Below, in pieces: positions 1 to 64,000 of a stretch of 64,000 nucleotides of DNA. The position numbers and the translations under genes are program-made. The notes under the pieces were generated by a model, which saw only the letters and a program-made list of their open reading frames with translations, was not told the DNA's origin and searched no databases. Within the stretch, counting starts at the first letter, position 1. Each line of letters starts with the position of its first letter. The stretch is from Chromobacterium sp. IIBBL 290-4 (GTDB lineage Bacteria > Pseudomonadota > Gammaproteobacteria > Burkholderiales > Chromobacteriaceae), in contig NZ_CP100128.1 of the NCBI RefSeq assembly GCF_024207115.1, forward strand, positions 620,001 to 684,000, written 5' to 3'.

Positions 1-503
1 CCGTCTTCCTCCACCCCGGCGACTGGCATTTCGGCGGCAGCGGCACCCGCATCCGCACCCTACTGGGCTCTTGCGTGTCCATCATCCTGTGGCATCCGCA
101 AGCCAAAGTCGGGGGCATGTGCCATTACCTGCTGGCCCAGCGCAATACGCGCCGCGGCGAGAGCCTGTCCGGCCGCTACGGCGACGAAGCGCTGTTGCTG
201 CTGCTGCGCGAAATCCTGGTCAGCGGCCTGGCACTGCAGGATTTCCATGTCCGGCTGATAGGCGGCGCCTCTATGCTGCTCAGCCGCGAGCGCAAGCTCA
301 GCCACGATGTGCCCTCGCGCAATATCCAGGCGGCCCGGGCCATGGTGAAGCAATTGGGCTTGCGGCTGCAGGCCGAGGATCTGGGCGGCAACTGCCCGCG
401 CCTGGTGCTGTTCGACGTTTCCAGCGGCAACGTCTGGATCAAACAATCGCAGGAAGCGGAGCTGGAGTCCATACCGCAGAAAAACACGAGGACGCGCACA
501 TGA
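1..503 (+). CDS. cheD: Chemoreceptor glutamine deamidase CheD (5' end missing)
   Basis: The reading frame is open from base 3, so the start lies upstream of the window. CheD deamidates glutamines on methyl-accepting chemotaxis receptors and also interacts with CheC in some bacteria. The visible sequence carries the family hallmarks: LGSCVS with the catalytic Cys, GGMCHYLL with the catalytic His, and RLIGGASML further on. About 166 residues remain of a family that is usually 160-200, so little is missing. Its TGA overlaps the cheB start as ATGA (500-503), which indicates translational coupling in a chemotaxis operon. Identity is secure; only the start is unknown. Confidence 0.93.
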
Positions 504-1612
504 GCATCAAGGTTATGATCGTCGATGATTCGGCGGTGGTCAGGCAGGTTTTGACCGCGGTATTCAACGAAGCCAGCGGCATCGAGGTGATGGATGTCGC
601 CAACGATCCGTATATGGCGATGGACAAGATGAAGATCAAATGGCCGGACGTGATCGTGCTGGATGTGGAAATGCCGCGCATGGACGGCATCACCTTCCTC
701 AAGCAATTGATGTCGACCCGCCCCACGCCGGTGGTGATCTGTTCCTCTCTGACGCAGAAAGGCACCGATATCAGCATGCAGGCTCTCGCGGCCGGCGCGG
801 TGGAGGTCATCGCCAAACCGGTGGCCGGCGTAAAGGGCTTCCTCGAAGAAAGCTCCAACCAATTGGTGATGGCGGTGCGCAGCGCCGCGGCCGCGCGGAT
901 GAACCGGGTTAGGGTCATGCCTTCGGCCTCGGGCGCCCCGCCCTCCGCCCCTGCGGCGGGCGCCGCCGCCGGGGCCCACAATCTGGAAACCCGGCCCAAG
1001 CTGTCCGCCGACGCCATCTTGTCCGCGCCGACCGGCAGCAATGTCTTCGCCACCACCGAGCGCATCATCGCCATCGGCACCTCCACCGGCGGCACCCAGG
1101 CGCTGGAAGCGGTGCTGACCGAGCTGCCGCGCACCTGCCCCGGCCTCGCCATCGTCCAGCACATGCCGGAAAAATTCACCCGCTCCTTCGCCGAGCGGCT
1201 GAACAGCCTGTCGCAGATCGAGGTGAAGGAAGCCAGCAACGGCGACCGCATTCTGCCAGGCCGCGCGCTGATCGCGCCGGGCGGCAAGCATATGATGGTG
1301 AAGCGCAGCGGCGCTTTCTACCAAGTGGAAGTGGTGGACGGCCCGCTGGTCAGCCGCCACAAGCCCTCGGTGGACGTGCTGTTCCGCTCCGCCGCCAAGT
1401 TCGCCGGCAAGAACGCGCTGGGCATCATCATGACCGGCATGGGCGACGACGGCGCCAAAGGTTTGAAGGAAATGCATGACTGCGGCGCCAAAACCATCGC
1501 CCAGGACGAGGAAAGCTGCGTGGTGTTCGGCATGCCCAAGGAGGCGATCAAACTGGGCGCCGCCGACGAGGTGATGGCTTTGGAAATGATAGCCAAGGCC
1601 ATCTGCCGCTGA
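500..1612 (+). CDS. cheB: Chemotaxis response regulator / protein-glutamate methylesterase CheB
   Basis: CheB demethylates chemoreceptors during adaptation and is activated by CheA phosphorylation. Residues 1-120 form a receiver domain with D9/D10 and the phospho-acceptor D55 in [12 protein letters not shown] proline/alanine-rich linker (about 150-175) leads to the methylesterase domain, where the triad is visible: S195 in GTSTGG, H221 in QHMPEKF and D317 in GMGDDGA. The product is 370 residues, normal for the family. The open frame continues far upstream, but the ATG at 500 overlaps the cheD stop and gives the standard N-terminus [11 protein letters not shown]. It acts in the cytoplasm with the CheD encoded just before it. 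Confidence 0.96.
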
Positions 1613-1623
1613 CGGACGCCGCC

Positions 1624-2838
1624 ATGCCGATGATGGATATCCAGGACATCCTGGTCGTCGACGATAGCCGGGTGCAGCGGCGGCACGCGGTGGAGCTCTG
1701 CCAGACGCTGGGCGCCGGCTCGGTCCGCGAAGCGGAAGACGGCACTCAATGCCTGGCCATGGTGCGGCAGCAAACGCCCAGCCTGTTGCTGCTGGATCTG
1801 GAAATGCCGCGCCAGGACGGCGTGCAAGTGATGCAGCAAATGGCGAAGCTGGAGATGGCGGTCCCCATCGTCGTCCTCTCCAGCAAGGATTATCTATTGA
1901 TCTCCACCGTCGAGCTGATGGGGCGGGAACTGGGTCTGCCGGTGCTGGGCGGCCTGCAAAAGCCATTGCGGCGCGAACCCTTGCTGGACTTGCTGCAAAG
2001 GGTGTGGACGCCGCGCCAGGCTCAGCAAGCGCTTGAGCACTGCCCGGCGCAAGAGGTGAAAGCCGCCCTGGAGAACGGCCAGATCCTGCCCTACTACCAA
2101 CCCAAAGTGCAATTGAGCGACGGCAGGATCAAGGGCGCGGAGATGTTGGCCCGCTGGCACCATCCCGAACACGGCGTGATCGGCCCTGGCCGCTTCATTC
2201 CGGTGATAGAGCAGCAAGGCTGGGCCACGGAATTGACCATGCTGATGCTCAAGCAGGGGCTGAAGCAATGGCAAAGCTGGGCGCGGCAGGGACTGCGCCT
2301 GCCTTTATCGGTGAATCTATCCGCCTTGTCCTTGAGCGGCGACGAGCTGGTCGATGAAATCGAGCGCTATATGAGCGGCAGCAATGTGCCCGCCCGCTAT
2401 ATCATCTTCGAAGTGACGGAAACCGCCATCGTGGACAATCTGGCGCACGCCATCGGCTGCGCGGTGCGTTTGCGGCTGGCGGGCCTGGGCTTGTCGGTGG
2501 ATGATTTCGGCACCGGCTTCGCCACCCTGCAGCAACTCACCCGCTTTCCCTTCACCGAATTGAAGATCGACCAGTCGCTGGTCACCGGCATCTCCGGCAA
2601 GCCGCATCTGATCGCAGTCTTCAACAGCATCATCGAAATGGCGCGCCGCCTGCAATTGGCCACCGTGGCGGAAGGCATAGAAAGCCCGGAAGACTATCAA
2701 CTGGTGGCCGAGCGAGGCTGCCACTTGGGACAAGGCTTTCACATCGCCAGGCCTATGCCGGCGGCGGACTTCCTGGCTTGGGCCAGGCAAAAGCCCGAGC
2801 CCCCGGCGGCGGCCACGATCAAGGAAAACCTCAGTTAG
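1624..2838 (+). CDS. Response regulator with receiver and EAL domains (c-di-GMP phosphodiesterase candidate)
   Basis: 404 residues. An N-terminal receiver (1-125) contains paired Asp residues in VVDDS and the phosphosite in LLDLEMPRQDG. An EAL domain follows (about 145-395) and would hydrolyse c-di-GMP to pGpG. The signature motif reads E173-M-L rather than EAL, so the metal-binding Glu is kept. The other catalytic blocks are present: SVNLSA, FEVTET, VDDFGTGFA, ELKIDQSLV and VAEGIES. Enzymatic activity is therefore likely. The gene starts 11 bases after cheB and is probably the last of the chemotaxis operon, linking it to c-di-GMP turnover. Further ATGs at 1630 and 1633 are possible starts. 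The 3' end overlaps convergent srkA by 8 bases. Confidence 0.9.
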   Translation: MPMMDIQDILVVDDSRVQRRHAVELCQTLGAGSVREAEDGTQCLAMVRQQTPSLLLLDLEMPRQDGVQVMQQMAKLEMAVPIVVLSSKDYLLISTVELMGRELGLPVLGGLQKPLRREPLLDLLQRVWTPRQAQQALEHCPAQEVKAALENGQILPYYQPKVQLSDGRIKGAEMLARWHHPEHGVIGPGRFIPVIEQQGWATELTMLMLKQGLKQWQSWARQGLRLPLSVNLSALSLSGDELVDEIERYMSGSNVPARYIIFEVTETAIVDNLAHAIGCAVRLRLAGLGLSVDDFGTGFATLQQLTRFPFTELKIDQSLVTGISGKPHLIAVFNSIIEMARRLQLATVAEGIESPEDYQLVAERGCHLGQGFHIARPMPAADFLAWARQKPEPPAAATIKENLS

Positions 2839-3820
2839 ACCACAGCGGCGGCTCGTCCATCAAGGCGATCTGCTCGCGCAGCGCCAGGATTTGCTCCTCC
2901 CAGTAGCGCGTGCCGCCAAACCAGGGAAACGCCGCCGGAAACGCCGGATCATCCCAGCGCCGGGCCAGCCAGGCGCTGTAATGCAGCAAACGCAAGGTGC
3001 GCAGCGCCTCCAGCAGATTCAGCTCGCGCAGGTCGAATTCGCAGAAATCCTCGTAGCCAGCCAACACTTCGCCCAGCTGGCGCGACTGCTCGGCGCGGTC
3101 CCCGGACAGCAACATCCACAAGTCCTGCACCGCCGGCCCGGTCCGGCTATCGTCGAAATCGACGAAATGCGGGCCGGCGTCGGTCCATAGCAGATTGCCG
3201 ACATGGCAATCGCCATGCAGCCGCAGCGTCTCCACCGCGCCGGCGCGTTCATAACAACGGGCCGCGCCCTGCAAGGCCTGCTCGGCCACGCCGCGATACA
3301 CCGTTTCCAGCTCAGGCGGCAGCAAGCCTTGCTTCAGGATGAAATCCAGCGGCTCGCGGCCAAAACTGTCCAGATCCAGCCGCGGGCGATGCGCATAGCT
3401 TTCGGTTTTGCCCAAGGCATGGATGCGGCCAAGGAAACGGCCTATCCACTGCAAGGTGTCATCGCGATCCAGTTCCGGCACCCGGCCGCCGCGCTTCTCA
3501 AACAAGGCGAAGCGGAAACCGGCATGGGCGTGCAGCGTTTCGCCGCCAAAGACGAGCGGCGGCACCGCTGGAATTTCGCGCTCGGCCAATTGCAAGGAAA
3601 AGGTATGCTCCTCGCGGATGGCTGCGTCGCTCCAGCGCGCGGGCCGATAGAACTTGGCCACCAGCGGCGCGCCTTCATCCAGGCCGAGCTGGTAAACGCG
3701 GTTTTCGTAACTATTGAGCGCCAGCAGGCTGCCACTGGCCCTGAGGCCCAGGCTTTCCACGGCATCGAGAATGACGTCCGGCGTCAAACCGGCGAACGGA
3801 GGGAGGCTAGAGGTGTTCAT
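2831..3820 (-). CDS. srkA: Stress response kinase SrkA (YihE-type serine/threonine kinase)
   Basis: 329 residues, against 328 in E. coli YihE/SrkA. The protein is an aminoglycoside-phosphotransferase-fold kinase associated with Cpx/stress survival. Visible kinase features are the ATP-binding stretch NRVYQLGLDEGAPLVAKFYRPARW, here cited as NRVYQ plus VAKFYRP, the catalytic loop LHGDCHVGNLLW (HGDxHxGN) and the metal-binding HFVDFDDS. The start chosen is the ATG at 3820, giving MNTSSLPPF; the open frame continues 85 codons upstream without similarity. The gene is convergent with, and overlaps by 8 bases, the receiver-EAL gene, and is divergent from the small gene at 3896. Confidence 0.93.
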   Translation of the reverse strand: MNTSSLPPFAGLTPDVILDAVESLGLRASGSLLALNSYENRVYQLGLDEGAPLVAKFYRPARWSDAAIREEHTFSLQLAEREIPAVPPLVFGGETLHAHAGFRFALFEKRGGRVPELDRDDTLQWIGRFLGRIHALGKTESYAHRPRLDLDSFGREPLDFILKQGLLPPELETVYRGVAEQALQGAARCYERAGAVETLRLHGDCHVGNLLWTDAGPHFVDFDDSRTGPAVQDLWMLLSGDRAEQSRQLGEVLAGYEDFCEFDLRELNLLEALRTLRLLHYSAWLARRWDDPAFPAAFPWFGGTRYWEEQILALREQIALMDEPPLWSN

Positions 3821-3895
3821 TCCCCGATTATACCGGCAAGCGGCACGCAATCTGCTAATCCTAAAGAGAGGCCACGACGGTCTTGAGGAACGGCC

Positions 3896-4153
3896 ATGAA
3901 ATTGCATCCACCCTTCTCTTTTCATCTCGACCGCGAACAATTGCGGCATGGCCCCGAACGCTGGGCCGACATCACCCTGCACGGCTGGCAGCTGCTGTTC
4001 GATCCACGCGAGCGTCGCCAAGTCTGGCGGGAATGGCATAGCCAGCGCCCGAAAGCCTGGCAGCTGATCGGCCATTTTCTGTGCTGGCTGAGCGGCACGC
4101 TGGTCTTGATGGCCTTGGCCTATCTCTTGTATCTCGCTTCGAGGCTGCGTTAA
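3896..4153 (+). CDS. Small hypothetical protein with one C-terminal membrane segment
   Basis: An 85-residue product that I do not recognise. The first 55 residues are charged and rich in Trp, His and Arg; residues 58-82 form one hydrophobic segment (HFLCWLSGTLVLMALAYLLY). A GAGGAA ribosome-binding site lies 7 bases before the ATG. It is transcribed away from srkA, with only 75 bases between the two starts. The coding case rests on the binding site, the clean membrane helix and the lack of a competing gene; no function can be assigned. Confidence 0.6.
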   Translation: MKLHPPFSFHLDREQLRHGPERWADITLHGWQLLFDPRERRQVWREWHSQRPKAWQLIGHFLCWLSGTLVLMALAYLLYLASRLR

Positions 4154-4278
4154 TCCCTGATATCAACAAGGACTCTGCAGCTCATTCTCGTTTTCATTAT
4201 AATTTAGTTTTGCAATCAATATTTAATGACTGATAGCCAAAATAATGGGAGAATAACGCCTCACGACAGGAAACCGAC
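4154..4278 (+). promoter_or_regulatory. AT-rich promoter region of the CDF transporter gene
   Basis: This 125-base gap is much more AT-rich than its surroundings. It contains a perfect TATAAT at 4198-4203 with no good -35 element 17 bases upstream, which suggests an activator-dependent or regulated promoter. On the minus strand the stretch around 4180-4203 resembles a loose Fur-type array (ATAATG followed by AGAATG). I regard that as suggestive only. Confidence 0.35.
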
Positions 4279-5217
4279 ATGCACACCCACCCGCATCATG
4301 ACGCAAAAGAACTGGACACCCCGGAACGGCAACGCGCGGCGCGCGTCAGCACGCTGGTGAGCGTGGCGGTCAATATCGTTCTGTCCACGCTGCAGGTGGC
4401 GGCCGGTTTTTGGTCCCACTCCTCCGCCTTGATCGCCGACGGCATCCATTCCTTGTCCGATCTCGTTTCCGACTTTGTGGTCTTGCTGGCGGGACGCCAT
4501 AGCAGCAAAGGGCCGGACAGCGACCATCAATACGGCCATCAGCGCTACGAAAACGCCGCATCCCTGGTCCTGGGCCTGCTGCTGCTGGCGGTAGGCGTCG
4601 GCATGCTGTATTCGGCCGCCAACAAGTTCATCCATCCCGGCGAGATCCCCTCGGTGCATTCGCTGGCCTTATGGATTGCCGGCCTGGCGCTGATCGCCAA
4701 GGAAACCTTGTTCCGCTACATGCTGGCCGCCGCGCAGCGGGTGCGTTCCAGCATGCTGGTGGCCAATGCCTGGCATGCGCGCTCCGATGCCGCCTCGTCC
4801 TTGGTGGTGGCCGCCGGCGTGGCGGGCAATCTGATGGGTTATCCGATATTGGACCCGGTGGCCGCGCTGGTGGTGGGGCTGCTGGTGGGCCGCATGGGCT
4901 GGCGTTTCGCCTGGGACGCCATGCATGACCTGATGGACCGCGCCGCCAGCGAAGACGACATCGCCGCCATCCGGCAAACCCTGCTCGCCACGCCCGGCGT
5001 GTCCGGCATCCATGATTTGCGCACCCGCAAGATGGGCGATCTGATCCAGGTGGACGTGCATCTGGAGGTGGACGGCAAGATGAATGTGTTCGAAGCGCAC
5101 GCCATCAGCGAAGACGCGCAGCAAAGAGTGCTGAATCAGCACCCGGTCCTGGATGTGATGACCCATATCGATCCGGCTGGGCTCTATCATCCGCACCGTT
5201 TGCCGATGGCGGGATAA
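4279..5217 (+). CDS. Cation diffusion facilitator (CDF) divalent metal exporter
   Basis: 312 residues. CDF proteins export Zn2+, Fe2+, Co2+ or similar ions from the cytoplasm in exchange for protons. The N-terminus is His-rich (HTHPHH). Six membrane segments occupy roughly residues 24-215. Metal-site motifs appear in TM2 (H57-S-L-S-D61) and in TM5 (HARSD), i.e. HxxxD in both; this arrangement is commonly linked to Zn2+ transport in the family. The cytoplasmic C-terminal domain (about 218-300) includes HDLRTRKMGD and DVHLEVDG. The gene stands alone with its own AT-rich promoter region. The exact ion cannot be told from sequence. Confidence 0.9.
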   Translation: MHTHPHHDAKELDTPERQRAARVSTLVSVAVNIVLSTLQVAAGFWSHSSALIADGIHSLSDLVSDFVVLLAGRHSSKGPDSDHQYGHQRYENAASLVLGLLLLAVGVGMLYSAANKFIHPGEIPSVHSLALWIAGLALIAKETLFRYMLAAAQRVRSSMLVANAWHARSDAASSLVVAAGVAGNLMGYPILDPVAALVVGLLVGRMGWRFAWDAMHDLMDRAASEDDIAAIRQTLLATPGVSGIHDLRTRKMGDLIQVDVHLEVDGKMNVFEAHAISEDAQQRVLNQHPVLDVMTHIDPAGLYHPHRLPMAG

Positions 5218-5262
5218 GCCAGCAGGGAAACTTAACGACCGCGCCATGGTCTAGCATGGACC

Positions 5263-5538
5263 ATGACAATCACCAAACGCACCATACGCCATGGCTTGTG
5301 GCTGATCGCCGCATCGATGGCCGCGCTCTGGCAGTTCGAAGCCTACTCCATCAGCCAGGCCCCCCTTAGAGAGCCATTGGCCATCAGCACCTGGCGCGAA
5401 GGCTGGCCAGCGGACACGCCGTTCATGCTGGCGCAAGAAGTCCGCGAGCAATTCCGCCGCGCCGACGCCAAGCGCGACGCCGGCACGCCGGTGCGAGATA
5501 TCGCCAGCCTGCCGCAAAGACAGGACGAGGCGGTCTGA
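5263..5538 (+). CDS. Hypothetical small protein with N-terminal membrane anchor or signal
   Basis: A 91-residue product of unknown family. Residues 10-28 (GLWLIAASMAALWQFEAYS) form a hydrophobic segment preceded by positive charges, fitting a signal anchor; the rest is polar, with a helical charged region around residues 60-75. No strong ribosome-binding site precedes the ATG at 5263. It sits 45 bases after the CDF gene in the same direction, so it could be co-transcribed. A hairpin terminator follows at 5593. Coding status is probable but not certain. Confidence 0.5.
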   Translation: MTITKRTIRHGLWLIAASMAALWQFEAYSISQAPLREPLAISTWREGWPADTPFMLAQEVREQFRRADAKRDAGTPVRDIASLPQRQDEAV

Positions 5539-5591
5539 GCGCAGCCTTGCTCCTCTGACAGCTGCCGGCACGCCCTGCGCCGCCCATGACA

Positions 5592-5614
5592 AAGCGCCCC
5601 ATTTGGGGCGCTTG
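5592..5614. terminator. Hairpin terminator between convergent small genes
   Basis: The stem AAGCGCCCC / GGGGCGCTT with an ATTT loop lies between the plus-strand gene ending at 5538 and the minus-strand gene ending at 5645. Short T/A tracts on the sides are weak. Its position fits a shared bidirectional terminator. Confidence 0.7.
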
Positions 5615-5644
5615 TTCATTGCGCATCCGCTACGCCAGCACGTC

Positions 5645-5917
5645 TTACAGCGAAGAAGACGGGGCGAACCGCTGATAGCCGCCGCAAACCAGGCAGTTTG
5701 GAATATTGCAGTGGATGGCGCTACCGTGCGCCAGCGTGCGCAGCTGCGCCAAACGCTCATAGTCCTTCGCCGCATCAAGCTTCTTCACCAGCAGCGCGCT
5801 GCCGTGGCTGCTCAGCGTCGGCTCGGCGGCCATTTGCAACTGTTCGGCATGAGCTACGGCGCTCGCGCCCAGCATCACGCCGCCGGCGCTCAATGCATAA
5901 ATCAGCTGTTTCTTCAT
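5645..5917 (-). CDS. Small exported protein with a C-terminal cysteine motif
   Basis: 90 residues from the ATG at 5917, which is preceded by AGGAG at good spacing; the frame extends 13 codons further but without a binding site. The N-terminus MKKQLIYALSAGGVMLGASAV, followed by AHA, is a standard Sec signal peptide with cleavage after AHA. The mature part is about 70 residues, mostly charged helix. It ends with three Cys in CNIPNCLVCGG, a spacing that could bind metal or form a disulfide. No family is recognised. Upstream is the rhlE terminator, so it is probably expressed alone. Confidence 0.72.
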   Translation of the reverse strand: MKKQLIYALSAGGVMLGASAVAHAEQLQMAAEPTLSSHGSALLVKKLDAAKDYERLAQLRTLAHGSAIHCNIPNCLVCGGYQRFAPSSSL

Positions 5918-6033
5918 CGTTTTGTTCTCCTTTTGCATGACCAGCCCATTGGGCATGCTAAAAGCATAACCGGATTGGCGCAGATGAGCAGATGCCTAAG
6001 CCCGCGCATAGCCTGCCGGCAAGGAGCCATCCA

Positions 6034-6070
6034 ATAAAAAAGCACCACCGGCCCGGGCCATGGTGATGCT
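6034..6070 (-). terminator. Terminator of rhlE
   Basis: Read on the minus strand, AGCATCACC / GGTGGTGCT forms a GC-rich hairpin around GGCCCGGGCC and is followed by TTTTTTA. It lies about 95 bases after the rhlE stop. Confidence 0.75.
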
Positions 6071-6162
6071 TTCTTTAAGATATCGGCCAGCGTCATGACG
6101 AAACCGGCCAGAATATCCCTTCGACGACAACTTTACGCCTATCGTCTATTTTGTTAATGAAT

Positions 6163-7470
6163 TTAGCGGACGAACTCGACTTTGTAGCGCGGAGGCAGCA
6201 ATAAGGCCGGCACTTCGCGTTTGGCCTTGCGGCTGCGGCGGCCAGGGCGAGCTTGCTTCAAGCCCTCGGAAGAAGACGCAGCGGCGACAGGCTGTTCACG
6301 CATCGCCGGCTTGGGACGCGGCAGCCAGGACGGCCAGAAGCCATCGACGCTTTGCGGCGTCAAGGTCTGCTTGGTCAGCTTCTCGATCGCCTCGTGCTGG
6401 CGGGTTTCGTCCGGACACATCAGGGAAATCGCCACGCCCTTGGCGCCGGCGCGGCCGGTACGGCCGATGCGGTGCACATAGTCTTCCGGCGAATTCGGCA
6501 TTTCGAAGTTCACCACATAGGGCAGCTCGGAAATATCCAGGCCGCGCGCCGCCACATCGGTGGCCACCAGCACGCGCAGGGTGCCCTCTTTGAAGGCCGC
6601 CAGCGTTTCCAGCCGCGCGCCTTGCGTCTTGTCGCCGTGGATGGCTTCGGCATCCAGTCCTTCGCGCTTCAGATCGCGGGCCAGTTGATCGGCGCTGATC
6701 TTGGTCTTGCAGAACACGATGACCTGGCTCATCTCGCGCGAACGGATCAAGTGGGCCAGCAGTTGGCGCTTCTTGAAGTTGTCCACCTGGAACACCAGCT
6801 GCTCGACCTGGTCATTGGTCGCGTTCTGGCGCGCCACTTCCACCGTCTGCGGCGTATGCATGAAATCCGCCGCCAAGCGCTTGATCTCGGGCGCGAAGGT
6901 GGCCGAGAACAGCAGCGTCTGGCGCTCTTTGGGCAGCATGCCCATGATTTTGCGGATGTCCTGGATGAAGCCCATGTCCAGCATGCGGTCGGCTTCGTCC
7001 AGTACCAGCACTTCCACTTTGTTCAGTTGCACGGTCTTTTGCTGGATATGATCCAGCAAACGGCCCGGCGTCGCGATGAGGATTTCCACGCCGCGGCGCA
7101 ATTCCTGCGTTTGCGGGTCCATATTGACGCCGCCGAAGACGGTGGTGGCGCGCAGCGGCAGATACTTGGTGTAGCTCTGCACATTGACGCCGATCTGGTC
7201 GGCCAGCTCGCGGGTCGGCGACAACACCAGCGCGCGGATGGGGTGCATGGCCGGCGATACGCTGGTATTGGCGAACTTTTTCAGCCGTTCGAGAATGGGC
7301 AGCATGAACGCGGCGGTCTTGCCGGTGCCGGTTTGCGCGGCGGCCAGCAAGTCGCGGCCGGACAGGACCAGAGGAATCGCCTTCTCCTGGATCGGCGTCG
7401 GCTGGCTATACCCCTGCTCTTCAATGGCGCGCAGGATTTCCGGCGACAAACCGAGTTCGGAAAACAACAT
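6163..7470 (-). CDS. rhlE: ATP-dependent RNA helicase RhlE (DEAD-box)
   Basis: 435 residues. DEAD-box helicases unwind short RNA duplexes in ribosome assembly and RNA decay. All core motifs are present in order: GYSQPTPIQ (Q motif), AQTGTGKT (I), PTRELADQ (Ia), VLDEADRML (II), SAT (III), ATDVAARGLDI (V) and HRIGRTGRAG (VI). A basic tail (RRSRKAKR and on) follows, typical of RhlE. The ATG at 7470 has an AGGAG site 9 bases upstream and gives MLFSELGLSPEIL; an in-frame ATG 16 codons earlier lacks support. The gene is transcribed alone and ends at the hairpin at 6034-6070. Confidence 0.95.
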   Translation of the reverse strand: MLFSELGLSPEILRAIEEQGYSQPTPIQEKAIPLVLSGRDLLAAAQTGTGKTAAFMLPILERLKKFANTSVSPAMHPIRALVLSPTRELADQIGVNVQSYTKYLPLRATTVFGGVNMDPQTQELRRGVEILIATPGRLLDHIQQKTVQLNKVEVLVLDEADRMLDMGFIQDIRKIMGMLPKERQTLLFSATFAPEIKRLAADFMHTPQTVEVARQNATNDQVEQLVFQVDNFKKRQLLAHLIRSREMSQVIVFCKTKISADQLARDLKREGLDAEAIHGDKTQGARLETLAAFKEGTLRVLVATDVAARGLDISELPYVVNFEMPNSPEDYVHRIGRTGRAGAKGVAISLMCPDETRQHEAIEKLTKQTLTPQSVDGFWPSWLPRPKPAMREQPVAAASSSEGLKQARPGRRSRKAKREVPALLLPPRYKVEFVR

Positions 7471-7585
7471 GTAATTCACTCCTGCAATAGGGAAAGGGCA
7501 CGTTGCGCTTCGCGCCAACGCGCCCTGAATATGTCTAAACGGGCCGCAGCGCGGCCCAAAATCTCGTTAAAGGGCAGCTCAACGC

Positions 7586-8506
7586 TCAACCCATGCGACT
7601 GGCGAGGCTGATCAACAGCGTCACCGCCAGCCATAGCAGCGCAGAGCGCCACACCAAACCGACCGCGCTTTTCAGGTGGCTGGAATCGGCATCGTCGCCC
7701 AGGCCCAGCTCCGGCCGGTACTTCAAGGAATAATCCTGCCGCAGCGGATCGCCCAGCTTCACGCCCAGAGCGCCCGCAGCCGAAGCCAGCAAGATCCCAT
7801 TGGCGTAATTTCCCCAAGCGCGCGCCTGGGAGCGCCAGCAATAGATCGCATCCTCGAAATCGCCCATCACCGCGAATGCCGCCGCCGTCAGGCGCACCGG
7901 AATCCAATCCAGCCAGGCAGCCATTCTGGAGGCGAACAAGCCAAAGGGATCCTCCTCCCCGCTTCTATTGCCCCACTTCTGGTTGAGCATGCTGCCCAGG
8001 CGATAGAGCAAGGCGCCCGAAGGGCCCGGCAACACGGCGAACCAGAACATGGTTCCGAATACATGGCGATAGCTGTCCAGAATGCCTTGCTCGATCGCCA
8101 GCCGGGAAATCTCCCCTACCGACAATTCCGCCGTCGGCTGTCCAGTCCAGTTCGCCAGCGCGATCCGGGCATCCAGATCGCGGCCTTCGGCCAAGGCTTG
8201 CGAAATCTCGGAATAGGCGCTGGAAAAATGGCGGAAGCCCATCGTCAGATACAACACCAACACATTCAGCGCCAAAGCCAACACCGGGCTCGCCGCCTTC
8301 AGCGAGTAAAACAGCAGCAGGCTGAGCAGCAGCACCGGGGCAATCGCCGCGAACCAAGCCAACACGCCATGGCGCTCGGCGCCGGCGTTCAGATTGCGTT
8401 CCAACTGATTGGCATAGCGGGTGAACAGCAGCCACACCCGGTTGCGATTGCCAAGCGGCCGCAATTGTTCCAACGCCAAGGCTAAGATCAAGGAAATCAG
8501 GGTCAT
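7586..8506 (-). CDS. CobD/CbiB-family integral membrane protein
   Basis: 306 residues with five or so membrane segments (about 3-20, 48-90, 140-165, 200-215, 285-303). The profile and motifs, including LEQLRPL near the start and WLDWIPVRLTAAAFAVMGDF, match the CbiB/CobD-like family. True CbiB converts adenosylcobyric acid to adenosylcobinamide phosphate, but many betaproteobacteria carry this divergent paralogue next to unrelated genes, and no cobalamin genes are visible here. A biosynthetic role is therefore unproven. The ATG at 8506 is chosen because the N-terminal membrane helix begins there; the frame extends 33 codons upstream without it. Confidence 0.72.
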   Translation of the reverse strand: MTLISLILALALEQLRPLGNRNRVWLLFTRYANQLERNLNAGAERHGVLAWFAAIAPVLLLSLLLFYSLKAASPVLALALNVLVLYLTMGFRHFSSAYSEISQALAEGRDLDARIALANWTGQPTAELSVGEISRLAIEQGILDSYRHVFGTMFWFAVLPGPSGALLYRLGSMLNQKWGNRSGEEDPFGLFASRMAAWLDWIPVRLTAAAFAVMGDFEDAIYCWRSQARAWGNYANGILLASAAGALGVKLGDPLRQDYSLKYRPELGLGDDADSSHLKSAVGLVWRSALLWLAVTLLISLASRMG

Positions 8507-8610
8507 GGATTCTGGATGCGTTTTTCGGGAATCGCAGGGGAAGATACCATAAAGGCAGGTCCGCGCCCACTTGTGCCGCAGCCCTGCCCAGAGAAAAGAC
8601 CACACCGCCC

Positions 8611-8642
8611 CCGCCGTTTCACGGGAACAAACCCGAACGGCG
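8611..8642. terminator. Extended hairpin between flgN and the CbiB-like gene
   Basis: CCGCCGTT pairs with AACGGCGG and an inner CGGG/CCCG stem closes an AACAAA loop. It follows the flgN stop by a few bases on the minus strand but lacks a T-run. It may be a weak terminator or an mRNA-stabilising structure. Confidence 0.5.
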
Positions 8643-8644
8643 GG

Positions 8645-9109
8645 TCAGGCCGAGCCCAGAAAACGCCGCCCGGTCACCAGCTCCGGACGCTCGCCGTCGC
8701 GCCCATAGCCCAGCGTGGCGGAGGCCGCCTCGCGCAGCACCGTCAGCGACTCTTCGACGCGCTCCAGCTTCTGATGGACGAACTGGCCATTGAGCAGATT
8801 GATGCTCTGGGCGCGGCTGACCTGATCCTCCAACTGCATCCAGGCCTCGCAAGCCGCCGGCTTGTCGGCAAGCCAGATATACAGCGTATCGCGGTCTTGC
8901 ACGCCGAAAGATCGCATCAGTTCGCCGCGCTTGGCCGACTGCGCGGCCAGCAGATCCAGCACTTCGCTCTTGCTGTCCGCCAAAGGCGCGAGTTTGAGGT
9001 CATCGCCCTGGATCAAGAACTGTTGTTCCTGCTCCAGAAGCGCAATCAGCCGAGACACGAGTTCGGACTCGGCCCGGCATAGGGAGGAAAATTCTTCTAC
9101 GACTGGCAT
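8645..9109 (-). CDS. flgN: Flagellar chaperone FlgN
   Basis: 154 residues. FlgN is the cytoplasmic chaperone for the hook-junction proteins FlgK and FlgL. The protein is almost all helical, with coiled-coil character at about 10-75. It includes the family-typical block INLLNGQFVHQKL near residues 103-116, followed by a region ending in TLGYGRDG. It lies 37 bases downstream of flgM on the same strand, the normal flgAMN order. Identity rests on this context plus the FlgN block. Confidence 0.88.
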   Translation of the reverse strand: MPVVEEFSSLCRAESELVSRLIALLEQEQQFLIQGDDLKLAPLADSKSEVLDLLAAQSAKRGELMRSFGVQDRDTLYIWLADKPAACEAWMQLEDQVSRAQSINLLNGQFVHQKLERVEESLTVLREAASATLGYGRDGERPELVTGRRFLGSA

Positions 9110-9146
9110 GGGCTCACTTCTACCTGCCCGGCGCCAAGCGCCGCGC

Positions 9147-9443
9147 TCAACTGTTCAGCAATTCCTGGGCCGATGAGATCAGCCCGTCCGCTATCTTATC
9201 CGCATTGATGCTGAAAGTGCCATTGGCGATGGCCGACTTGATCGACTCCACCTTGGCCGCATCGAACGACGGTTGCTGGTTGCCCGGATCATTTCCGATG
9301 GCGCTGAGCTTGCTGGCCAGGGAATTGATCTGGACGCTGTCGCTGGAGGCGGCGCTGCTGGACGAGCTGGACGGCGCACGGGCGGAGGTCTTGCTTGGCG
9401 CGCTGTAGGTTCCCGACAGCTTGCCCGAATTGTCAATTTTCAT
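9147..9443 (-). CDS. flgM: Anti-sigma-28 factor FlgM
   Basis: 98 residues. FlgM binds and inhibits FliA until the hook is complete and FlgM is exported through the flagellar apparatus. The N-terminal half is Ser/Ala-rich and disordered. The FliA-binding C-terminal half carries SVQINSLASKLSAI and VESIKSAIANGTFSINADKIADGL, the latter cited here as KVESIKSAIANG followed by INADKIADGL, which is the classic FlgM motif. A sigma-28-type promoter lies directly upstream (9480-9506). Confidence 0.95.
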   Translation of the reverse strand: MKIDNSGKLSGTYSAPSKTSARAPSSSSSSAASSDSVQINSLASKLSAIGNDPGNQQPSFDAAKVESIKSAIANGTFSINADKIADGLISSAQELLNS

Positions 9444-9479
9444 GGCCTGACTTCCCGTTGCTTAACTCGACTGATCCTA

Positions 9480-9506
9480 TTATCGGTCGAAAAAACAGTC
9501 CCTTGA
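9480..9506 (-). promoter_or_regulatory. FliA (sigma-28) promoter of flgM
   Basis: Read on the minus strand: TCAA at 9506-9503, a spacer of exactly 15 bases, then ACCGATAA at 9487-9480. The enterobacterial sigma-28 consensus is TAAA-N15-GCCGATAA, so 3 of 4 and 7 of 8 positions match at ideal spacing. It sits 37 bases before the flgM start. FliA-dependent expression of its own anti-sigma factor is established in enterics. Confidence 0.82.
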
Positions 9507-9529
9507 ATATTTTTTATCGCTGATGCGAA

Positions 9530-10207
9530 CTAAAAAACCACGACTACGCTGCCATCGGCTTGCACGGTGCCGCGCACCACCCGGCCATTGGCCAATCTGA
9601 CGGTGATTTGGTCGCCCAATACGCCATTGCCCAGAGCCTGCCCCTCGGCCTCGGCAGAAAAACCGTCTCCTTGAGCCAACACCTTCACTTGCTGGTTGCT
9701 GCGCACCAGATAGGGCGCGCGCACCATGAAGTTGCGCACCCAGGCGCCGGCCGGCGCGCCGGTGCGCATCACCTGCCCCACCGCTTGGCTGGCGTCGGCT
9801 AGCACATTGCCCGCCAAGGCGGGATTGGCGATATCGACCATGCGGACATCGCCCGCGCCGACGGTTTCGCCCGGCGCCATGGCGCGGCTCAGCACAACCC
9901 CCATCCTCTTCTCATTGATGGTTGCGGCAATCCGCAACGACCACCCCAGCGCGGGGCAGGAGAGCGCCACAGCCGTCGTTCCCGTCGTCACCGCCGGGTT
10001 GGCCCAGTCGGCTTTGGGCGCGTCGCAGCTGGGCACCGCCAGCCGTCTGTCTAGCTTGCCTAGTTTCCAGGTGGCGGAGCGCATCGACAGCTCGCGCTGC
10101 AGAAACTGGCTCGCCAGCGTTTCCAGCTGCGACAAATCCTGCACGCCCCCTGCCCAGGCAGGCAACGCCAGCATGGCGCATAACAAATACGTCACTCGCG
10201 TCTTCAT
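9530..10207 (-). CDS. flgA: Flagellar basal body P-ring formation protein FlgA
   Basis: 225 residues. FlgA is the periplasmic chaperone for assembly of the FlgI P-ring. A signal peptide (MKTRVTYLLCAMLALPAWA) is followed by an N-terminal domain. The SAF/ChapFlgA domain (about 105-225) carries VLSRAMAPGETVGAGDVRM and the C-terminal GDQITVRLANGRVVRGTV, both typical of the family. It is upstream of flgM in the same direction with an 86-base gap that holds the flgM promoter. The flgB-L genes normally found divergent to flgA are absent; an autotransporter gene stands there instead. Confidence 0.92.
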   Translation of the reverse strand: MKTRVTYLLCAMLALPAWAGGVQDLSQLETLASQFLQRELSMRSATWKLGKLDRRLAVPSCDAPKADWANPAVTTGTTAVALSCPALGWSLRIAATINEKRMGVVLSRAMAPGETVGAGDVRMVDIANPALAGNVLADASQAVGQVMRTGAPAGAWVRNFMVRAPYLVRSNQQVKVLAQGDGFSAEAEGQALGNGVLGDQITVRLANGRVVRGTVQADGSVVVVF

Positions 10208-10247
10208 CGCTTCATTTTAACGCAAGCGCGCGCGGATGAGGCATGGA

Positions 10248-10276
10248 TTGACAAGGAGGAACAATATTCGAATAAT
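10248..10276 (+). promoter_or_regulatory. Sigma-70 promoter of the autotransporter gene
   Basis: A perfect TTGACA at 10248-10253, a 17-base spacer, then AATAAT at 10271-10276 (5 of 6). The predicted transcript start is about 10283, and a strong GAGGAGGAA ribosome-binding site precedes the ATG at 10350. Confidence 0.78.
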
Positions 10277-10349
10277 CGTTTGAATAGAGCTTAGACTCTG
10301 AAACCTAAATAATACATTAACATACTCGTAATCAAACGAGGAGGAATCG

Positions 10350-12497
10350 ATGCGCAACCGCTTCAAAGCCCTTGCCCTGGCCACCGCTCTGGCCCTGCCC
10401 GCAGCAGCCCATGCCTATAGCAATATCTACTACTTTGGCGACAGTCTGTCCGATATCGGCGCCTTTGGCGGCCTGAACTCGCAATACGGCACACTGCCGA
10501 AAGGCGCCCATTGGACCAGCGGCTATGCGCCCAACTGGACCTCCATCCTCTCCACCCACTATGGTTTGACTTCGGTAGCCAATAATCCGAGCAATCCGAA
10601 CAACACTTCCAGCAATGGCAACAACTTCGCCCAAGGCGGCGCCATCGCGCTCCCCTACGCACAGGCCATCGGGCTGATGAGCCAGCTGGGCATTTCATCG
10701 CCGTCGATTGAGCAATACGGCGTGGATGCCAGCTCGAACACCCAGATTCTGGAATCCAGCGATCAAGTCGCCAACTATCTGAAGGCAACCGGCGGCAAAG
10801 CCGATCCGAACGCGGTGTACTCCGTCTGGATAGGCGGCAATGATATCGCCGCCGCCGCCGCCACCGCTTCCGTGGATAAAACCAATACGGCCGCCATCAC
10901 CTTCACCACCGCGTCAGCCAATGCGGCGGCCGCGCAAGTGCAGGCGCTGGTCAATGCCGGCGCGAAAACCGTCATTGTGCCCAATGTGCCGAATCTGAGC
11001 AGCACCTCGGCGCTGTTGTACCAAATCGTAGCCACAACCGCTCAGACCCTGGCGACAGCCAATCCTGCCCTGTTGAACGGCTTGACGCCCACCCAATACA
11101 TCCAGAAGGCCGTCGGCGCGGCTTGGTTGACGATTAGCAACGCGAATCTGAATCAAAGCAACCAGACCACCGTCGTCGCAGCCGCCATCCAGCAAGCCAA
11201 TGCAGCCATGGGCGTAAGCGACGCCATCAGTTCGCTGAGCAGCAACTACAGCGCCTCGACTAGCGGCGCCCAACAGCTGACCACGCTATTCAATAGCCAG
11301 GTTGATAACCTATTGGTCAGCAATGGTTCGCAGCATAATATCGTCCGCGCGAATGTAGCTGGGCTCTTGACGGAAATCGCCGCCAATCCAGGCAAGTACG
11401 GCTTCAGCAATATCTTCGGCTCCATCTGCGCCGACAGCGCCATCAATCCGCAGTGCGTGCCCTCCGCCTACAACAATGGCCAGACCTATATCTTCAGCGA
11501 TGGCCTGCACCCCTCGCCTCAAGCCAGCCAGATCATCGGCGACTACGTCTACGGCCTGCTGCAAGCCCCCTACTACGCCGCCGCCATGCCGGATTCGGCG
11601 CTGAACAACGCCCGCCAGCTGGGCGGCGCGCTGGATGCCCGCTACCAGGCCATCCGCTCCCAACAGCGCGCGGTCGGCACGGTCAGCGCCTTTGTCGATG
11701 GCGCCTTCAATCAGGACAAGGTCGGCTTCAACGGCCTGGCCGCCAAACCCAAGGGCCAGCTCTACACGGTCGGCATCGACTTCCAGGCCACGCCGGCGCT
11801 GAGCATCGGCGTATCCATGTCCCAACAGCAGGGCAAGACCGATGTCGCCAGCTCCGGCACCCCGGGCACGCTGAACGACCGCTCCACCCTGATGGCCGGC
11901 CTGATCAGCTACAACCAGGACAAATTCTGGGTGGATGGCGACTTCCACGTCGGCTCCGGCGATGTGGACACCAGCCGCGTCACCACGCTGGGTCCGACCA
12001 CGGTCAGCAATAACGGCACCACCCGCCAGACCCAGTATGGCCTGCGCATCGGCGCCGGCTACAAGCTGCAATACGGCAACATCACCACCGGTCCGGTGGC
12101 TGGCCTGGATCTGGCCCACGTGCGCGTGAACGGTTTCGCCGAACAAAGCGGCAACAGCAGCAGCATGATCTTCGGCAGCCAGAACCTGAGCTCCATGGTC
12201 GGCCGCGTCGGCTGGCAGCTGGATGCCACCGTCGGCCAATACAGCCCCTACGCCAAGGTGAGCTACGCGCACGAGTTCGACCAGAACGACCGCACCGTGA
12301 CCGCTGGCCTGACCAGCACCGTAGGCGACTGGACCACCAATCTGGGCAAGCCGGGCAGCAACTGGATGGAATGGACTGCCGGCGTCAGCGCCAACTTCAG
12401 CAAAAGCGTGACCGCCTACGGCCAGCTGACCGCCACCAGCGGCCGCAATGGCGGCAATCAGACCGGCGGCAATATCGGCGTCGCCGTGTCGTTCTGA
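10350..12497 (+). CDS. GDSL-family esterase autotransporter (EstA-like)
   Basis: 715 residues. A signal peptide (cleavage after AAAHA, about residue 22) leads into a GDSL hydrolase passenger. Catalytic blocks are visible: GDSLSD with nucleophile S32, VWIGGNDIAAA (block III), and D384-G-L-H387 (block V Asp/His). After a linker, residues about 435-715 form the type V beta-barrel, ending in an outer-membrane signature with terminal Phe (GVAVSF). Homologues such as Pseudomonas EstA hydrolyse short-chain esters at the cell surface and affect motility and surfactant production; that role here is inference. The passenger is low in Cys and rich in Asn/Ser/Ala. It has its own promoter and terminator. 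Confidence 0.93.
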   Translation: MRNRFKALALATALALPAAAHAYSNIYYFGDSLSDIGAFGGLNSQYGTLPKGAHWTSGYAPNWTSILSTHYGLTSVANNPSNPNNTSSNGNNFAQGGAIALPYAQAIGLMSQLGISSPSIEQYGVDASSNTQILESSDQVANYLKATGGKADPNAVYSVWIGGNDIAAAAATASVDKTNTAAITFTTASANAAAAQVQALVNAGAKTVIVPNVPNLSSTSALLYQIVATTAQTLATANPALLNGLTPTQYIQKAVGAAWLTISNANLNQSNQTTVVAAAIQQANAAMGVSDAISSLSSNYSASTSGAQQLTTLFNSQVDNLLVSNGSQHNIVRANVAGLLTEIAANPGKYGFSNIFGSICADSAINPQCVPSAYNNGQTYIFSDGLHPSPQASQIIGDYVYGLLQAPYYAAAMPDSALNNARQLGGALDARYQAIRSQQRAVGTVSAFVDGAFNQDKVGFNGLAAKPKGQLYTVGIDFQATPALSIGVSMSQQQGKTDVASSGTPGTLNDRSTLMAGLISYNQDKFWVDGDFHVGSGDVDTSRVTTLGPTTVSNNGTTRQTQYGLRIGAGYKLQYGNITTGPVAGLDLAHVRVNGFAEQSGNSSSMIFGSQNLSSMVGRVGWQLDATVGQYSPYAKVSYAHEFDQNDRTVTAGLTSTVGDWTTNLGKPGSNWMEWTAGVSANFSKSVTAYGQLTATSGRNGGNQTGGNIGVAVSF

Positions 12498-12515
12498 TCC
12501 GCTTGCGTCAAATGA

Positions 12516-12545
12516 AACAGGCTCCGCATGCGGAGCCTGTTTTCT
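12516..12545 (+). terminator. Terminator of the autotransporter gene
   Basis: AACAGGCTCCGCA and TGCGGAGCCTGTT form a long perfect stem with almost no loop, followed by TTTCTTT. It begins 19 bases after the stop codon. Confidence 0.88.
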
Positions 12546-12593
12546 TTCACTCTATCCAAACGCCATCAGCGCGGCCGTCACCGCAACTCAGGC

Positions 12594-14003
12594 TCAAGCC
12601 AGCGCCTTCTCCACCAGCGCCTTGACCTGCTCGACATCGGCCGGCAAAGTCACCACGCGCTGCGGCAACGATTCCAGCGCCTCAAAACCGGCCGGCCGCG
12701 GCGGATCGCGGTCCAGCGCCTCGCGTATGGTTTCGGCGAACTTGGCCGGCAGCGCAGTTTCCAGACACACCAGGTTTTCGCCTTCGCGGCGCAGCTCGCG
12801 CGCCACCTTGATGCCGTCGGCGGTGTGGGTGTCCACCACCACGCCGTCCTCGGCGTCCACCCGTCGTATCGTCGCGATGCGATCCGCGTGCGCGCTGGCG
12901 CCGGAGACAAAGCCGAACTCCTCGCTCACCCGCCGCATCGTCTCCTCGCCCAGCTCAAAGCCCCAGCCGGCATCCACCGCCGACCACAGGCGCTTCACCT
13001 CTTCGGCGTCGCGTCCGATCAGATCGAACACGAAGCGCTCGAAATTGGACGCTTTGGAAATATCCATCGACGGACTGGAGGTGACATAGGTGCGATCGCT
13101 GCCGCGCGGCGCGTAACGGCCGGTGCGGAAGAATTCGTCCAGCACGTCGTTTTCATTGGTGGCGACGATCAGGCGCTCGATCGGCAAGCCCATCTGCCGC
13201 GCCACGTGGCCGGCGCAGACATTGCCGAAGTTGCCGGACGGCACGCAGAAGCTGACGGTTTCGTCATTGCTTTGCGTCGCGCGGAAATAGCCGTTGAAGT
13301 AGTACACCACCTGGGCGACGACGCGCGCCCAGTTGATCGAGTTGACCGTGCCTATCTTGTGGCGGGCCTTGAAGCCATGATCGTTCTGCACCGCCTTCAC
13401 GATGTCCTGGCAATCGTCGAACATGCCCTGGATGGCGATGTTATGGATGTTTTCGTCTTGCAGGCTGTACATCTGCGCGCGCTGGAAGGCGCTCATCTTG
13501 CCGTCCGGGCTCAGCATGAATACATTGATGCTGCGTTTGCCGCGCATCGCGTATTCGGCGGCGGAGCCGGTATCGCCGGAGGTGGCGCCCAGGATATTCA
13601 GCGTCTCGCCGCGCTGGTCCAGCACATACTCGAACAACTGGCCGAGAAACTGCATCGCCATGTCCTTGAAGGCCAGCGTCGGGCCGTTGGACAGCTCCAG
13701 AATGGCCAAGCCGTCGCGCAGGCGCTTGATCGGCGTGATGGCCTCGCTGCCGAACACTTCGGCGCGATAGGCCCGCTCGACGATGCCCTTGAGGTCGGCC
13801 TCCGGAATATCGTCGGCGAACAGGCGGATGATCTCGAAAGCCAGCTCGGCATAGCTCAGGCCGCGCCAGGCGTCCAGGGCGGCGCGGTCTATCCTGGGAT
13901 AGCTGGCCGGCAGCAGCAAGCCGCCGTCGGGGGCCAAGCCCATCAATACGGTTTCGCAAAACGGCAGCGGCGCCATGCCGCCGCGGGTACTGACATAGTT
14001 CAT
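12594..14003 (-). CDS. thrC: Threonine synthase
   Basis: 469 residues. This PLP enzyme converts O-phosphohomoserine to threonine. Visible signatures include the N-terminal MNYVSTRGG, the PLP-lysine block LAFKDMAMQFLGQ, the phosphate-binding LGATSGDTGSAAEYA and VPSGNFGNVCAG. This is the long (E. coli-like/yeast-like) form. The ATG at 14003 overlaps the stop of the preceding small gene (ATGA). Together with hom upstream it makes a homoserine-to-threonine operon; a thrB gene is not in the window. Confidence 0.95.
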   Translation of the reverse strand: MNYVSTRGGMAPLPFCETVLMGLAPDGGLLLPASYPRIDRAALDAWRGLSYAELAFEIIRLFADDIPEADLKGIVERAYRAEVFGSEAITPIKRLRDGLAILELSNGPTLAFKDMAMQFLGQLFEYVLDQRGETLNILGATSGDTGSAAEYAMRGKRSINVFMLSPDGKMSAFQRAQMYSLQDENIHNIAIQGMFDDCQDIVKAVQNDHGFKARHKIGTVNSINWARVVAQVVYYFNGYFRATQSNDETVSFCVPSGNFGNVCAGHVARQMGLPIERLIVATNENDVLDEFFRTGRYAPRGSDRTYVTSSPSMDISKASNFERFVFDLIGRDAEEVKRLWSAVDAGWGFELGEETMRRVSEEFGFVSGASAHADRIATIRRVDAEDGVVVDTHTADGIKVARELRREGENLVCLETALPAKFAETIREALDRDPPRPAGFEALESLPQRVVTLPADVEQVKALVEKALA

Positions 14004-14335
14004 TGCTGTGTTTCCAGATATTGGGCGCAGGCGGCCGAAGCCTCCTTCAAGCGCTTCTTGCCGCGCGGATCGTCTTTCTTGATCTGGCCGGTCAGCACGC
14101 CCATCACCTCTTCCGCGCTGAAGGTGTTGGCCAGTTTCTCGCTGGCGCACTGGCAATAACGCTGCACCTGCTCATTGCCGGGCTGCCCCGCCCCGTCCGA
14201 AGCCGGCGTCCGCTTGACACAGCCGCGCATCAGGAAGCCTTGCAGCAATTGATGCTGGCCTGGGCTCAAGGGCGTGGCGGCGGCCATTCCGGAGAGCAGC
14301 GCGGCGTACAAGCCGGCTTGCAGCGATTTAGTCAT
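14000..14335 (-). CDS. Small exported protein with four cysteines, inserted between hom and thrC
   Basis: 111 residues of unknown family. Residues 1-20 (MTKSLQAGLYAALLSGMAAA) look like a signal peptide. The mature part carries four Cys (RGCVKR, RYCQCAS, AACAQY), which could form two disulfides in the periplasm, and is otherwise charged and helical. It overlaps hom by 8 bases at its 5' end and thrC by 4 at its 3' end, so it is translationally coupled to both. A link to threonine synthesis is not evident. Confidence 0.8.
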   Translation of the reverse strand: MTKSLQAGLYAALLSGMAAATPLSPGQHQLLQGFLMRGCVKRTPASDGAGQPGNEQVQRYCQCASEKLANTFSAEEVMGVLTGQIKKDDPRGKKRLKEASAACAQYLETQQ

Positions 14336-15638
14336 TCAATTCTTCCATGCGCAAGCGCACCACCTTGCCGGCCACGCTGTCCAGCGCCTCGATGCCGGCG
14401 ATGGCGCGCTTGATCGCCTTCTCCTGCACCCGATGGGTCAGAATCACCACTTCGGCGGTGCCGTCGGACACCGAGCCCTTCTGGATCAAGGCCTCGATCG
14501 AGATGCCGTTCTCGGCCAGCAGCCGGGTGATATTGGCCAGCACGCCGGCGCGGTCGATGGCGCCGATGCGCAGATAATACGAGCTGACCACTTCATCGAT
14601 AGGCAGAATCGGCAGATCTTGCAACTGATCCGGCTGGAAAGCCAGATGCGGCACCCGGTGTTCCGGGTCCGATGTCAGCAGGCGGGTGACGTCGACGATG
14701 TCCGCCACCACGGCGGAGGCGGTCGGCAAAGCGCCGGCGCCGGCGCCGTAGTACAGCGTCGGGCCCAGCGCGTCGCCCTTGACCAGCACCGCGTTCATCA
14801 CGCCGTTGACGTTGGCGATCAGGCGGCTTTCCGGAATCAGCGTCGGGTGCACGCGCAGCTCCACGCCGGCGTCGGTGCGGCGGGTCAGGCCCAGCAGCTT
14901 GACGCGGTAGCCCAGCTCTTCGGCATAGCGGATGTCGCGGCCGTCCAGCTTGCTGATGCCCTCCAGATAGCACTGGTCGAACTGCATCGGGATGCCGAAG
15001 GCCAGCGCCGCCATGATGGTCAGCTTGTGGCCGGCGTCATGGCCTTCGATGTCGAAAGTCGGGTCGGCCTCGGCATAGCCCAGCTTTTGCGCCTCGGCCA
15101 GCACGTCGGCGAAGCTGGCGCCCTTGTCGCGCATCTCGGTCAGGATGAAGTTGGAGGTGCCGTTGATGATGCCGGCGATCCATTCGATGCGGTTGGCCGC
15201 CAGGCCTTCGCGCAGCGTCTTGATGATGGGGATGCCGCCGGCCACGGCCGCCTCGAAGGCCACCATCACGCCCTTCTCCTGGGCGCGGGCGAAAATTTCG
15301 GTGCCGTGCAGCGCCAGCAGCTTCTTGTTGGCGGTCACCACGTGCTTGCCGTTTTCAATGGCCTTCAGCACCAGCTCCTTGGCGATGGTGTCGCCGCCGA
15401 TCAACTCGACCACGATGTCCACTTCGGGGTTGTTGACGATCTGCAGCGCGTCGTCCACCACCGGCACATCCGGACCCAAGGCCGCCTTGGCCTTGGCCAC
15501 ATCGCGGTTGGCCGCCTGGATCAGGCGGATCTCGCGGCCGGCGCGGCGGGTGATCTCGCCGGCGTTCCGTTTCAACACAGTGGCGGTGCCGCCGCCGACG
15601 GTGCCGACGCCCATCAGGCCGATATTGATCGGTTTCAT
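14328..15638 (-). CDS. hom: Homoserine dehydrogenase
   Basis: 436 residues. The enzyme reduces aspartate semialdehyde to homoserine with NAD(P)H. A Rossmann motif GVGTVGGGTATVL opens the protein. The catalytic domain contains ANKKLLALHG, GGIPIIKTLREGLAAN and NGTSNFILT. Residues about 350-430 form the ACT domain (YYLRIGAIDRAGVLANIT) used for feedback control by threonine. It is monofunctional, without an aspartokinase domain. The gene follows alaA after a 126-base GC-rich gap and leads the small gene and thrC. Confidence 0.96.
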   Translation of the reverse strand: MKPINIGLMGVGTVGGGTATVLKRNAGEITRRAGREIRLIQAANRDVAKAKAALGPDVPVVDDALQIVNNPEVDIVVELIGGDTIAKELVLKAIENGKHVVTANKKLLALHGTEIFARAQEKGVMVAFEAAVAGGIPIIKTLREGLAANRIEWIAGIINGTSNFILTEMRDKGASFADVLAEAQKLGYAEADPTFDIEGHDAGHKLTIMAALAFGIPMQFDQCYLEGISKLDGRDIRYAEELGYRVKLLGLTRRTDAGVELRVHPTLIPESRLIANVNGVMNAVLVKGDALGPTLYYGAGAGALPTASAVVADIVDVTRLLTSDPEHRVPHLAFQPDQLQDLPILPIDEVVSSYYLRIGAIDRAGVLANITRLLAENGISIEALIQKGSVSDGTAEVVILTHRVQEKAIKRAIAGIEALDSVAGKVVRLRMEELND

Positions 15639-15764
15639 GCTACATCTCCATTTAGTCCCTGGTTTTTATTCCGGCCGAAGGCCGTCTGGACAGGCGCTTC
15701 CTGTCCGGGCGGTCCTCGGAACCTGCCGGCGGCGGCGGAGTGTCCCCCGCCGCCGCATTCAAAC
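15639..15764. other. GC-rich intergenic region with several hairpins between alaA and hom
   Basis: On the minus strand three inverted repeats follow one another: a GGCGGCGG/CCGCCGCC stem, GGACAGG-N5-CCTGTCC, and CGGCC-TTC-GGCCG followed by GAATAAAAA. The last resembles a weak terminator or attenuator in front of hom. No leader peptide rich in Thr or Ile codons was recognised. Confidence 0.45.
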
Positions 15765-16997
15765 TTACTCTGCGCTGCCGTGACGCTTGCGGTAGCTTTC
15801 CAGGAAGCGCGCGATGCGGCCGATGGCCTCGATCAGATCATCCGAGTTGGGAAGGAATACCACGCGGAAGTGATCGGGCGCAATCCAGTTGAAGCCCGAG
15901 CCCTGCACCAGCAGCACTTTCTCCTGCTGCAGCAGCTCCAGGATGAACTGCTGGTCGTCGGCGACCGGATAGATCTTGGGATCAAGCTTGGGGAACAAAT
16001 ACAGCGCGCCCTGCGGCTTGACGCAGCTGACGCCGGGAATCTCGGTCAACAGCTTGTGGGCCAGATCGCGCTGGCGCGCCAGGCGGCCGCTCGGCGCCAC
16101 CAGGTCTTCTATGCTCTGGTAGCCGCCCAAGGCGGTCTGGATGGCGAATTGCGAGGGCACGTTGGCGCACAAGCGCATCGAGGCCAGCATGTTCAGGCCT
16201 TCGATATAGTCCTTGGCGTGCTTTTTTTCTCCGGACAGGATCATCCAGCCGGCGCGGTAGCCGCAGGCGCGGTAATTTTTGGACAGGCCGTTCAGCGTCA
16301 CCACGAACAAGTCCGCCGCCAAGGAGGCGATGGAAGTGTGCTTGACCTCGTCGTACAACACCTTGTCGTAGATTTCGTCGGCGTAGATGATCAGCTGGTG
16401 CTCGCGCGCCACGTCGACGATCTGCTTCAGCAGCTCGGGCGGATACACCGCGCCGGTCGGATTGTTCGGGTTGATGATGACGATGGCGCGCGTGGTCGGC
16501 GTGATCTTTGCGCGGATGTCGGCGATGCTGGGGAACCAGCCCTGCTCTTCGTCGCAGACATAATGCACCGCCTTGCCGCCGGCCAGGCTCACCGCCGCGG
16601 TCCACAGCGGATAATCCGGCGCCGGCACCAACACCTCGTCGCCGTTGTCCAGCAGCGCCTGCATCGCCATCACGATCAGCTCGGACACGCCGTTGCCGAT
16701 GATGATGTCGTCCATCGCCACATTGGGCAGATGCTTTTGCTGCGCGTAGTGCATGATGGCCTTGCGCGCGGCGAACAGGCCCTTGGAGTCCGAATAGCCC
16801 GAAGCCGCCGGCAGGTTTACGATCACGTCCTCGATGATCTCGTCCGGGGCGAAGAAACCGAACGGCGCCGGGTTGCCGATGTTCAGCTTGATGATGCGGT
16901 GCCCCTCGTCTTCCATCTTCTTGGCGTGCTCGAGCACCGGGCCGCGGATGTCGTAACAGACGTTGGCGAGTTTCTGCGATTTATGGACTGGCTGCAT
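15765..16997 (-). CDS. alaA: Alanine-synthesising aminotransferase (AlaA/YfbQ type)
   Basis: 410 residues from the ATG at 16997. The class I/II PLP fold is clear: KLNIGNPAPFGF, GNGVSELIVMAMQALL, PAPDYPLWTAAVSLAGG, NPNNPTGAVY, YADEIYDKVLYD and the PLP-lysine block NGLSKNYRACGYRAGWM. These track E. coli AlaA, which makes alanine from pyruvate and glutamate, almost block by block. The frame extends upstream, with an alternative ATG at 17069 adding 24 Arg/Ala-rich residues; neither start has a strong ribosome-binding site, and I chose 16997 on family length. The position before hom is consistent with amino-acid biosynthesis. Confidence 0.92.
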   Translation of the reverse strand: MQPVHKSQKLANVCYDIRGPVLEHAKKMEDEGHRIIKLNIGNPAPFGFFAPDEIIEDVIVNLPAASGYSDSKGLFAARKAIMHYAQQKHLPNVAMDDIIIGNGVSELIVMAMQALLDNGDEVLVPAPDYPLWTAAVSLAGGKAVHYVCDEEQGWFPSIADIRAKITPTTRAIVIINPNNPTGAVYPPELLKQIVDVAREHQLIIYADEIYDKVLYDEVKHTSIASLAADLFVVTLNGLSKNYRACGYRAGWMILSGEKKHAKDYIEGLNMLASMRLCANVPSQFAIQTALGGYQSIEDLVAPSGRLARQRDLAHKLLTEIPGVSCVKPQGALYLFPKLDPKIYPVADDQQFILELLQQEKVLLVQGSGFNWIAPDHFRVVFLPNSDDLIEAIGRIARFLESYRKRHGSAE

Positions 16998-17142
16998 GGC
17001 GGCGGCGGCTTCCGTTTCTGGCCGCCCGCCGGAGGCGACGGCGTTGCGTTGGCGGTGTGGTTGTTTCATGTGATCTCTTGTCGTTGCCGGCCGGCGCGTC
17101 AAACCACGCTCACGTGAGGGTCGCGCCGGTCCGGGGTCTGGG

Positions 17143-17148
17143 TATAAT
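17143..17148 (+). promoter_or_regulatory. Candidate -10 element for the Mth938-like gene
   Basis: A perfect TATAAT stands in the 237-base divergent region between alaA and the gene at 17235. No convincing -35 element is found at 17 bases, so it is a partial match only. Confidence 0.4.
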
Positions 17149-17234
17149 CCTATCCCAATATTTGGTACGCTGCACGAGGGCCGCCCAGCGCCCGCGCAGA
17201 CGCCTCACACCGCCGCTTTTTGGAGTCATCCCGA

Positions 17235-17603
17235 ATGAAAATGCATCAAGCTTCCGGGCAAGGCAAAAACCTGTTCACCGGCTATGGTCCCGGCCATGTG
17301 CTGATCAATGGCCAGCGCCACGACGGCAACCTGATCGTCAGCTCCGACGCCATCCAATCCTGGGCGGCCGCGGATATCGCCAGCCTGGGCGCGGAACATT
17401 TCGACGCGCTGCTGGCCCTGCAGCCGGAAGTGGTGCTGTTCGGCTCCGGCCTGAACCAGCGCTTCGTGCATCCCAAGCTATACGCCGCGCTGACCCAGGC
17501 CGGCATCGGCTTCGAATGCATGGACACCCAGGCCGCCTGCCGCACCTTCAACATCCTGCTGGCAGAAGACCGCCGCGTCGTCGCCGCCCTGCTGGCCATC
17601 TAA
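17235..17603 (+). CDS. Mth938-like domain protein (DUF498)
   Basis: 122 residues. The Mth938-like family (DUF498, COG3737) includes mitochondrial NDUFAF3, a complex I assembly factor, but the bacterial role is not settled. Typical blocks are YGPGHVLINGQRH, LIVSSDAIQSW, LQPEVVLFGSG and GIGFECMDTQAACRTFNILLAE, cited as MDTQAACRTFN. The ATG at 17235 is preceded by TTTTGGAG at proper distance. The 3' end overlaps the convergent transporter gene by 4 bases. Confidence 0.88.
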   Translation: MKMHQASGQGKNLFTGYGPGHVLINGQRHDGNLIVSSDAIQSWAAADIASLGAEHFDALLALQPEVVLFGSGLNQRFVHPKLYAALTQAGIGFECMDTQAACRTFNILLAEDRRVVAALLAI

Positions 17604-18907
17604 GCCCCGGTTTGCTCCCCGGCCTGGCGATACGCCCAGGCCAGGGCCGCCAGCAGCACCGCCAGCGAAACCAGGGCGCAGGACAAGGCCGCGGCGTTCC
17701 AGCCCGCGCCTATCGCCGCGCCGCCCAGGCTGGGACCCAGCACCGAACCGATGCGGCCTATGCCCAAACTCCAGCCCACGCCGGTCGCCCTTAAATTGGT
17801 AGGGTAGGCGCCGGCCGCCAAGGTATTGAGCGCCGGCTGCGCGCCGATGATGAAATAACCGGCGCAGAACAACACCACGAACAGCCAGGGCGCCTGGTCC
17901 TCAATCATGCCCAGCTGCCAGAAACTGAGCGCCGCGCCGAGAAAACACACTGTCAGTATGCCCTCGAAACCGCGGCGGTCCATCCAGTATCCCAGCTCGA
18001 AAGTCCCCGCCACGCCGCCCAGTTGCAGCATGCTGCTGGCCAGCAAGGCATAGTGCAGGGATAAGCCTTGGGTATGCAGCAGCAAAGGCATCCAGCTGGT
18101 CAGAAAATACAGAACGATCAAATTGATGAAGCTGAGCAGCCACAGCATGATGGTTCGCCGCGCCCGGCCGTTTTGGAACAAGGCGCGCACCGCGCCTCTT
18201 GGCTCCGGCCGCTCTTCCTGCGCCCATTCCACATCGGCCGGCAGCTTGGGCTCCATCCGCCGCAGCCAATGCGCCGCCGCCTCAGCCCGCCCCCGCAGCA
18301 GCAACCACTTGGCCGACTCGGGCAGCTCGCGCAACATCCATGCCCACAGCAGCAAGGGCAGCACGCCGCCCACGCAAAACACCCAGCGCCAGCCGTATGC
18401 CGGAATCAGCCAGGCCGACAGCAAGCCGCCCAACAGGCCGCCCACGGTAAAACATCCGGAAATCAGCATGGTCAGACTGGCTCGCCGCCGCGCCGGGCTG
18501 TACTCGCCCACCAGCGCCACCGCGTTCGGCAACACCCCGCCCAGCCCCAGCCCCGTCGCCAAACGCCAGCCCAGCAACTGCCACAAAGAATCCGCTCTGG
18601 CGCAGCAAAGCATTCCGCCGGCAAACAGCAGCGTGGAACACAGCAATACCGGACGACGGCCGATGCGGTCCGACAGCGCGCCGGACAGCAAAGCCCCCAG
18701 CAGCAGCCCCAACAAACCCGCGCTCAGCATCGGCCCCAAGGCCTCGCTCTCCAGATGCCACAGTTGCCGCAAAGACGGCGCCGCATAGGCCATTGCCTGC
18801 AGATCGAAGCCATCCAGAATGGCGCATAGCCCGCACATCAGCGACAGCCGAATCTGAAAGCCGCCCAAAGGCCTTTCATCCAACCATCGCCCCAACTCCA
18901 CCTTCAT
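17600..18907 (-). CDS. MFS transporter, aromatic acid:H+ symporter (AAHS) type
   Basis: 435 residues with twelve membrane segments. The AAHS family (PcaK, BenK, MhpT) takes up aromatic acids by proton symport. Support comes from the diagnostic DGFDLQAMAYAAP in TM1, the loop motif GALSDRIGRRPVL between TM2 and TM3, and LPESAKWLL before the central loop. Substrate is unknown; no aromatic catabolic genes are adjacent, although homogentisate genes lie 23 kb away. The gene is isolated and convergent with the Mth938-like gene. Confidence 0.85.
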   Translation of the reverse strand: MKVELGRWLDERPLGGFQIRLSLMCGLCAILDGFDLQAMAYAAPSLRQLWHLESEALGPMLSAGLLGLLLGALLSGALSDRIGRRPVLLCSTLLFAGGMLCCARADSLWQLLGWRLATGLGLGGVLPNAVALVGEYSPARRRASLTMLISGCFTVGGLLGGLLSAWLIPAYGWRWVFCVGGVLPLLLWAWMLRELPESAKWLLLRGRAEAAAHWLRRMEPKLPADVEWAQEERPEPRGAVRALFQNGRARRTIMLWLLSFINLIVLYFLTSWMPLLLHTQGLSLHYALLASSMLQLGGVAGTFELGYWMDRRGFEGILTVCFLGAALSFWQLGMIEDQAPWLFVVLFCAGYFIIGAQPALNTLAAGAYPTNLRATGVGWSLGIGRIGSVLGPSLGGAAIGAGWNAAALSCALVSLAVLLAALAWAYRQAGEQTGA

Positions 18908-19020
18908 CGCCGTCCGCTCCGATTGCCAGGGCTGCCAGCATCAAAGAAAGCGCGCCCGGGGTCAAGCTGGGACAAAGCATTGCTCATGCCATTTGCTTGT
19001 TTTATTTTCACAAACATGCC

Positions 19021-19057
19021 AAAAAAACGGCCATCGCGCGCAAGGCGGATGGCCGTC
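19021..19057 (-). terminator. Terminator of ndh
   Basis: On the minus strand ACGGCCATC and GATGGCCGT form a hairpin followed by TTTTTTT, 23 bases after the ndh stop codon. Confidence 0.88.
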
Positions 19058-19079
19058 ATTCCATGTCTGCGGTCTAAGC

Positions 19080-20396
19080 CTAATGCAGCTTCAGCGCCGG
19101 CCTCGCGGCGCGGCGCAGCTTGTCGCCGATGAACAGCAGCACCGCCAGCACCCAGCCATGCACCGCCGCCTGATGCATGCGGTACAGCGAGGCGTAGATC
19201 AACTTGGCGCCGCGGCCTTCCACGTGATAATCGCGCTTGGGTCCCACCACCGCCGCCAGACTACCCACCGCGGTATGCTTGCCCAGCGACACCATCATGC
19301 CCTGCGGCTTGAACACAAAGGGCCTTGCCGGCTTGTCATCCAGGCGGCGCGCCAGCTCGTCAGCCAGATAACGCGCCTGCTGGTGCGCCACCTGGGCGGT
19401 GGCCGCCAGCATGCGGCCGCTGTCGCCGTCCGGCGCGGCGGCGCAATCGCCCATCGCGTAGACGCAGTCGCCGCCGGCGCAATGCAGGCGAGTGTCCACC
19501 ACCAGCTGGTTGACGCGGTTGGTTTCCAGGCCATCCAGCCCCGCCAGCCAGCCCGGCGCTTTGACGCCGGCCGCCCAGACGGTGATGTCTGCGTCCACCT
19601 TGCGGCCGTCTTTCAGCATCACGCCGTCGGCCGTCACCTCCGCCACCAGGCTCTTGGTCAGCACATTGATGCGCTTGCCGGCCAGTTGCTCCTCGGCATA
19701 AGCCGACAGCGTCGGCGGCGCGGCGGCCAGAATGCGCTCAGCGCCCTCGATCACGCTGATCTTCACCCGCTCCGGCTGCAAACGCGCGCCGTAATGGTGC
19801 AGCTCGCACATGGTGTGATTCAGCTCCGCCGCCAATTCCACGCCGGTGGCGCCGCCGCCGACAATGGCGATGGACAGCGCGCGCGCCGGCTCTTCGCCGC
19901 TGCTGGCGCGGAAGGCCTGCTCCAGCACGCGATGGCGCAGCTTCTCGGCGTCATTGGGCGTGTTCAGGAACATCGCGTGCTCCGCCACGCCGGGCGTGCC
20001 GAAATCATTGGCCTCGGCCCCGACGGCGATCACCAGCCAATCGTAAGCGATCTCGCGCGCCGGGCTCAGCGGCAGGCCGTCGCGGCCCAGAATGGCCGAC
20101 AATCGGATGGTGCGGCGCTTCTGGTCCAGGCCCTGCATATAGCCGAACTCGAAGTCATAGCCGTTGCGATAGCCATGGGCAAAGTAGTTCACCTCGTCCT
20201 CGCCGGTATTCAAGGCTCCGGTGGCCACCTCATGCAGCAACGGTTTCCAGATATGGGTGGGCGAACCATCCACCAGCACGATCTGCGCTCGATGGCGCGC
20301 CCCCAGCGTGCGTCCCAGCCGAGTGGCCAGTTCCAGGCCCCCTGCCCCGCCCCCGACGATCACGATCCGCGGCACCGCCGCGTTGCGGCTTAACAT
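19080..20396 (-). CDS. ndh: Type II NADH dehydrogenase
   Basis: 438 residues. NDH-2 is a single-subunit FAD enzyme on the inner membrane face that oxidises NADH and reduces quinone without pumping protons. It has two Rossmann motifs: GGGAGGLELATRLG near residue 14, for FAD, and VGGGATGVELAAEL near 170, for NADH. Other typical blocks are WKPLLHEVATG, TVWAAGVKAPGWL and CVYAMGDCAA. The C-terminal region is amphipathic and basic, as expected for membrane attachment. The ATG at 20396 has AAGGAG upstream; earlier in-frame ATG lacks it. Confidence 0.93.
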   Translation of the reverse strand: MLSRNAAVPRIVIVGGGAGGLELATRLGRTLGARHRAQIVLVDGSPTHIWKPLLHEVATGALNTGEDEVNYFAHGYRNGYDFEFGYMQGLDQKRRTIRLSAILGRDGLPLSPAREIAYDWLVIAVGAEANDFGTPGVAEHAMFLNTPNDAEKLRHRVLEQAFRASSGEEPARALSIAIVGGGATGVELAAELNHTMCELHHYGARLQPERVKISVIEGAERILAAAPPTLSAYAEEQLAGKRINVLTKSLVAEVTADGVMLKDGRKVDADITVWAAGVKAPGWLAGLDGLETNRVNQLVVDTRLHCAGGDCVYAMGDCAAAPDGDSGRMLAATAQVAHQQARYLADELARRLDDKPARPFVFKPQGMMVSLGKHTAVGSLAAVVGPKRDYHVEGRGAKLIYASLYRMHQAAVHGWVLAVLLFIGDKLRRAARPALKLH

Positions 20397-20642
20397 AAGC
20401 TGCTCCTTATTAGTGGTATTTTTCGCCAAGATTACCGCATTTTCGCCGCCACAAGACGCGCTTGCCGATAATTAGCACCATGCCATGGCCAAAACATGTC
20501 AATCGCCTGATTCCAAAATCATTTTCCGCCACAGGTGCCGACTTTCCCTCCCCTACCCAAGCCCCTCCATGCGCATGCCATGGCACGCCTTTGCCATCAT
20601 TCTGGCCGTGGGGCGGAAGCCGATTTCCCGCCGCGAAACGCA

Positions 20643-20672
20643 AGAAAAAAGCCGCTCGAAAGGAGCGGCCAG
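20643..20672 (-). terminator. Second terminator downstream of ubiB
   Basis: On the minus strand GGCCGCTC-CTTTC-GAGCGGC is followed by TTTTTTCTTG. It lies 45 bases beyond the first ubiB terminator and acts as a back-up. Confidence 0.75.
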
Positions 20673-20710
20673 GGGCATAGCTGAAACAAATGGCGGATCG
20701 CCCCGCGCAA

Positions 20711-20738
20711 ACAAAAGCCGCCCGGCGGGGGCGGCTTG
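20711..20738 (-). terminator. First terminator downstream of ubiB
   Basis: On the minus strand AAGCCGCCC-CCGCC-GGGCGGCTT is followed by TTGTTTG, about 50 bases after the ubiB stop codon. Confidence 0.8.
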
Positions 20739-20788
20739 CGGCGTGGACAACACGCACGGCGGATCGCCCGCCAGCGGCGGCATCCGCC

Positions 20789-22315
20789 CTACAGCAGGGT
20801 TTTGGCCAGCAGCGCGGCCAGCAAGATGGCGATGAGCAAGAGCAGGAAGTTCTGCCGCTTCTGCTCGCGCATCAGGTGGATATAGCCCTCCACCAGCAGA
20901 TCCGTCTTGGCCGAGTTCAGCGTGTCGTGCAGCTTGCGCGGCAGCGTCGGCAGCGTGGTGGCCCATTGCGGCGCTTCGTTCTTCAGCGTGCGCAACATGC
21001 CGCGCCAACCGATCTGCTCATTCATCCACTTGGTCAGGAAAGGCTTGGCGGTGTCCCACAGGTCCAGCTCCGGGTCCAGCTGGCGGCCCAGCCCTTCGAT
21101 ATTGAGCAAGGTCTTCTGCAGCAACACCAGCTGCGGCTGGATTTCCACATTGAAGCGGCGGCTGGTTTCGAACAGGCGCAGCAGCACCATGCCGAACGAG
21201 ATCTGGCTCAGCGGCTTCTCGAAGATGGGCTCGCACACGGTGCGCACCGCAGCCTCCAGCTCCTCGGCGCGGGTATCCTTGGGCACCCAGCCGGACTCGA
21301 TGTGGGCGGTGGCCACGCGGTGGTAGTCGCGATTGAAGAAGGCCAGGAAGTTGACGGCCAGATAATGCTTGTCGGTCTCGGTGAGGCTGCCGACTATGCC
21401 GAAATCCAGCGCGATATAGCGGCCGTCGGCGGCGACGAAGATATTGCCCGGGTGCATGTCGGCATGGAAGAAGCCGTGGCGGAACACCTGGGTGAAGAAG
21501 ATCTCCACGCCGAAACGGCTCAGCTTCTTCAAATCCACGCCCGCCTCGCGCAGCCGGTTTATCTGCCCCACCGGGATGCCGTGCATCCACTCCAGCGTCA
21601 GCACTTCGCGGCTGGAATAATCGTAGAACACCTCGGGCACGATCAGCATGTCCGAGCCCTTGAAGTTGCGGCGCAGCTGCGAGGCGTTGGCCGCCTCATG
21701 CATCATGTCCAGCTCATCGTGCAGATATTTGTCGAACTCGGCCACCACCTCGCGCGGCTTCAGGCGCTTGCCGTCGGCGAACAGTCTCTCCACCCAGCCG
21801 GCCAGCGTGCGCATCAAGGACAGATCCTGTTCGATCACCGGCTGGATGCCGGGACGCAATACCTTGACCGCCACCTCGCGACCGCGGCTGCCATCCGGCT
21901 GCCGCAGCCAGGCCTTGTGCACCTGGGCGACCGAGGCGCTGGCCACCGGCTTCAGATCGAAATCGACGAACAGCTCGCCCACCTTGCGGCCCAGGCTGCG
22001 CTCCACCACGTCGCGGGCGATTTCGCCGTCGAAAGGCGGCACCCTATCCTGCAGCAAAGCCAGCTCTTCGGCGTACTCCGGCGGCAGCAGGTCGCGGCGG
22101 GTGGACAACACCTGGCCGAACTTGACGAAGATCGGCCCCAGGCTCTCCAGCGCCAAGCGCACCCGCTGCGGCAGCGGCGCCGAGGTGTCGCGGCGGACCG
22201 GGCACAGGCCGAACAGGCGGTGCAGGAAGGCGAGCTTGGAATGCCCTTGCAGGAAATCGTCCAGACCGTAACGGTACAGGGTGGCAACTATCTTCAGCGA
22301 ACGCGATATCGACAT
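20789..22315 (-). CDS. ubiB: Ubiquinone biosynthesis kinase/ATPase-like protein UbiB
   Basis: 508 residues. UbiB is an atypical (ADCK/COQ8-like) membrane-anchored kinase-fold ATPase required for ubiquinone synthesis. The KxGQ motif appears in [19 protein letters not shown], and the catalytic block [15 protein letters not shown] with DFGIVGSL follows, matching the unusual UbiB signature. Residues about 490-506 ([19 protein letters not shown]) form the C-terminal membrane anchor. The ATG at 22315 gives [19 protein letters not shown]; the longer open frame upstream overlaps ubiJ and is a shadow. It is the last gene of the ubiE-M15-ubiJ-ubiB run and is followed by tandem terminators. Confidence 0.95.
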
Positions 22316-22328
22316 AAGTCCGTCAGGT

Positions 22329-22910
22329 TTAGGAGTTCTGTTTATTGTTGAGAGCGGCTTCCAGCCGCGCCAGCCGCTTTTCCAGCCGGCCGGCGTCGTC
22401 GCGCAGGCTATCCACGCCGGCGACGAAGCCATGCACCTGATTGCGGCCCGCCAGCAAGGGGGCCTCCTCGCGCAGGTGCTCGATCCAGCCGTCGGCCAGA
22501 CGGAACGCCAGCTGGCCCTTGAAGCCGAACAGGCCGCGCGCCAAGGTTTCCATGCGCTGCGCCGCCACGTCGCCGAACACCCGCGACAGGTCTTCGCTGG
22601 CATGCCATTGCAACTGGCCGACGATGCGGCCCAGCGCAGACGCGAGCTCGCTGTCGCCTTCCAGGGCGATGTCCGACATCTGCAAGTCCTGGCCGGACAA
22701 ATGCGCCAGCACCGCGCCGTGGCGCAGCTTGAGCCGCGCCTCCGGCTCGCCTTCGCAGGCGGCCAGCCAGCCTTCCTCGGTAATCACGCCGGCCACATGC
22801 AAGGGCGGCAGCGCGATGGCCACGCGGCGGCCGACATGAAGCGCCAGCTCGGCGCGGCGCGCCGGATGCTGGTTCAAAAGATGGTTGAAGGCGGCGATGG
22901 TCAGCGCCAT
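22329..22910 (-). CDS. ubiJ: Ubiquinone biosynthesis accessory factor UbiJ (SCP2 domain)
   Basis: 193 residues. UbiJ carries an SCP2 lipid-binding domain and is thought to present hydrophobic ubiquinone intermediates within the Ubi complex. The SCP2 region (about 10-110) includes [14 protein letters not shown] and [30 protein letters not shown], cited as [15 protein letters not shown], which is typical of COG3165. The C-terminus is a coiled coil ([20 protein letters not shown]). GGGAGGAAAC precedes the ATG at 22910. Only 13 bases separate it from ubiB. Confidence 0.9.
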
Positions 22911-22923
22911 GTGTTTCCTCCCG

Positions 22924-23439
22924 CTATGCCCGCCAGCGCCAATGCCAGGGCTCGTACAGATAGCCGCTGGCATTGCCGCGCGGATAGCTCAGATGAAAGC
23001 CGAAAGCCGCGGCGCGGCGGTTCAGCCAGGCGAAGGCGGCGGTGGTTTCAAACGCTTCTTCCAGCGGCTCCGATCCCGGCGCGCCGATATCGACGGCGCA
23101 GCCGCTGTGGTGCTCGCTGAAGCCCGGCGCGGCGCTGACCTGCAGAATCTGCTCCAGGCTCAGGCCGCGCGCCAGCTTGGCGGCGACGATCTCATGCTGC
23201 CGCGCCACGCTGCGGAAAGCGGACAACAGGAAAATCTCCACGCCCTCTTCCTCCGCGGCGCGCCGCATCGCCGTCCAGGCCGCCGCCGCCGCGGGCGTGA
23301 GCAGAAACTCGCGCCCCTCGGCATTGGTTTCCGCCACCGCCAGCTCGGCCGGCTCGGCATGGACCTCCAGCCCGCGCGCTTGCAGGATGGCGGGATCGAT
23401 GCCCAGTTCGGCCAAACGCGCCGCCAGCTCGGCTGGCAT
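22924..23439 (-). CDS. M15 family D-alanyl-D-alanine carboxypeptidase
   Basis: 171 residues. M15B (VanY-like) zinc peptidases trim D-Ala from peptidoglycan stem peptides. The family blocks are visible: LLSAFRSVARQ, FSEHHSGCAVDIG (Zn-binding His and Asp) and EPWHWRW with the third Zn ligand. No signal peptide is seen, which is odd for a periplasmic cell-wall enzyme. The ATG overlaps the ubiE stop as ATGA, and ubiJ starts 13 bases after its end, so it is embedded in the ubiquinone operon. Enzyme class is clear; its function in this operon is not. Confidence 0.88.
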   Translation of the reverse strand: MPAELAARLAELGIDPAILQARGLEVHAEPAELAVAETNAEGREFLLTPAAAAAWTAMRRAAEEEGVEIFLLSAFRSVARQHEIVAAKLARGLSLEQILQVSAAPGFSEHHSGCAVDIGAPGSEPLEEAFETTAAFAWLNRRAAAFGFHLSYPRGNASGYLYEPWHWRWRA

Positions 23440-24173
23440 CAGAACTTGACGCCCTTGTGCAGCGCAACAACGCCGCCGGAGAGATTATGGTAGTCCACCT
23501 TGCCGAAACCCGCGTCCAGCATCATCTGCTTCAGGGTTTCCTGATCCGGATGCATGCGGATGGATTCGGCCAGGTATTGGTAGCTGTCGGCGTCGTTCGC
23601 CACCAGCTTGCCCATGACCGGCAGTGCCTTGAAGGAATAGAAATCGTAGATGGGCGACAGCGGCTTCCACACCTTGGAGAATTCCAGCACGAACAGTTTG
23701 CCGCCCGGCTTCAGCACCCGACACATTTCCTTCAGCGCCGCGTCCTTGTGCGTCATATTGCGCAGGCCGAAGGCCACCGACACCGCGTCGAAATAATTGT
23801 CCGGGAAGGGCAGCTTCTCGGCGTCGGCCAGCGACACCGGCAGGATCACGCCTTCGTCCAGCAGGCGGTCGCGGCCCACGGTCAGCATGGAGCTATTGAT
23901 GTCGGTCAGCCACACTTCGCCGCTCTTGCCGACGCGCTTGGCCCAGCCGCGCGACAGGTCGCCGGTGCCGCCGGCGATATCCAGCACCTTGTCGCCGGCG
24001 CGCACGCCGGAGGTGGTCAGCGTGAAATGCTTCCACACCCGGTGCAGGCCGCCGGACATCAGGTCGTTCATCACATCGTACTTGCTGGCCACCGAGTGGA
24101 AGACTTCGGCCACTTTGCCGGCCTTCTCGCCCTCCGCCACGGTCTTGTAACCGAAATGCGTGCTCTTTTCCAT
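23439..24173 (-). CDS. ubiE: Demethylmenaquinone/ubiquinone methyltransferase UbiE
   Basis: 244 residues, near the usual 250. UbiE is the SAM-dependent C-methyltransferase of ubiquinone and menaquinone synthesis. Motifs: [22 protein letters not shown] at the start (cited as [13 protein letters not shown]), SAM motif [34 protein letters not shown] and [15 protein letters not shown]. The ATG at 24173 lies just 2 bases from the DUF971 stop, consistent with co-transcription. A longer in-frame start has no support. Confidence 0.96.
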
Positions 24174-24175
24174 GC

Positions 24176-24547
24176 TCACTCCCTGCTCGCGCCGGCGGCG
24201 GCGAGCTTGTCCAGATATTGCTGCCAATACTGGTCGCGCTTGGCGCCCAGCTCGTATAGATAGGTCCAGCTGTAAAGGCCGCTGTCGTGGCCGTCGTCGA
24301 AAGTGATCTTCAAGGCGTAATGGCCAACCGGCTCCAGCGCGGTGATGCCGACGTGCTGCTTGCCGGTCTGCAGCCTCTCCTGGCCCACGCCATGGCCGCG
24401 CACTTCCGCCGACGGGGAGTAGACGCGCAGGTATTCGCAGGACAGCTCGAAGCGGGCGCCGTCGTCGAAAGCGATTTCCAGCAGTTTGGATACTTGGTGC
24501 AGCTGGATTTCCACCGGCTGCGCGGAAGGCAAAGACTGTCCTGACAT
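24176..24547 (-). CDS. DUF971 (GBBH-like N-terminal domain) protein
   Basis: 123 residues. DUF971 resembles the N-terminal domain of gamma-butyrobetaine hydroxylase, and related proteins are often found near Fe-S or ubiquinone genes; the function is not established. Typical blocks are [28 protein letters not shown] (cited as [19 protein letters not shown]) and [23 protein letters not shown] precedes the ATG at 24547; ATGs two and eight codons upstream are too close to it. It precedes ubiE by 2 bases. Confidence 0.88.
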
Positions 24548-24582
24548 GACCATCCTTCTCGTAAAATTCAATAACCGTCAGC

Positions 24583-24822
24583 TCACCCCATGATAACTGT
24601 GGGAAACTGCAAAACAGTCCCAATCACAATCAGGGATATCGCCAGCCATTGCTTATGCAACATGCGCCGGTTACTTCTCTTGAGTTCGTTTAACAGTGAG
24701 TCATTCATAAGCGCACTAGGCGCATAACCGCTTGGACTTCCCCGCCACAGCAGCACTGTCCCAACGCCTACCAAACACATGCCCAAGATCGTCATCACCT
24801 TAAACAGCACTTGGTAGGCCAT
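24583..24822 (-). CDS. Small two-helix membrane protein of unknown function
   Basis: 79 residues. Two hydrophobic segments (about 5-25 and 59-76) flank a polar, basic loop containing [22 protein letters not shown] lies 8 bases before the ATG. It stands between queA (5 bases upstream) and the DUF971 gene (35 bases downstream), so it is probably part of the same transcript. Its base composition is lower in GC than its neighbours. No family is recognised. Confidence 0.68.
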
Positions 24823-24827
24823 GGGTA

Positions 24828-25850
24828 TCAGTCCTTTTTCTCCAGCAGCATGGCGTCGCCATAGCTGAAGAAGCGGTATTCGTTTTCCACCGCATGGCGG
24901 TAAGCGTTGCGGATTTCCTCGTAACCGGCGAAGGCCGACACCAGCATCAGCAGCGTGGACTTGGGCAGGTGGAAATTGGTCAGCAGGCCTTCGACCACGC
25001 GGAAACGATAACCTGGCGTGATGAAGATGTCGGTTTCGCCGCGGCCGGCCGCCAGCTCGCCGCCGCGCGCGGCGGACTCCAAGGCGCGCACGCTGGTGGT
25101 GCCGATGGCGATCACGCGGCCGCCGCGGGCGCGGGCGGCCGCGATGGCGTCAACCGTGGCTTGCGGGATGTCGTAGATCTCGCTGTGCATCTTGTGCTCG
25201 GCCACATTATCCACCTTCACCGGCTGGAAGGTGCCGGCGCCGACATGCAAGGTGACGAAGGCGGTTTCCACGCCCTGCGCTTTCAGCTTGGCCAGCATCT
25301 CATCAGTGAAGTGCAGGCCGGCGGTGGGCGCGGCCACCGCGCCCTGCTCGCGGGCATAGACCGTCTGGTAACGCTCGTCGTCGTCGTTCTCGGCGCTGCG
25401 CTCTATATAGGGTGGCAGCGGCAGCTTGCCGGAAGCCTCCAGGATGTCGAACACGTTTTCTTCGGCCAGGAAGCGCAGTTTGAACAGCGAATCGTGGCGC
25501 TCCACCATCTCCGCCTCCCAGCGGCCGGCGAAAATCAGCCGGCTGCCCGGCTTGGGCGCTTTGGAGGCGCGCACATGCGCCAGCGCGGTGTGGTCGTCCA
25601 GAACCCGCTCGATCAAGGCTTCCACCTTGCCGCCGCTGGCTTTTTCGCCGAACAGGCGGGCGCGGATCACGCGGGTGTCGTTGAACACCAACAAATCGCC
25701 CGGCTGCATCCTGGCGGGAAAGTCGGCGAAAGTCAGATCGGACAGCGCCATGCCGTCCACGTGCAGCAGGCGGCTGGCGCCGCGCACCTCCGGCGGATGC
25801 TGGGCGATCAGGGCTTCGGGCAGGTGGTAGTCGAAATCGGAGAGCTGCAT
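24828..25850 (-). CDS. queA: S-adenosylmethionine:tRNA ribosyltransferase-isomerase QueA
   Basis: 340 residues. QueA transfers and isomerises the ribosyl of SAM onto preQ1-modified tRNA, giving epoxyqueuosine at position 34. Blocks include [15 protein letters not shown] at the N-terminus, [44 protein letters not shown] and [19 protein letters not shown]. The ATG at 25850 is chosen by family start; another ATG lies 5 codons earlier, and neither has a strong ribosome-binding site. The gene is divergent from aroQ and heads the run of minus-strand genes down to ubiB. Confidence 0.96.
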
Positions 25851-26143
25851 TGTGGAATCTATCATTCAGAATCGGCGAATTATACTCGCGCGCGGCGGAC
25901 GGGCACAGTGGAGGAATGAAAGGAAGCGCCCGTAAAACGCTTGCCGACGCAAATATACTCATGACATATTGCAAACAAGCAACAGACAAATTTCTCAGCA
26001 AAATCTAGGGCTTTCACTCTAGTCCATGCTCGAAATCACTATAGTCCGCACTTGAACGGGTGTTTTAATTTCGGTAATTGCTGGACACTTTGCGGCGAAT
26101 TGCGGCAAACTCGCGGCCAATGATGAAAAACAGGAGTCTGGCC
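25851..26143. promoter_or_regulatory. Divergent promoter region of queA and aroQ
   Basis: About 290 bases, markedly AT-rich around 25940-26060. It must hold promoters in both directions, but no -35/-10 pair stands out. Nothing else was recognised. Confidence 0.4.
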
Positions 26144-26593
26144 TTGAGCCGATCCATCCTCGTGCTGCACGGCCCCAACCTCAACCTTTTGGGCGTGAGG
26201 GAGCCTCAACACTATGGTAGCGATACTCTGGACGACATCAACCAGCGCCTGTCGCGACAGGCCAAGGCGGCAGGTTACGCCTTGTCGGCATTGCAAAGCA
26301 ACGCCGAGCACATTCTGATAGAACGCATACACCAATGCCTGGATGACGGCACCGCCTTCATCCTGATCAATCCGGCGGCTTTCACCCACACCAGCGTCGC
26401 TCTGCGCGACGCGCTGGCGGCGGTGAAAGTGCCGTTCATTGAAATTCATCTATCCAACGTCCACGCCCGCGAACCCTTCCGCCAGCATTCGTATTTTTCC
26501 GATCTGGCGGTCGGCGTGATTTGCGGCTTGGGCGCCCATGGTTACGAGCTGGCCCTGGCGCACGCGCTGCGTCGCCTGGAAGCGACAGCCTGA
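26144..26593 (+). CDS. aroQ: Type II 3-dehydroquinate dehydratase
   Basis: 149 residues from a TTG codon. The enzyme makes 3-dehydroshikimate in the shikimate pathway. Signatures: [19 protein letters not shown] with the catalytic Tyr, [35 protein letters not shown] with the catalytic Asn region, and [22 protein letters not shown] with the catalytic His. The TTG at 26144 has AGGAG 7 bases upstream and gives [12 protein letters not shown], the usual family start. The ATGs at 26120/26123 would add 7-8 residues but have no binding site. It is the first gene of the accB-accC run. Confidence 0.94.
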
Positions 26594-26627
26594 CCACTCT
26601 CACAGAACACCATTCGAAGGATCGACA

Positions 26628-27086
26628 ATGGACCTGCGTAAACTGAAAAAACTGATCGACTTGGTCGAAGAGTCCGGCATCGCCGAACTGGAAGTGACCG
26701 AGGGCGAAGAAAAAGTCCGCATCACCCGCGTCTCCTCGGCGCCGCAAGCCGCGTTCGCCCAGCCGATGGCCCAGATGTACGCCGCCCCGACGGCAGCGCC
26801 GGCCGCCGCTCCGGCCGCCGCCGCTCCTGCCGCCGCGCCGGCCGCCGACACCCAGAACGCGATGAAGTCGCCGATGGTCGGCACCTTCTACCGTTCGCCG
26901 AGCCCGGGCTCCAAGTCTTTCATCGAAGTGGGCCAGAGCGTGGCCGCCGGCGATACGCTGTGCATCATCGAAGCGATGAAGCTGATGAACGAGATCGAAG
27001 CCGATCGTTCCGGCGTGGTCAAGGCCATCCTGGTGGAAGACGGCCAGCCGGTGGAATACGGCGAACCGCTGTTCGTGATCGAGTAA
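26628..27086 (+). CDS. accB: Acetyl-CoA carboxylase biotin carboxyl carrier protein
   Basis: 152 residues. AccB carries biotin between the carboxylase and transferase parts of acetyl-CoA carboxylase in fatty-acid synthesis. The N-terminal region ([20 protein letters not shown] and on) is followed by an Ala/Pro-rich linker at 52-74. The biotinyl domain has the modified lysine K118 in [18 protein letters not shown] precedes the ATG. The gene lies 34 bases after aroQ and is followed by accC. Confidence 0.96.
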
Positions 27087-27110
27087 GCCTCGAACGACAT
27101 CGCGAGATTC

Positions 27111-27135
27111 AGGGCACGGCCAAGGTCTGTGCCCT
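27111..27135. repeat. Hairpin between accB and accC
   Basis: AGGGCAC and GTGCCCT form a stem around an 11-base loop. No T-run follows, so it is more likely an mRNA-processing or attenuation structure than a strong terminator. Confidence 0.5.
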
Positions 27136-27210
27136 TGTCGTTTGACGTGACAGCATTGGCCCCCGGCCCAGGCCCTAGCCCTGACCGGGATCAGCCAGCG
27201 GAGAAAATCC

Positions 27211-28569
27211 ATGTTCGAAAAAATACTGATCGCCAACCGTGGTGAAATCGCACTGCGCATCCAGCGCGCCTGCCGCGAGATGGGCATCAAGACCGTGGTG
27301 GTGCATTCCGAGGCCGACCGCGACGCCAAATACGTGAAACTGGCCGACGAATCGGTGTGCATCGGCCCGGCCCCGTCGGCCAAGAGCTACCTCAACGTGC
27401 CGGCGCTGATCGCCGCCGCCGAGGTGACCGACGCCCAGGCCATCCACCCCGGCTACGGCTTCCTGTCGGAAAACGCCGACTTCGCCGAGCGCGTGGAGCA
27501 ATCCGGCTTCGTCTTCATCGGCCCGCGCCCGGAAACCATCCGCACCATGGGCGACAAAGTGTCGGCCAAGCACGCGATGATCGCGGCCGGCGTGCCTTGC
27601 GTGCCCGGTTCGGACGGCGCGTTGCCGGATGATCCGGTGGAAATCACCAAGATCGCCAAGAAAATCGGCTATCCGGTCATCATCAAGGCTTCCGGCGGCG
27701 GCGGCGGTCGCGGCATGCGCGTAGTGCATTCCGAAGGCGCGCTGATCAATGCGGTGCAGATGACCCGCACCGAAGCGGGCGCGGCGTTCGGCAATCCGAC
27801 CGTCTACATGGAAAAATTCCTGGAGCAGCCGCGCCACATCGAGATCCAGGTGCTGGCCGACGAATACGGCAACGCCATCTATCTGGGCGAACGCGACTGC
27901 TCGATGCAGCGCCGCCACCAGAAGATCATCGAAGAGGCGCCGGCCCCCGGCATCACCGACAAGCAACGCCAGAAAATCGGCGAAGCCTGCGCCGAAGCCT
28001 GCCGCCGCATCGGCTATCGCGGCGCCGGCACTTTCGAATTCCTGTACGAAAACGGCGAGTTCTACTTCATCGAGATGAACACCCGCGTGCAGGTGGAGCA
28101 TCCGGTGACCGAAATGATCACCGGCGTGGACATCGTGCAGGAGCAGATCCGCATCGCCGCCGGCGAGAAACTGCGCTATAAGCAAAAAGACATCGTGATC
28201 GCCGGCCATGCCATGGAATGCCGCATCAATGCCGAGGACCCGTTCACCTTCGTGCCGTCTCCCGGCAAGATCGAGAGCTACCACCCGGCCGGCGGCCCCG
28301 GCATCCGCATCGACTCGCACATCTACCAAGGCTATGTGGTGCCTTCGCACTACGACTCCATGGTGGGCAAGCTGATCTCCTACGGCGACACCCGCGAGCA
28401 GGCGATGGCGCGGATGCGCGTGGCGCTGAGCGAAATGGCCATCTCCGGCATCAAGACCAATATTCCGCTGCACCAGGAACTGTTCCTGGATGCGGCCTTC
28501 CAGCGCGGCGGCACCAGCATTCACTACCTGGAGCACCGCCTGGCGCAACAGAAAAAAGGGAGCATCTGA
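27211..28569 (+). CDS. accC: Acetyl-CoA carboxylase biotin carboxylase subunit
   Basis: 452 residues. AccC carboxylates the biotin of AccB with ATP and bicarbonate. The order is typical: [30 protein letters not shown], the ATP-grasp glycine loop [34 protein letters not shown] and [18 protein letters not shown] with the metal-binding Glu. Length matches E. coli AccC (449). A ribosome-binding site (GGAGAAA) precedes the ATG. Its TGA overlaps the prmA start. Confidence 0.97.
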
Positions 28570-29465
28570 TGGCATGGTTGCAAGCCACCATTGATTCCGA
28601 TTCCGCCGTGGCGGAAAAACTGGCCGACGCGCTGATGGACGCCGGCGCCCTGTCCACCGCCATCGAAGACGCATGGGCCGGCACCGACAAGGAACAACCC
28701 ATCTTCGGCGAACCGGGCGAGCCGGTGGACCAGCTGTGGAGCCAAAGCCGCATCATCACGCTGTTCGACGAAGAGTCCGATCCGGCGCTGTTGATCGCCG
28801 CCGCCGCCAACGCCTGCCAGCTGGCCATGCCGAGCTACAAGATCGAACGCGTGGAAGAGCAGGACTGGGTGCGTCTGACGCAATCTCAGTTCGAGCCCAT
28901 CCGCATTTCCGACCGGCTGTGGATCACCCCGACCTGGCACGACGCGCCGTCGCCGGACGCGGTGAATCTGCAGCTGGACCCGGGCCTGGCCTTCGGCACC
29001 GGCAGCCACCCCACCACGCGGCTATGCCTGCAGTGGCTGGACAAGCAGCTGCAAGGCAATGAAAGCGTGCTCGACTACGGCTGCGGCTCCGGCATCCTGG
29101 CCATCGCCGCGCTGAAGCTAGGCGCCGCCTCCGCCGTCGGCATCGACATCGACCAGCAGGCCGTTCGCGCCAGTAAGGACAATGCCGAGCAGAACAATGT
29201 GCAGGCGGACTTCTTCCTGCCGGACGCGAATCCGCAAGCCCAGTACGACGTGGTGCTGGCCAATATTCTGGCCAATCCGCTCCGCATGTTGGGCGACTTG
29301 CTGGCAAGCCATGTGAAAACCGGTGGTAGAATCGTGCTTTCCGGCATCCTCGCCGAACAAGCCGACGAATTGTCCGCCATCTACAGCCAGTGGTTCGAGA
29401 TGGACGCGCCGGTGTTCGACGAAGGGTGGACACGATTGACAGGAACCCGACGCGCCCAGGTATGA
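28569..29465 (+). CDS. prmA: Ribosomal protein L11 methyltransferase
   Basis: 298 residues. PrmA trimethylates ribosomal protein L11 using SAM. An N-terminal substrate-recognition domain (1-120) precedes the catalytic domain with FGTGSHPTTRLCLQWL, SAM motif I VLDYGCGSGILAIAALKLGA (20 residues), DIDQQAV and the acceptor motif VLANILANPL. Its ATG shares a base with the accC stop (TGATG). The following gene overlaps its stop as ATGA. Confidence 0.95.
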   Translation: MAWLQATIDSDSAVAEKLADALMDAGALSTAIEDAWAGTDKEQPIFGEPGEPVDQLWSQSRIITLFDEESDPALLIAAAANACQLAMPSYKIERVEEQDWVRLTQSQFEPIRISDRLWITPTWHDAPSPDAVNLQLDPGLAFGTGSHPTTRLCLQWLDKQLQGNESVLDYGCGSGILAIAALKLGAASAVGIDIDQQAVRASKDNAEQNNVQADFFLPDANPQAQYDVVLANILANPLRMLGDLLASHVKTGGRIVLSGILAEQADELSAIYSQWFEMDAPVFDEGWTRLTGTRRAQV

Positions 29466-30589
29466 CGTATACGACTCAGTGCCCCAACTGCCAGACCCGC
29501 TTCAAGGTCAATGATGCCCAGTTAGCAGCCGCCAATGGACTGGTGCGCTGCGGGCGCTGTTCGCACGTATTCCAGGCGCCGGATCATTTCGTCGTCACCC
29601 AGCCGGCTCTCGAGCCGGCCCCCCTTCCCACTTTCGCCGCGCCGCCGCAAGCGCCCGCTCAGCCGGAGCCGCAAGCGGAACGCGATCCCATGGACGATTT
29701 CGAGCTGGAAGTGCCGGCCGATTTCGACCCGCAGCACAGCGCCGACGTCGCCCTCCTTCCGCCCGACGAGCCTTTGCTGGAGCCGCCAGCCGCCATCCGC
29801 CATGAAGCCGCGGCGACAGCCACGCCGGCGGAGCCCGCTCCTCGGCAAGAGGACATGGAAGAATTCCAGCGCGCGCTGGCCGAGGCGATGCAGAATCGCC
29901 ATGCCACCGCGCCGATAGGCAATCCCTTCGACGACGCCCATCCCGCGCCCGCCGTGGAAGCGCCGGCTGAGCCTGAGGTGTACGGCAGCCGCCGCCGCGC
30001 CGATACGCCGCCGCCGGAAAATCTGCGCCCGGTTCCGCAGCCGGAACCCTTGTTCACCGACGCGGACGCGGAGGAAGAGGAAGAGGCCCGCCATCAGAAA
30101 AACCCGGCGGCCTGGGTCAACGCCTTGCTGGCCGTGCTGGCCACGGTGGGCATCCTGGCCCTGGCCGCGCAACTGGTGTACATCAACCGCACCCGCATCG
30201 CCGCTGAAGTGCCGGAATCGCGCCCGGCGCTGGAAAGCCTGTGCCGCGCGCTGGATTGCCAGGTGCCCTGGCCGACCGATATCGCCTATATCCGTACCGA
30301 ATGGTCCGAGCTGGCCTTCGTGCCGGACTATCCCAATCTGATCCAGCTGTCGGCGACGCTGAAAAACCACGCTCAATACGCGCAGGCGTATCCGATGCTG
30401 GAAGTCACGCTGAAGGACAGCGATGATCAAGTGCTGATCCGCAAGGTATTCACGCCCAAGGAATATCTAAAGCCGGACGATCTGAAGCTGGGACGCTTCA
30501 ACCCCAACTCCGAAGCGAAGATCACCATGCGGCTGGATGCCGGCAAGGTGCATGCGATGGGCTACAGCCTGTACTGGTTCTACCCCTGA
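29462..30589 (+). CDS. Zinc-ribbon and DUF3426 domain membrane protein
   Basis: 375 residues. An MJ0042-type zinc ribbon at the N-terminus has the pairs CPNC and CGRC (residues 7-35). A long Pro/Ala/Glu-rich spacer follows (about 45-210), then one membrane helix (about 219-240, VNALLAVLATVGILALAAQLV). The C-terminal DUF3426 domain (about 250-370) has LESLCRALDCQVPWP and YPMLEVTLKDSDDQVLIRKVF. The function is unknown. The gene commonly follows prmA in betaproteobacteria, and here their ATGA overlap indicates coupling. Confidence 0.88.
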   Translation: MTYTTQCPNCQTRFKVNDAQLAAANGLVRCGRCSHVFQAPDHFVVTQPALEPAPLPTFAAPPQAPAQPEPQAERDPMDDFELEVPADFDPQHSADVALLPPDEPLLEPPAAIRHEAAATATPAEPAPRQEDMEEFQRALAEAMQNRHATAPIGNPFDDAHPAPAVEAPAEPEVYGSRRRADTPPPENLRPVPQPEPLFTDADAEEEEEARHQKNPAAWVNALLAVLATVGILALAAQLVYINRTRIAAEVPESRPALESLCRALDCQVPWPTDIAYIRTEWSELAFVPDYPNLIQLSATLKNHAQYAQAYPMLEVTLKDSDDQVLIRKVFTPKEYLKPDDLKLGRFNPNSEAKITMRLDAGKVHAMGYSLYWFYP

Positions 30590-30634
30590 GACACTGAAGA
30601 ATCGGGCGCTGCCTGCCATCGGCGCCCCAGCGCT

Positions 30635-30958
30635 TCAGCGCGCGTCTTCCGGCACGAACTCAAAGTCCTGGCTCAAGCTGCGATTGGCTGGACATTGATA
30701 CTCGCGCAAGGCGTTTTTGATCGCCACGCGAAAACTGCTGCGGTACTCCGGCGGCACATGGTCATAGTCTATGCGCTGCACATCGCTGTAACGCCCATCC
30801 GCCCCGGTAGTGAAAGTCACATGCACCACGCCGCCTACATCATCCCTCAAAGCTTGCAATGGATAACGCGGCGCCGCCGTTTGCCCGCACGTGGCGGCCC
30901 AAGCAGGCGCAGCAGCGCTCAGCGCCAATACGCATGCCCATGCAGATAGCTTGCCCAT
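30635..30958 (-). CDS. Small exported TonB C-terminal-like protein
   Basis: 107 residues from the ATG at 30958 (GGGAGAAAG upstream). A signal peptide (MGKLSAWACVLALSAAAPAWA) is followed by a short TonB-C-like domain: APRYPLQALRDDVGGVVHVTFTTGADGRYSDVQ, cited as PRYPLQALRDDVGG plus VHVTF. No transmembrane anchor or Pro-rich spacer is present, so it is not a canonical TonB. Two Cys (in ATCGQT and YQCPANR) could pair in the periplasm. It lies downstream of the LysR gene on the same strand. Confidence 0.75.
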   Translation of the reverse strand: MGKLSAWACVLALSAAAPAWAATCGQTAAPRYPLQALRDDVGGVVHVTFTTGADGRYSDVQRIDYDHVPPEYRSSFRVAIKNALREYQCPANRSLSQDFEFVPEDAR

Positions 30959-31066
30959 GTCTTTCTCCCTAAACAAATGAATAAACGGCGCGCCGCAAGC
31001 GGCCGCCGTTTTCGTTATAGGGACAGGAAGAATGTTTTTTATTAGAACAATATCAAATAGATACAC

Positions 31067-31975
31067 CTATCTGCCGCTTGATCCGCCTCCGGCGGAAAAG
31101 CGCTCTTCCAGATATTCGACAAACGCCCTGACTTTGCCCGGCACATGGCGGCGCACCGGATACACCACCGACAAGTCCAGACAATGCCAGTCATAGTCCG
31201 GCAGAATCGCCACCAGGCTGCCGTCGGCCAAGGCTTTCTCCAGCAGAAAGCGCGGCTGCAGCACAATGCCGATGCCATTCACCGCCGCATCGGTCAGCAC
31301 ATCGCCGTTATTGGCCCTGAGCGGGCCTTTTACCCTCACCTTGTCCTGGCTGCCGTCCGGCGCGCGGTAATCCCAGACATTCGGCTGAGAAGTCAGCGCG
31401 TACAACAAACACTGATGCTCGGCCAATTCGGCCGGATGGCGCGGCTCGCCATGCTTGGCCAGATAATCCGGAGAAGCGGCCACCAGATCACGGATCTGCG
31501 CCAGGCGTTTCGCCACCAGCGTGGAGTCGGCCATATTGGATACCCGCAAGGCCAGGTCAAAGCCCTCCTCCACCAAGTCCACCCGCCGGTCGTTCAGGCT
31601 CAGCTCCACCTCGATGCGCGGATGGATCTGATGAAAGCCGCCGACGATGCCTCCCAGATAGCGCATGCCGAAGGAAACCGGCGCCGATACCCTCAAGCGC
31701 CCCACCGGCTCGCTAGCCCCATGCGACAGGCGGGCATCCAGCTCGTCCAGCTCCGCCAGCAAGCTGCCGGCCTCCGCGAGATAAGTCTCTCCCGCTTCGG
31801 TCAAGGACAGCTTGCGAGTGGTGCGATGCATCAGGCGCGCGCCGAGACGGTTTTCCAGCGCCGCCACCAGCTTGGTCACCATCGCCCGCGACAACTCCAG
31901 CCTATCCGCCGCCGCGACGAAGCTGCCTAGTTCAGCCACCGCGACGAAGGCGCGTATTTCCGAGAAACGGTCCAT
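31067..31975 (-). CDS. LysR-family transcriptional regulator
   Basis: 302 residues. The N-terminal winged HTH (MDRFSEIRAFVAVAELGSFV, then RLELSRAMVTKLVAALENRL) and the substrate-binding domain (from about residue 90, VGRLRVSAPVSFGMRYL) are typical of the CrgA/DmlR-like subgroup. It is divergent from the DoxX gene across a 104-base AT-rich gap, so it probably controls doxX and itself. The effector is unknown. Confidence 0.92.
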   Translation of the reverse strand: MDRFSEIRAFVAVAELGSFVAAADRLELSRAMVTKLVAALENRLGARLMHRTTRKLSLTEAGETYLAEAGSLLAELDELDARLSHGASEPVGRLRVSAPVSFGMRYLGGIVGGFHQIHPRIEVELSLNDRRVDLVEEGFDLALRVSNMADSTLVAKRLAQIRDLVAASPDYLAKHGEPRHPAELAEHQCLLYALTSQPNVWDYRAPDGSQDKVRVKGPLRANNGDVLTDAAVNGIGIVLQPRFLLEKALADGSLVAILPDYDWHCLDLSVVYPVRRHVPGKVRAFVEYLEERFSAGGGSSGR

Positions 31976-32079
31976 TTTATTTCTTAAAAGTAAACAATAA
32001 TTTTAAAAAACAGATGTTTATTGAATATAACGCCAATGGTTAAATAGCGCCATACTCATCGACACCAAGGAATGCCCAC
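31976..32079. promoter_or_regulatory. Divergent lysR/doxX promoter region
   Basis: The gap is very AT-rich. It contains the short inverted repeat AAACA-GA-TGTTT at 32008-32019 within a longer T/A-rich context, a possible LysR-type binding site. No strong sigma-70 pair was identified. Confidence 0.4.
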
Positions 32080-32472
32080 ATGAACCGCCTGCAAAACCCC
32101 TATCTTGCCGCCCTGACGCTGCGCCTGGCCCTCGGCCTGATGTACCTGTCCCATGGCGCGCTGAAGCTGTTTGTTTTCGGCCCAGCCGGCACCGCCGCTT
32201 ACTTCTCCAGCCTGGGTCTGCCCGGCTTCATGGGCTACTTCGCCATTCTGATCGAGATCGGCGGCGGCCTGCTGATCCTGGCCGGCATCCAGGCGCGCTG
32301 GGTGGCCTTGCTGTTGATACCGCAACTATTGGGCGCCATCGTTCTGGTGCACGCCGCCAATGGCTGGATGTTCGCCAATGCCGGCGGCGGCTGGGAATAC
32401 CCGGCCTTCCTGATCGCCGCCTCGCTGGCCTTGTTCCTGCAAGGACAACCGGAACGGCAAGCCAGCCGCTGA
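32080..32472 (+). CDS. DoxX family membrane protein
   Basis: 130 residues with four membrane segments. DoxX-family proteins are small inner-membrane proteins with varied or unknown roles, in some cases quinone- or redox-linked. Typical blocks are LALGLMYLSHGALKLFVFG and GYFAILIEIGGGLLILAGI. The gene is single, divergent from the LysR gene and followed by a hairpin terminator. Confidence 0.88.
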   Translation: MNRLQNPYLAALTLRLALGLMYLSHGALKLFVFGPAGTAAYFSSLGLPGFMGYFAILIEIGGGLLILAGIQARWVALLLIPQLLGAIVLVHAANGWMFANAGGGWEYPAFLIAASLALFLQGQPERQASR

Positions 32473-32477
32473 TGACG

Positions 32478-32508
32478 CTACGCCCCGCCACGCGGGGCGT
32501 TCATTTTT
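32478..32508 (+). terminator. Terminator of doxX
   Basis: ACGCCCCGC-CAC-GCGGGGCGT forms a strong stem followed by TCATTTTTCC, 8 bases after the doxX stop. Confidence 0.85.
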
Positions 32509-32820
32509 CCGCCATGCCGAACGCGCCGAAGCCCCGACTCAGCCACGGCAAGCACACCGCGCCGCCCTCAAAAAGAGGACCAAGCAGAATCAGGCGCTTT
32601 GCCTGCGGCGCCATGCCGCTGCGCCGCGCTTTTAAGCGCCCGCCCAGCCTTGACTTATCCTCTGTTCCCGCCCCGGCGACTCGCGCTCTCGACGCAATCA
32701 CCAAAATGCAACAGCCATGTTTCACGCATCCCGGCTATCAATCCGAAGCGACGTTCCACGCCCGCCATTCATTGCTGCGGCGCAACATCCAATCAAAACA
32801 ATTTCAACTTGCACATTTTC

Positions 32821-32834
32821 TTGATTGCCATCAA
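32821..32834. promoter_or_regulatory. FNR/ANR-type box
   Basis: TTGAT-N4-ATCAA, a perfect match to the FNR/ANR consensus. It is extended by one base pair on each side (CTTGAT/ATCAAG, 32820-32835). It lies 227 bases before the nagF start codon. CRP-type sites have TGTGA-N6-TCACA, so the FNR branch fits better. Confidence 0.6.
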
Positions 32835-32852
32835 GCTGCTGCGTAATTTGCA

Positions 32853-32867
32853 TGTAGTTTAACTACA
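32853..32867. promoter_or_regulatory. Palindromic operator candidate upstream of the PTS operon
   Basis: TGTAGTT-T-AACTACA is a perfect 7+1+7 palindrome, 18 bases after the FNR box. Its size suits a GntR or LacI-type repressor dimer. The cognate regulator is not in the window. Confidence 0.6.
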
Positions 32868-33061
32868 AAGTTGGCAAGATATAGACAAGCCCGGTCGCGC
32901 TGGCAGACAGGCCTGAGTCTGCTTATTATTGTCGCATCCTGTCAGGACAAGTCGCACTGCTAGGTGTACCCTAACGGTCCGCTTGCCGCGGTATAAAATA
33001 ACAGCTTAATTGACGCTCGTAATAAAACGACTGGAATTATCCACGAATTGAGGAGTTTCGC

Positions 33062-35575
33062 ATGGGCACCCCCGCACCAAGACTCGACGTCCTGGCCCCC
33101 CTTTCCGGGTGGCTCGTTCCCTTGGACAGCGTTCCGGACCCGGTATTCGCCGGCAAAATGGTTGGCGACGGCGTTTCGCTCGACCCCACCTCCGGCAGCC
33201 TGTTGGCGCCGGTCAGCGGCGTGGTCAGCAACCTGCACTCCGCGCATCACGCGCTCACCATCACCACCGCCGAAGGCGTGGAAGTGATGGTGCACATCGG
33301 CATCGACACCGTGATGCTGAAAGGCCAAGGCTTCTTCCCGCTGGTGGAACAAGGCCAGCAAGTGAAAGCCGGCCAAGCCGTCATCGATTTCGACATCGAC
33401 CTGGTCGGCCGCAGCGCCGCCAGCTTGCTCACCCAGATCATCATCACCAATGGCGAAGCCGTCGCGCAGATGAAGCCCGCCAGCGGCATGGTCAACGCCG
33501 GCCGCGACGTGGTGCTGTCGCTGCAGTTGGCCAATGGCAAGGATGTGCTGCAAAGCCAACTGGGCGAGCCGCAACTGTCGTCCGACATCACCATCGGCAA
33601 CCCGGCCGGCCTGCATGCCCGTCCCGCCGCGGTGTTCGCCAGCAAGGCCAAAGCCTTCTCCTCCGACATCCAGCTGTTGCTGGACGGCAAATCCGCCAAC
33701 GCCAAATCGGTGGTCGCCATCATGGGCCTGGCCACCAAGCTGGGCGATGTGGTGCGCATTCAGGCTCAGGGCGGCGACGCCGTGCTGGCCATCGCCGAAC
33801 TGACCCAGTTGCTGCTGGACCGCTGCGGCGAAAAGCCGGGCGAAGCGCCGCAAGCGCCGGCCGAAGCCGCCGCCTCGGCTCAACAGGAAGACAGTGCCAC
33901 CCAATTGGCCGGCGTCGGCGCTTCGCCGGGCCTGGCCATCGGCCGCATTGTCCACCATCGCCTGCAAGAATTCGACGTGCCCGAGCAAGGCAAAGGCGCC
34001 AATATCGAGCAGCAGAACTTCGCTCGCTCCACCGAAGAGGCCGCGGCGCAGATCGAACTGGTCAAGGTGCAACTGACCGACCCGGCCAAGCAAGCCATCC
34101 TGTCCATGCACCAGGAACTGCTGCAAGACCCGGACCTGCTGGCGCAAACCTACGCCGGCCTCGCCGACGGCAAGTCCGCCGCCTGGTCCTGGCGCGCGGC
34201 CTTCAGCGCCTATTCCGCCCGCCTGGAAGCGCAGGACAACGCCTTGCTGCGCGAACGCGCCAATGACATCCGCGACGTGGGCCGCCGCGTGCTGGCCTTG
34301 CTGGCCGGCGTGAAGCAGGCCTCGCTGGATCTGCCGGCCGGCTCCATCCTGATCGCCGAAGACCTGGCCCCGTCCGACACCGCCTCGCTGGATCCGTCCA
34401 AGGTGATGGGTTTCTGTACCCGCACCGGCGGCGCCACCAGCCACGTCGCCATTCTGGCCCGCTCGCTGGGCATCCCGGCCATCTGCGGCATCTCCCAGGC
34501 CGCGCTGAAGCTGCCGGAAGGCCTGCAAGTGATTCTGAACGGCAATGAAGGCACGCTGGCCATCGCCCCGACGGCGGAAGACCTGGCTGCCGCCGAGCAA
34601 GACATCGCCCGCCTGGCCGAGCGCCGCGCGGCAGAAGCCAAGCTGTCCATGCAGCCGGCCCTGACCAGCGACGGCGTGCGCATCGACGTGGTGGCCAATA
34701 TCCGCAACGCCGCCGACGCGCGCGAAGCGGTGGCCAAGGGCGCCGAAGGCGTGGGCCTGCTGCGTTCGGAATTCCTGTTCGACAACCGCGACACCGCCCC
34801 GTCGGAACGCGAACAAGCGGCCGAATACTGCGCGGTGGCTGAAGCGCTGGGCAAGAACCGCCCGCTGGTGGTGCGCACGCTGGACGTGGGCGGCGACAAG
34901 CCGCTGTCCTACCTGCCGCTGCCCAAGGAAGACAACCCCTTCCTCGGCCTGCGCGGCATCCGCGTGAGCCTGGACCGTCCGGATCTGCTGCGCACCCAGT
35001 TGCGCGCCATTCTGCAAGCCGCGCCGCTGACCCAGCTGCACATCATGTTCCCTATGGTGGCCTCGCTGGAGGAGCTGCGCGCCGCCAAGGCCATCCTGGC
35101 GGAAGAGCAAGCCTCCACCGGCGTGACCGACGTCAAGGTCGGCATCATGGTGGAAGTGCCTTCCGCCGCCGTGCTGGCCGCGCGCTTCGCGCCGGAAGTG
35201 GACTTCTTCTCCATCGGCACCAATGACCTGACCCAATACGTACTGGCGATGGACCGCGGCCATCCGCAACTGGCCAAGCAAGCCGACGCGCTGCACCCGG
35301 CGGTGCTGGCGATGATCGCGCTGACCTGCGAAGGCGCCCGCGCTCACGGCAAGTGGGTGGGCGTGTGCGGCGGCCTGGCCTCGGACGAACGCGCCGCGCC
35401 GGTGCTGGTCGGCATAGGCGTGACCGAGCTGTCGGTCAGCACCCCGGCCGTCGCTTCGGTCAAGGCCACGCTGGCGCGCTGGAGTCTGGCGGAATGCCAG
35501 CAACTGGCCCAAGACGCGCTGGCGCTGTCCACCGCCGCCGATGTGCGCCATTACCTGAATCAACACGCTCGTTAA
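33062..35575 (+). CDS. nagF: Fused PTS protein IIA(Glc-like)-HPr-Enzyme I
   Basis: 837 residues. It joins three phosphotransfer modules in one chain: a Crr-like IIA domain (1-150; phospho-His H78 in VMVHIGID), HPr (172-258; H185 in GLHARPAA) and Enzyme I (from about 283; phospho-His H461 in GGATSHVAI, PEP-binding blocks GVGLLRSEFLF and SIGTNDLTQYVLA). With the IICB encoded next, phosphate can pass from PEP to the sugar without any other PTS protein. This layout is known for NagF of GlcNAc systems. The ATG at 33062 has GAGGAG upstream. The symbol follows the domain order and partner gene. Confidence 0.92.
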   Translation: MGTPAPRLDVLAPLSGWLVPLDSVPDPVFAGKMVGDGVSLDPTSGSLLAPVSGVVSNLHSAHHALTITTAEGVEVMVHIGIDTVMLKGQGFFPLVEQGQQVKAGQAVIDFDIDLVGRSAASLLTQIIITNGEAVAQMKPASGMVNAGRDVVLSLQLANGKDVLQSQLGEPQLSSDITIGNPAGLHARPAAVFASKAKAFSSDIQLLLDGKSANAKSVVAIMGLATKLGDVVRIQAQGGDAVLAIAELTQLLLDRCGEKPGEAPQAPAEAAASAQQEDSATQLAGVGASPGLAIGRIVHHRLQEFDVPEQGKGANIEQQNFARSTEEAAAQIELVKVQLTDPAKQAILSMHQELLQDPDLLAQTYAGLADGKSAAWSWRAAFSAYSARLEAQDNALLRERANDIRDVGRRVLALLAGVKQASLDLPAGSILIAEDLAPSDTASLDPSKVMGFCTRTGGATSHVAILARSLGIPAICGISQAALKLPEGLQVILNGNEGTLAIAPTAEDLAAAEQDIARLAERRAAEAKLSMQPALTSDGVRIDVVANIRNAADAREAVAKGAEGVGLLRSEFLFDNRDTAPSEREQAAEYCAVAEALGKNRPLVVRTLDVGGDKPLSYLPLPKEDNPFLGLRGIRVSLDRPDLLRTQLRAILQAAPLTQLHIMFPMVASLEELRAAKAILAEEQASTGVTDVKVGIMVEVPSAAVLAARFAPEVDFFSIGTNDLTQYVLAMDRGHPQLAKQADALHPAVLAMIALTCEGARAHGKWVGVCGGLASDERAAPVLVGIGVTELSVSTPAVASVKATLARWSLAECQQLAQDALALSTAADVRHYLNQHAR

Positions 35576-35750
35576 TAAGGATAAGTCCCGGCGCGGGCCG
35601 GGTTCGCGGCGCTGGATGGGGAGACCTTCGGGGCAATCCGATGCCATCCGGCGCCACTCAAGCGAGCCAGGCGGGCGATGGGGCTTTATAGAGGGGACGG
35701 CGTCACAGCCGCTCGACATTCCATAAGCATGTCAAAGCAGGATAATAATC
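35576..35750. other. nagF-nagE intergenic spacer
   Basis: 175 bases. A GC-rich inverted repeat CCCGGC/GCCGGG at about 35588-35603 is not followed by a T-run, and no promoter is evident. It may reduce or stabilise the downstream message so that the two PTS proteins are made in different amounts. Confidence 0.4.
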
Positions 35751-37523
<1,773 letters not shown>

Positions 37524-37537
37524 TCGCAGCCTTAAGC

Positions 37538-37573
37538 GCAAAAAACGCCAGCAGGTTTCTGCTGGCGTTTTTC
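37538..37573. terminator. Bidirectional terminator between nagE and the HAD gene
   Basis: AAAAAACGCCAGCAG and CTGCTGGCGTTTTT form a strong stem with A-tract and T-tract on the two sides. It suits termination of nagE on the plus strand and of the HAD gene on the minus strand. Confidence 0.92.
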
Positions 37574-37588
37574 ATTTCACTTCGCGCA

Positions 37589-38392
37589 TCAATCAGCCAA
37601 GGCGAACGCTTCGCGCAAATGCCGCGCCATGCCGGAATCGGCATGGTGATAGATTTGCTCGGCATCGGGCAGCGCGCCGCGCAATCGGGCATGCGCGTTG
37701 CCCATCAGCCGCGGATGGCCGGCGGTGCGCAGCAGCTCGACATCGTTCTGGCCGTCGCCGAAGGCGATGCAGGTTTCGGCTGCCAGCCCCAGCTTATCCA
37801 ACACCAGCTTCAAGGCTTCGCCCTTGGACACGCCCGCAGCCATGACCTCCAGGCAGAAATCCAGCGAGAAGGTGATGTACAGCCTGTCGCCGTAACGCTC
37901 GCGCAGCACGCGCTCCAGGCCAAGCAAATGTTCATGCGGCGCGACGTACAGCACCTTGTAGACGCCCTCCCCGCCATGGCCTTGCAGATCGGCCACGGCA
38001 TAAGGCGGCTCCTCCTCCCGGATCAGCGCGTCCAGCAAAGGCGAGCGGCGATTGGCCAGCCAGTTCTCATCCATGAAGTAGTGCATGGCGACATCGCCTG
38101 AAAACTCCGGCGCGGAAATCTCCCTTACCAGCTCGGCCTCGATATCAATGCCGAAGATCAGCTCGTCCTCCTCGCCATGCACGCGCGCGCCGTTGGAGCT
38201 GATCAGGTAGGCCGGCACGCCCAAGGCCTCGCGCACCGCGCGGACATCGCGATAATGCCGTCCCGTGGCCAGCACCAGCGCCACGCCTCGCGCGCGCAAA
38301 GCCTGCAAAGTAGCCGCGGTCAGCGGCGTGACGGCATGATGCTGGTCCAGCAAAGTGCCGTCCAGGTCGGTGGCGATCAGGCGGTAGGGCAT
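37589..38392 (-). CDS. HAD-superfamily (Cof-type) sugar-phosphate phosphatase
   Basis: 267 residues. Cof-type HAD-IIB phosphatases act on sugar phosphates or similar small molecules. Motif I DLDGTLLDQ with the nucleophile and acid Asp, motif II LATGRHYRD, the Lys of motif III in SKGEALKLVLD and motif IV FGDGQNDVELL are all present. A cap domain occupies about 85-180. The gene is convergent with nagE, which might hint at handling of phosphosugars from the PTS; this is only context. Its start lies 158 bases from that of the divergent MFS gene. Confidence 0.9.
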   Translation of the reverse strand: MPYRLIATDLDGTLLDQHHAVTPLTAATLQALRARGVALVLATGRHYRDVRAVREALGVPAYLISSNGARVHGEEDELIFGIDIEAELVREISAPEFSGDVAMHYFMDENWLANRRSPLLDALIREEEPPYAVADLQGHGGEGVYKVLYVAPHEHLLGLERVLRERYGDRLYITFSLDFCLEVMAAGVSKGEALKLVLDKLGLAAETCIAFGDGQNDVELLRTAGHPRLMGNAHARLRGALPDAEQIYHHADSGMARHLREAFALAD

Positions 38393-38480
38393 GACGAGTC
38401 TCCAGAGAAAAACCGATTATAACGGGGACAATTATCCAAGAGCAGCCTTTCACTACCACATTGCTGCGATGCAATAATGT

Positions 38481-38509
38481 TTGACATTGGGATTTTTTGA
38501 AAATAGATT
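38481..38509 (+). promoter_or_regulatory. Sigma-70 promoter of the MFS gene
   Basis: TTGACA at 38481-38486, a 17-base spacer and TAGATT at 38504-38509 (4 of 6). The start codon is at 38551, so a leader of about 35 bases is expected. The -10 element lies inside the palindrome listed next. Confidence 0.7.
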
Positions 38510-38513
38510 TTCA
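38498..38513. promoter_or_regulatory. Palindromic operator candidate over the MFS promoter
   Basis: TGAAAAT-AG-ATTTTCA is a perfect 16-base palindrome covering the -10 region. A repressor bound here would block transcription directly. The regulator is not identified in the window. Confidence 0.6.
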
Positions 38514-38550
38514 TAACTATCTCAAAAAATAAAATTTCCTATTACACGAC

Positions 38551-39765
38551 ATGCGCAATCCTTACTTCGCTCTACTCCAAACGCCTGGCGCGCTCTCGCT
38601 GGCGGCAGCCGGCCAGTTCGCCAAATTGCCCTCGGCCATGGTCGGCATCGCGGTGATCACCATGCTGGCGCAATCTCGCTACAGTTATGGCGAGGTCGGC
38701 GCCATCGCCGCGACGCTGACGCTGTCCTGCGCCTTTCTCGGGCCGCAAATCGCCCGCCTGGCCGACCGTTTCGGCCAAAGCCGCGCCCTGCCGCCGGCCG
38801 TCGCCCTCAGCGTGCTGGCGCTGGCCTCGCTGACCGCCGCCAGCCATTTCCACGCGCCGTCTTGGCTGCTTTGCCTGCTCGCGGCAGTCGCAGGCTGTCT
38901 GCCCAACATCACGGCGATGACGCGCGCCCGCTGGCCCAATCTGCTGCAGGACAAATCGCTGCTGCCCACCGCCTTCGCGTTGGAAAGCGTCTGCACCGAA
39001 ATCGCCTTCGTCGTCGGCCCGCCCATCGCCATCGGCTTGAGCTTGTCCTGGTTTCCCGAAGCCGGCCCCATGCTGGCCATCGCGCTGCTCATCGCAGGCA
39101 TCGCCGCCTTGCTGAAGCAGAAACATACCGAACCACCCGCGCACGCGGTAAAAGGCGACGGCAAGTCCGCCTTGCGGCATAGGGCGGTGCTGCTGCTCGC
39201 CAGCCTGATGGCGGCCATGGGCGTCATCGCCGGCACGGTGGACGTTTCCATTGTGGCTTACGCGCGCGAGATCGGCTGGCCGGGCGGCGCCAGCCTGGTG
39301 CTGTCCGCTTACGCCCTTGGCTCCTGTATCGGCGGCCTGCTGTTCGGCGCCGTCCGTCCGAACAAGCCGCCACTGCAACTGCTGTTCTATTGCAGCGCCG
39401 GCACCGCGCTGTCCACCCTGCCCATCGCCTGGGCCGGCGGCATCGCCTCGCTGGCGTTCTCCATGCTGTTGTCCGGCTTCTTTTTCGCGCCCAGCATCAT
39501 CCTGGCGCTGCAGCTGGTGGAAAACGCGCTGCCGCGCCACAAAATCACCGAAGGCATGACCTGGCTGGCAACCGGCGTGTATCTCGGCGTGGCGGGCGGC
39601 GCGTCGCTGTCGGGCCAAATCATCGACGCCGCCAGCCCCAGGCAAGGCTTTTTGCTGACCCTGGCCGCGGGTTGCTGCGTACTGTCGATTTCCTGGCTAT
39701 GCGGAAAGCGGCTGGCCGACACGGCGCTGCGCGATGCGGCGGCGGAGTTGGCGGAAGCGAAGTGA
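38551..39765 (+). CDS. MFS transporter, probable drug/metabolite efflux
   Basis: 404 residues, twelve membrane segments in two halves (roughly 1-190 and 210-390). The inter-helix motif LADRFGQSRALPP resembles the MFS A-motif. No substrate-specific signature is recognised; the closest general type is a small-molecule efflux MFS. There is no strong ribosome-binding site before the ATG. Expression seems to be controlled by the palindrome over its promoter. A terminator follows immediately, so the peptide gene downstream is not its operon partner. Confidence 0.85.
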   Translation: MRNPYFALLQTPGALSLAAAGQFAKLPSAMVGIAVITMLAQSRYSYGEVGAIAATLTLSCAFLGPQIARLADRFGQSRALPPAVALSVLALASLTAASHFHAPSWLLCLLAAVAGCLPNITAMTRARWPNLLQDKSLLPTAFALESVCTEIAFVVGPPIAIGLSLSWFPEAGPMLAIALLIAGIAALLKQKHTEPPAHAVKGDGKSALRHRAVLLLASLMAAMGVIAGTVDVSIVAYAREIGWPGGASLVLSAYALGSCIGGLLFGAVRPNKPPLQLLFYCSAGTALSTLPIAWAGGIASLAFSMLLSGFFFAPSIILALQLVENALPRHKITEGMTWLATGVYLGVAGGASLSGQIIDAASPRQGFLLTLAAGCCVLSISWLCGKRLADTALRDAAAELAEAK

Positions 39766-39775
39766 TAAGGGAAAT

Positions 39776-39809
39776 GCAAAAAGCCGAACGGGGAAGTTCG
39801 GCTTTTTTG
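39776..39809 (+). terminator. Terminator of the MFS gene
   Basis: AAGCCGAAC-GGGGAA-GTTCGGCTT followed by TTTTGATCG, 14 bases after the stop codon. Confidence 0.88.
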
Positions 39810-39962
39810 ATCGCGCGCGAAAAGATATCCAAACCGTCTGATCAAGCCGCGAAACAATTCCAAATGAATTTCAATTTGCACCATATAGTCAATATAAATA
39901 CAATGACAATTGGATGCAAGTCCACTGCTGATTAATTCAAATATTCAATCGAAGGATGCAAA
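39810..39962 (+). promoter_or_regulatory. AT-rich upstream region of the GG-leader peptide gene
   Basis: This stretch is much richer in A/T than the surrounding genome. TTCAAT at 39870-39875 and TATAAA at 39893-39898 with a 17-base spacer make a weak sigma-70 candidate; TATAGT at 39884 is another -10-like site. Confidence 0.4.
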
Positions 39963-40157
39963 ATGCAGCAAAGCGAACAAGGCAAGGCAATGGTTCAGAC
40001 CATGATGGAATTGAGCGAGACCGAGCTGGAGTTGACCGTCGGCGGCAGCGGCCCGCGTTCTTCCGCAGCCGAGCAAGAATGGAGCTTGTGGGACAGCGTG
40101 ACCAATTACTTCACCGGCTGGAGCCGTTTCGACCACTTTATCCACAACACGCCGTAA
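39963..40157 (+). CDS. Probable double-glycine-leader peptide (bacteriocin/RiPP-like precursor)
   Basis: 64 residues. Residues 1-28 read as a GG leader: MELSETELELTVGG, with acidic/hydrophobic spacing (L17, L22, L24, V26) ending in G27-G28, the form cleaved by C39 peptidase-containing ABC exporters. The 36-residue core (SGPRSSAAEQEWSLWD and on) has no Cys, three Trp, four other aromatics and three His... two in FIHN/DHF context, and ends in HNTP. GAAGGA lies 7 bases before the ATG. The 150-base upstream region is AT-rich with TATAAA at 39893. No exporter, immunity or modification gene is adjacent. The assignment rests on the leader pattern. Confidence 0.62.
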   Translation: MQQSEQGKAMVQTMMELSETELELTVGGSGPRSSAAEQEWSLWDSVTNYFTGWSRFDHFIHNTP

Positions 40158-40197
40158 ACGCATAGCGCAGCGGACGACAAATCCGGCGCAATGCAAA

Positions 40198-40224
40198 ACG
40201 CCCAGCAACAAGTTGCTGGGCGTC
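40198..40224 (-). terminator. Terminator of the tRNA-Phe pair
   Basis: On the minus strand ACGCCCAGCAAC and GTTGCTGGGCGT form a 12-bp stem with a 2-base loop, followed by TTTTGCAT. It lies directly after the 3' end of the second tRNA. Confidence 0.85.
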
Positions 40225-40230
40225 GAATTC

Positions 40231-40306
40231 TGGTGGCCAGTCGCGGAATCGAACCACGGACACGCGGATTTTCAATCCGCTGCTCTACCAACTGAGCTAA
40301 CTGGCC
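40231..40306 (-). tRNA. tRNA-Phe (GAA), copy 2
   Basis: 76 bases including an encoded CCA end. The acceptor stem starts GGCCAGT, the D-loop contains AGCTCAGTTGGTAGAGC, the anticodon loop is TTGAAAA (anticodon GAA) and the T-loop is GGTTCGATTCC. It is identical to the copy at 40316-40391. Confidence 0.97.
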
Positions 40307-40315
40307 TTTAGGCTG

Positions 40316-40391
40316 TGGTGGCCAGTCGCGGAATCGAACCACGGACACGCGGATTTTCAATCCGCTGCTCTACCAACTGAGCTAACTGGCC
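40316..40391 (-). tRNA. tRNA-Phe (GAA), copy 1
   Basis: Identical 76-base tRNA, 9 bases upstream of the other copy in transcription order (85-base repeat period). Anticodon GAA; CCA encoded. Both copies are read toward the terminator at 40198. Confidence 0.97.
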
Positions 40392-40527
40392 ACTTATCCT
40401 CCAGCGCTTGCGCGCCGTCAGAGCCATGCATTTAATCAGAGCCGCCCTTTTGCGTCAAGCGATAATTGCGAAAAGAGCGAAAAAAATGGCCGAAAAATCC
40501 GGCCATCTCGAAAAAACAAATGCTTGC

Positions 40528-41172
40528 CTACACGGCATCCGGCTGTCGGGATGGATGCGCATCGGCAAAAGCCGGTATCGCTTCCAAGGCATCCGCGATC
40601 CGAACGATGTTCGGATACGGCGCCAAGTCCACGCCAAAGCGGCGCGCGCTGAATACCTGCGGCAGCAGGCAGATGTCCGCCAAGCTGATGGCATCGCCCA
40701 CTGCGTAGCGGCTGGGCTGCTCAGCCAGCTGTTGTTCCAGCGCGTCGAAGCCGGTGCGGATCCAATGCCGGGTCCACTCCGTTTTTCCCTCTTCGTCAGC
40801 GCCGAAGGTCATCTGCAAGTGCTTGCCCACGCGCGGGTTCTGCAAGGGATGGATGTCGGCGGCGATGGCGAGCGCGATGCTGCGCGCCCGCGCCCGCGTG
40901 GCCGGGTCGGCGGGCAGCAGCTTGACGCCGTCCGGATACGCCTCGTCCAGATACTCGCAGATGGCCAAGGACTGGGCGACCTTCACCCCGCCATCATCCA
41001 GCAGCGGCACCAGGCCATGCGGATTGATCGCCAGATACTCAGGACTCTTTTGCTCGCCCTTGAGCAGATTCACCGCGCGATACTGATAGGCCAAGCCTTT
41101 CAGATTCAGCGCGATGCGCACCCGATAAGCCGCGCTGGAACGGTAGTAGCCGTACAGGACGCGCTCAGCCAT
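40528..41172 (-). CDS. maiA: Maleylacetoacetate isomerase
   Basis: 214 residues, zeta-class GST fold. It isomerises maleylacetoacetate to fumarylacetoacetate in homogentisate breakdown, with glutathione as cofactor. The active-site block reads RSSAAYRVRIALNLKGL, a common bacterial variant of the SSCSxR motif. Others are NPHGLVPLLDDG and AISLADICLLPQVFSARRF. It overlaps fahA by 8 bases and is the last gene of the hpp operon. Confidence 0.92.
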   Translation of the reverse strand: MAERVLYGYYRSSAAYRVRIALNLKGLAYQYRAVNLLKGEQKSPEYLAINPHGLVPLLDDGGVKVAQSLAICEYLDEAYPDGVKLLPADPATRARARSIALAIAADIHPLQNPRVGKHLQMTFGADEEGKTEWTRHWIRTGFDALEQQLAEQPSRYAVGDAISLADICLLPQVFSARRFGVDLAPYPNIVRIADALEAIPAFADAHPSRQPDAV

Positions 41173-42142
41173 GCTTCACCACGGTCTGGGCGATGGCGCC
41201 GAAAATGCTCTGTCCGGCCGCATTCTTCATCTCGATGCGCACGCTGTCACCCACCTTCATGAACGGGGTTTTGGCCGCGCCCTGCTCGATGGTTTCGATC
41301 ATGCGCTGCTCGGCCAGGCAGCAGGAGCCCACCGAGCGGTCCTTGTTCGAGATGGTGCCGGAGCCGACGATGGAGCCGGCAGCCAGTTCGCGCGTCTTGG
41401 ACACATGCGCCACCAGCTGCGGGAAATTGAACTGCATTTCCACGCCGCAATTGGGCTTGCCGTAGAAAGCGCCGTTGTAGTCCACCAGCAGCGGCAGGTT
41501 CACCTTGCCGCCCTGCCAGGCATCGCCCAGCTCATCGGGGGTAACAGCGACCGGCGAGAAGGCGGTGGCCGGCTTGCTCTGGAAGAAGCCGAAGCCCTTG
41601 GCCAGCTCGCCCGGGATCAGGTTGCGCAGCGTGACGTCGTTCACCAGCATCAACAGACGGATGTGCTTTTCATCGGCCGGCGCGCCCAGCGGCACATCGC
41701 CGGTGATGATCGCCACTTCGCCTTCGAAATCCAGACCCCAGGCTTCGTCGCGCAGCGGGATGTCGGCCGTCGGCGCCAGGAAGGCGTCGGAACCGCCCTG
41801 GTACATCAGCGGATCGGTGTAGAAGCTTTCCGGCACTTCCGCGCCACGCGCCTTGCGCACCAGCTCCACATGGTTCAGATAGGCGCTGCCGTCGGCCCAT
41901 TGATAAGCGCGCGGCAGCGGGCTCAGGCAACGCGCGGCGTCGAAGGACACCTCGTCCGGCACCTGGCCTTGATTCAAGGCGGCGTACACTTCCTGCAGCC
42001 GCGGCGCGGCATGCGCCCAGTTGTCCAAGGCGGCTTGCAAGGTGGCGGCGATGGCGGGCACCGCCACGGCGCGGCTCAGGTCGCGGCTGACGACCATCAA
42101 TTGGCCGTCGCGGGTGTGATTGTGATAAGTGGCTAATTTCAT
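41165..42142 (-). CDS. fahA: Fumarylacetoacetate hydrolase
   Basis: 325 residues. It splits fumarylacetoacetate into fumarate and acetoacetate. The FAH fold is shown by the metal-binding block WGLDFEGEVAIITGDVP (E and D ligands), the catalytic-site region SKPATAFSPVAVTPDELG and GTISNKDRSVGSCCLAE near the C-terminus. It lies between hmgA and maiA, in keeping with the pathway. A 170-base gap to hmgA holds no gene. Confidence 0.92.
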   Translation of the reverse strand: MKLATYHNHTRDGQLMVVSRDLSRAVAVPAIAATLQAALDNWAHAAPRLQEVYAALNQGQVPDEVSFDAARCLSPLPRAYQWADGSAYLNHVELVRKARGAEVPESFYTDPLMYQGGSDAFLAPTADIPLRDEAWGLDFEGEVAIITGDVPLGAPADEKHIRLLMLVNDVTLRNLIPGELAKGFGFFQSKPATAFSPVAVTPDELGDAWQGGKVNLPLLVDYNGAFYGKPNCGVEMQFNFPQLVAHVSKTRELAAGSIVGSGTISNKDRSVGSCCLAEQRMIETIEQGAAKTPFMKVGDSVRIEMKNAAGQSIFGAIAQTVVKHG

Positions 42143-42312
42143 CTTGATGTTCTTTCTGCTTGCGGCCGCTGCGGGCCGCTCCTCTATATCGATTTTTCAG
42201 CTTGGCAGGCGCGCGATCGCGCCGCGAGCCGAGCTTGGTGGGTAAAGCTCACGGTGCGCATCCCACCGCGAGCAATACAGCGCCGGGATCGGCTCGCGCA
42301 GCCGCAATGGCG

Positions 42313-43446
42313 TCAGGCCTGTTTGGGCTTCCAGCTGTCCACATAGCCCTGCCACTCCACGCGATCCAGCCCTGGCCCCTGCTCCAGCGCGTCGCGGGTG
42401 TCTATCATCACCGCCACCTCGTCGGTGAACTTCTTCGGCTCGGTCATCGCCTTGGCGAAAGCCTTCGGATGCGGGCCATGGGTGAAGCCGGCCGGGTGGA
42501 AGGTCAGCATGCCAGGTTTGATGTTGTCGCGGCTGAAAAAGTCGCCGGCATGATAGAAGATCACTTCATCGTAATCGTCATTGTTGTGATAGAACGGCAC
42601 CTTCAGCGCGCCCGGATCGGACTCTATCGGCCGCGGCACAAAGGTGCATACCACGAAGCCGTCAGCGACGAAGGTGGTGTGAGCTGACGGCGGCAAGTGG
42701 TAGCGATGGCTCATCAACGGCCGGATGTCGCGCCAGTTGATCCGCGCCACGCTGTTGTTGCCGTGCCAGCCGATGGCGTCGAGCGGGTTGAAGGGGTAGG
42801 TGACGATGGACAAGGTGCCGCGGCGCTTGATCACCACTTGCCACTCGTCTTCGGTTTGCTGCGCCTTGAAAGCGTCGTCGATGGCCGGCACGTCCAGCAT
42901 CGCCTCGTCGAAGATGGCGTGCGGGCCCACCAGGCCTTTTTCGGGCAATTGATACGCGCCGTTGCTGGTTTCGATCAGCAGCATGGTGGTGGGGCTGGCC
43001 GGCTCGATGCGCCAGCTGGTGGAGCGCGGCACCAGGATGTAGTCGCCGTCGCGATAGCTCAGGTGGCCGTAATCGCAGAACAGCTCGCCGCTGCCGCCGT
43101 GGATGAACAGCAGATCGTCGCCGTCGGCATTGCGGAACAGCTGGGTCATCGCCTTGTCGCAGCGCCACAGGCGCAGCTTGCACTGGGCATTGTGCAACAC
43201 CAGCGGCGCGTCCCAGGGCGCGGCCGCGTCGTGCGGCAGCTCGTTCAGGTCGAAGGCGCGCGGACGCAGCGGGCCTTCCCAGGCGCTCCAGCCGGTGGGC
43301 GCGTGCTTGTGGTGCATATGGGTGGCCGGGCCGAAGAAGCCGCTGCGGCCCACTTCGCGCTCGTAAATGCCTTCAGCCGGCAGATCGACGTGCGCCTGGC
43401 GCGAGATGATCCCCTCGCGGTGCGGGAAACTGATCCATTTACGCAT
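42313..43446 (-). CDS. hmgA: Homogentisate 1,2-dioxygenase
   Basis: 377 residues, cupin-type Fe(II) dioxygenase that opens the ring of homogentisate to maleylacetoacetate. The iron-ligand region is visible near the C-terminus: YHNNDDYDEVIFYHAGDFF, then TFHPAGFTHGPHP. This is the shorter form of the enzyme; human and Pseudomonas versions are about 430-445 residues. The ATG at 43446 gives MRKWISFPHREG and has AGGAC upstream. Downstream of hppD and upstream of fahA. Confidence 0.92.
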   Translation of the reverse strand: MRKWISFPHREGIISRQAHVDLPAEGIYEREVGRSGFFGPATHMHHKHAPTGWSAWEGPLRPRAFDLNELPHDAAAPWDAPLVLHNAQCKLRLWRCDKAMTQLFRNADGDDLLFIHGGSGELFCDYGHLSYRDGDYILVPRSTSWRIEPASPTTMLLIETSNGAYQLPEKGLVGPHAIFDEAMLDVPAIDDAFKAQQTEDEWQVVIKRRGTLSIVTYPFNPLDAIGWHGNNSVARINWRDIRPLMSHRYHLPPSAHTTFVADGFVVCTFVPRPIESDPGALKVPFYHNNDDYDEVIFYHAGDFFSRDNIKPGMLTFHPAGFTHGPHPKAFAKAMTEPKKFTDEVAVMIDTRDALEQGPGLDRVEWQGYVDSWKPKQA

Positions 43447-43555
43447 TTTGGAATGTCCTGTCGCGCGGCCATCCAAGAACAGCCGCGCCTTGCATGTCTT
43501 CACGGCGAAAGACCGCGCCGCGCCCACGCCGGGACGCGGCGGCGGCCAGGAGCGA

Positions 43556-44632
43556 TCAGTCTGCCTTCAACACGCCGCGGCGGATCTGGTCTTCTTCGAT
43601 GGACTCGAACAAGGCCTTGAAGTTGCCTTCGCCGAAGCCCTGGTTGCCCTTGCGCTGGATGATCTCGAAGAAGATCGGCCCGATGACGGTTTCGGTGAAG
43701 ATCTGCAACAGGATGCCTTCCACCGGCGCGCCGTCGATCAGGATGCTGTTCTTCTTCAGGCGGGCGACGTCCTCGCCGTGATTCGGCACGCGGACATCCA
43801 CTTTTTCATAATACGTGTCCGGGGTATCCAGGAAGCGGGTGCCCTGCGCCTTCAGCGTTTCCACCGTGGCGTAGATGTCTTCGGTGGTCAGCGCGATGTG
43901 CTGGATGCCCTCGCCCTTGTATTCGCGCAGGAATTCCTCGATCTGGCTCTTGTCGTCGGACGATTCGTTGATCGGGATGCGGATCTTGCCGCAAGGGCTG
44001 GTCATGGCCTTGGACACCAGGCCGGTCAGCTTGCCTTCGATGTCGAAGTAGCGGATTTCGCGGAAGTTGGCGATGCCGGTGTAGAAATCGGCCCAGGTAG
44101 CCATATGGCCGCGCGCCACATTGTGGGTCAGGTGGTCGATTTCGGTCAGGCCGACGCCGTAGGGATGCTGATCCACGCCGTCCAGCGGCACGAAGTCGAT
44201 CTCGTAGATGTCCTTGTCTTTGCCGTAGCGATCGACGAAGTACAGCGCCGAGCCGCCGATGCCTTCCACGGCCGGAATGTTCAGCTCCATCGCGCCCACC
44301 GGGCGCTGATAGGGCTTGGCGCCGTGCGCAAGCGCGTATTCATACGCCTTGGCGGCATCCTTGACGCGCCAGGCCATCGCACAAGCGGACGGGCCGTGCG
44401 CCTGGGCGAACTCGCTGGCCGGCTGGCTGCGCTCGGCGTTCAGGATGAAGTTGATGTCGCCCTGGCGGAACAGGCAGACGTCCTTGCTGCGATGGCGGGC
44501 GATCTCGGTAAAGCCCAGCGACACGAACAGCTTGCGCAGCTTTTCCACACCCTCCGCGTCCGGGGCGGTGTACTCCACGAACTCGAATCCGTCGGTGGCT
44601 AGCGGATTTTGCAGCATGGCTTCCATTTTCAT
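43556..44632 (-). CDS. hppD: 4-Hydroxyphenylpyruvate dioxygenase
   Basis: 358 residues. It converts 4-hydroxyphenylpyruvate to homogentisate with Fe(II) and O2. Two vicinal-oxygen-chelate domains are present. Metal ligands lie in LTEIDHLTHNV (His), EGIQHIALTTEDI (His) and IGPIFFEIIQRKGNQGFGEGNF (Glu; cited as FFEIIQRKGNQGFGEGNF). GAGGAG precedes the ATG at 44632. It is the first gene of the minus-strand operon hppD-hmgA-fahA-maiA, divergent from an Lrp-type regulator. Confidence 0.95.
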   Translation of the reverse strand: MKMEAMLQNPLATDGFEFVEYTAPDAEGVEKLRKLFVSLGFTEIARHRSKDVCLFRQGDINFILNAERSQPASEFAQAHGPSACAMAWRVKDAAKAYEYALAHGAKPYQRPVGAMELNIPAVEGIGGSALYFVDRYGKDKDIYEIDFVPLDGVDQHPYGVGLTEIDHLTHNVARGHMATWADFYTGIANFREIRYFDIEGKLTGLVSKAMTSPCGKIRIPINESSDDKSQIEEFLREYKGEGIQHIALTTEDIYATVETLKAQGTRFLDTPDTYYEKVDVRVPNHGEDVARLKKNSILIDGAPVEGILLQIFTETVIGPIFFEIIQRKGNQGFGEGNFKALFESIEEDQIRRGVLKAD

Positions 44633-45051
44633 CAGTTTCTCCTCTGTTTGTGATGGCCCGCGGGACAAAACCGCGCGGGTAGAACAAGTTTGAGCACAAC
44701 TTGTAAACGTCCTCAGGCGAACCGCGTTATGTAAGCAGGCCGCCCTTCTCCCTCTGTAGCGGGGAGTTGGCAATACCAAGGGTGGACAGGAGCGGAGTCA
44801 AGAGAAGGCGGCATGCGGCAAACTCATGCGGCAGGCGCCGGAAGCCGGTGGCAGCGCGGCGAACTCTCCTCTGAACAACCGTTTTATCTGTTTCACACTC
44901 GTTCGACATGCGTCGGCAGTCTTTGCTGCCGTTTGCTGAATTTAGGCTTTTTATTCTATGGAAAGCGCGTGGCAATTATCTTGCTAAATAGCTTAGCCTA
45001 GTCGATATTGAAGAATAAAATGTCTCAACATACCGATATACAGGAGAAAAT
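44633..45051. promoter_or_regulatory. Divergent control region between hppD and the Lrp-type regulator
   Basis: About 420 bases. Next to hppD lies the inverted repeat ACAAGTT-N7-AACTTGT (44684-44704) and a GC hairpin CCCGCG/CGCGGG at about 44657-44679. Near the regulator the region becomes AT-rich and ends with an AGGAG site. An 82-codon minus-strand open frame inside (44727-44975) has no support. Confidence 0.55.
44684..44704. promoter_or_regulatory. Inverted repeat, candidate operator of the hpp operon
   Basis: ACAAGTT and AACTTGT are perfect 7-base arms with a 7-base spacer, 52 bases upstream of the hppD start codon. The size and spacing fit a dimeric regulator, such as the divergent Lrp-type protein. 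Confidence 0.55.
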
Positions 45052-45537
45052 ATGCCAAGTCTCACATTAGACAAGACAGACTTGCGTATTCTGGCCGAAT
45101 TACAGCATGACGGCCGACTAACCAACGTCGAGCTGGCCGAACGCGTCGCCCTATCGCCTTCGCCTTGTCTGCGCCGGCTGAAACAGTTGGAAGAGTCGGG
45201 CGTGATTCGCCAATACGTCGCCCTGCTCGACCCTGCCCATATCGGTCTGGGGCTGCAGGCCTGGGTGCGTGTCACGCTGGAAAAGCGCGGCAACCTGCAT
45301 CTGCAAAGCTTCATCGATGCGGTGCAAAACTGGCCGGAAGTCATCAATTGCTTCGCGATGACCGGAGAAATGGACTACCTGCTGCAGGTGTACTTCGAAG
45401 ACATGGAGCACTTCTCGCGCTTCGTGATGGACGAGTTGCTGCAGCACCCTGGCGTGGAAGACGTGAAGTCGAGTTTCGTGCTGAAAGAAATCAAACGCAC
45501 CACGGCCCTGCCGCTGGGCCAGATGCGCAGCATTTGA
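45052..45537 (+). CDS. Lrp/AsnC-family transcriptional regulator
   Basis: 161 residues. An N-terminal HTH (LDKTDLRILAELQHDGRLTN, then VALSPSPCLRRLKQLEESGVI) and a C-terminal RAM domain (about 70-150, MTGEMDYLLQVYFEDMEHF) are typical. Its divergent position beside hppD suggests control of tyrosine/hydroxyphenylpyruvate degradation, perhaps with an aromatic amino acid as ligand. AGGAG precedes the ATG. A terminator follows. Confidence 0.92.
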   Translation: MPSLTLDKTDLRILAELQHDGRLTNVELAERVALSPSPCLRRLKQLEESGVIRQYVALLDPAHIGLGLQAWVRVTLEKRGNLHLQSFIDAVQNWPEVINCFAMTGEMDYLLQVYFEDMEHFSRFVMDELLQHPGVEDVKSSFVLKEIKRTTALPLGQMRSI

Positions 45538-45548
45538 TGATTGTCAGA

Positions 45549-45578
45549 CAAAAAATGGCCCTGCGGGGCCATTTTTCA
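45549..45578 (+). terminator. Terminator of the Lrp-type gene
   Basis: AAAATGGCCC-TGCG-GGGCCATTTTT is a strong hairpin with a T-run, 12 bases after the stop codon. Confidence 0.9.
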
Positions 45579-45828
45579 TTTCAGAACGCCTGCCCAAGGC
45601 GACAAACAGCCCGGACAAGCAAACCGCTCGGTGCAAACTCTCTTTATCATCAATTTAACAACACTTTTCAACTGGACTTTATACATCGCCGTCCCGCCCG
45701 GATTATCAATCAACCATCTTGCGCGCAAAACTCCATCGGACTATCCATTTGAATTAAAAATAACAAAAGCATCACGCCCTGCCCGGTAAGACAAGAAGTG
45801 TCCGTTCTTCAATCCAGAAAGGCGCGCC
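45579..45828 (+). promoter_or_regulatory. AT-rich leader of the VioB-like gene
   Basis: About 250 bases, AT-rich from 45640 to 45780. Several -10-like runs occur (TTTATAC at about 45680, TTAAAAAT at about 45755), but no single clear promoter. No quorum-sensing-type box with correct spacing was found. Confidence 0.35.
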
Positions 45829-48549
45829 ATGAGCTATCTCAGTCTTCCCCGCTTAGTCTTCGCCGGCCAGTTCCAGGCCGACCCCTCCACGGTCAACAAT
45901 GACCCCGAGCATTTCGACGACCGCCATTTCCAATCCAGCTACCAACTGCTGGGAAATGATTCCAACTTTAGCAATAACGGCTGGTGGAACCCTGCCGGGA
46001 CCGGCTCCTGGCGGTTGCGGCACTGCCAAGTCACCAGTGTTTGCTATCAGGATGGCAGCCAGTCCGTCGACCCGAACTACGATCCGGTCATCGGCCTGCC
46101 CTTGACCGATGCCGACAATCGCGTCGCAGGCAAGATCGTGGATCTGGACCCGGAACAACAGATGGTTTCTCAACTGTGGGGCTTTTCGGTCACTCTGGGG
46201 CCCGCCGGTTCGCCGATTCGCTTTCGCGGCGACTTCGCCGTCGCGCCGTTTGCCGACATCTGGTGCATCGTCAACCATTCCGGCTTCAGCAACAGCACCG
46301 CCGCCGCGTATTACCAATCCGTGCTGGAAAACCTGAATTGGTTCTCTACCGATGCCGCTCAGTCGGGCTCTCGTTTCTTGCGGGAACTGTTCCAGCATGC
46401 CGCCGGCGCGCCGGCGCGGCTAAGCATCAAGTTCAACATCGATGGCTATGACGACGAACCCGACAGCGCCGGCTTCACCTTCGGCCGCATCGTCGGCTGT
46501 ATAGGCTTGAGCCTAGACGGCGAGCCTCGCCACTTCGTCCCCGGCCGCCGGCTGTTTGCCGTGAGCAACCCGTCTCCAGCGGCCAGCCTCAATGACGCCA
46601 TCGCGGTCATTGAGCAGAATCGGCTGACGCTAGATCTGGGCAACAGCCTGCCCACCGCCAGTTCTGGCGGCCCCCGAAGCGACAATGGCCCGCTGGCGCT
46701 GGTATCGCAGCCCGGCGTCAACGGCGAGCCTTATCTGCTCTTGGGAGAAATCGATTACCGCGCGCCCGGCTGGCATGAGCGCACCGCCGGGATTGTTTCC
46801 TTTCCGCTGACTCAGCAAACGGCTGACCGCATTGCGGCGCAACCTTTGGCCTTGCAACAACTCTCAACGCAGCTCGACATTCTGCAAGAGAATGCCAATG
46901 GCCAGTGGGTGCGCGCCGATCAGTTCGTCTACCGGATGAGCCCGAACGACGCGGCGGAAGTCAAATTCTACGCCAGCCAGTTCGGCCAGCCGCTGCCCCA
47001 GGCCCAGATCAGTCTGACGCTGGACCCCAGCGCCTTGCAGGGACAGCAGCAACAAGGCCCTATTCCCGGCCCCACGCCCGGCATGCCGACGCAGGCAATG
47101 GAGTTTGCCAAGAGCCTCACCACCAATGCCAGCGGCCAGGCCACGCTGCGGCTGCATGCCGGCGATCCAGGCAATCCGCGCGGCTATATCGACGGACAGG
47201 TGTACTGCATAGGCTACCAACTAGGCCCTCAAGCGCCGCAGATAGGCAGCCAGAGCAATTACGCCTTTCAGATCAGCGCGCTGATCTTCGACGCTTACGT
47301 CCAACCCGCCACGCCGGATTGGATGCATGATGTGCGGCCCATCCTGCAGCAATACGCAGACCTGTATCCGATCATGCGCAAGATCGTCGATCTATCCAAC
47401 TACGCCAGCCTGCTCCGCAATATTTACGCGCTGAAAAACGTATTCAGCGCGCCCGAGCATGACCCCAATTACATGCCCGTCACCCGAGACTTGTCGCCGG
47501 CCAAACGCAAGATGCTGCTCGCCTGGCTGGACCATCCGGTCTACATGCGTATGGACTCGGTCGAGGAGTTGAAAGAAGCGCTGCAACTGGCGATAGAGCT
47601 GGAGCATGCGACGCTGCCGCCTTATTTGACCGCGCTGTTCAGCATCAAGCCGGGCTGCAACACCGAGGTGGCCGCGCTGATCCGCAGCGTGGCGATGGAA
47701 GAAATGCTGCACATGGCCTTGATGTCCAATCTGCTGATCGCCATCGGCGGCAAACCGCGCTTCAACCACGCCCGCTTCATTCCCGACTATCCAGGCTCGC
47801 TGCCGGGCGGATTGCGCGCCGATCTGCAGGTGCGGCTGCGCAAGTGCTCGATCGAACAGCTGCGCGCCTTCATGTCAATCGAGCAGCCCGCTGCCATGGC
47901 GGAGCCCGTGAGCGGCCAAATCACGTCAGCCGACCCGCTCATTCCTTCCGACAACACCATCGCCTGGTTCTATGACAAGATCACTCAATCGCTGACAACC
48001 TTGAGTCAGCAGGGCAAGATCCGCTTTGGCCATCCTGAGCGGCAGGTCACCGACTGGCCCGGCGCCGGCCAGCTCTATCTGATCGACAGCCTGGAGACCG
48101 CGCTGCAGGCCATACGCGAAATCCAAAGCCAGGGCGAAGGCAATAGCCCGGATGACCCTTGCGATGTCGATCACGAGCTGGCGCACTATTACAAGTTCGC
48201 GCAGATCGTGAATGGCAAGCGGCTGGTCAAGACGACGCAGGGCTATGAATACAGCGGTCCGGAGGTGCCCTTCGATCCGCAAGGAGTGTGGCCGATGCAG
48301 GATGATCCCATGCTCAGCAGCTTTCCGCCGGGCTCGCGCGCCAGATTGCTGGCAACACAGTTCAATCACAGCTACCACGCCATGCTCAACGCGCTGCATG
48401 AGGCGTTCAATGGCGAGCCGACGACGCTTGGGCAAGCGGTCAGCCTGATGCGCAGCCTGCAACTATCGGTGCAGCAACTGGTGCAGACGCCATCCGGCCG
48501 CGATGACGGCCTCAATGCGGGTCCGACTTTTAGTCGACCAGCCCGCTAA
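45829..48549 (+). CDS. Orphan VioB/RebD-family protein with ferritin-like domain
   Basis: 906 residues. VioB and RebD dimerise indole-3-pyruvate imine in violacein and rebeccamycin synthesis. This protein shares their layout: an N-terminal block (LPRLVFAGQFQADPSTVNND) and large beta-rich region to about residue 500; the block YMPVTRDLSPAKRKMLLAWL (about 545-565); then a ferritin-like domain (PF12902 type, about 575-800). Candidate metal ligands there are E590 and H593 (ELEH), E624/E625 and H628 (MEEMLH) and H782-E783-x-x-H786 (DHELAH). No vioA, C, D or E homologue is nearby. A ribosome-binding site AAAGG precedes the ATG. Family membership is strong; the substrate is unknown. Confidence 0.82.
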   Translation: MSYLSLPRLVFAGQFQADPSTVNNDPEHFDDRHFQSSYQLLGNDSNFSNNGWWNPAGTGSWRLRHCQVTSVCYQDGSQSVDPNYDPVIGLPLTDADNRVAGKIVDLDPEQQMVSQLWGFSVTLGPAGSPIRFRGDFAVAPFADIWCIVNHSGFSNSTAAAYYQSVLENLNWFSTDAAQSGSRFLRELFQHAAGAPARLSIKFNIDGYDDEPDSAGFTFGRIVGCIGLSLDGEPRHFVPGRRLFAVSNPSPAASLNDAIAVIEQNRLTLDLGNSLPTASSGGPRSDNGPLALVSQPGVNGEPYLLLGEIDYRAPGWHERTAGIVSFPLTQQTADRIAAQPLALQQLSTQLDILQENANGQWVRADQFVYRMSPNDAAEVKFYASQFGQPLPQAQISLTLDPSALQGQQQQGPIPGPTPGMPTQAMEFAKSLTTNASGQATLRLHAGDPGNPRGYIDGQVYCIGYQLGPQAPQIGSQSNYAFQISALIFDAYVQPATPDWMHDVRPILQQYADLYPIMRKIVDLSNYASLLRNIYALKNVFSAPEHDPNYMPVTRDLSPAKRKMLLAWLDHPVYMRMDSVEELKEALQLAIELEHATLPPYLTALFSIKPGCNTEVAALIRSVAMEEMLHMALMSNLLIAIGGKPRFNHARFIPDYPGSLPGGLRADLQVRLRKCSIEQLRAFMSIEQPAAMAEPVSGQITSADPLIPSDNTIAWFYDKITQSLTTLSQQGKIRFGHPERQVTDWPGAGQLYLIDSLETALQAIREIQSQGEGNSPDDPCDVDHELAHYYKFAQIVNGKRLVKTTQGYEYSGPEVPFDPQGVWPMQDDPMLSSFPPGSRARLLATQFNHSYHAMLNALHEAFNGEPTTLGQAVSLMRSLQLSVQQLVQTPSGRDDGLNAGPTFSRPAR

Positions 48550-48556
48550 GTCCCGG

Positions 48557-48584
48557 TAGGGCTATCCGCCTGGCGGATAGCCCT
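48557..48584 (+). terminator. Hairpin after the VioB-like gene
   Basis: AGGGCTATCCG and CGGATAGCCCT form an 11-bp stem with a 4-base loop, 8 bases after the stop. There is no T-run, so efficiency is uncertain. It also lies just beyond the convergent UPF0114 gene. Confidence 0.65.
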
Positions 48585-48593
48585 GCCGCTTGC

Positions 48594-49139
48594 TCAATGC
48601 GAAGCGTGCTGAGCGGTGGCGCCGGCCAGCAGCTTATCGGTGTAAGCGATGGCCGCCGCCGACAACAAAAAGGCCAGATGCAGGAACAGTTGCCACTTGA
48701 TGGTGTGCTCGTCGATGCGGCTGGCGTTGATGAAAGTTTGCAGCAAGTGGATGGAGGAGATACTGATGATGGCCATCGACAGCTTCACCTTCAACACTGA
48801 GGCGTTGACATGGTCCAGCCACTCCGGCTGGTCCGGATGGCTGTCGATGCGCAGCCGCGACACAAAGGTTTCGTAGCCGCCCACCGTCACCATCACCAGC
48901 AGGTTGGCGATCATCACCACGTCTATCAGCCCCAGCACCGCCAGCATGATGTCGGTTTCGGTCAGGTGGTTCAGCCCTTCCAGAAGCTCCCACAGCTGCG
49001 CGAGAAACTTCCAGGCGTATACGCCCTGCACCACGATCAGGCCCAGATAGATGGGCAGTTGCAGCCAGCGGCTGCTGAAAATCACCTGCCCCAGCAGCGA
49101 TTTTCGGACTTCAGGTTGTTGGGTGGTTTGGTCTTGCAT
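48594..49139 (-). CDS. UPF0114 (YqhA/TIGR00645) membrane protein
   Basis: 181 residues with four membrane segments (about 27-48, 68-90, 117-140, 152-170). The family is conserved but uncharacterised. Its signature is visible in [20 protein letters not shown] and [25 protein letters not shown], cited as [17 protein letters not shown]. It lies 51 bases downstream of metF on the same strand, possibly co-transcribed with it. No link to methionine metabolism is known. Confidence 0.9.
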
Positions 49140-49190
49140 TGGCTTGTCCCGTGTGTATTGCCGACGGCCGCGCCAGGCGGCCGCCGCGCG

Positions 49191-50027
49191 TCACAGGCCC
49201 AGCCTCTGCCAGATGGTGGAGACCAGGCCCGCCTGATTCAAGGTATAGAAATGCAGCCCCGGCGCGCCGCCTTGCAACAGGCGGTCGCACAGCTCGGTCA
49301 CCACATCCAGGCCCAGCGCGCGGATGGACGCGGTGTCGTCGTAATAGGCTTGCATCCGCAATCTCAGCCAGCGCGGCACTTCCGCTCCGCACATATCGGA
49401 AAAGCGACAGAGTTGGCCGAAATTGGAGATCGGCATGATACCGGGCACGATGGGGATGTCCACCCCTCTCGCGCGCGCCTCATCGACGAAGCGGAAATAG
49501 CTGTCGGCGTTGAAGAAGTATTGCGTCATCGCCGAGTTCGCGCCGGCCCGCACCTTGCGCACGAAATTGTTCAGATCGTCCTCGGCCGAGCGCGCTTGCG
49601 GATGGAACTCCGGATACGCCGCCACCTCGATGTGGAAGTGGTCGCCATGCTCGGCGCGGATGAACTCCACCAGCTCGTTGGCGTAGCGGAACTCGCCGGC
49701 CGCCACCATGCCGGACGGGATGTCGCCGCGCAAGGCCACCAGATGGCGGATGCCGTTGTTGCGGTACTCGTTCAGGATGGCGGCGATATTCTCGCGGGTG
49801 GAGCCGATGCAGGACAAGTGCGGCGCAGCCGCCTGCCCCTCGCTGCGGATTTCCAGCACGGTAGACAAGGTGCCGTCGCGAGTGGTTCCGCCGGCGCCGA
49901 AGGTCACCGAGAAGAATTGCGGTTTGAACTGGGCCAGTTGCTGGCGCGTGGTGCGCAGCTTGGCGATGCCTTCCGGCGTCTTGGGCGGGAAAAACTCGAA
50001 GCTGAAGGTGCGTGGCGTCTGTGTCAT
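49191..50027 (-). CDS. metF: 5,10-Methylenetetrahydrofolate reductase
   Basis: 278 residues. MetF reduces methylene-THF to methyl-THF with FAD, supplying the methyl group for methionine synthesis. Visible blocks: FSFEFFPPKTPEG with the catalytic Glu, FFSVTFGAGGTTRDGT, HLVALRGDIPSG, FTRAGANSAMTQYFFNAD-like VRAGANSAMTQYFFNAD and IPIVPGIMPISNF. It follows ahcY after a terminator hairpin, so it probably has its own promoter or relies on read-through. Confidence 0.96.
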   Translation of the reverse strand: MTQTPRTFSFEFFPPKTPEGIAKLRTTRQQLAQFKPQFFSVTFGAGGTTRDGTLSTVLEIRSEGQAAAPHLSCIGSTRENIAAILNEYRNNGIRHLVALRGDIPSGMVAAGEFRYANELVEFIRAEHGDHFHIEVAAYPEFHPQARSAEDDLNNFVRKVRAGANSAMTQYFFNADSYFRFVDEARARGVDIPIVPGIMPISNFGQLCRFSDMCGAEVPRWLRLRMQAYYDDTASIRALGLDVVTELCDRLLQGGAPGLHFYTLNQAGLVSTIWQRLGL

Positions 50028-50096
50028 GGTGATCCTCTCTATCGCTGTCCTGGCTAGCCTGCCGGTCTGCCGCCGGCTATGGTTTCGTTTCCGCCT

Positions 50097-50137
50097 AAAA
50101 AAACGGACAGCTCCATTCTAGGGTCGCTGTCCGTTTC
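50097..50137 (-). terminator. Terminator of ahcY
   Basis: On the minus strand AACGGACAGC and GCTGTCCGTT form a 10-bp stem with a 14-base loop, followed by TTTTTTT. It starts 16 bases after the ahcY stop. Confidence 0.85.
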
Positions 50138-50152
50138 GCCTTGGTTCAAAAA

Positions 50153-51553
<1,401 letters not shown>

Positions 51554-51629
51554 CGTGAGCAATCCTTGTTCACGCAGCCGGAAGGGATGGGGCTCACCCG
51601 TCATCCCGTACCCGCTACGGTAATGAGTC

Positions 51630-51711
51630 AGGTGAGCGTCGTTGACTGGCGCTGAGCGCCATCCGCGATTCCCGAGCCTGGGGCGGTTTCGCCTCGCAAC
51701 GCTCCTCGGGA
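51630..51711 (-). ncRNA. S-adenosylhomocysteine riboswitch upstream of ahcY
   Basis: On the minus strand the conserved core reads CCCGAGGAGCGTTGCG, then CCAGGCTCGGG, and later AACGACGCTCACC, in the order and spacing of the ahcY-motif (SAH riboswitch, RF01057). CCGAG pairs with CTCGG for P1, and GAGCG with CGCTC for the pseudoknot-like P4. A TATAAT sits at 51721-51726, placing the start of transcription only a few bases before the aptamer. These riboswitches turn ahcY on when SAH accumulates. Confidence 0.93.
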
Positions 51712-51720
51712 TGTTCCGTG

Positions 51721-51726
51721 ATTATA
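51721..51726 (-). promoter_or_regulatory. -10 element of ahcY
   Basis: A perfect TATAAT on the minus strand, about 10 bases before the riboswitch core. The -35 position (CTATCA at 17 bases) is weak. Confidence 0.65.
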
Positions 51727-51803
51727 CCTAGCCATTCAAGAAATGATAGGAGTTGTCATGTCAAAGCGATAAACTATTCCAAACGTATATTTCCAGTCGG
51801 CCC

Positions 51804-53408
51804 ATGCACTTCGTTTTCACACCTCTGGCGGCACTTTCAGGTCTGGCGGCGCTGATTTCCGCAGCCATCTGCATCATGGCCTGGAACCGCCGACGCTTCG
51901 CCGGGGTGGGCGGCCTGGCCTTGCTGATGGCGTCGGTGGCATTCTGGTCGGCCGGCGCGATGTGCGAATTGTCCGTCACCAGCATAGCCGCCAAGGTGTG
52001 GTGGTCCAAGATCGAATACATCGGCACGCTCAGCACGCCGGTGCTGTTTTTCCTGCTGGCGCTCGATTACAACCATATCTATCTGCTGCGCAGCCGCCGC
52101 TGGCTGTGCGTGCTGTTCGCGGTGCCCCTGCTCTGCCTGCTGCTGGCCTGCACCAATGAATGGCATCAGCTGATCTGGACCAGCTATCGCTACAGCCCAT
52201 CGGGCTACAATCTGTTGATTTACGGCCATGGCCCCGTGTTCTGGCTGGGCGTGGCCGGCTATTCCTATCTGATGATGCTGCTGGGCAGCTTGCTGATGAT
52301 CCGGGCCATGCACTATTACCCGGCGCACTTTCGCGGCCAGTCCATCATCCTGTTGCTCAGCGCCACCGCCCCCTGGTTTGGCAATGTACTCTACCTGACC
52401 GGCACCTTCCCCCTGCATGGACTGGACCCGACGCCGCACTCCTTCGCCATCACCGGCATCGTCTTCGCCATCGATCTGCTCTACCTGCGCCAGCTTTACC
52501 TCGTGCCGGTGGCGCGCGCCCGCGCCTTCGAGGCCATGGGCGACGGCATCGTGGTGGTGGACCATCAGTTGCGCATCCTCGATCTCAACCCAGCCGGCGC
52601 CCACATGCTGGGCAGGCCGCTGGACGCGCTGCAAGGCGGCACGCTGCCCGCGCCCTGGCTGGACATCCGCATGCTGGATGAGGATGGCAGGCATCTGGAG
52701 TTGATGTCGCCGGAGGGCGGCAAGATTCTGGACATCCGCGCTTACGCGGTGGATCAAGGCAACAGCGCCGCGCACACGCGCATGCTGGTGATGCGCGACA
52801 TCACGCTGCGGCGCGAAGCGGAAGATGCGCTGAAAAACGCCAATCAGCAATTGATCGAACGATTGGCGGAAATCGAACAACTGCAAACCGCGCTGCGCGA
52901 ACAGGCCTTGCGCGACCCGCTCACCGGGCTGTTCAACCGCCGTTATCTGGACGAAACCTTCGAGCGCGAGAAAAACCGCGCCGAGCGCGAACGCCACCCC
53001 ATCGCGGTGGCGATGATAGACCTGGACAATTTCAAGCGCATCAACGATCAGCATGGCCACCAGATGGGCGACCAGGTGCTGCGCTCGCTGGCCGGACTCT
53101 TGCAAAGGGAAAGCCGCGCCGCCGACATTGTCTGCCGCCTGGGCGGAGAAGAGTTCCTGGTGCTGCTGCCGGGCAGCGACGCCGAACAAGCCCGCCAAAG
53201 AGTGGAGCACTGGCGATGCCTGTTCGCCGCCATGCTGCATGTCAGCCAACGCCAAAGCTTCCACACCAGCTTTTCCTGCGGCATCGCCGCCCTGCCCGAC
53301 CACGGCGCGGACTTGCATCAACTGTATCAACGAGCCGATCAGGCCCTGTACCAGGCCAAGGCGGCGGGTAAAAACCGCAGCTGCCTGGCTGGCGAATCGG
53401 CAAACTGA
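51804..53408 (+). CDS. Membrane diguanylate cyclase (7TM sensor, PAS, GGDEF)
   Basis: 534 residues from the ATG at 51804. Seven membrane segments (about 5-215) resemble the HisKA_7TM sensor domain. A PAS-like domain follows (about 230-345, GDGIVVVDHQLRILDLNPAG), then a coiled coil and a GGDEF domain (about 365-525). The active site is GGEEF, and RAAD upstream matches the inhibitory RxxD site at the normal distance, so synthesis of c-di-GMP with product inhibition is expected. A TTG 17 codons earlier abuts an AGGAG with no spacing and is unlikely. The gene is divergent from ahcY. Confidence 0.92.
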   Translation: MHFVFTPLAALSGLAALISAAICIMAWNRRRFAGVGGLALLMASVAFWSAGAMCELSVTSIAAKVWWSKIEYIGTLSTPVLFFLLALDYNHIYLLRSRRWLCVLFAVPLLCLLLACTNEWHQLIWTSYRYSPSGYNLLIYGHGPVFWLGVAGYSYLMMLLGSLLMIRAMHYYPAHFRGQSIILLLSATAPWFGNVLYLTGTFPLHGLDPTPHSFAITGIVFAIDLLYLRQLYLVPVARARAFEAMGDGIVVVDHQLRILDLNPAGAHMLGRPLDALQGGTLPAPWLDIRMLDEDGRHLELMSPEGGKILDIRAYAVDQGNSAAHTRMLVMRDITLRREAEDALKNANQQLIERLAEIEQLQTALREQALRDPLTGLFNRRYLDETFEREKNRAERERHPIAVAMIDLDNFKRINDQHGHQMGDQVLRSLAGLLQRESRAADIVCRLGGEEFLVLLPGSDAEQARQRVEHWRCLFAAMLHVSQRQSFHTSFSCGIAALPDHGADLHQLYQRADQALYQAKAAGKNRSCLAGESAN

Positions 53409-53474
53409 TTGGCAGGAATCATTGCCAAATCCAATCATCCATGTCATTAATTGCATTTTTTAAATACCAATGGC

Positions 53475-54890
53475 ATGAAACATATCGCATGGATTCTGGC
53501 TTTGGCGCTCCCCGCAGCCCAAGCCGCGCCCGAGCTGAATTGCTACATTCCCGGCAAAGGCAAGCCCGCTCATTGCGGCGAACTGCGGCGGCCGTTGAAC
53601 CCGCAGCGGGCCGACGGACCCGGCATCTCCATCCGCTACATCGTGATTCCGACCAAGGCCCCACATCCCGGCCATCCCGTCTTTTTCCTGGCAGGCGGCC
53701 CCGGGCAAAGCGCCAGCCGTTTTGCCGGCGCGCTGGCTCAGCTCTTGAAAGAAACCAGCCGCAAGCACGATCTGGTCTTTGTCGATCAGCGCGGCACCGG
53801 CCAATCCGCCCCCTTGCCCTGCCCGGAAGATAGCCGGCAGGGCAGCGATCCCGCGCGCTACGCTGGCGAATGCCTGCAGCGCCTAGCCAAGACGCCATGG
53901 GGCCAACCGCAATTCTTCACCACCTCGATAGCCGCCCAAGACATGGAGGCCGTTCGCCGCCACCTGGGCTATGGCAAAGCGGACCTGCTGGGCGTGTCCT
54001 ATGGCACGCGGCTGGCGCTGGAGTGGCAGCGCCAGTACCCCGACAGCATAGACCGCCAATTGCTCGATAGCGTCGTTCCGCCGGACATCAACCTGCCCTT
54101 GAGCGCCGCCGTCGACGCCGACCGCGCGCTGAGGCAATTGCTGCAACGCTGCGCGGAAGACCAAGACTGCAAGCGGCGCTATCCGCAATTAAGCCAGCGG
54201 GTGGCGGATTTGTTGAACCATTTGCCGCCGACAATCAAACTGCCGCGCCTGAGCGGCGGCATCCACGAACAGGCTGTGCCTCGCGAGCAGATTCTGGATT
54301 GGATACGCCAGCCTTTGTACGCTCCGGCCAGCAGCCGCGCCCTGCCCGCCGCCCTGTACGCCGCCAGCCAGGGCAATTGGCTGCCGCTCTCCGGCCTGGG
54401 GCAACAAGGCGGTCGCCAATTAGCCTACGATCCGCTCGCCATCAGCCTGGGCATGCACTTGTCCGCGGTCTGCGCCGAAGACATGCCGCTTTACCGCCCG
54501 GCAGCCGCGCCAGCCGGGCTGTTCGGCGACGGCTTGGCCAAGCGTTACCGCCAAATGTGCGCGCAATGGCCGGTTAGCCCGGCGCCCGCCGCGTTTTATC
54601 AGCTGACACCCAGCGCCGGCGCCGTCTGGATGCTGGCCGGCAGCGCCGACCCCATCACTCCGCCTCGGCACGCGCAGCGTCTGGCCGGGGTCCTGGGACG
54701 CAACGCGCGCGTCAGCGTCATTCCCAATGCCGGCCACAATGTCATCGGCCTGGCCTGCCTGCCCCAAGCCGCCGCCGAATTTTTCGACGCGCCGGATTCC
54801 GCCGCCGCGCTGAAAGTCGATATCCATTGCGCAGACAAGCTCCCCGCCGCCCGCGCCTTCGTTCCGCCCAGCGTGGAGAACCCGTCATGA
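53475..54890 (+). CDS. Exported alpha/beta hydrolase, tripeptidyl-aminopeptidase-like (S33)
   Basis: 471 residues. A signal peptide (MKHIAWILALALPAAQAA) leads into an alpha/beta-hydrolase fold. The oxyanion block FFLAGGPGQSA, VFVDQRGTGQS, the nucleophile S175 in GVSYGT, the Asp in AGSADPITPPRHA and the His in NAGHNVIGL match the TAP-like peptidases/esterases. The C-terminal TAP-like domain (from about 395) supports action on peptides or esters in the periplasm. Its stop overlaps the ABC ATPase start (ATGA), so it is coupled to an exporter. Confidence 0.87.
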   Translation: MKHIAWILALALPAAQAAPELNCYIPGKGKPAHCGELRRPLNPQRADGPGISIRYIVIPTKAPHPGHPVFFLAGGPGQSASRFAGALAQLLKETSRKHDLVFVDQRGTGQSAPLPCPEDSRQGSDPARYAGECLQRLAKTPWGQPQFFTTSIAAQDMEAVRRHLGYGKADLLGVSYGTRLALEWQRQYPDSIDRQLLDSVVPPDINLPLSAAVDADRALRQLLQRCAEDQDCKRRYPQLSQRVADLLNHLPPTIKLPRLSGGIHEQAVPREQILDWIRQPLYAPASSRALPAALYAASQGNWLPLSGLGQQGGRQLAYDPLAISLGMHLSAVCAEDMPLYRPAAAPAGLFGDGLAKRYRQMCAQWPVSPAPAAFYQLTPSAGAVWMLAGSADPITPPRHAQRLAGVLGRNARVSVIPNAGHNVIGLACLPQAAAEFFDAPDSAAALKVDIHCADKLPAARAFVPPSVENPS

Positions 54891-55657
54891 TACAGATCGA
54901 AAACCTGAGCAAGACCTTTCCGGCGCGCCGCGAAGGCTGGAAACGACGACCGCCGGTCGTGGCCGTAAACGGCCTGAACTTCCGCGCCGAGCGCGGCCGC
55001 ATCACCGGCTTGCTGGGCCCGAACGGCGCGGGCAAAACCACCACGCTGCGCATTCTGGCCGGACTGATGCAGGCCGACCAAGGCGTGGCGACCGTAGATG
55101 GGCTGGATGCCCGCGCCCAGCCGCTGGCGGTGCGCGCGCGCATCGGCGTGCTCAGCGATGGCCGCGGCCTGTATCCGCGGCTCAGCGCGCGAATGAATCT
55201 GGCTTATTTCGGCCGTCTGCAAAGCCTCAGCGAGACTCGCATCGCCGAGCGCATCGAGGAACTGTCGGCCTTGCTGGACCTGACGCCCTTGCTGGACAGA
55301 CGCTGCGCCGGTTTCAGCACGGGAGAGTCCATGCGCATCGCGCTCGCCCGCGCCATGCTGCATCAACCGGACTATCTGATCCTGGATGAGCCGACCAATG
55401 GCCTGGACGTGCAGGCCACCCGCCATCTGCGCGACATTCTCCGGCATCTGAAAACCGCCGAGGGCGGCAGTTGCGGCATCGTCTTGGCCACCCACATCAT
55501 GCAAGAAGTGGAAAGACTGTGCGACGACGTGACGCTGATCGTCGCCGGCCGCCACCGCAATCAGGGCAGCGTGGCGGAACTGAACCAACAAGCCGGTTGC
55601 GACAATTTCGAGGATAGCTTCGTCCGGCTGGCCTTTGAACAAGGGAGCGCGCGATGA
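54887..55657 (+). CDS. ABC transporter ATP-binding protein (NatA-type)
   Basis: 256 residues. Walker A GPNGAGKTTT, Walker B LILDEPTNGLD and the H-loop VLATHIMQEVE are intact. The signature motif reads FSTGESMRIALARA instead of LSGGQ, a divergent but NatA-like form. NatA/NatB pairs export Na+ in Bacillus; others export drugs or peptides. It overlaps both neighbours by 4 bases (ATGA). Confidence 0.9.
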   Translation: MIQIENLSKTFPARREGWKRRPPVVAVNGLNFRAERGRITGLLGPNGAGKTTTLRILAGLMQADQGVATVDGLDARAQPLAVRARIGVLSDGRGLYPRLSARMNLAYFGRLQSLSETRIAERIEELSALLDLTPLLDRRCAGFSTGESMRIALARAMLHQPDYLILDEPTNGLDVQATRHLRDILRHLKTAEGGSCGIVLATHIMQEVERLCDDVTLIVAGRHRNQGSVAELNQQAGCDNFEDSFVRLAFEQGSAR

Positions 55658-56808
55658 TGCGGACCTGGTTCGCCATTGTGGCGAAAGAATTGGTAGACGC
55701 GCTGCGCGACCGCAAAACGCTGTGGCTGATCCTGGCGCTGCCGCTATTGAACGGCACCGTGATGATAGGCATGGCCAGCTTCATGGTCCAGGAAGCGGAA
55801 AGCCAACAGCAAGAGAAACAACTGCTGCTGGATCACCGGGAATACGCCCCGGCCTTGAGCAACTACCTGGAGCGGCAAGGCTTCCAGCTGCAGCCGGCGC
55901 CCGCCGATTACAGGCAGCGCATCAGCAAAGGCGAACTCAAGCAAGCCGTGCTGGCGGTGCCGCGCGGTTTCGACGCCAGCGTGGCCGCCGGCGAAGCGCC
56001 GCAACTGGACATTGTCAGCGACAACAATAACCGGCTCTCCAGCGGCAATGCCGATCAGCTGGAAAAACTGCTGGAGGGCTACCGCCGGGAAGTCGTCAGC
56101 CTCAGCCTGGCATGGCATGGCCTGCCCGATGCGCTGCAACGCCCCTTCACCCAGGAGTATCAGGAGCTGAGCAATCCCAACGGCTCGATGATGGGGCCGA
56201 TGATCAGCATGGTCTTGCTGTTGACGCTGAGTTCCATCGCCATGCTGGGCGTGCTGGACAGCACCGCTGGCGAACGCGAACGCGGTTCGCTGTTTCCCTT
56301 GATGCTGAATCCCGTCTCCGGCCGCACCCTGGTGTATGGGAAATGGTTTGCCGTCTTGTTGCAGTGCTGCATCGTCGTGGTGCTGCAATTGGTCAGCATG
56401 AAGGCCGCTCTGGCTTTCAGCCCAGGCAGCGTGCAGCAAATGATGGGATTTGGCTGGCTGCAGGCATGGCAAGGCCTGGGACTGCTGCTGCCGCTGGCGG
56501 CGCTGCTCGCCGCGATGTTCATGGCGCTGGCCAGCCAAGCCAACTCTTATAAAGAAGGGCAGGCCAAATGCAATGTGCCGCTCATGCTCATCTCCTTCAT
56601 GCCTGCGGCGCAGATGCTCAACACCACCGGCCGCGACATTCTGTGGCAGCAATTGGTGCCGGGCCTGGCGCAATCCAAGCAACTGACAGCCTTGCTGCAA
56701 GGCCGTCCCCTGGATAGCGGCCTGCTGCTGGAAAGCGCCGTCATCACCTTGGCCCTGGCCGCGCTGGCGCTGGAGCAGGCGCGCCGCACCTTGACGCGCG
56801 CCGCCTGA
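55654..56808 (+). CDS. ABC-2 type permease (NatB-type)
   Basis: 384 residues. A first membrane helix (about 22-42) is followed by a large periplasmic region (about 45-180) and a bundle of five helices at 185-375. The block STAGERERGSLFPLMLNPVSGRTLVYGKW, cited as GERERGSLFPLMLNP, is typical of NatB. Together with the ATPase it forms an exporter. The substrate is not known; the preceding exported hydrolase is part of the same operon. A hairpin terminator follows. Confidence 0.9.
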   Translation: MMRTWFAIVAKELVDALRDRKTLWLILALPLLNGTVMIGMASFMVQEAESQQQEKQLLLDHREYAPALSNYLERQGFQLQPAPADYRQRISKGELKQAVLAVPRGFDASVAAGEAPQLDIVSDNNNRLSSGNADQLEKLLEGYRREVVSLSLAWHGLPDALQRPFTQEYQELSNPNGSMMGPMISMVLLLTLSSIAMLGVLDSTAGERERGSLFPLMLNPVSGRTLVYGKWFAVLLQCCIVVVLQLVSMKAALAFSPGSVQQMMGFGWLQAWQGLGLLLPLAALLAAMFMALASQANSYKEGQAKCNVPLMLISFMPAAQMLNTTGRDILWQQLVPGLAQSKQLTALLQGRPLDSGLLLESAVITLALAALALEQARRTLTRAA

Positions 56809-56825
56809 AGAAGCGGGTTCTAGAC

Positions 56826-56863
56826 GTAAAAAAACCGCCGAATCGATTCGGCGGTTTTTCTTT
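56826..56863. terminator. Bidirectional terminator between the ABC operon and metK
   Basis: AAAAACCGCCGAATC and GATTCGGCGGTTTTT form a near-perfect 15-bp stem with A and T tracts on both sides, ending natB on the plus strand and metK on the minus strand. Confidence 0.93.
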
Positions 56864-56879
56864 TCCTGCTCGCGGAGAA

Positions 56880-58049
56880 TTACAGACCGGCGTCGGCGCG
56901 CAGCGCTTCCACCTTGTCGGTGCGTTCCCAAGTGAATTCCGGCTCTTCGCGGCCGAAGTGGCCGTAAGCCGCGGTCTTGCCGTAGATCGGACGCAACAGG
57001 TCCAGCATCTGGATGATGCCCTTCGGACGCAGATCGAAGTGCTTCTTCACCAGTTCCACGATCTTTTCGTTCGGAATATTGTTGGTGCCGAAGGTATCCA
57101 CGGCGATCGAGGTCGGCTCGGCCACGCCGATGGCGTAGGAAACCTGGATCTGGCACTGGCGCGCCAGGCCGGCGGCGACGATGTTCTTCGCCACGTAGCG
57201 GCCGGCGTAAGCCGCCGAACGGTCCACCTTGGACGGATCCTTGCCCGAGAAAGCGCCGCCGCCGTGCGGCGCCGCGCCGCCATAGGTGTCGACGATGATC
57301 TTGCGGCCGGTCAGGCCGCAATCGCCCATCGGGCCGCCGATGACGAAACGGCCGGTCGGGTTGATCAGGAACTTGGTTTCTTCGGTGATCATCTCCGGCG
57401 GCAGCACCGGCTTGATGATGTCTTCGATCACCGCCTCGGTCAGCGTCTTGTGGTCGATGTCCGGGCTGTGCTGAGTGGACAGCACCACGGTGTCGATGCG
57501 CTTGGGCAGGCCGGTGGCGGCGTCGTACACGCAGGTGATCTGGCTCTTGGCGTCCGGACGCAGCCACGGCAGGCGGCCGTCCTTGCGCAATTCAGCCTGG
57601 CGCTGCACCAGACGGTGCGCGTAGTAGATCGGGAACGGCATCAGCGTCGGCGTTTCGTCGCAGGCGTAGCCGAACATCAGGCCCTGGTCGCCGGCGCCCT
57701 GGTTCAGGTCCAAGCCCTCGCCTTCGTTCACGCCCTGGGCGATGTCCGGCGATTGCTTGTCGTAGCAGGCCATCACCGCGCAGCCGCGGTAATCGAAGCC
57801 CAGCTCGGAGTCGTCGTAACCGATGCGCTTGATGGTTTCGCGCGCGATCTTGATGTAATCGATGTTGGCGGTGGTGGTGATCTCGCCCGCCAGCACGACC
57901 AGACCGGTATTCACCAGCGTTTCGGCAGCCACGCGAGCGTGCTTGTCTTCGCGCAGGATGGCGTCCAGAATCGCGTCGGAAATCTGGTCGGCGACTTTGT
58001 CCGGATGGCCTTCGGATACCGATTCAGAGGTAAACAGGTATTCACTCAT
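56880..58049 (-). CDS. metK: S-adenosylmethionine synthetase
   Basis: 389 residues. MetK makes SAM from methionine and ATP. Hallmarks: [33 protein letters not shown], the ATP P-loop-like [19 protein letters not shown] and GHFGRE near the C-terminus. The length matches other bacteria. It is transcribed alone, away from the lipid A acyltransferase pair, and 6.5 kb from ahcY and metF. No known SAM riboswitch was recognised in the 78-base gap upstream. Confidence 0.97.
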
Positions 58050-58127
58050 TTATTATGCGTTCCCAAAAAAATACAAAACCTTGTGATGGTAAAATAGGCC
58101 GCTTTCAGACCAAGACTGCTCAGATCC

Positions 58128-59024
58128 ATGTCCAAGCTAGTCCAATTATTGCTGTCTGTCCTGGCGCACCTCCCCTTATCCTGGCTACAAGGTTTGGGTG
58201 CCGCTCTGGGGCGACTGACTTATCACGCCTCCCCCCGCTTCGCCGCGAGGCTGCGAGAGAATCTAAGTTCTAGTAAAATCTACGAAAATTATCAGGTTTT
58301 ACCAGCAAAAGTCAATCAATGCGCCGCCGAGACCGGCAAGGGCGCGCTGGAGTTGTCCATCGCCTGGTGCCGCAGCCCGGAAGACATCGCGGCCATGGTT
58401 CAATCCTGCCAAGGTTGGGAGCATGTGGATGAGGCTCTGGCTCGCGGTGACGGTATTATATTCGTAACTCCGCACTTAGGCAGCTATGATATCGCCGGAC
58501 GTTATATCAGTTCCCGCCTGCCCTTCCCCTTGACTGCCATGTACCGCCCGCCCAAGCTGCAATGGCTGGAACCGGTGATGCAGGCCGGCCGCGCCCGCGG
58601 CAAGGGCAAGACCGCACCCGCCACCGCCGCCGGCGTGCGCGTATTGATGAAAGCGTTGAAATCCGGCGAAGCCACCATCATCCTGCCCGATCAGGTGCCC
58701 GGCAACGGCGAAGGCGTCTGGGCGCCGTTTTTCGATCAGCCGGCCTACACCATGACCCTGGTGCCGCGGCTGGCGCAAATGAGCGGCGTGACCACGCTGT
58801 TCTTCGTCGGCGAGCGTTTGCCGCGCGGCCAGGGCTTCGTCGTGCATATCCAGCCCTTGACCCAGCCCTTCAGCGGCGACAAGGAGGCCGACTGCGCCTT
58901 GATGAACGCGCAAGTAGAAAACCTGATTCGCCGCTTCCCCAGCCAGTATCTGTGGAGCTATAACCGCTACAAGTGCCCGGCCGGCGTCAGCCGTCCGGAG
59001 ACAGAACAACAAGGACACGCATGA
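58128..59024 (+). CDS. Lipid A biosynthesis acyltransferase (LpxL/HtrB family), first copy
   Basis: 298 residues. These enzymes add secondary acyl chains to Kdo2-lipid A on the inner face of the membrane. The catalytic HX4(D/E) motif is HLGSYD, preceded by GIIFVTPH. Other blocks are LTAMYRPPKLQWLEPV and ILPDQVPGNGEGVWAPFF. An N-terminal hydrophobic helix anchors the protein. The following paralogue overlaps as ATGA; which one is lauroyl- and which myristoyl-specific cannot be told. Confidence 0.9.
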   Translation: MSKLVQLLLSVLAHLPLSWLQGLGAALGRLTYHASPRFAARLRENLSSSKIYENYQVLPAKVNQCAAETGKGALELSIAWCRSPEDIAAMVQSCQGWEHVDEALARGDGIIFVTPHLGSYDIAGRYISSRLPFPLTAMYRPPKLQWLEPVMQAGRARGKGKTAPATAAGVRVLMKALKSGEATIILPDQVPGNGEGVWAPFFDQPAYTMTLVPRLAQMSGVTTLFFVGERLPRGQGFVVHIQPLTQPFSGDKEADCALMNAQVENLIRRFPSQYLWSYNRYKCPAGVSRPETEQQGHA

Positions 59025-59887
59025 AATTCGCTTTCGCCCTGTTATGGCTGATCCGCCTGTTGCCGATGCGGACCATCGGCCTGATTGCCGCCGGCATGGG
59101 CAATATCGCCTATTTGCTGGCTGGCGGCCGCCGCCGCGTCGGCCTGATCAATCTCAGGCTGTGCTTCCCCGATATGCCGCTGGCCGAGCGCAGACGGCTG
59201 ATCCGCAAAAACTGCCAGCACATGATGCGCATGGTGCTGGAATACGGCGTGTGCTGGTGGAGCTCCGCCAAGCGCATCGACAGCCTGGTCGACATCAAGA
59301 ACCTGCACTACGTCACCGAACTGCGCGAGCAGGGCGAGGACGTGATCCTGTTCTACCCGCACTTCGTCGGTTTCGAGATGTGCGTTTACGCGCTCAATCA
59401 ATACATTCCGCTGGTCAGCGTTTATTCGCACCAGAAGAACGACACCTTGGACCGCCAGATCTACGCCGGCCGCCAACGCTATGACAACGCCTACATCGTG
59501 TCGCGCCAGGAGGGTCTGCGACCGATCATCAAGGCGATGCGCAAGGACCACGCCCCCTTCCTGTACCTGCCCGATCAGGACTTCGGCGTGCGCGATTCAC
59601 TATTCGTCGATTTCTTCGGCGTCAAGGCCGCCACCATCACCGGCATGTCGCGCATCACCAAGCTGGCCCGCGCCAAAGTGGTGCCGGCCATCGCCCGCCG
59701 CGTCGGCGACCGTTTCGAACTGGAGTTCTACCCGGCTTGGGATGATTATCCGAGCGAGGATATCGAAGCCGATACCCGCCGCATGAACGCCTTTCTGGAA
59801 GAGCGCATCCGCGAAATCCCGGACCAATACTTCTGGCTGCACAAGCGATTCAAGAGCCGTCCGCAAGGCGAAGCGCGTTTCTACTGA
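59021..59887 (+). CDS. Lipid A biosynthesis acyltransferase (LpxL/HtrB family), second copy
   Basis: 288 residues. Same family as the gene before it, with the HX4E variant HFVGFE, FLYLPDQDFGVRDSLFVDFFG (cited as LPDQDFGVRDSLF) and a C-terminal YFWLHKRFKSRP. The DQDFG block is typical of LpxL/LpxM enzymes. The start overlaps the stop of the first copy. The two diverge strongly, so the pair is not a recent duplication. Confidence 0.9.
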   Translation: MKFAFALLWLIRLLPMRTIGLIAAGMGNIAYLLAGGRRRVGLINLRLCFPDMPLAERRRLIRKNCQHMMRMVLEYGVCWWSSAKRIDSLVDIKNLHYVTELREQGEDVILFYPHFVGFEMCVYALNQYIPLVSVYSHQKNDTLDRQIYAGRQRYDNAYIVSRQEGLRPIIKAMRKDHAPFLYLPDQDFGVRDSLFVDFFGVKAATITGMSRITKLARAKVVPAIARRVGDRFELEFYPAWDDYPSEDIEADTRRMNAFLEERIREIPDQYFWLHKRFKSRPQGEARFY

Positions 59888-59968
59888 GCCGAGTCAATGC
59901 CAATTCAATAAGCGTTACATCCCCCGGCCTACTTGAGTTATATTATTAAGCTTTCTTAAGTTTTTTCT

Positions 59969-59974
59969 TATAAT
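59969..59974 (+). promoter_or_regulatory. -10 element before the lipoprotein operon
   Basis: A perfect TATAAT in an AT-rich stretch 20 bases before the start of the CsgG-like gene; the -35 position (TTAAGC) is weak. Confidence 0.45.
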
Positions 59975-59993
59975 TATCAAGGCTCAATAATAA

Positions 59994-60671
59994 ATGTTGA
60001 AACGATCCATTGTAACTCTCGCCCTGGCCGGCACCGCGGCAACCCTGGTGGCCGGTTGCGCCACCGAAAGCTCTCAAGCACTCGCAGTTCAACAAGTCGC
60101 CAGCGCCGGCACGCCATACAACGGCCCGCGCTCGCCGATCTCGGTCGGCAAGTTCGACAACCGCTCCAGCTATATGCGCGGCATCTTCTCGGACGGCACC
60201 GACCATCTGGGCAACCAAGCCAAGACCATCCTGATCACCCATCTGCAGCAAAGCAACCGCTTCAATGTGCTGGATCGGGCCAATATGGAAGAGATCAAGC
60301 AGGAAGCCGGCCTGAAGAAGCAAGCGCAGACGCTTAAGGGCGCGGATTATGTGGTAACCGGCGATGTCACCGAGTTCGGCCGCAAAGAAGTGGGCGATCA
60401 GCAACTGTTCGGCATCCTGGGCCGCGGCAAAGAGCAAGTCGCCTACGCCAAGGTGAATCTGAACATCGTCAACACCCTGACCTCGGAAGTCGTCTACTCC
60501 GCGCAAGGCGCCGGCGAATACAAGCTGTCCAACCGCGAAATCATCGGTTTCGGCGGCACAGCCAACTACGACTCCACGCTGAACGGCAAGGTGCTGGACC
60601 TGGCGATCCGCGAAGCGGTCAACAACCTGGTGAAGGGTGTCGATTCCGGCGCATGGCAACCCGCTAAATAA
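59994..60671 (+). CDS. CsgG/HfaB-family outer-membrane lipoprotein
   Basis: 225 residues. A lipoprotein signal peptide ends in the lipobox VAGC (Cys at about 20). The CsgG-type domain (about 45-200) contains VGKFDNRSS, LITHLQQSNRFNVLDRANMEEIKQE (cited as SNRFNVLDR) and GADYVVTGDVTEFG. CsgG forms the curli secretion channel, but no csgA, csgB, csgE or csgF homologue is here. It is the first of three lipoprotein genes. Confidence 0.9.
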   Translation: MLKRSIVTLALAGTAATLVAGCATESSQALAVQQVASAGTPYNGPRSPISVGKFDNRSSYMRGIFSDGTDHLGNQAKTILITHLQQSNRFNVLDRANMEEIKQEAGLKKQAQTLKGADYVVTGDVTEFGRKEVGDQQLFGILGRGKEQVAYAKVNLNIVNTLTSEVVYSAQGAGEYKLSNREIIGFGGTANYDSTLNGKVLDLAIREAVNNLVKGVDSGAWQPAK

Positions 60672-60696
60672 TCTCGCGACAACAATAAATCAGACA

Positions 60697-61062
60697 ATGA
60701 AAACGAAGAAAACCCTGAGCAGCGCAGCTGCCGCTTTCGCTTGCGCTGCGCTGCTGTCCGCCTGCGCCGGCGGTCCGCCCACGCTGTACCAATGGGAAGG
60801 CTATCAGCCTCATGTTTACGCCTATCTGAAGGGCGAGGCGCAAGACCCGCAGAAGCAGATCGCCGAAATGGAAGAAGGCCTGCACAAGATCCGCTCCTCC
60901 GGCAGGCATGAACCCCCGGGCTACCACGCCCATATGGGGCTGCTGTACGCCTCGGCCGGCCAACTGGACAAGATGAACGACGAATTCCAGACCGAGAAGA
61001 AACTGTTCCCGGAGTCGTCCGCCTATATCGACTTCCTGCTCGCCAAACAGAAGCAATCCTAA
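60697..61062 (+). CDS. DUF4810 lipoprotein
   Basis: 121 residues. A lipobox (LSAC at about 22) follows a signal peptide. The mature part, TLYQWEGYQPHVYAYLKGE and HAHMGLLYASAGQLD, is typical of DUF4810, a small family that travels with CsgG-like and DUF799 genes. It looks helical and TPR-like. The gene lies 25 bases after the CsgG-like gene. Confidence 0.87.
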   Translation: MKTKKTLSSAAAAFACAALLSACAGGPPTLYQWEGYQPHVYAYLKGEAQDPQKQIAEMEEGLHKIRSSGRHEPPGYHAHMGLLYASAGQLDKMNDEFQTEKKLFPESSAYIDFLLAKQKQS

Positions 61063-61072
61063 GGAGCCCGCC

Positions 61073-61729
61073 ATGCTGAAACTCTTCGCGAAAATGGCGT
61101 GCATCGCCGCCGTGGCCATGCTTGCCACCGGCTGCGCCAGCTCGGTCAAGCGCGACTACACCGCCTACAAGCAAAGCCGTCCGCGCACGATTCTGATTCT
61201 GCCGCCGCTGAACGAGTCGCCCGATGTCAATGCCACCAATGGCGTTCTGGCGCAAATGACCTATCCGCTCGCCGAGGCTGGTTACTATGTGTTGCCGGTG
61301 ACGCTGGTCAATGAAACCTTCAAACAGAATGGTCTGACCGTCGCCGGTGAAATCCACAACGTGCCGCCAGCCAAGTTGCGCGAAATCTTCGGCGCCGATG
61401 CCGCGCTTTACACCACCGTGAAACGCTATGGCGTCCACTACTCGGTGCTGGACAGCGTAGCCGAAGTGTCGGTGACCGCGAAACTGGTGGATCTGAAAAC
61501 CGGCCAGGAATTGTGGGAAGGCAGCGCTGCCGCGAACAATGGCGGCAGCAACAACTCCGGCGGCGGCCTGATCGGCGCGCTGGTCAATGCCGCCATCAAG
61601 CAGATCGTCAACAATGTCACCGACGCCACCTACCCGGTGGCAGGCGTAACCAGCAATATGCTGCTGACCGCCGGCCATCCCAACAGTGTGCTCTACGGCC
61701 CGCGTTCGCCGATGTTCGGCACCGACTGA
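61073..61729 (+). CDS. DUF799 / GNA1162-family lipoprotein
   Basis: 218 residues with a lipobox (ATGC at about 21). DUF799 includes Neisseria GNA1162, a surface lipoprotein studied as a vaccine antigen, whose fold resembles TolB-N/secretion components. Blocks: TILILPPLNESPDVNATNGV, YPLAEAGYYVLPVTLVNETFKQNG (cited as YPLAEAGYYVLPV) and GADAALYTTVKRYG. AAGGAG precedes the ATG, and the gene ends the three-gene operon. Confidence 0.9.
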   Translation: MLKLFAKMACIAAVAMLATGCASSVKRDYTAYKQSRPRTILILPPLNESPDVNATNGVLAQMTYPLAEAGYYVLPVTLVNETFKQNGLTVAGEIHNVPPAKLREIFGADAALYTTVKRYGVHYSVLDSVAEVSVTAKLVDLKTGQELWEGSAAANNGGSNNSGGGLIGALVNAAIKQIVNNVTDATYPVAGVTSNMLLTAGHPNSVLYGPRSPMFGTD

Positions 61730-61744
61730 GCGTCTGACCGATGA

Positions 61745-61783
61745 AGCAGCCGCCCGCCCTTCTGGCCGGGCGGCTTTTTTTCG
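61745..61783 (+). terminator. Terminator of the lipoprotein operon
   Basis: AGCCGCCCG-CCCTTCTGG-CCGGGCGGCT is followed by TTTTTTTCGTC, 16 bases after the last stop codon. Confidence 0.9.
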
Positions 61784-61787
61784 TCTG

Positions 61788-62525
61788 TTACCAAGCCTGC
61801 AAGATAAACGGCTGCGCGCAGCTGTCCTCGTACTCGCCGTCCGGCGTATCGACGAACGATTCCTTGGCCGGGAACGATGCCAATTGGTCGGCTTTCAAGG
61901 TAAACCAGAACTGCGTCAGCACATTGCGGCCCTGCTTGTCCTTGCCGCACTGCAGTTGCAGCGAGCGGCGCTGATCGGTGCCGAAAGACTGGGAGAAGGC
62001 GTCTTCCAGCGCTTTGCGCGTGCGCGTCTGGCCGGCTTGCTCCAAAAGATAGTCGCCGAATTTGCTGTCCACCACCGCCTGGCGCATCGTCATCGCGGTT
62101 TCGAAAAACTGCGCGGCTGGAAAACCAAAACACTGCGCATGTTTGACGTACTCATGCAACTGCAGATCATCCTGCAGTTGCGGCATAACCTGCTTCAACT
62201 CCTGCTGCGTTTGCGGCGGCAGCGCCGGCACCGCATGGATGTGCGGGAAGAAGGCGCAGCCCTTGGCCCACCATTGCTGCACCGGCACTTTTTGATCGAT
62301 CAGGCTTTGCGGCTCCGACGCCCACAGGCCATGCAGGCCGATCAAAACCTCATTCGACTGTTCCGGCAGACAGCCCGCGCCAGTGGCGCAAAAGCCCGGC
62401 TGCCAGGTCAAGGCATAGGTGTAACGCGGAAAGTCAGTATGCTGGGCCGGTTTCAGGGGTTCGGCATGCGCAATCGCGCCAGCCAGCGCCAGGGCGGAAA
62501 TCAGACAACGGATCATAGTTTTCAT
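61788..62525 (-). CDS. Ribonuclease T2 family protein (RNase I-like)
   Basis: 245 residues. A signal peptide (MKTMIRCLISALALAGAIAHA) directs it to the periplasm. The opening YTYALTWQPGFC resembles RNase I of E. coli; the two catalytic blocks are IGLHGLWASEP (CAS1) and LHEYVKHAQCFG (CAS2), each with a catalytic His. Several Cys suggest disulfides. T2 RNases degrade external RNA nonspecifically. The ATG at 62525 marks the signal peptide; the frame continues upstream without one. Confidence 0.92.
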   Translation of the reverse strand: MKTMIRCLISALALAGAIAHAEPLKPAQHTDFPRYTYALTWQPGFCATGAGCLPEQSNEVLIGLHGLWASEPQSLIDQKVPVQQWWAKGCAFFPHIHAVPALPPQTQQELKQVMPQLQDDLQLHEYVKHAQCFGFPAAQFFETAMTMRQAVVDSKFGDYLLEQAGQTRTRKALEDAFSQSFGTDQRRSLQLQCGKDKQGRNVLTQFWFTLKADQLASFPAKESFVDTPDGEYEDSCAQPFILQAW

Positions 62526-62687
62526 AATGCCTCGCAGAAATGAATAGCCCGATTTTGAATCAGGCGCGTCGCGACATGCAAATGTCAATTCTTTCCGCCC
62601 GCGGCGCAAGCCCTAAAAAACAATTTAACAAACTAGATCGCCTCGCGAGATGCGGCATCGGCCTTAAGCGCGGGCAAACAAAAAGCG

Positions 62688-62714
62688 CTGCCGAGGCAGC
62701 GCTTTCGCGGATAA
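62688..62714 (-). terminator. Terminator of the nuo operon
   Basis: On the minus strand AAAGCGCTGCC-TC-GGCAGCGCTTT is followed by TTGTTTG, 14 bases after the DUF2818 stop. Confidence 0.9.
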
Positions 62715-62727
62715 GGGCTTTGGCCTA

Positions 62728-63021
62728 TCAGCCCGGCTTGCGCCAAAAGTAGCGGTAGACGAAGCCTGGAAAGGCCGCCACCAGAAACAGCGCCAGCGTG
62801 GTGACGTAGAACTGCCAATGCTGTTCATGCACCGGCATTTCCCTCGCCTCCAGCAAGCGGGCCAAGCCGCCCATCAGGCCGAACAGCACCGCCAATTCCA
62901 GCGCCTGCCAGCCGAAATGCTTGTTCGCCACCCGCACGAAGCCCGCCACTTTAGTCGTGACGAAAGGCAGGTTGGCGGCCAGCGCGGCCAACAGAAGCAG
63001 AATGGTGATGCTGGACGGCAT
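62728..63021 (-). CDS. DUF2818 membrane protein
   Basis: 97 residues with three membrane segments (about 4-22, 40-56, 70-90). It matches DUF2818, found after nuoN in many betaproteobacteria (LPFVTTKVAG, FPGFVYRYFWRKPG at the end). A role in complex I is suggested only by position. It lies 23 bases after nuoN and is followed by the terminator at 62688. Confidence 0.88.
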   Translation of the reverse strand: MPSSITILLLLAALAANLPFVTTKVAGFVRVANKHFGWQALELAVLFGLMGGLARLLEAREMPVHEQHWQFYVTTLALFLVAAFPGFVYRYFWRKPG

Positions 63022-63044
63022 GATGTTTCCCTTTTCCCTTTACA

Positions 63045-64000
63045 TTACAGCGCGGTCAGCGATTGACGCATCGCCTGCACGCACAGTTCCACCACCGACT
63101 CCGGCAAGATGCCCACCACCAGCAAGGCCAGCGCATTGATGGACAGCACCAGCTTCATGTCGGCGCGAACCACGATGGGCGACTTGTCTTCGGCTTCGTC
63201 GAAGTAAATGGTCTTCACTACGCGCAGGTAGTAATAAGCACCGATCACCGACATCAGCACCGAGAACACGGCCAGCTTGACCATGCCGAGGCTGAGGATG
63301 GACTTGATCACCACGAACTTGGCGTAGAAGCCCACCAGCGGCGGGATGCCGGCCATCGAGAACATGGCCAGCGTCATCAGGATGGCGTACCAGCTGTTGC
63401 GGCTGTTCAGGCCGCGCAGGTCGTCGATCTTCTCGCACTCGAAGCCCTGGCGCGACAGCGCCAGCACGATGCCGAAGCTCACCATAGACATGGCCACGTA
63501 CACCACGGCGTAGAACAGCGCGGCCGAGTAGCCCTGCTGGGTGCCGGACAGCACGCCCAGCAGCAGGAAGCCCATGTGCGAGATGGTGGAGTAAGCCAGC
63601 ATGCGCTTGATGTTCGTTTGCACGATGGCTGTGATGTTGCCGATGGCCATCGACAGCACGGCCACGATCACCAGCATCGATTGCCATTCGCCGACCAGCA
63701 CGTCCAGGCCCTGGGCCAGGATGCGCAGCACGAACACGAAGGCGGCCAGCTTGGGCGCGGCGCCGACCATCAGCGTCACCGAAGTCGGCGAGCCCTGGTA
63801 AACGTCAGGCACCCACATGTGGAACGGCACGGCTCCGAGCTTGAAGCTCAGGCCGGCGACGATGAACACCAGGCCGAAAATCAGCAGCACCGGGTTGTCG
63901 GAGTGCGACTTGATGGACTTGGCGACGGCAGCCAGCTCCAGCGAGCCGGTGGCGCCGTAGATCATCGAGATGCCGTACAGCAGCAGGCCGGAAGCCAACG
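63045..64000 (-). CDS. nuoN: NADH-quinone oxidoreductase subunit N (5' part outside the window)
   Basis: About 318 codons are visible; the start lies beyond base 64000. NuoN is one of the antiporter-like proton-pumping membrane subunits of complex I. Core blocks include [21 protein letters not shown], cited as [17 protein letters not shown] with the conserved Lys, [18 protein letters not shown] and [15 protein letters not shown]. The gene is the usual last structural nuo gene, followed by DUF2818 and a terminator. Confidence 0.97.

Follow-up and report, generated by a model that had tools for sequence, protein, structure and literature searches.

A fused VioB-like and ferritin-like protein of Chromobacterium sp. 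IIBBL 290-4 belongs to a distinct family whose relatives recur beside the ebo cluster

P0001 is a fused VioB-like and ferritin-like protein of 906 residues, encoded on the forward strand at positions 45829-48549 of the 64-kb window (the whole stretch of Chromobacterium sp. IIBBL 290-4 DNA analysed here). On balance, it is probably a cytosolic non-haem iron oxidase on a separate branch of the VioB/RebD superfamily, acting as an accessory enzyme of the ebo cluster. This reading is based on full-length VioB homology, five Glu/His residues conserved in a ferritin-like domain, a placement apart from VioB, the recurrent linkage of the family to ebo, the strict co-occurrence of its full-length members with ebo within the genus and the insertion of the gene at its present locus, all of them computed.

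The translated reading frame has no internal stop and contains the sequence motifs on which the first-pass annotation had based its VioB-type layout. Residues 1-355 (45829-46893) make up a beta-rich domain homologous, by structure model and profile comparison, to the N-terminal region of VioB (the model of residues 1-354 has a pLDDT of 85.7), followed by an Ig-like beta-sandwich (residues 356-490; 46894-47298) and a ferritin-like helical domain (residues 574-902; 47548-48534), all on the forward strand. The ferritin-like domain PF12902 is the sole Pfam domain of the protein (residues 585-794, E 8.4e-61, 206 bits for a cut-off of 22.3), and the C-terminal domain has the ferritin-like fold class of VioB. 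A protein search, in which 7995 candidates sharing most words were scored, gave 1213 relatives at E <= 0.001, and among the best 120 of these the closest other protein is 61% identical to P0001. Comparison by hhalign of 60 full-length relatives (from the best 120) with 25 of the 92 matching VioB/chromopyrrolic-acid-synthase (CPA-synthase) sequences aligned the two families over 860 columns with probability 100 and E 2.4e-50, and the first 354 residues alone over 345 columns with probability 99.3 and E 1.7e-20. Judged by these alignments, homology over the whole length is far beyond chance. The intact VioB-type frame and the VioB/RebD-type architecture proposed earlier are thus borne out, the latter by the N-terminal homology, PF12902 and the ligand set described below. 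With VioB (TIGR04492) and its relatives RebD, StaD, EspD and Tjp2, P0001 has in common colinear homology over the full length, an N-terminal MSxLxxPRxxFxG start, a YMPxTRxLS linker and the ferritin-like domain.

P0001 nevertheless differs from VioB in several respects. Pairwise identity is 22%, and the VioB equivalog TIGR04492 (NCBIfam) matches P0001 with 16 bits (E 0.0019), far under its curated cut-off of 1250 bits. In a 90-row tree (quick search, SH-aLRT support only, midpoint root) nine VioB/CPA rows lie on one side and the 81 others opposite, joined by branches of 2.75 and 2.17 changes per column. The full-length homology, the score below the cut-off and the separate clade together indicate that P0001 shares the VioB superfamily and layout but belongs to a distinct family. 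The first-pass annotation had staked the kinship with VioB on fold and phylogeny; fold class and sequence are indeed common to both, the tree places P0001 far from VioB, and no alternative activity is known for it. An identification of P0001 as VioB itself was rejected on the TIGR04492 score, on the separate clade and on the presence of a true vioB beside vioA elsewhere in the genome. This violacein cluster lies on the same chromosome at about 4.82-4.83 Mb (the P0001 gene is at 0.67 Mb) and encodes a VioB of 1002 residues (997 in database entry P0121, alongside entries named VioB at 60-70%). It further encodes a flavin amine oxidase resembling VioA and has three ORFs (429, 373 and 191 residues), which from their sizes and position we take to be VioC, VioD and VioE. 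At E <= 1e-30, TIGR04492 matches the violacein locus and not the P0001 gene. The genome's own VioA, VioC, VioD and VioE (the last three labelled by ORF size and position) gave no tblastn match at E <= 1e-3 in the 64-kb window, so that P0001, unlike VioB, lacks linkage to vioA, vioC, vioD and vioE, and the earlier statement that no pigment genes surround it holds.

The characterised relatives RebD, StaD and VioB catalyse the dimerisation of indolepyruvate imine, and the available text of two papers describes them as dependent on haem (PMC3640393, PMC10847564). P0001 could be a functional equivalent of VioB or RebD that dimerises arylpyruvate imines supplied in trans by VioA or by a different amino-acid oxidase, since the two-part architecture and the ligands are common to both and the gene for the true VioB has that for a VioA-like amine oxidase next to it. 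We regard this as quite unlikely given the low TIGR04492 score, the very long branches, the true VioB already present in the genome and the behaviour of the genus relatives, which track ebo and not violacein (see below). The proposal that P0001 probably acts on a substrate different from that of VioB is counted as supported.

An alignment of 146 rows (60 fused, 58 two-gene, 25 VioB/CPA-synthase and three single-domain proteins) points to a set of putative metal ligands kept throughout: E592 on helix A (47602-47604; E in 143/143 rows with a residue, 3/146 being gapped), E625 and H628 of an ExxH motif on helix B (47701-47712), E770 of a QGEG motif on helix C (48136-48138) and H786 on helix D (48184-48186), all encoded on the forward strand and, from helix B onwards, present in 146/146 rows. 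The VioB group has the same E592/E625/H628/E770/H786. Two further residues, E783 and E624, are less conserved, E624 being kept in 128/146 rows and Q in the others. The metal pocket first proposed (E590, H593, E624, E625 and H628) therefore stands for E625 and H628 and in part for E624, but not for E590 and H593, positions at which the VioB group mostly has other residues; the full five-residue set was absent from the first-pass annotation.

A contig scan with a profile of 60 relatives gave 79 loci (four with a partial match) from the best 80 of 403 relatives, and all counts of loci given here refer to this set. Queried with six ebo genes taken from three loci, 26/79 loci proved to have at least three ebo genes within 10 kb, and all 26 are among the 62 loci of at least 15 kb; 22 loci have five or six ebo genes, and a same-strand ebo gene lies within 600 bp at 19 of the 26. 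As a 20-kb neighbourhood is less than 1% of such genomes, we estimate that chance adjacency would account for about one locus at most. Members of the family are flanked at these loci by relatives of the six genes that make up the ebo (EDB) cluster in Nostoc punctiforme and Pseudomonas fluorescens. On the tree, ebo linkage requires a minimum of 14 changes and the fused versus split state a single one. Among the two-gene pairs, 20 loci are ebo-linked (nine Flavobacteriaceae, Pedobacter, two Photobacterium, three Azospirillum, four Oxalobacteraceae and Anabaena), and in the fused clade 6/22 (three Undibacterium, Symploca and two Streptomyces); of the 16/22 fused-clade loci without adjacent ebo, just four are on contigs under 10 kb. 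The nearest relatives of P0001 are the Undibacterium proteins, at 59-62% identity, which form with it a four-row set of support 99, and their genes (L016, L017, L039) precede a same-strand eboD by 32-125 bp within loci that have eboA-F. At L016 the EboA domain and EboE score over their cut-offs, TatD, UbiA, DHQ synthase and phosphodiesterase are found in Pfam, and the EboA-family and EboC scores are below the NCBIfam cut-offs. In the four annotated records examined out of 168 that match, plasmids of Mycetohabitans and Aureibacter likewise have the pair beside ebo, TatD and DHQ synthase genes adjoin the pair in Gloeothece, and on Azospirillum pAB510e none of the genes annotated within 10 kb of the pair is an ebo gene. 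The pair is annotated in the records as 'hypothetical protein' and 'ferritin-like protein'; this unnamed full-length protein beside ebo clusters, whether fused or a two-gene pair, is of the same family as P0001. The published cluster descriptions, in the text available, give eboA-F, and the word 'ferritin' does not occur in the available parts of PMC6282210, PMC5133447, PMC6092422 and PMC9235831. The survey for conserved partners suggested earlier accordingly yielded a recurrent ebo cluster among the relatives, and for P0001 itself only incidental neighbours. The ebo link of the family was absent from the first-pass annotation, as it needs comparison with other genomes.

Within the genus, EboE is encoded in 12/19 genomes, and in 12/12 of these, kinship uncorrected, a relative that matches in the N-terminal as well as the ferritin-like part, and thus counts as full-length, lies 1.36-1.62 kb from eboE on the same contig and strand. 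The N-terminal part has no match at E <= 1e-10 in 7/7 genus genomes without ebo, four of which have the ferritin-like part alone. VioB is found in 9/19 genomes, and the full-length relative, present in 6/9 genomes with vioB versus 6/10 without, is independent of vioB within the genus. The genome studied here has a complete eboA-F cluster with its own two-gene ferritin-like pair (L009 7969-17343; C1 4.522-4.531 Mb), in which eboD begins directly after the pair and EboE is over its cut-off. A further full-length two-gene pair without ebo neighbours lies at L010 8166-11506 (C1 4.222-4.226 Mb), and its sister rows (Massilia, Pseudoduganella, Solimicrobium) lie within ebo loci, in tandem with a pair resembling that of L009. 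The sister rows are in ebo loci for P0001 (3/3) and for L010 (3/3), both themselves outside ebo; L009 is itself in ebo, and of its six nearest rows three are beside ebo and three are not. This genus-wide pattern, the sister rows of P0001 and L010 and the position of L009 within ebo are the main support for a role with ebo. Nine of 229 genomes in a sample of the class have EboE, and PF12902 occurs among these only in the window's own; its absence from the other 8/9 indicates that the family is accessory to ebo and not a core part. No ebo gene lies within the 64-kb window, so that P0001, unlike its ebo-adjacent full-length relatives, is a detached copy without physical linkage. EboE is found in 8/18 fused-clade genomes, of which two have it at the linked Undibacterium loci and three are Chitinophaga; since eboE is present in 79/79 Chitinophaga genomes (78 over the cut-off), this co-occurrence says little on action in trans.

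The present location of the gene appears to be the result of an insertion. In the window, an Lrp/AsnC regulator (45052-45537, forward strand), followed by a forward-strand hairpin (45550-45577; read by eye), lies to the left of the P0001 gene, and a UPF0114 protein gene (48594-49139, reverse strand) to the right. Orthologues of the latter, 91-97% identical, occur in 11 other genomes of the genus, and in 11/11 congeners with a UPF0114 orthologue of at least 90% it directly adjoins lrp within a block that also has hpd, metF and ahcY. In these congeners 29-101 bp separate the end of the lrp alignment from the start of the UPF0114 alignment, and each gap between the two genes has one GC-rich hairpin (by eye). 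The congeners L119 and L120 align through this hairpin up to position 45579 and again from 48604-48615, which delimits an insert of about 3.0 kb comprising a leader (45580-45828, forward strand), the gene and a perfect 12-bp inverted repeat directly 3' of the stop codon (48559-48583), probably a hairpin. Judged from these alignments, and compared with loss from all 11 congeners, a single-gene insertion is the more parsimonious account. Of 19 genus genomes, one has a match of the fused type, and the other 18 reach at most 331 bits. The neighbours of P0001 are therefore incidental, and the proposed link to the adjacent tyrosine-degradation genes falls; the four-gene neighbourhood in the window likewise gives no support of its own to the ebo reading. 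The position of the gene beside hpd and 291 bp downstream of lrp on the same strand could be taken to suggest a role in the catabolism of tyrosine or aromatic amino acids, but such a role is very improbable, because hpd (4-hydroxyphenylpyruvate dioxygenase; 43556-44695, reverse strand), an ancestral neighbour outside the insertion, and the rest of the neighbourhood are complete without P0001 in all 11 testable congeners, and because the hairpin after lrp separates it from the P0001 gene. The leader described earlier as AT-rich does exist, its AT-richness being moderate (48% GC, compared with 61% in the gene and 62% across the window); an Rfam search with it gave no match. The single-gene insertion, the restriction of the fused match to one genus genome and the lack of partner genes nearby would also fit a recent acquisition kept by chance without a current role. 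We consider this unlikely, since the 906-codon frame is intact with a third-position GC of 77%, every conserved residue is kept, and the gene has its own leader and hairpin.

The genome has eight PF12902 copies, P0001 and seven more that were absent from the first-pass annotation, and among 14 control genomes PF12902 occurs in Caulobacter only. The Caulobacter ferritin-like protein CC_0557 (PDB 3hl1), the title of which states no function, lacks the N-terminal domain of P0001. At L015 4682-8510 (C1 2.115 Mb) the gene for a 695-residue PF12902 protein precedes those for a RiPP-modifying enzyme of the MbnB/TglH/ChrH type and for a DUF2063 protein; MbnB-type enzymes use iron, and two unrelated iron-enzyme types thus apparently share one cluster. 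A second PF12902-like protein of about 460-520 residues lies near the full-length protein at L031 7132-9677, L090 13310-15789, L018 4337-6800 and L026 14155-16451, adjoining a conserved ORF of about 328 residues, which at L031 has no Pfam match. At L012 5691-9843 (C1 3.15 Mb) a single-domain PF12902 gene lies directly upstream of LodA-like and LodB-like genes in an apparent operon, and several congeners have a ferritin-only match with a similar score. On the Mycetohabitans endofungorum megaplasmid (L132 3498-6559), LodA/GoxA-like and halogenase-like genes lie about 4 kb upstream of the pair and the ebo cluster.

These neighbourhoods raise the question of whether P0001 works together with a quinoprotein amino-acid oxidase of the LodA/GoxA type, either on its imine or peroxide or in cofactor maturation. 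Single-domain PF12902 genes of the genome adjoin (L012) or lie about 5 kb from (L011) LodA/LodB-like genes, fungal lodA loci also have PF12902 genes according to the available text of PMC4417212, and Mycetohabitans has a LodA-like gene, the pair and ebo together. The LodA-linked proteins of the genome, however, lack the N-domain, no lodA-like gene lies in the 64-kb window, and among the 79 loci only L036 has one; we therefore think such a partnership distinctly improbable for P0001.

As an accessory enzyme of ebo, P0001 would bind iron through the five Glu/His residues, perhaps two irons if E783 and E624 join them, and would activate O2 at this ferritin-like site. The substrate may be an intermediate, aromatic or imine, on the way to the ebo metabolite, and the beta-rich N-domain would help to present it, and the reaction an oxidation or oxidative coupling; the copy in the window would act in trans with the genome's own ebo cluster at 4.52 Mb. 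The haem descriptions of RebD, StaD and VioB argue against a purely non-haem site. In the available text of the papers cited, an EboC-type UbiA-297 farnesylates 8-hydroxyquinoline-2-carboxylate (PMC9235831), a sugar phosphate cyclase activity is postulated for EboD, the cluster is connected with the export of scytonemin intermediates, and Pseudomonas with an insertion in eboA, eboD or eboE becomes edible to nematodes (PMC6282210), which together make an aromatic ebo product plausible. The closest relatives of P0001, on the ebo side, suggest an unrecognised oxidation step in the ebo pathway.

The ebo cluster occurs in several bacterial phyla and some algal plastids (PMC5133447, PMC9235831) and has been linked to scytonemin export and nematode repulsion (PMC6282210), and the available parts of these three papers name no common ebo metabolite. 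We found no published report of a tie between a VioB-type family and ebo in the open-access literature searched, and to that extent the tie is new. Tentatively, and with considerable doubt, we suggest that a second large and hitherto unrecognised VioB/RebD branch may oxidise the ebo metabolite, through the ferritin-like iron site common to VioB, to oxidised or coupled aromatic products akin to violacein and scytonemin precursors, with P0001 as a mobile fused copy that would extend the product in trans. If the role proposed here for P0001 with ebo holds, a ferritin-like metal site should be common to VioB and RebD, although both are treated as haem enzymes, and an ebo-linked enzyme family with predictable redox chemistry would offer a direct handle on the ebo compound.
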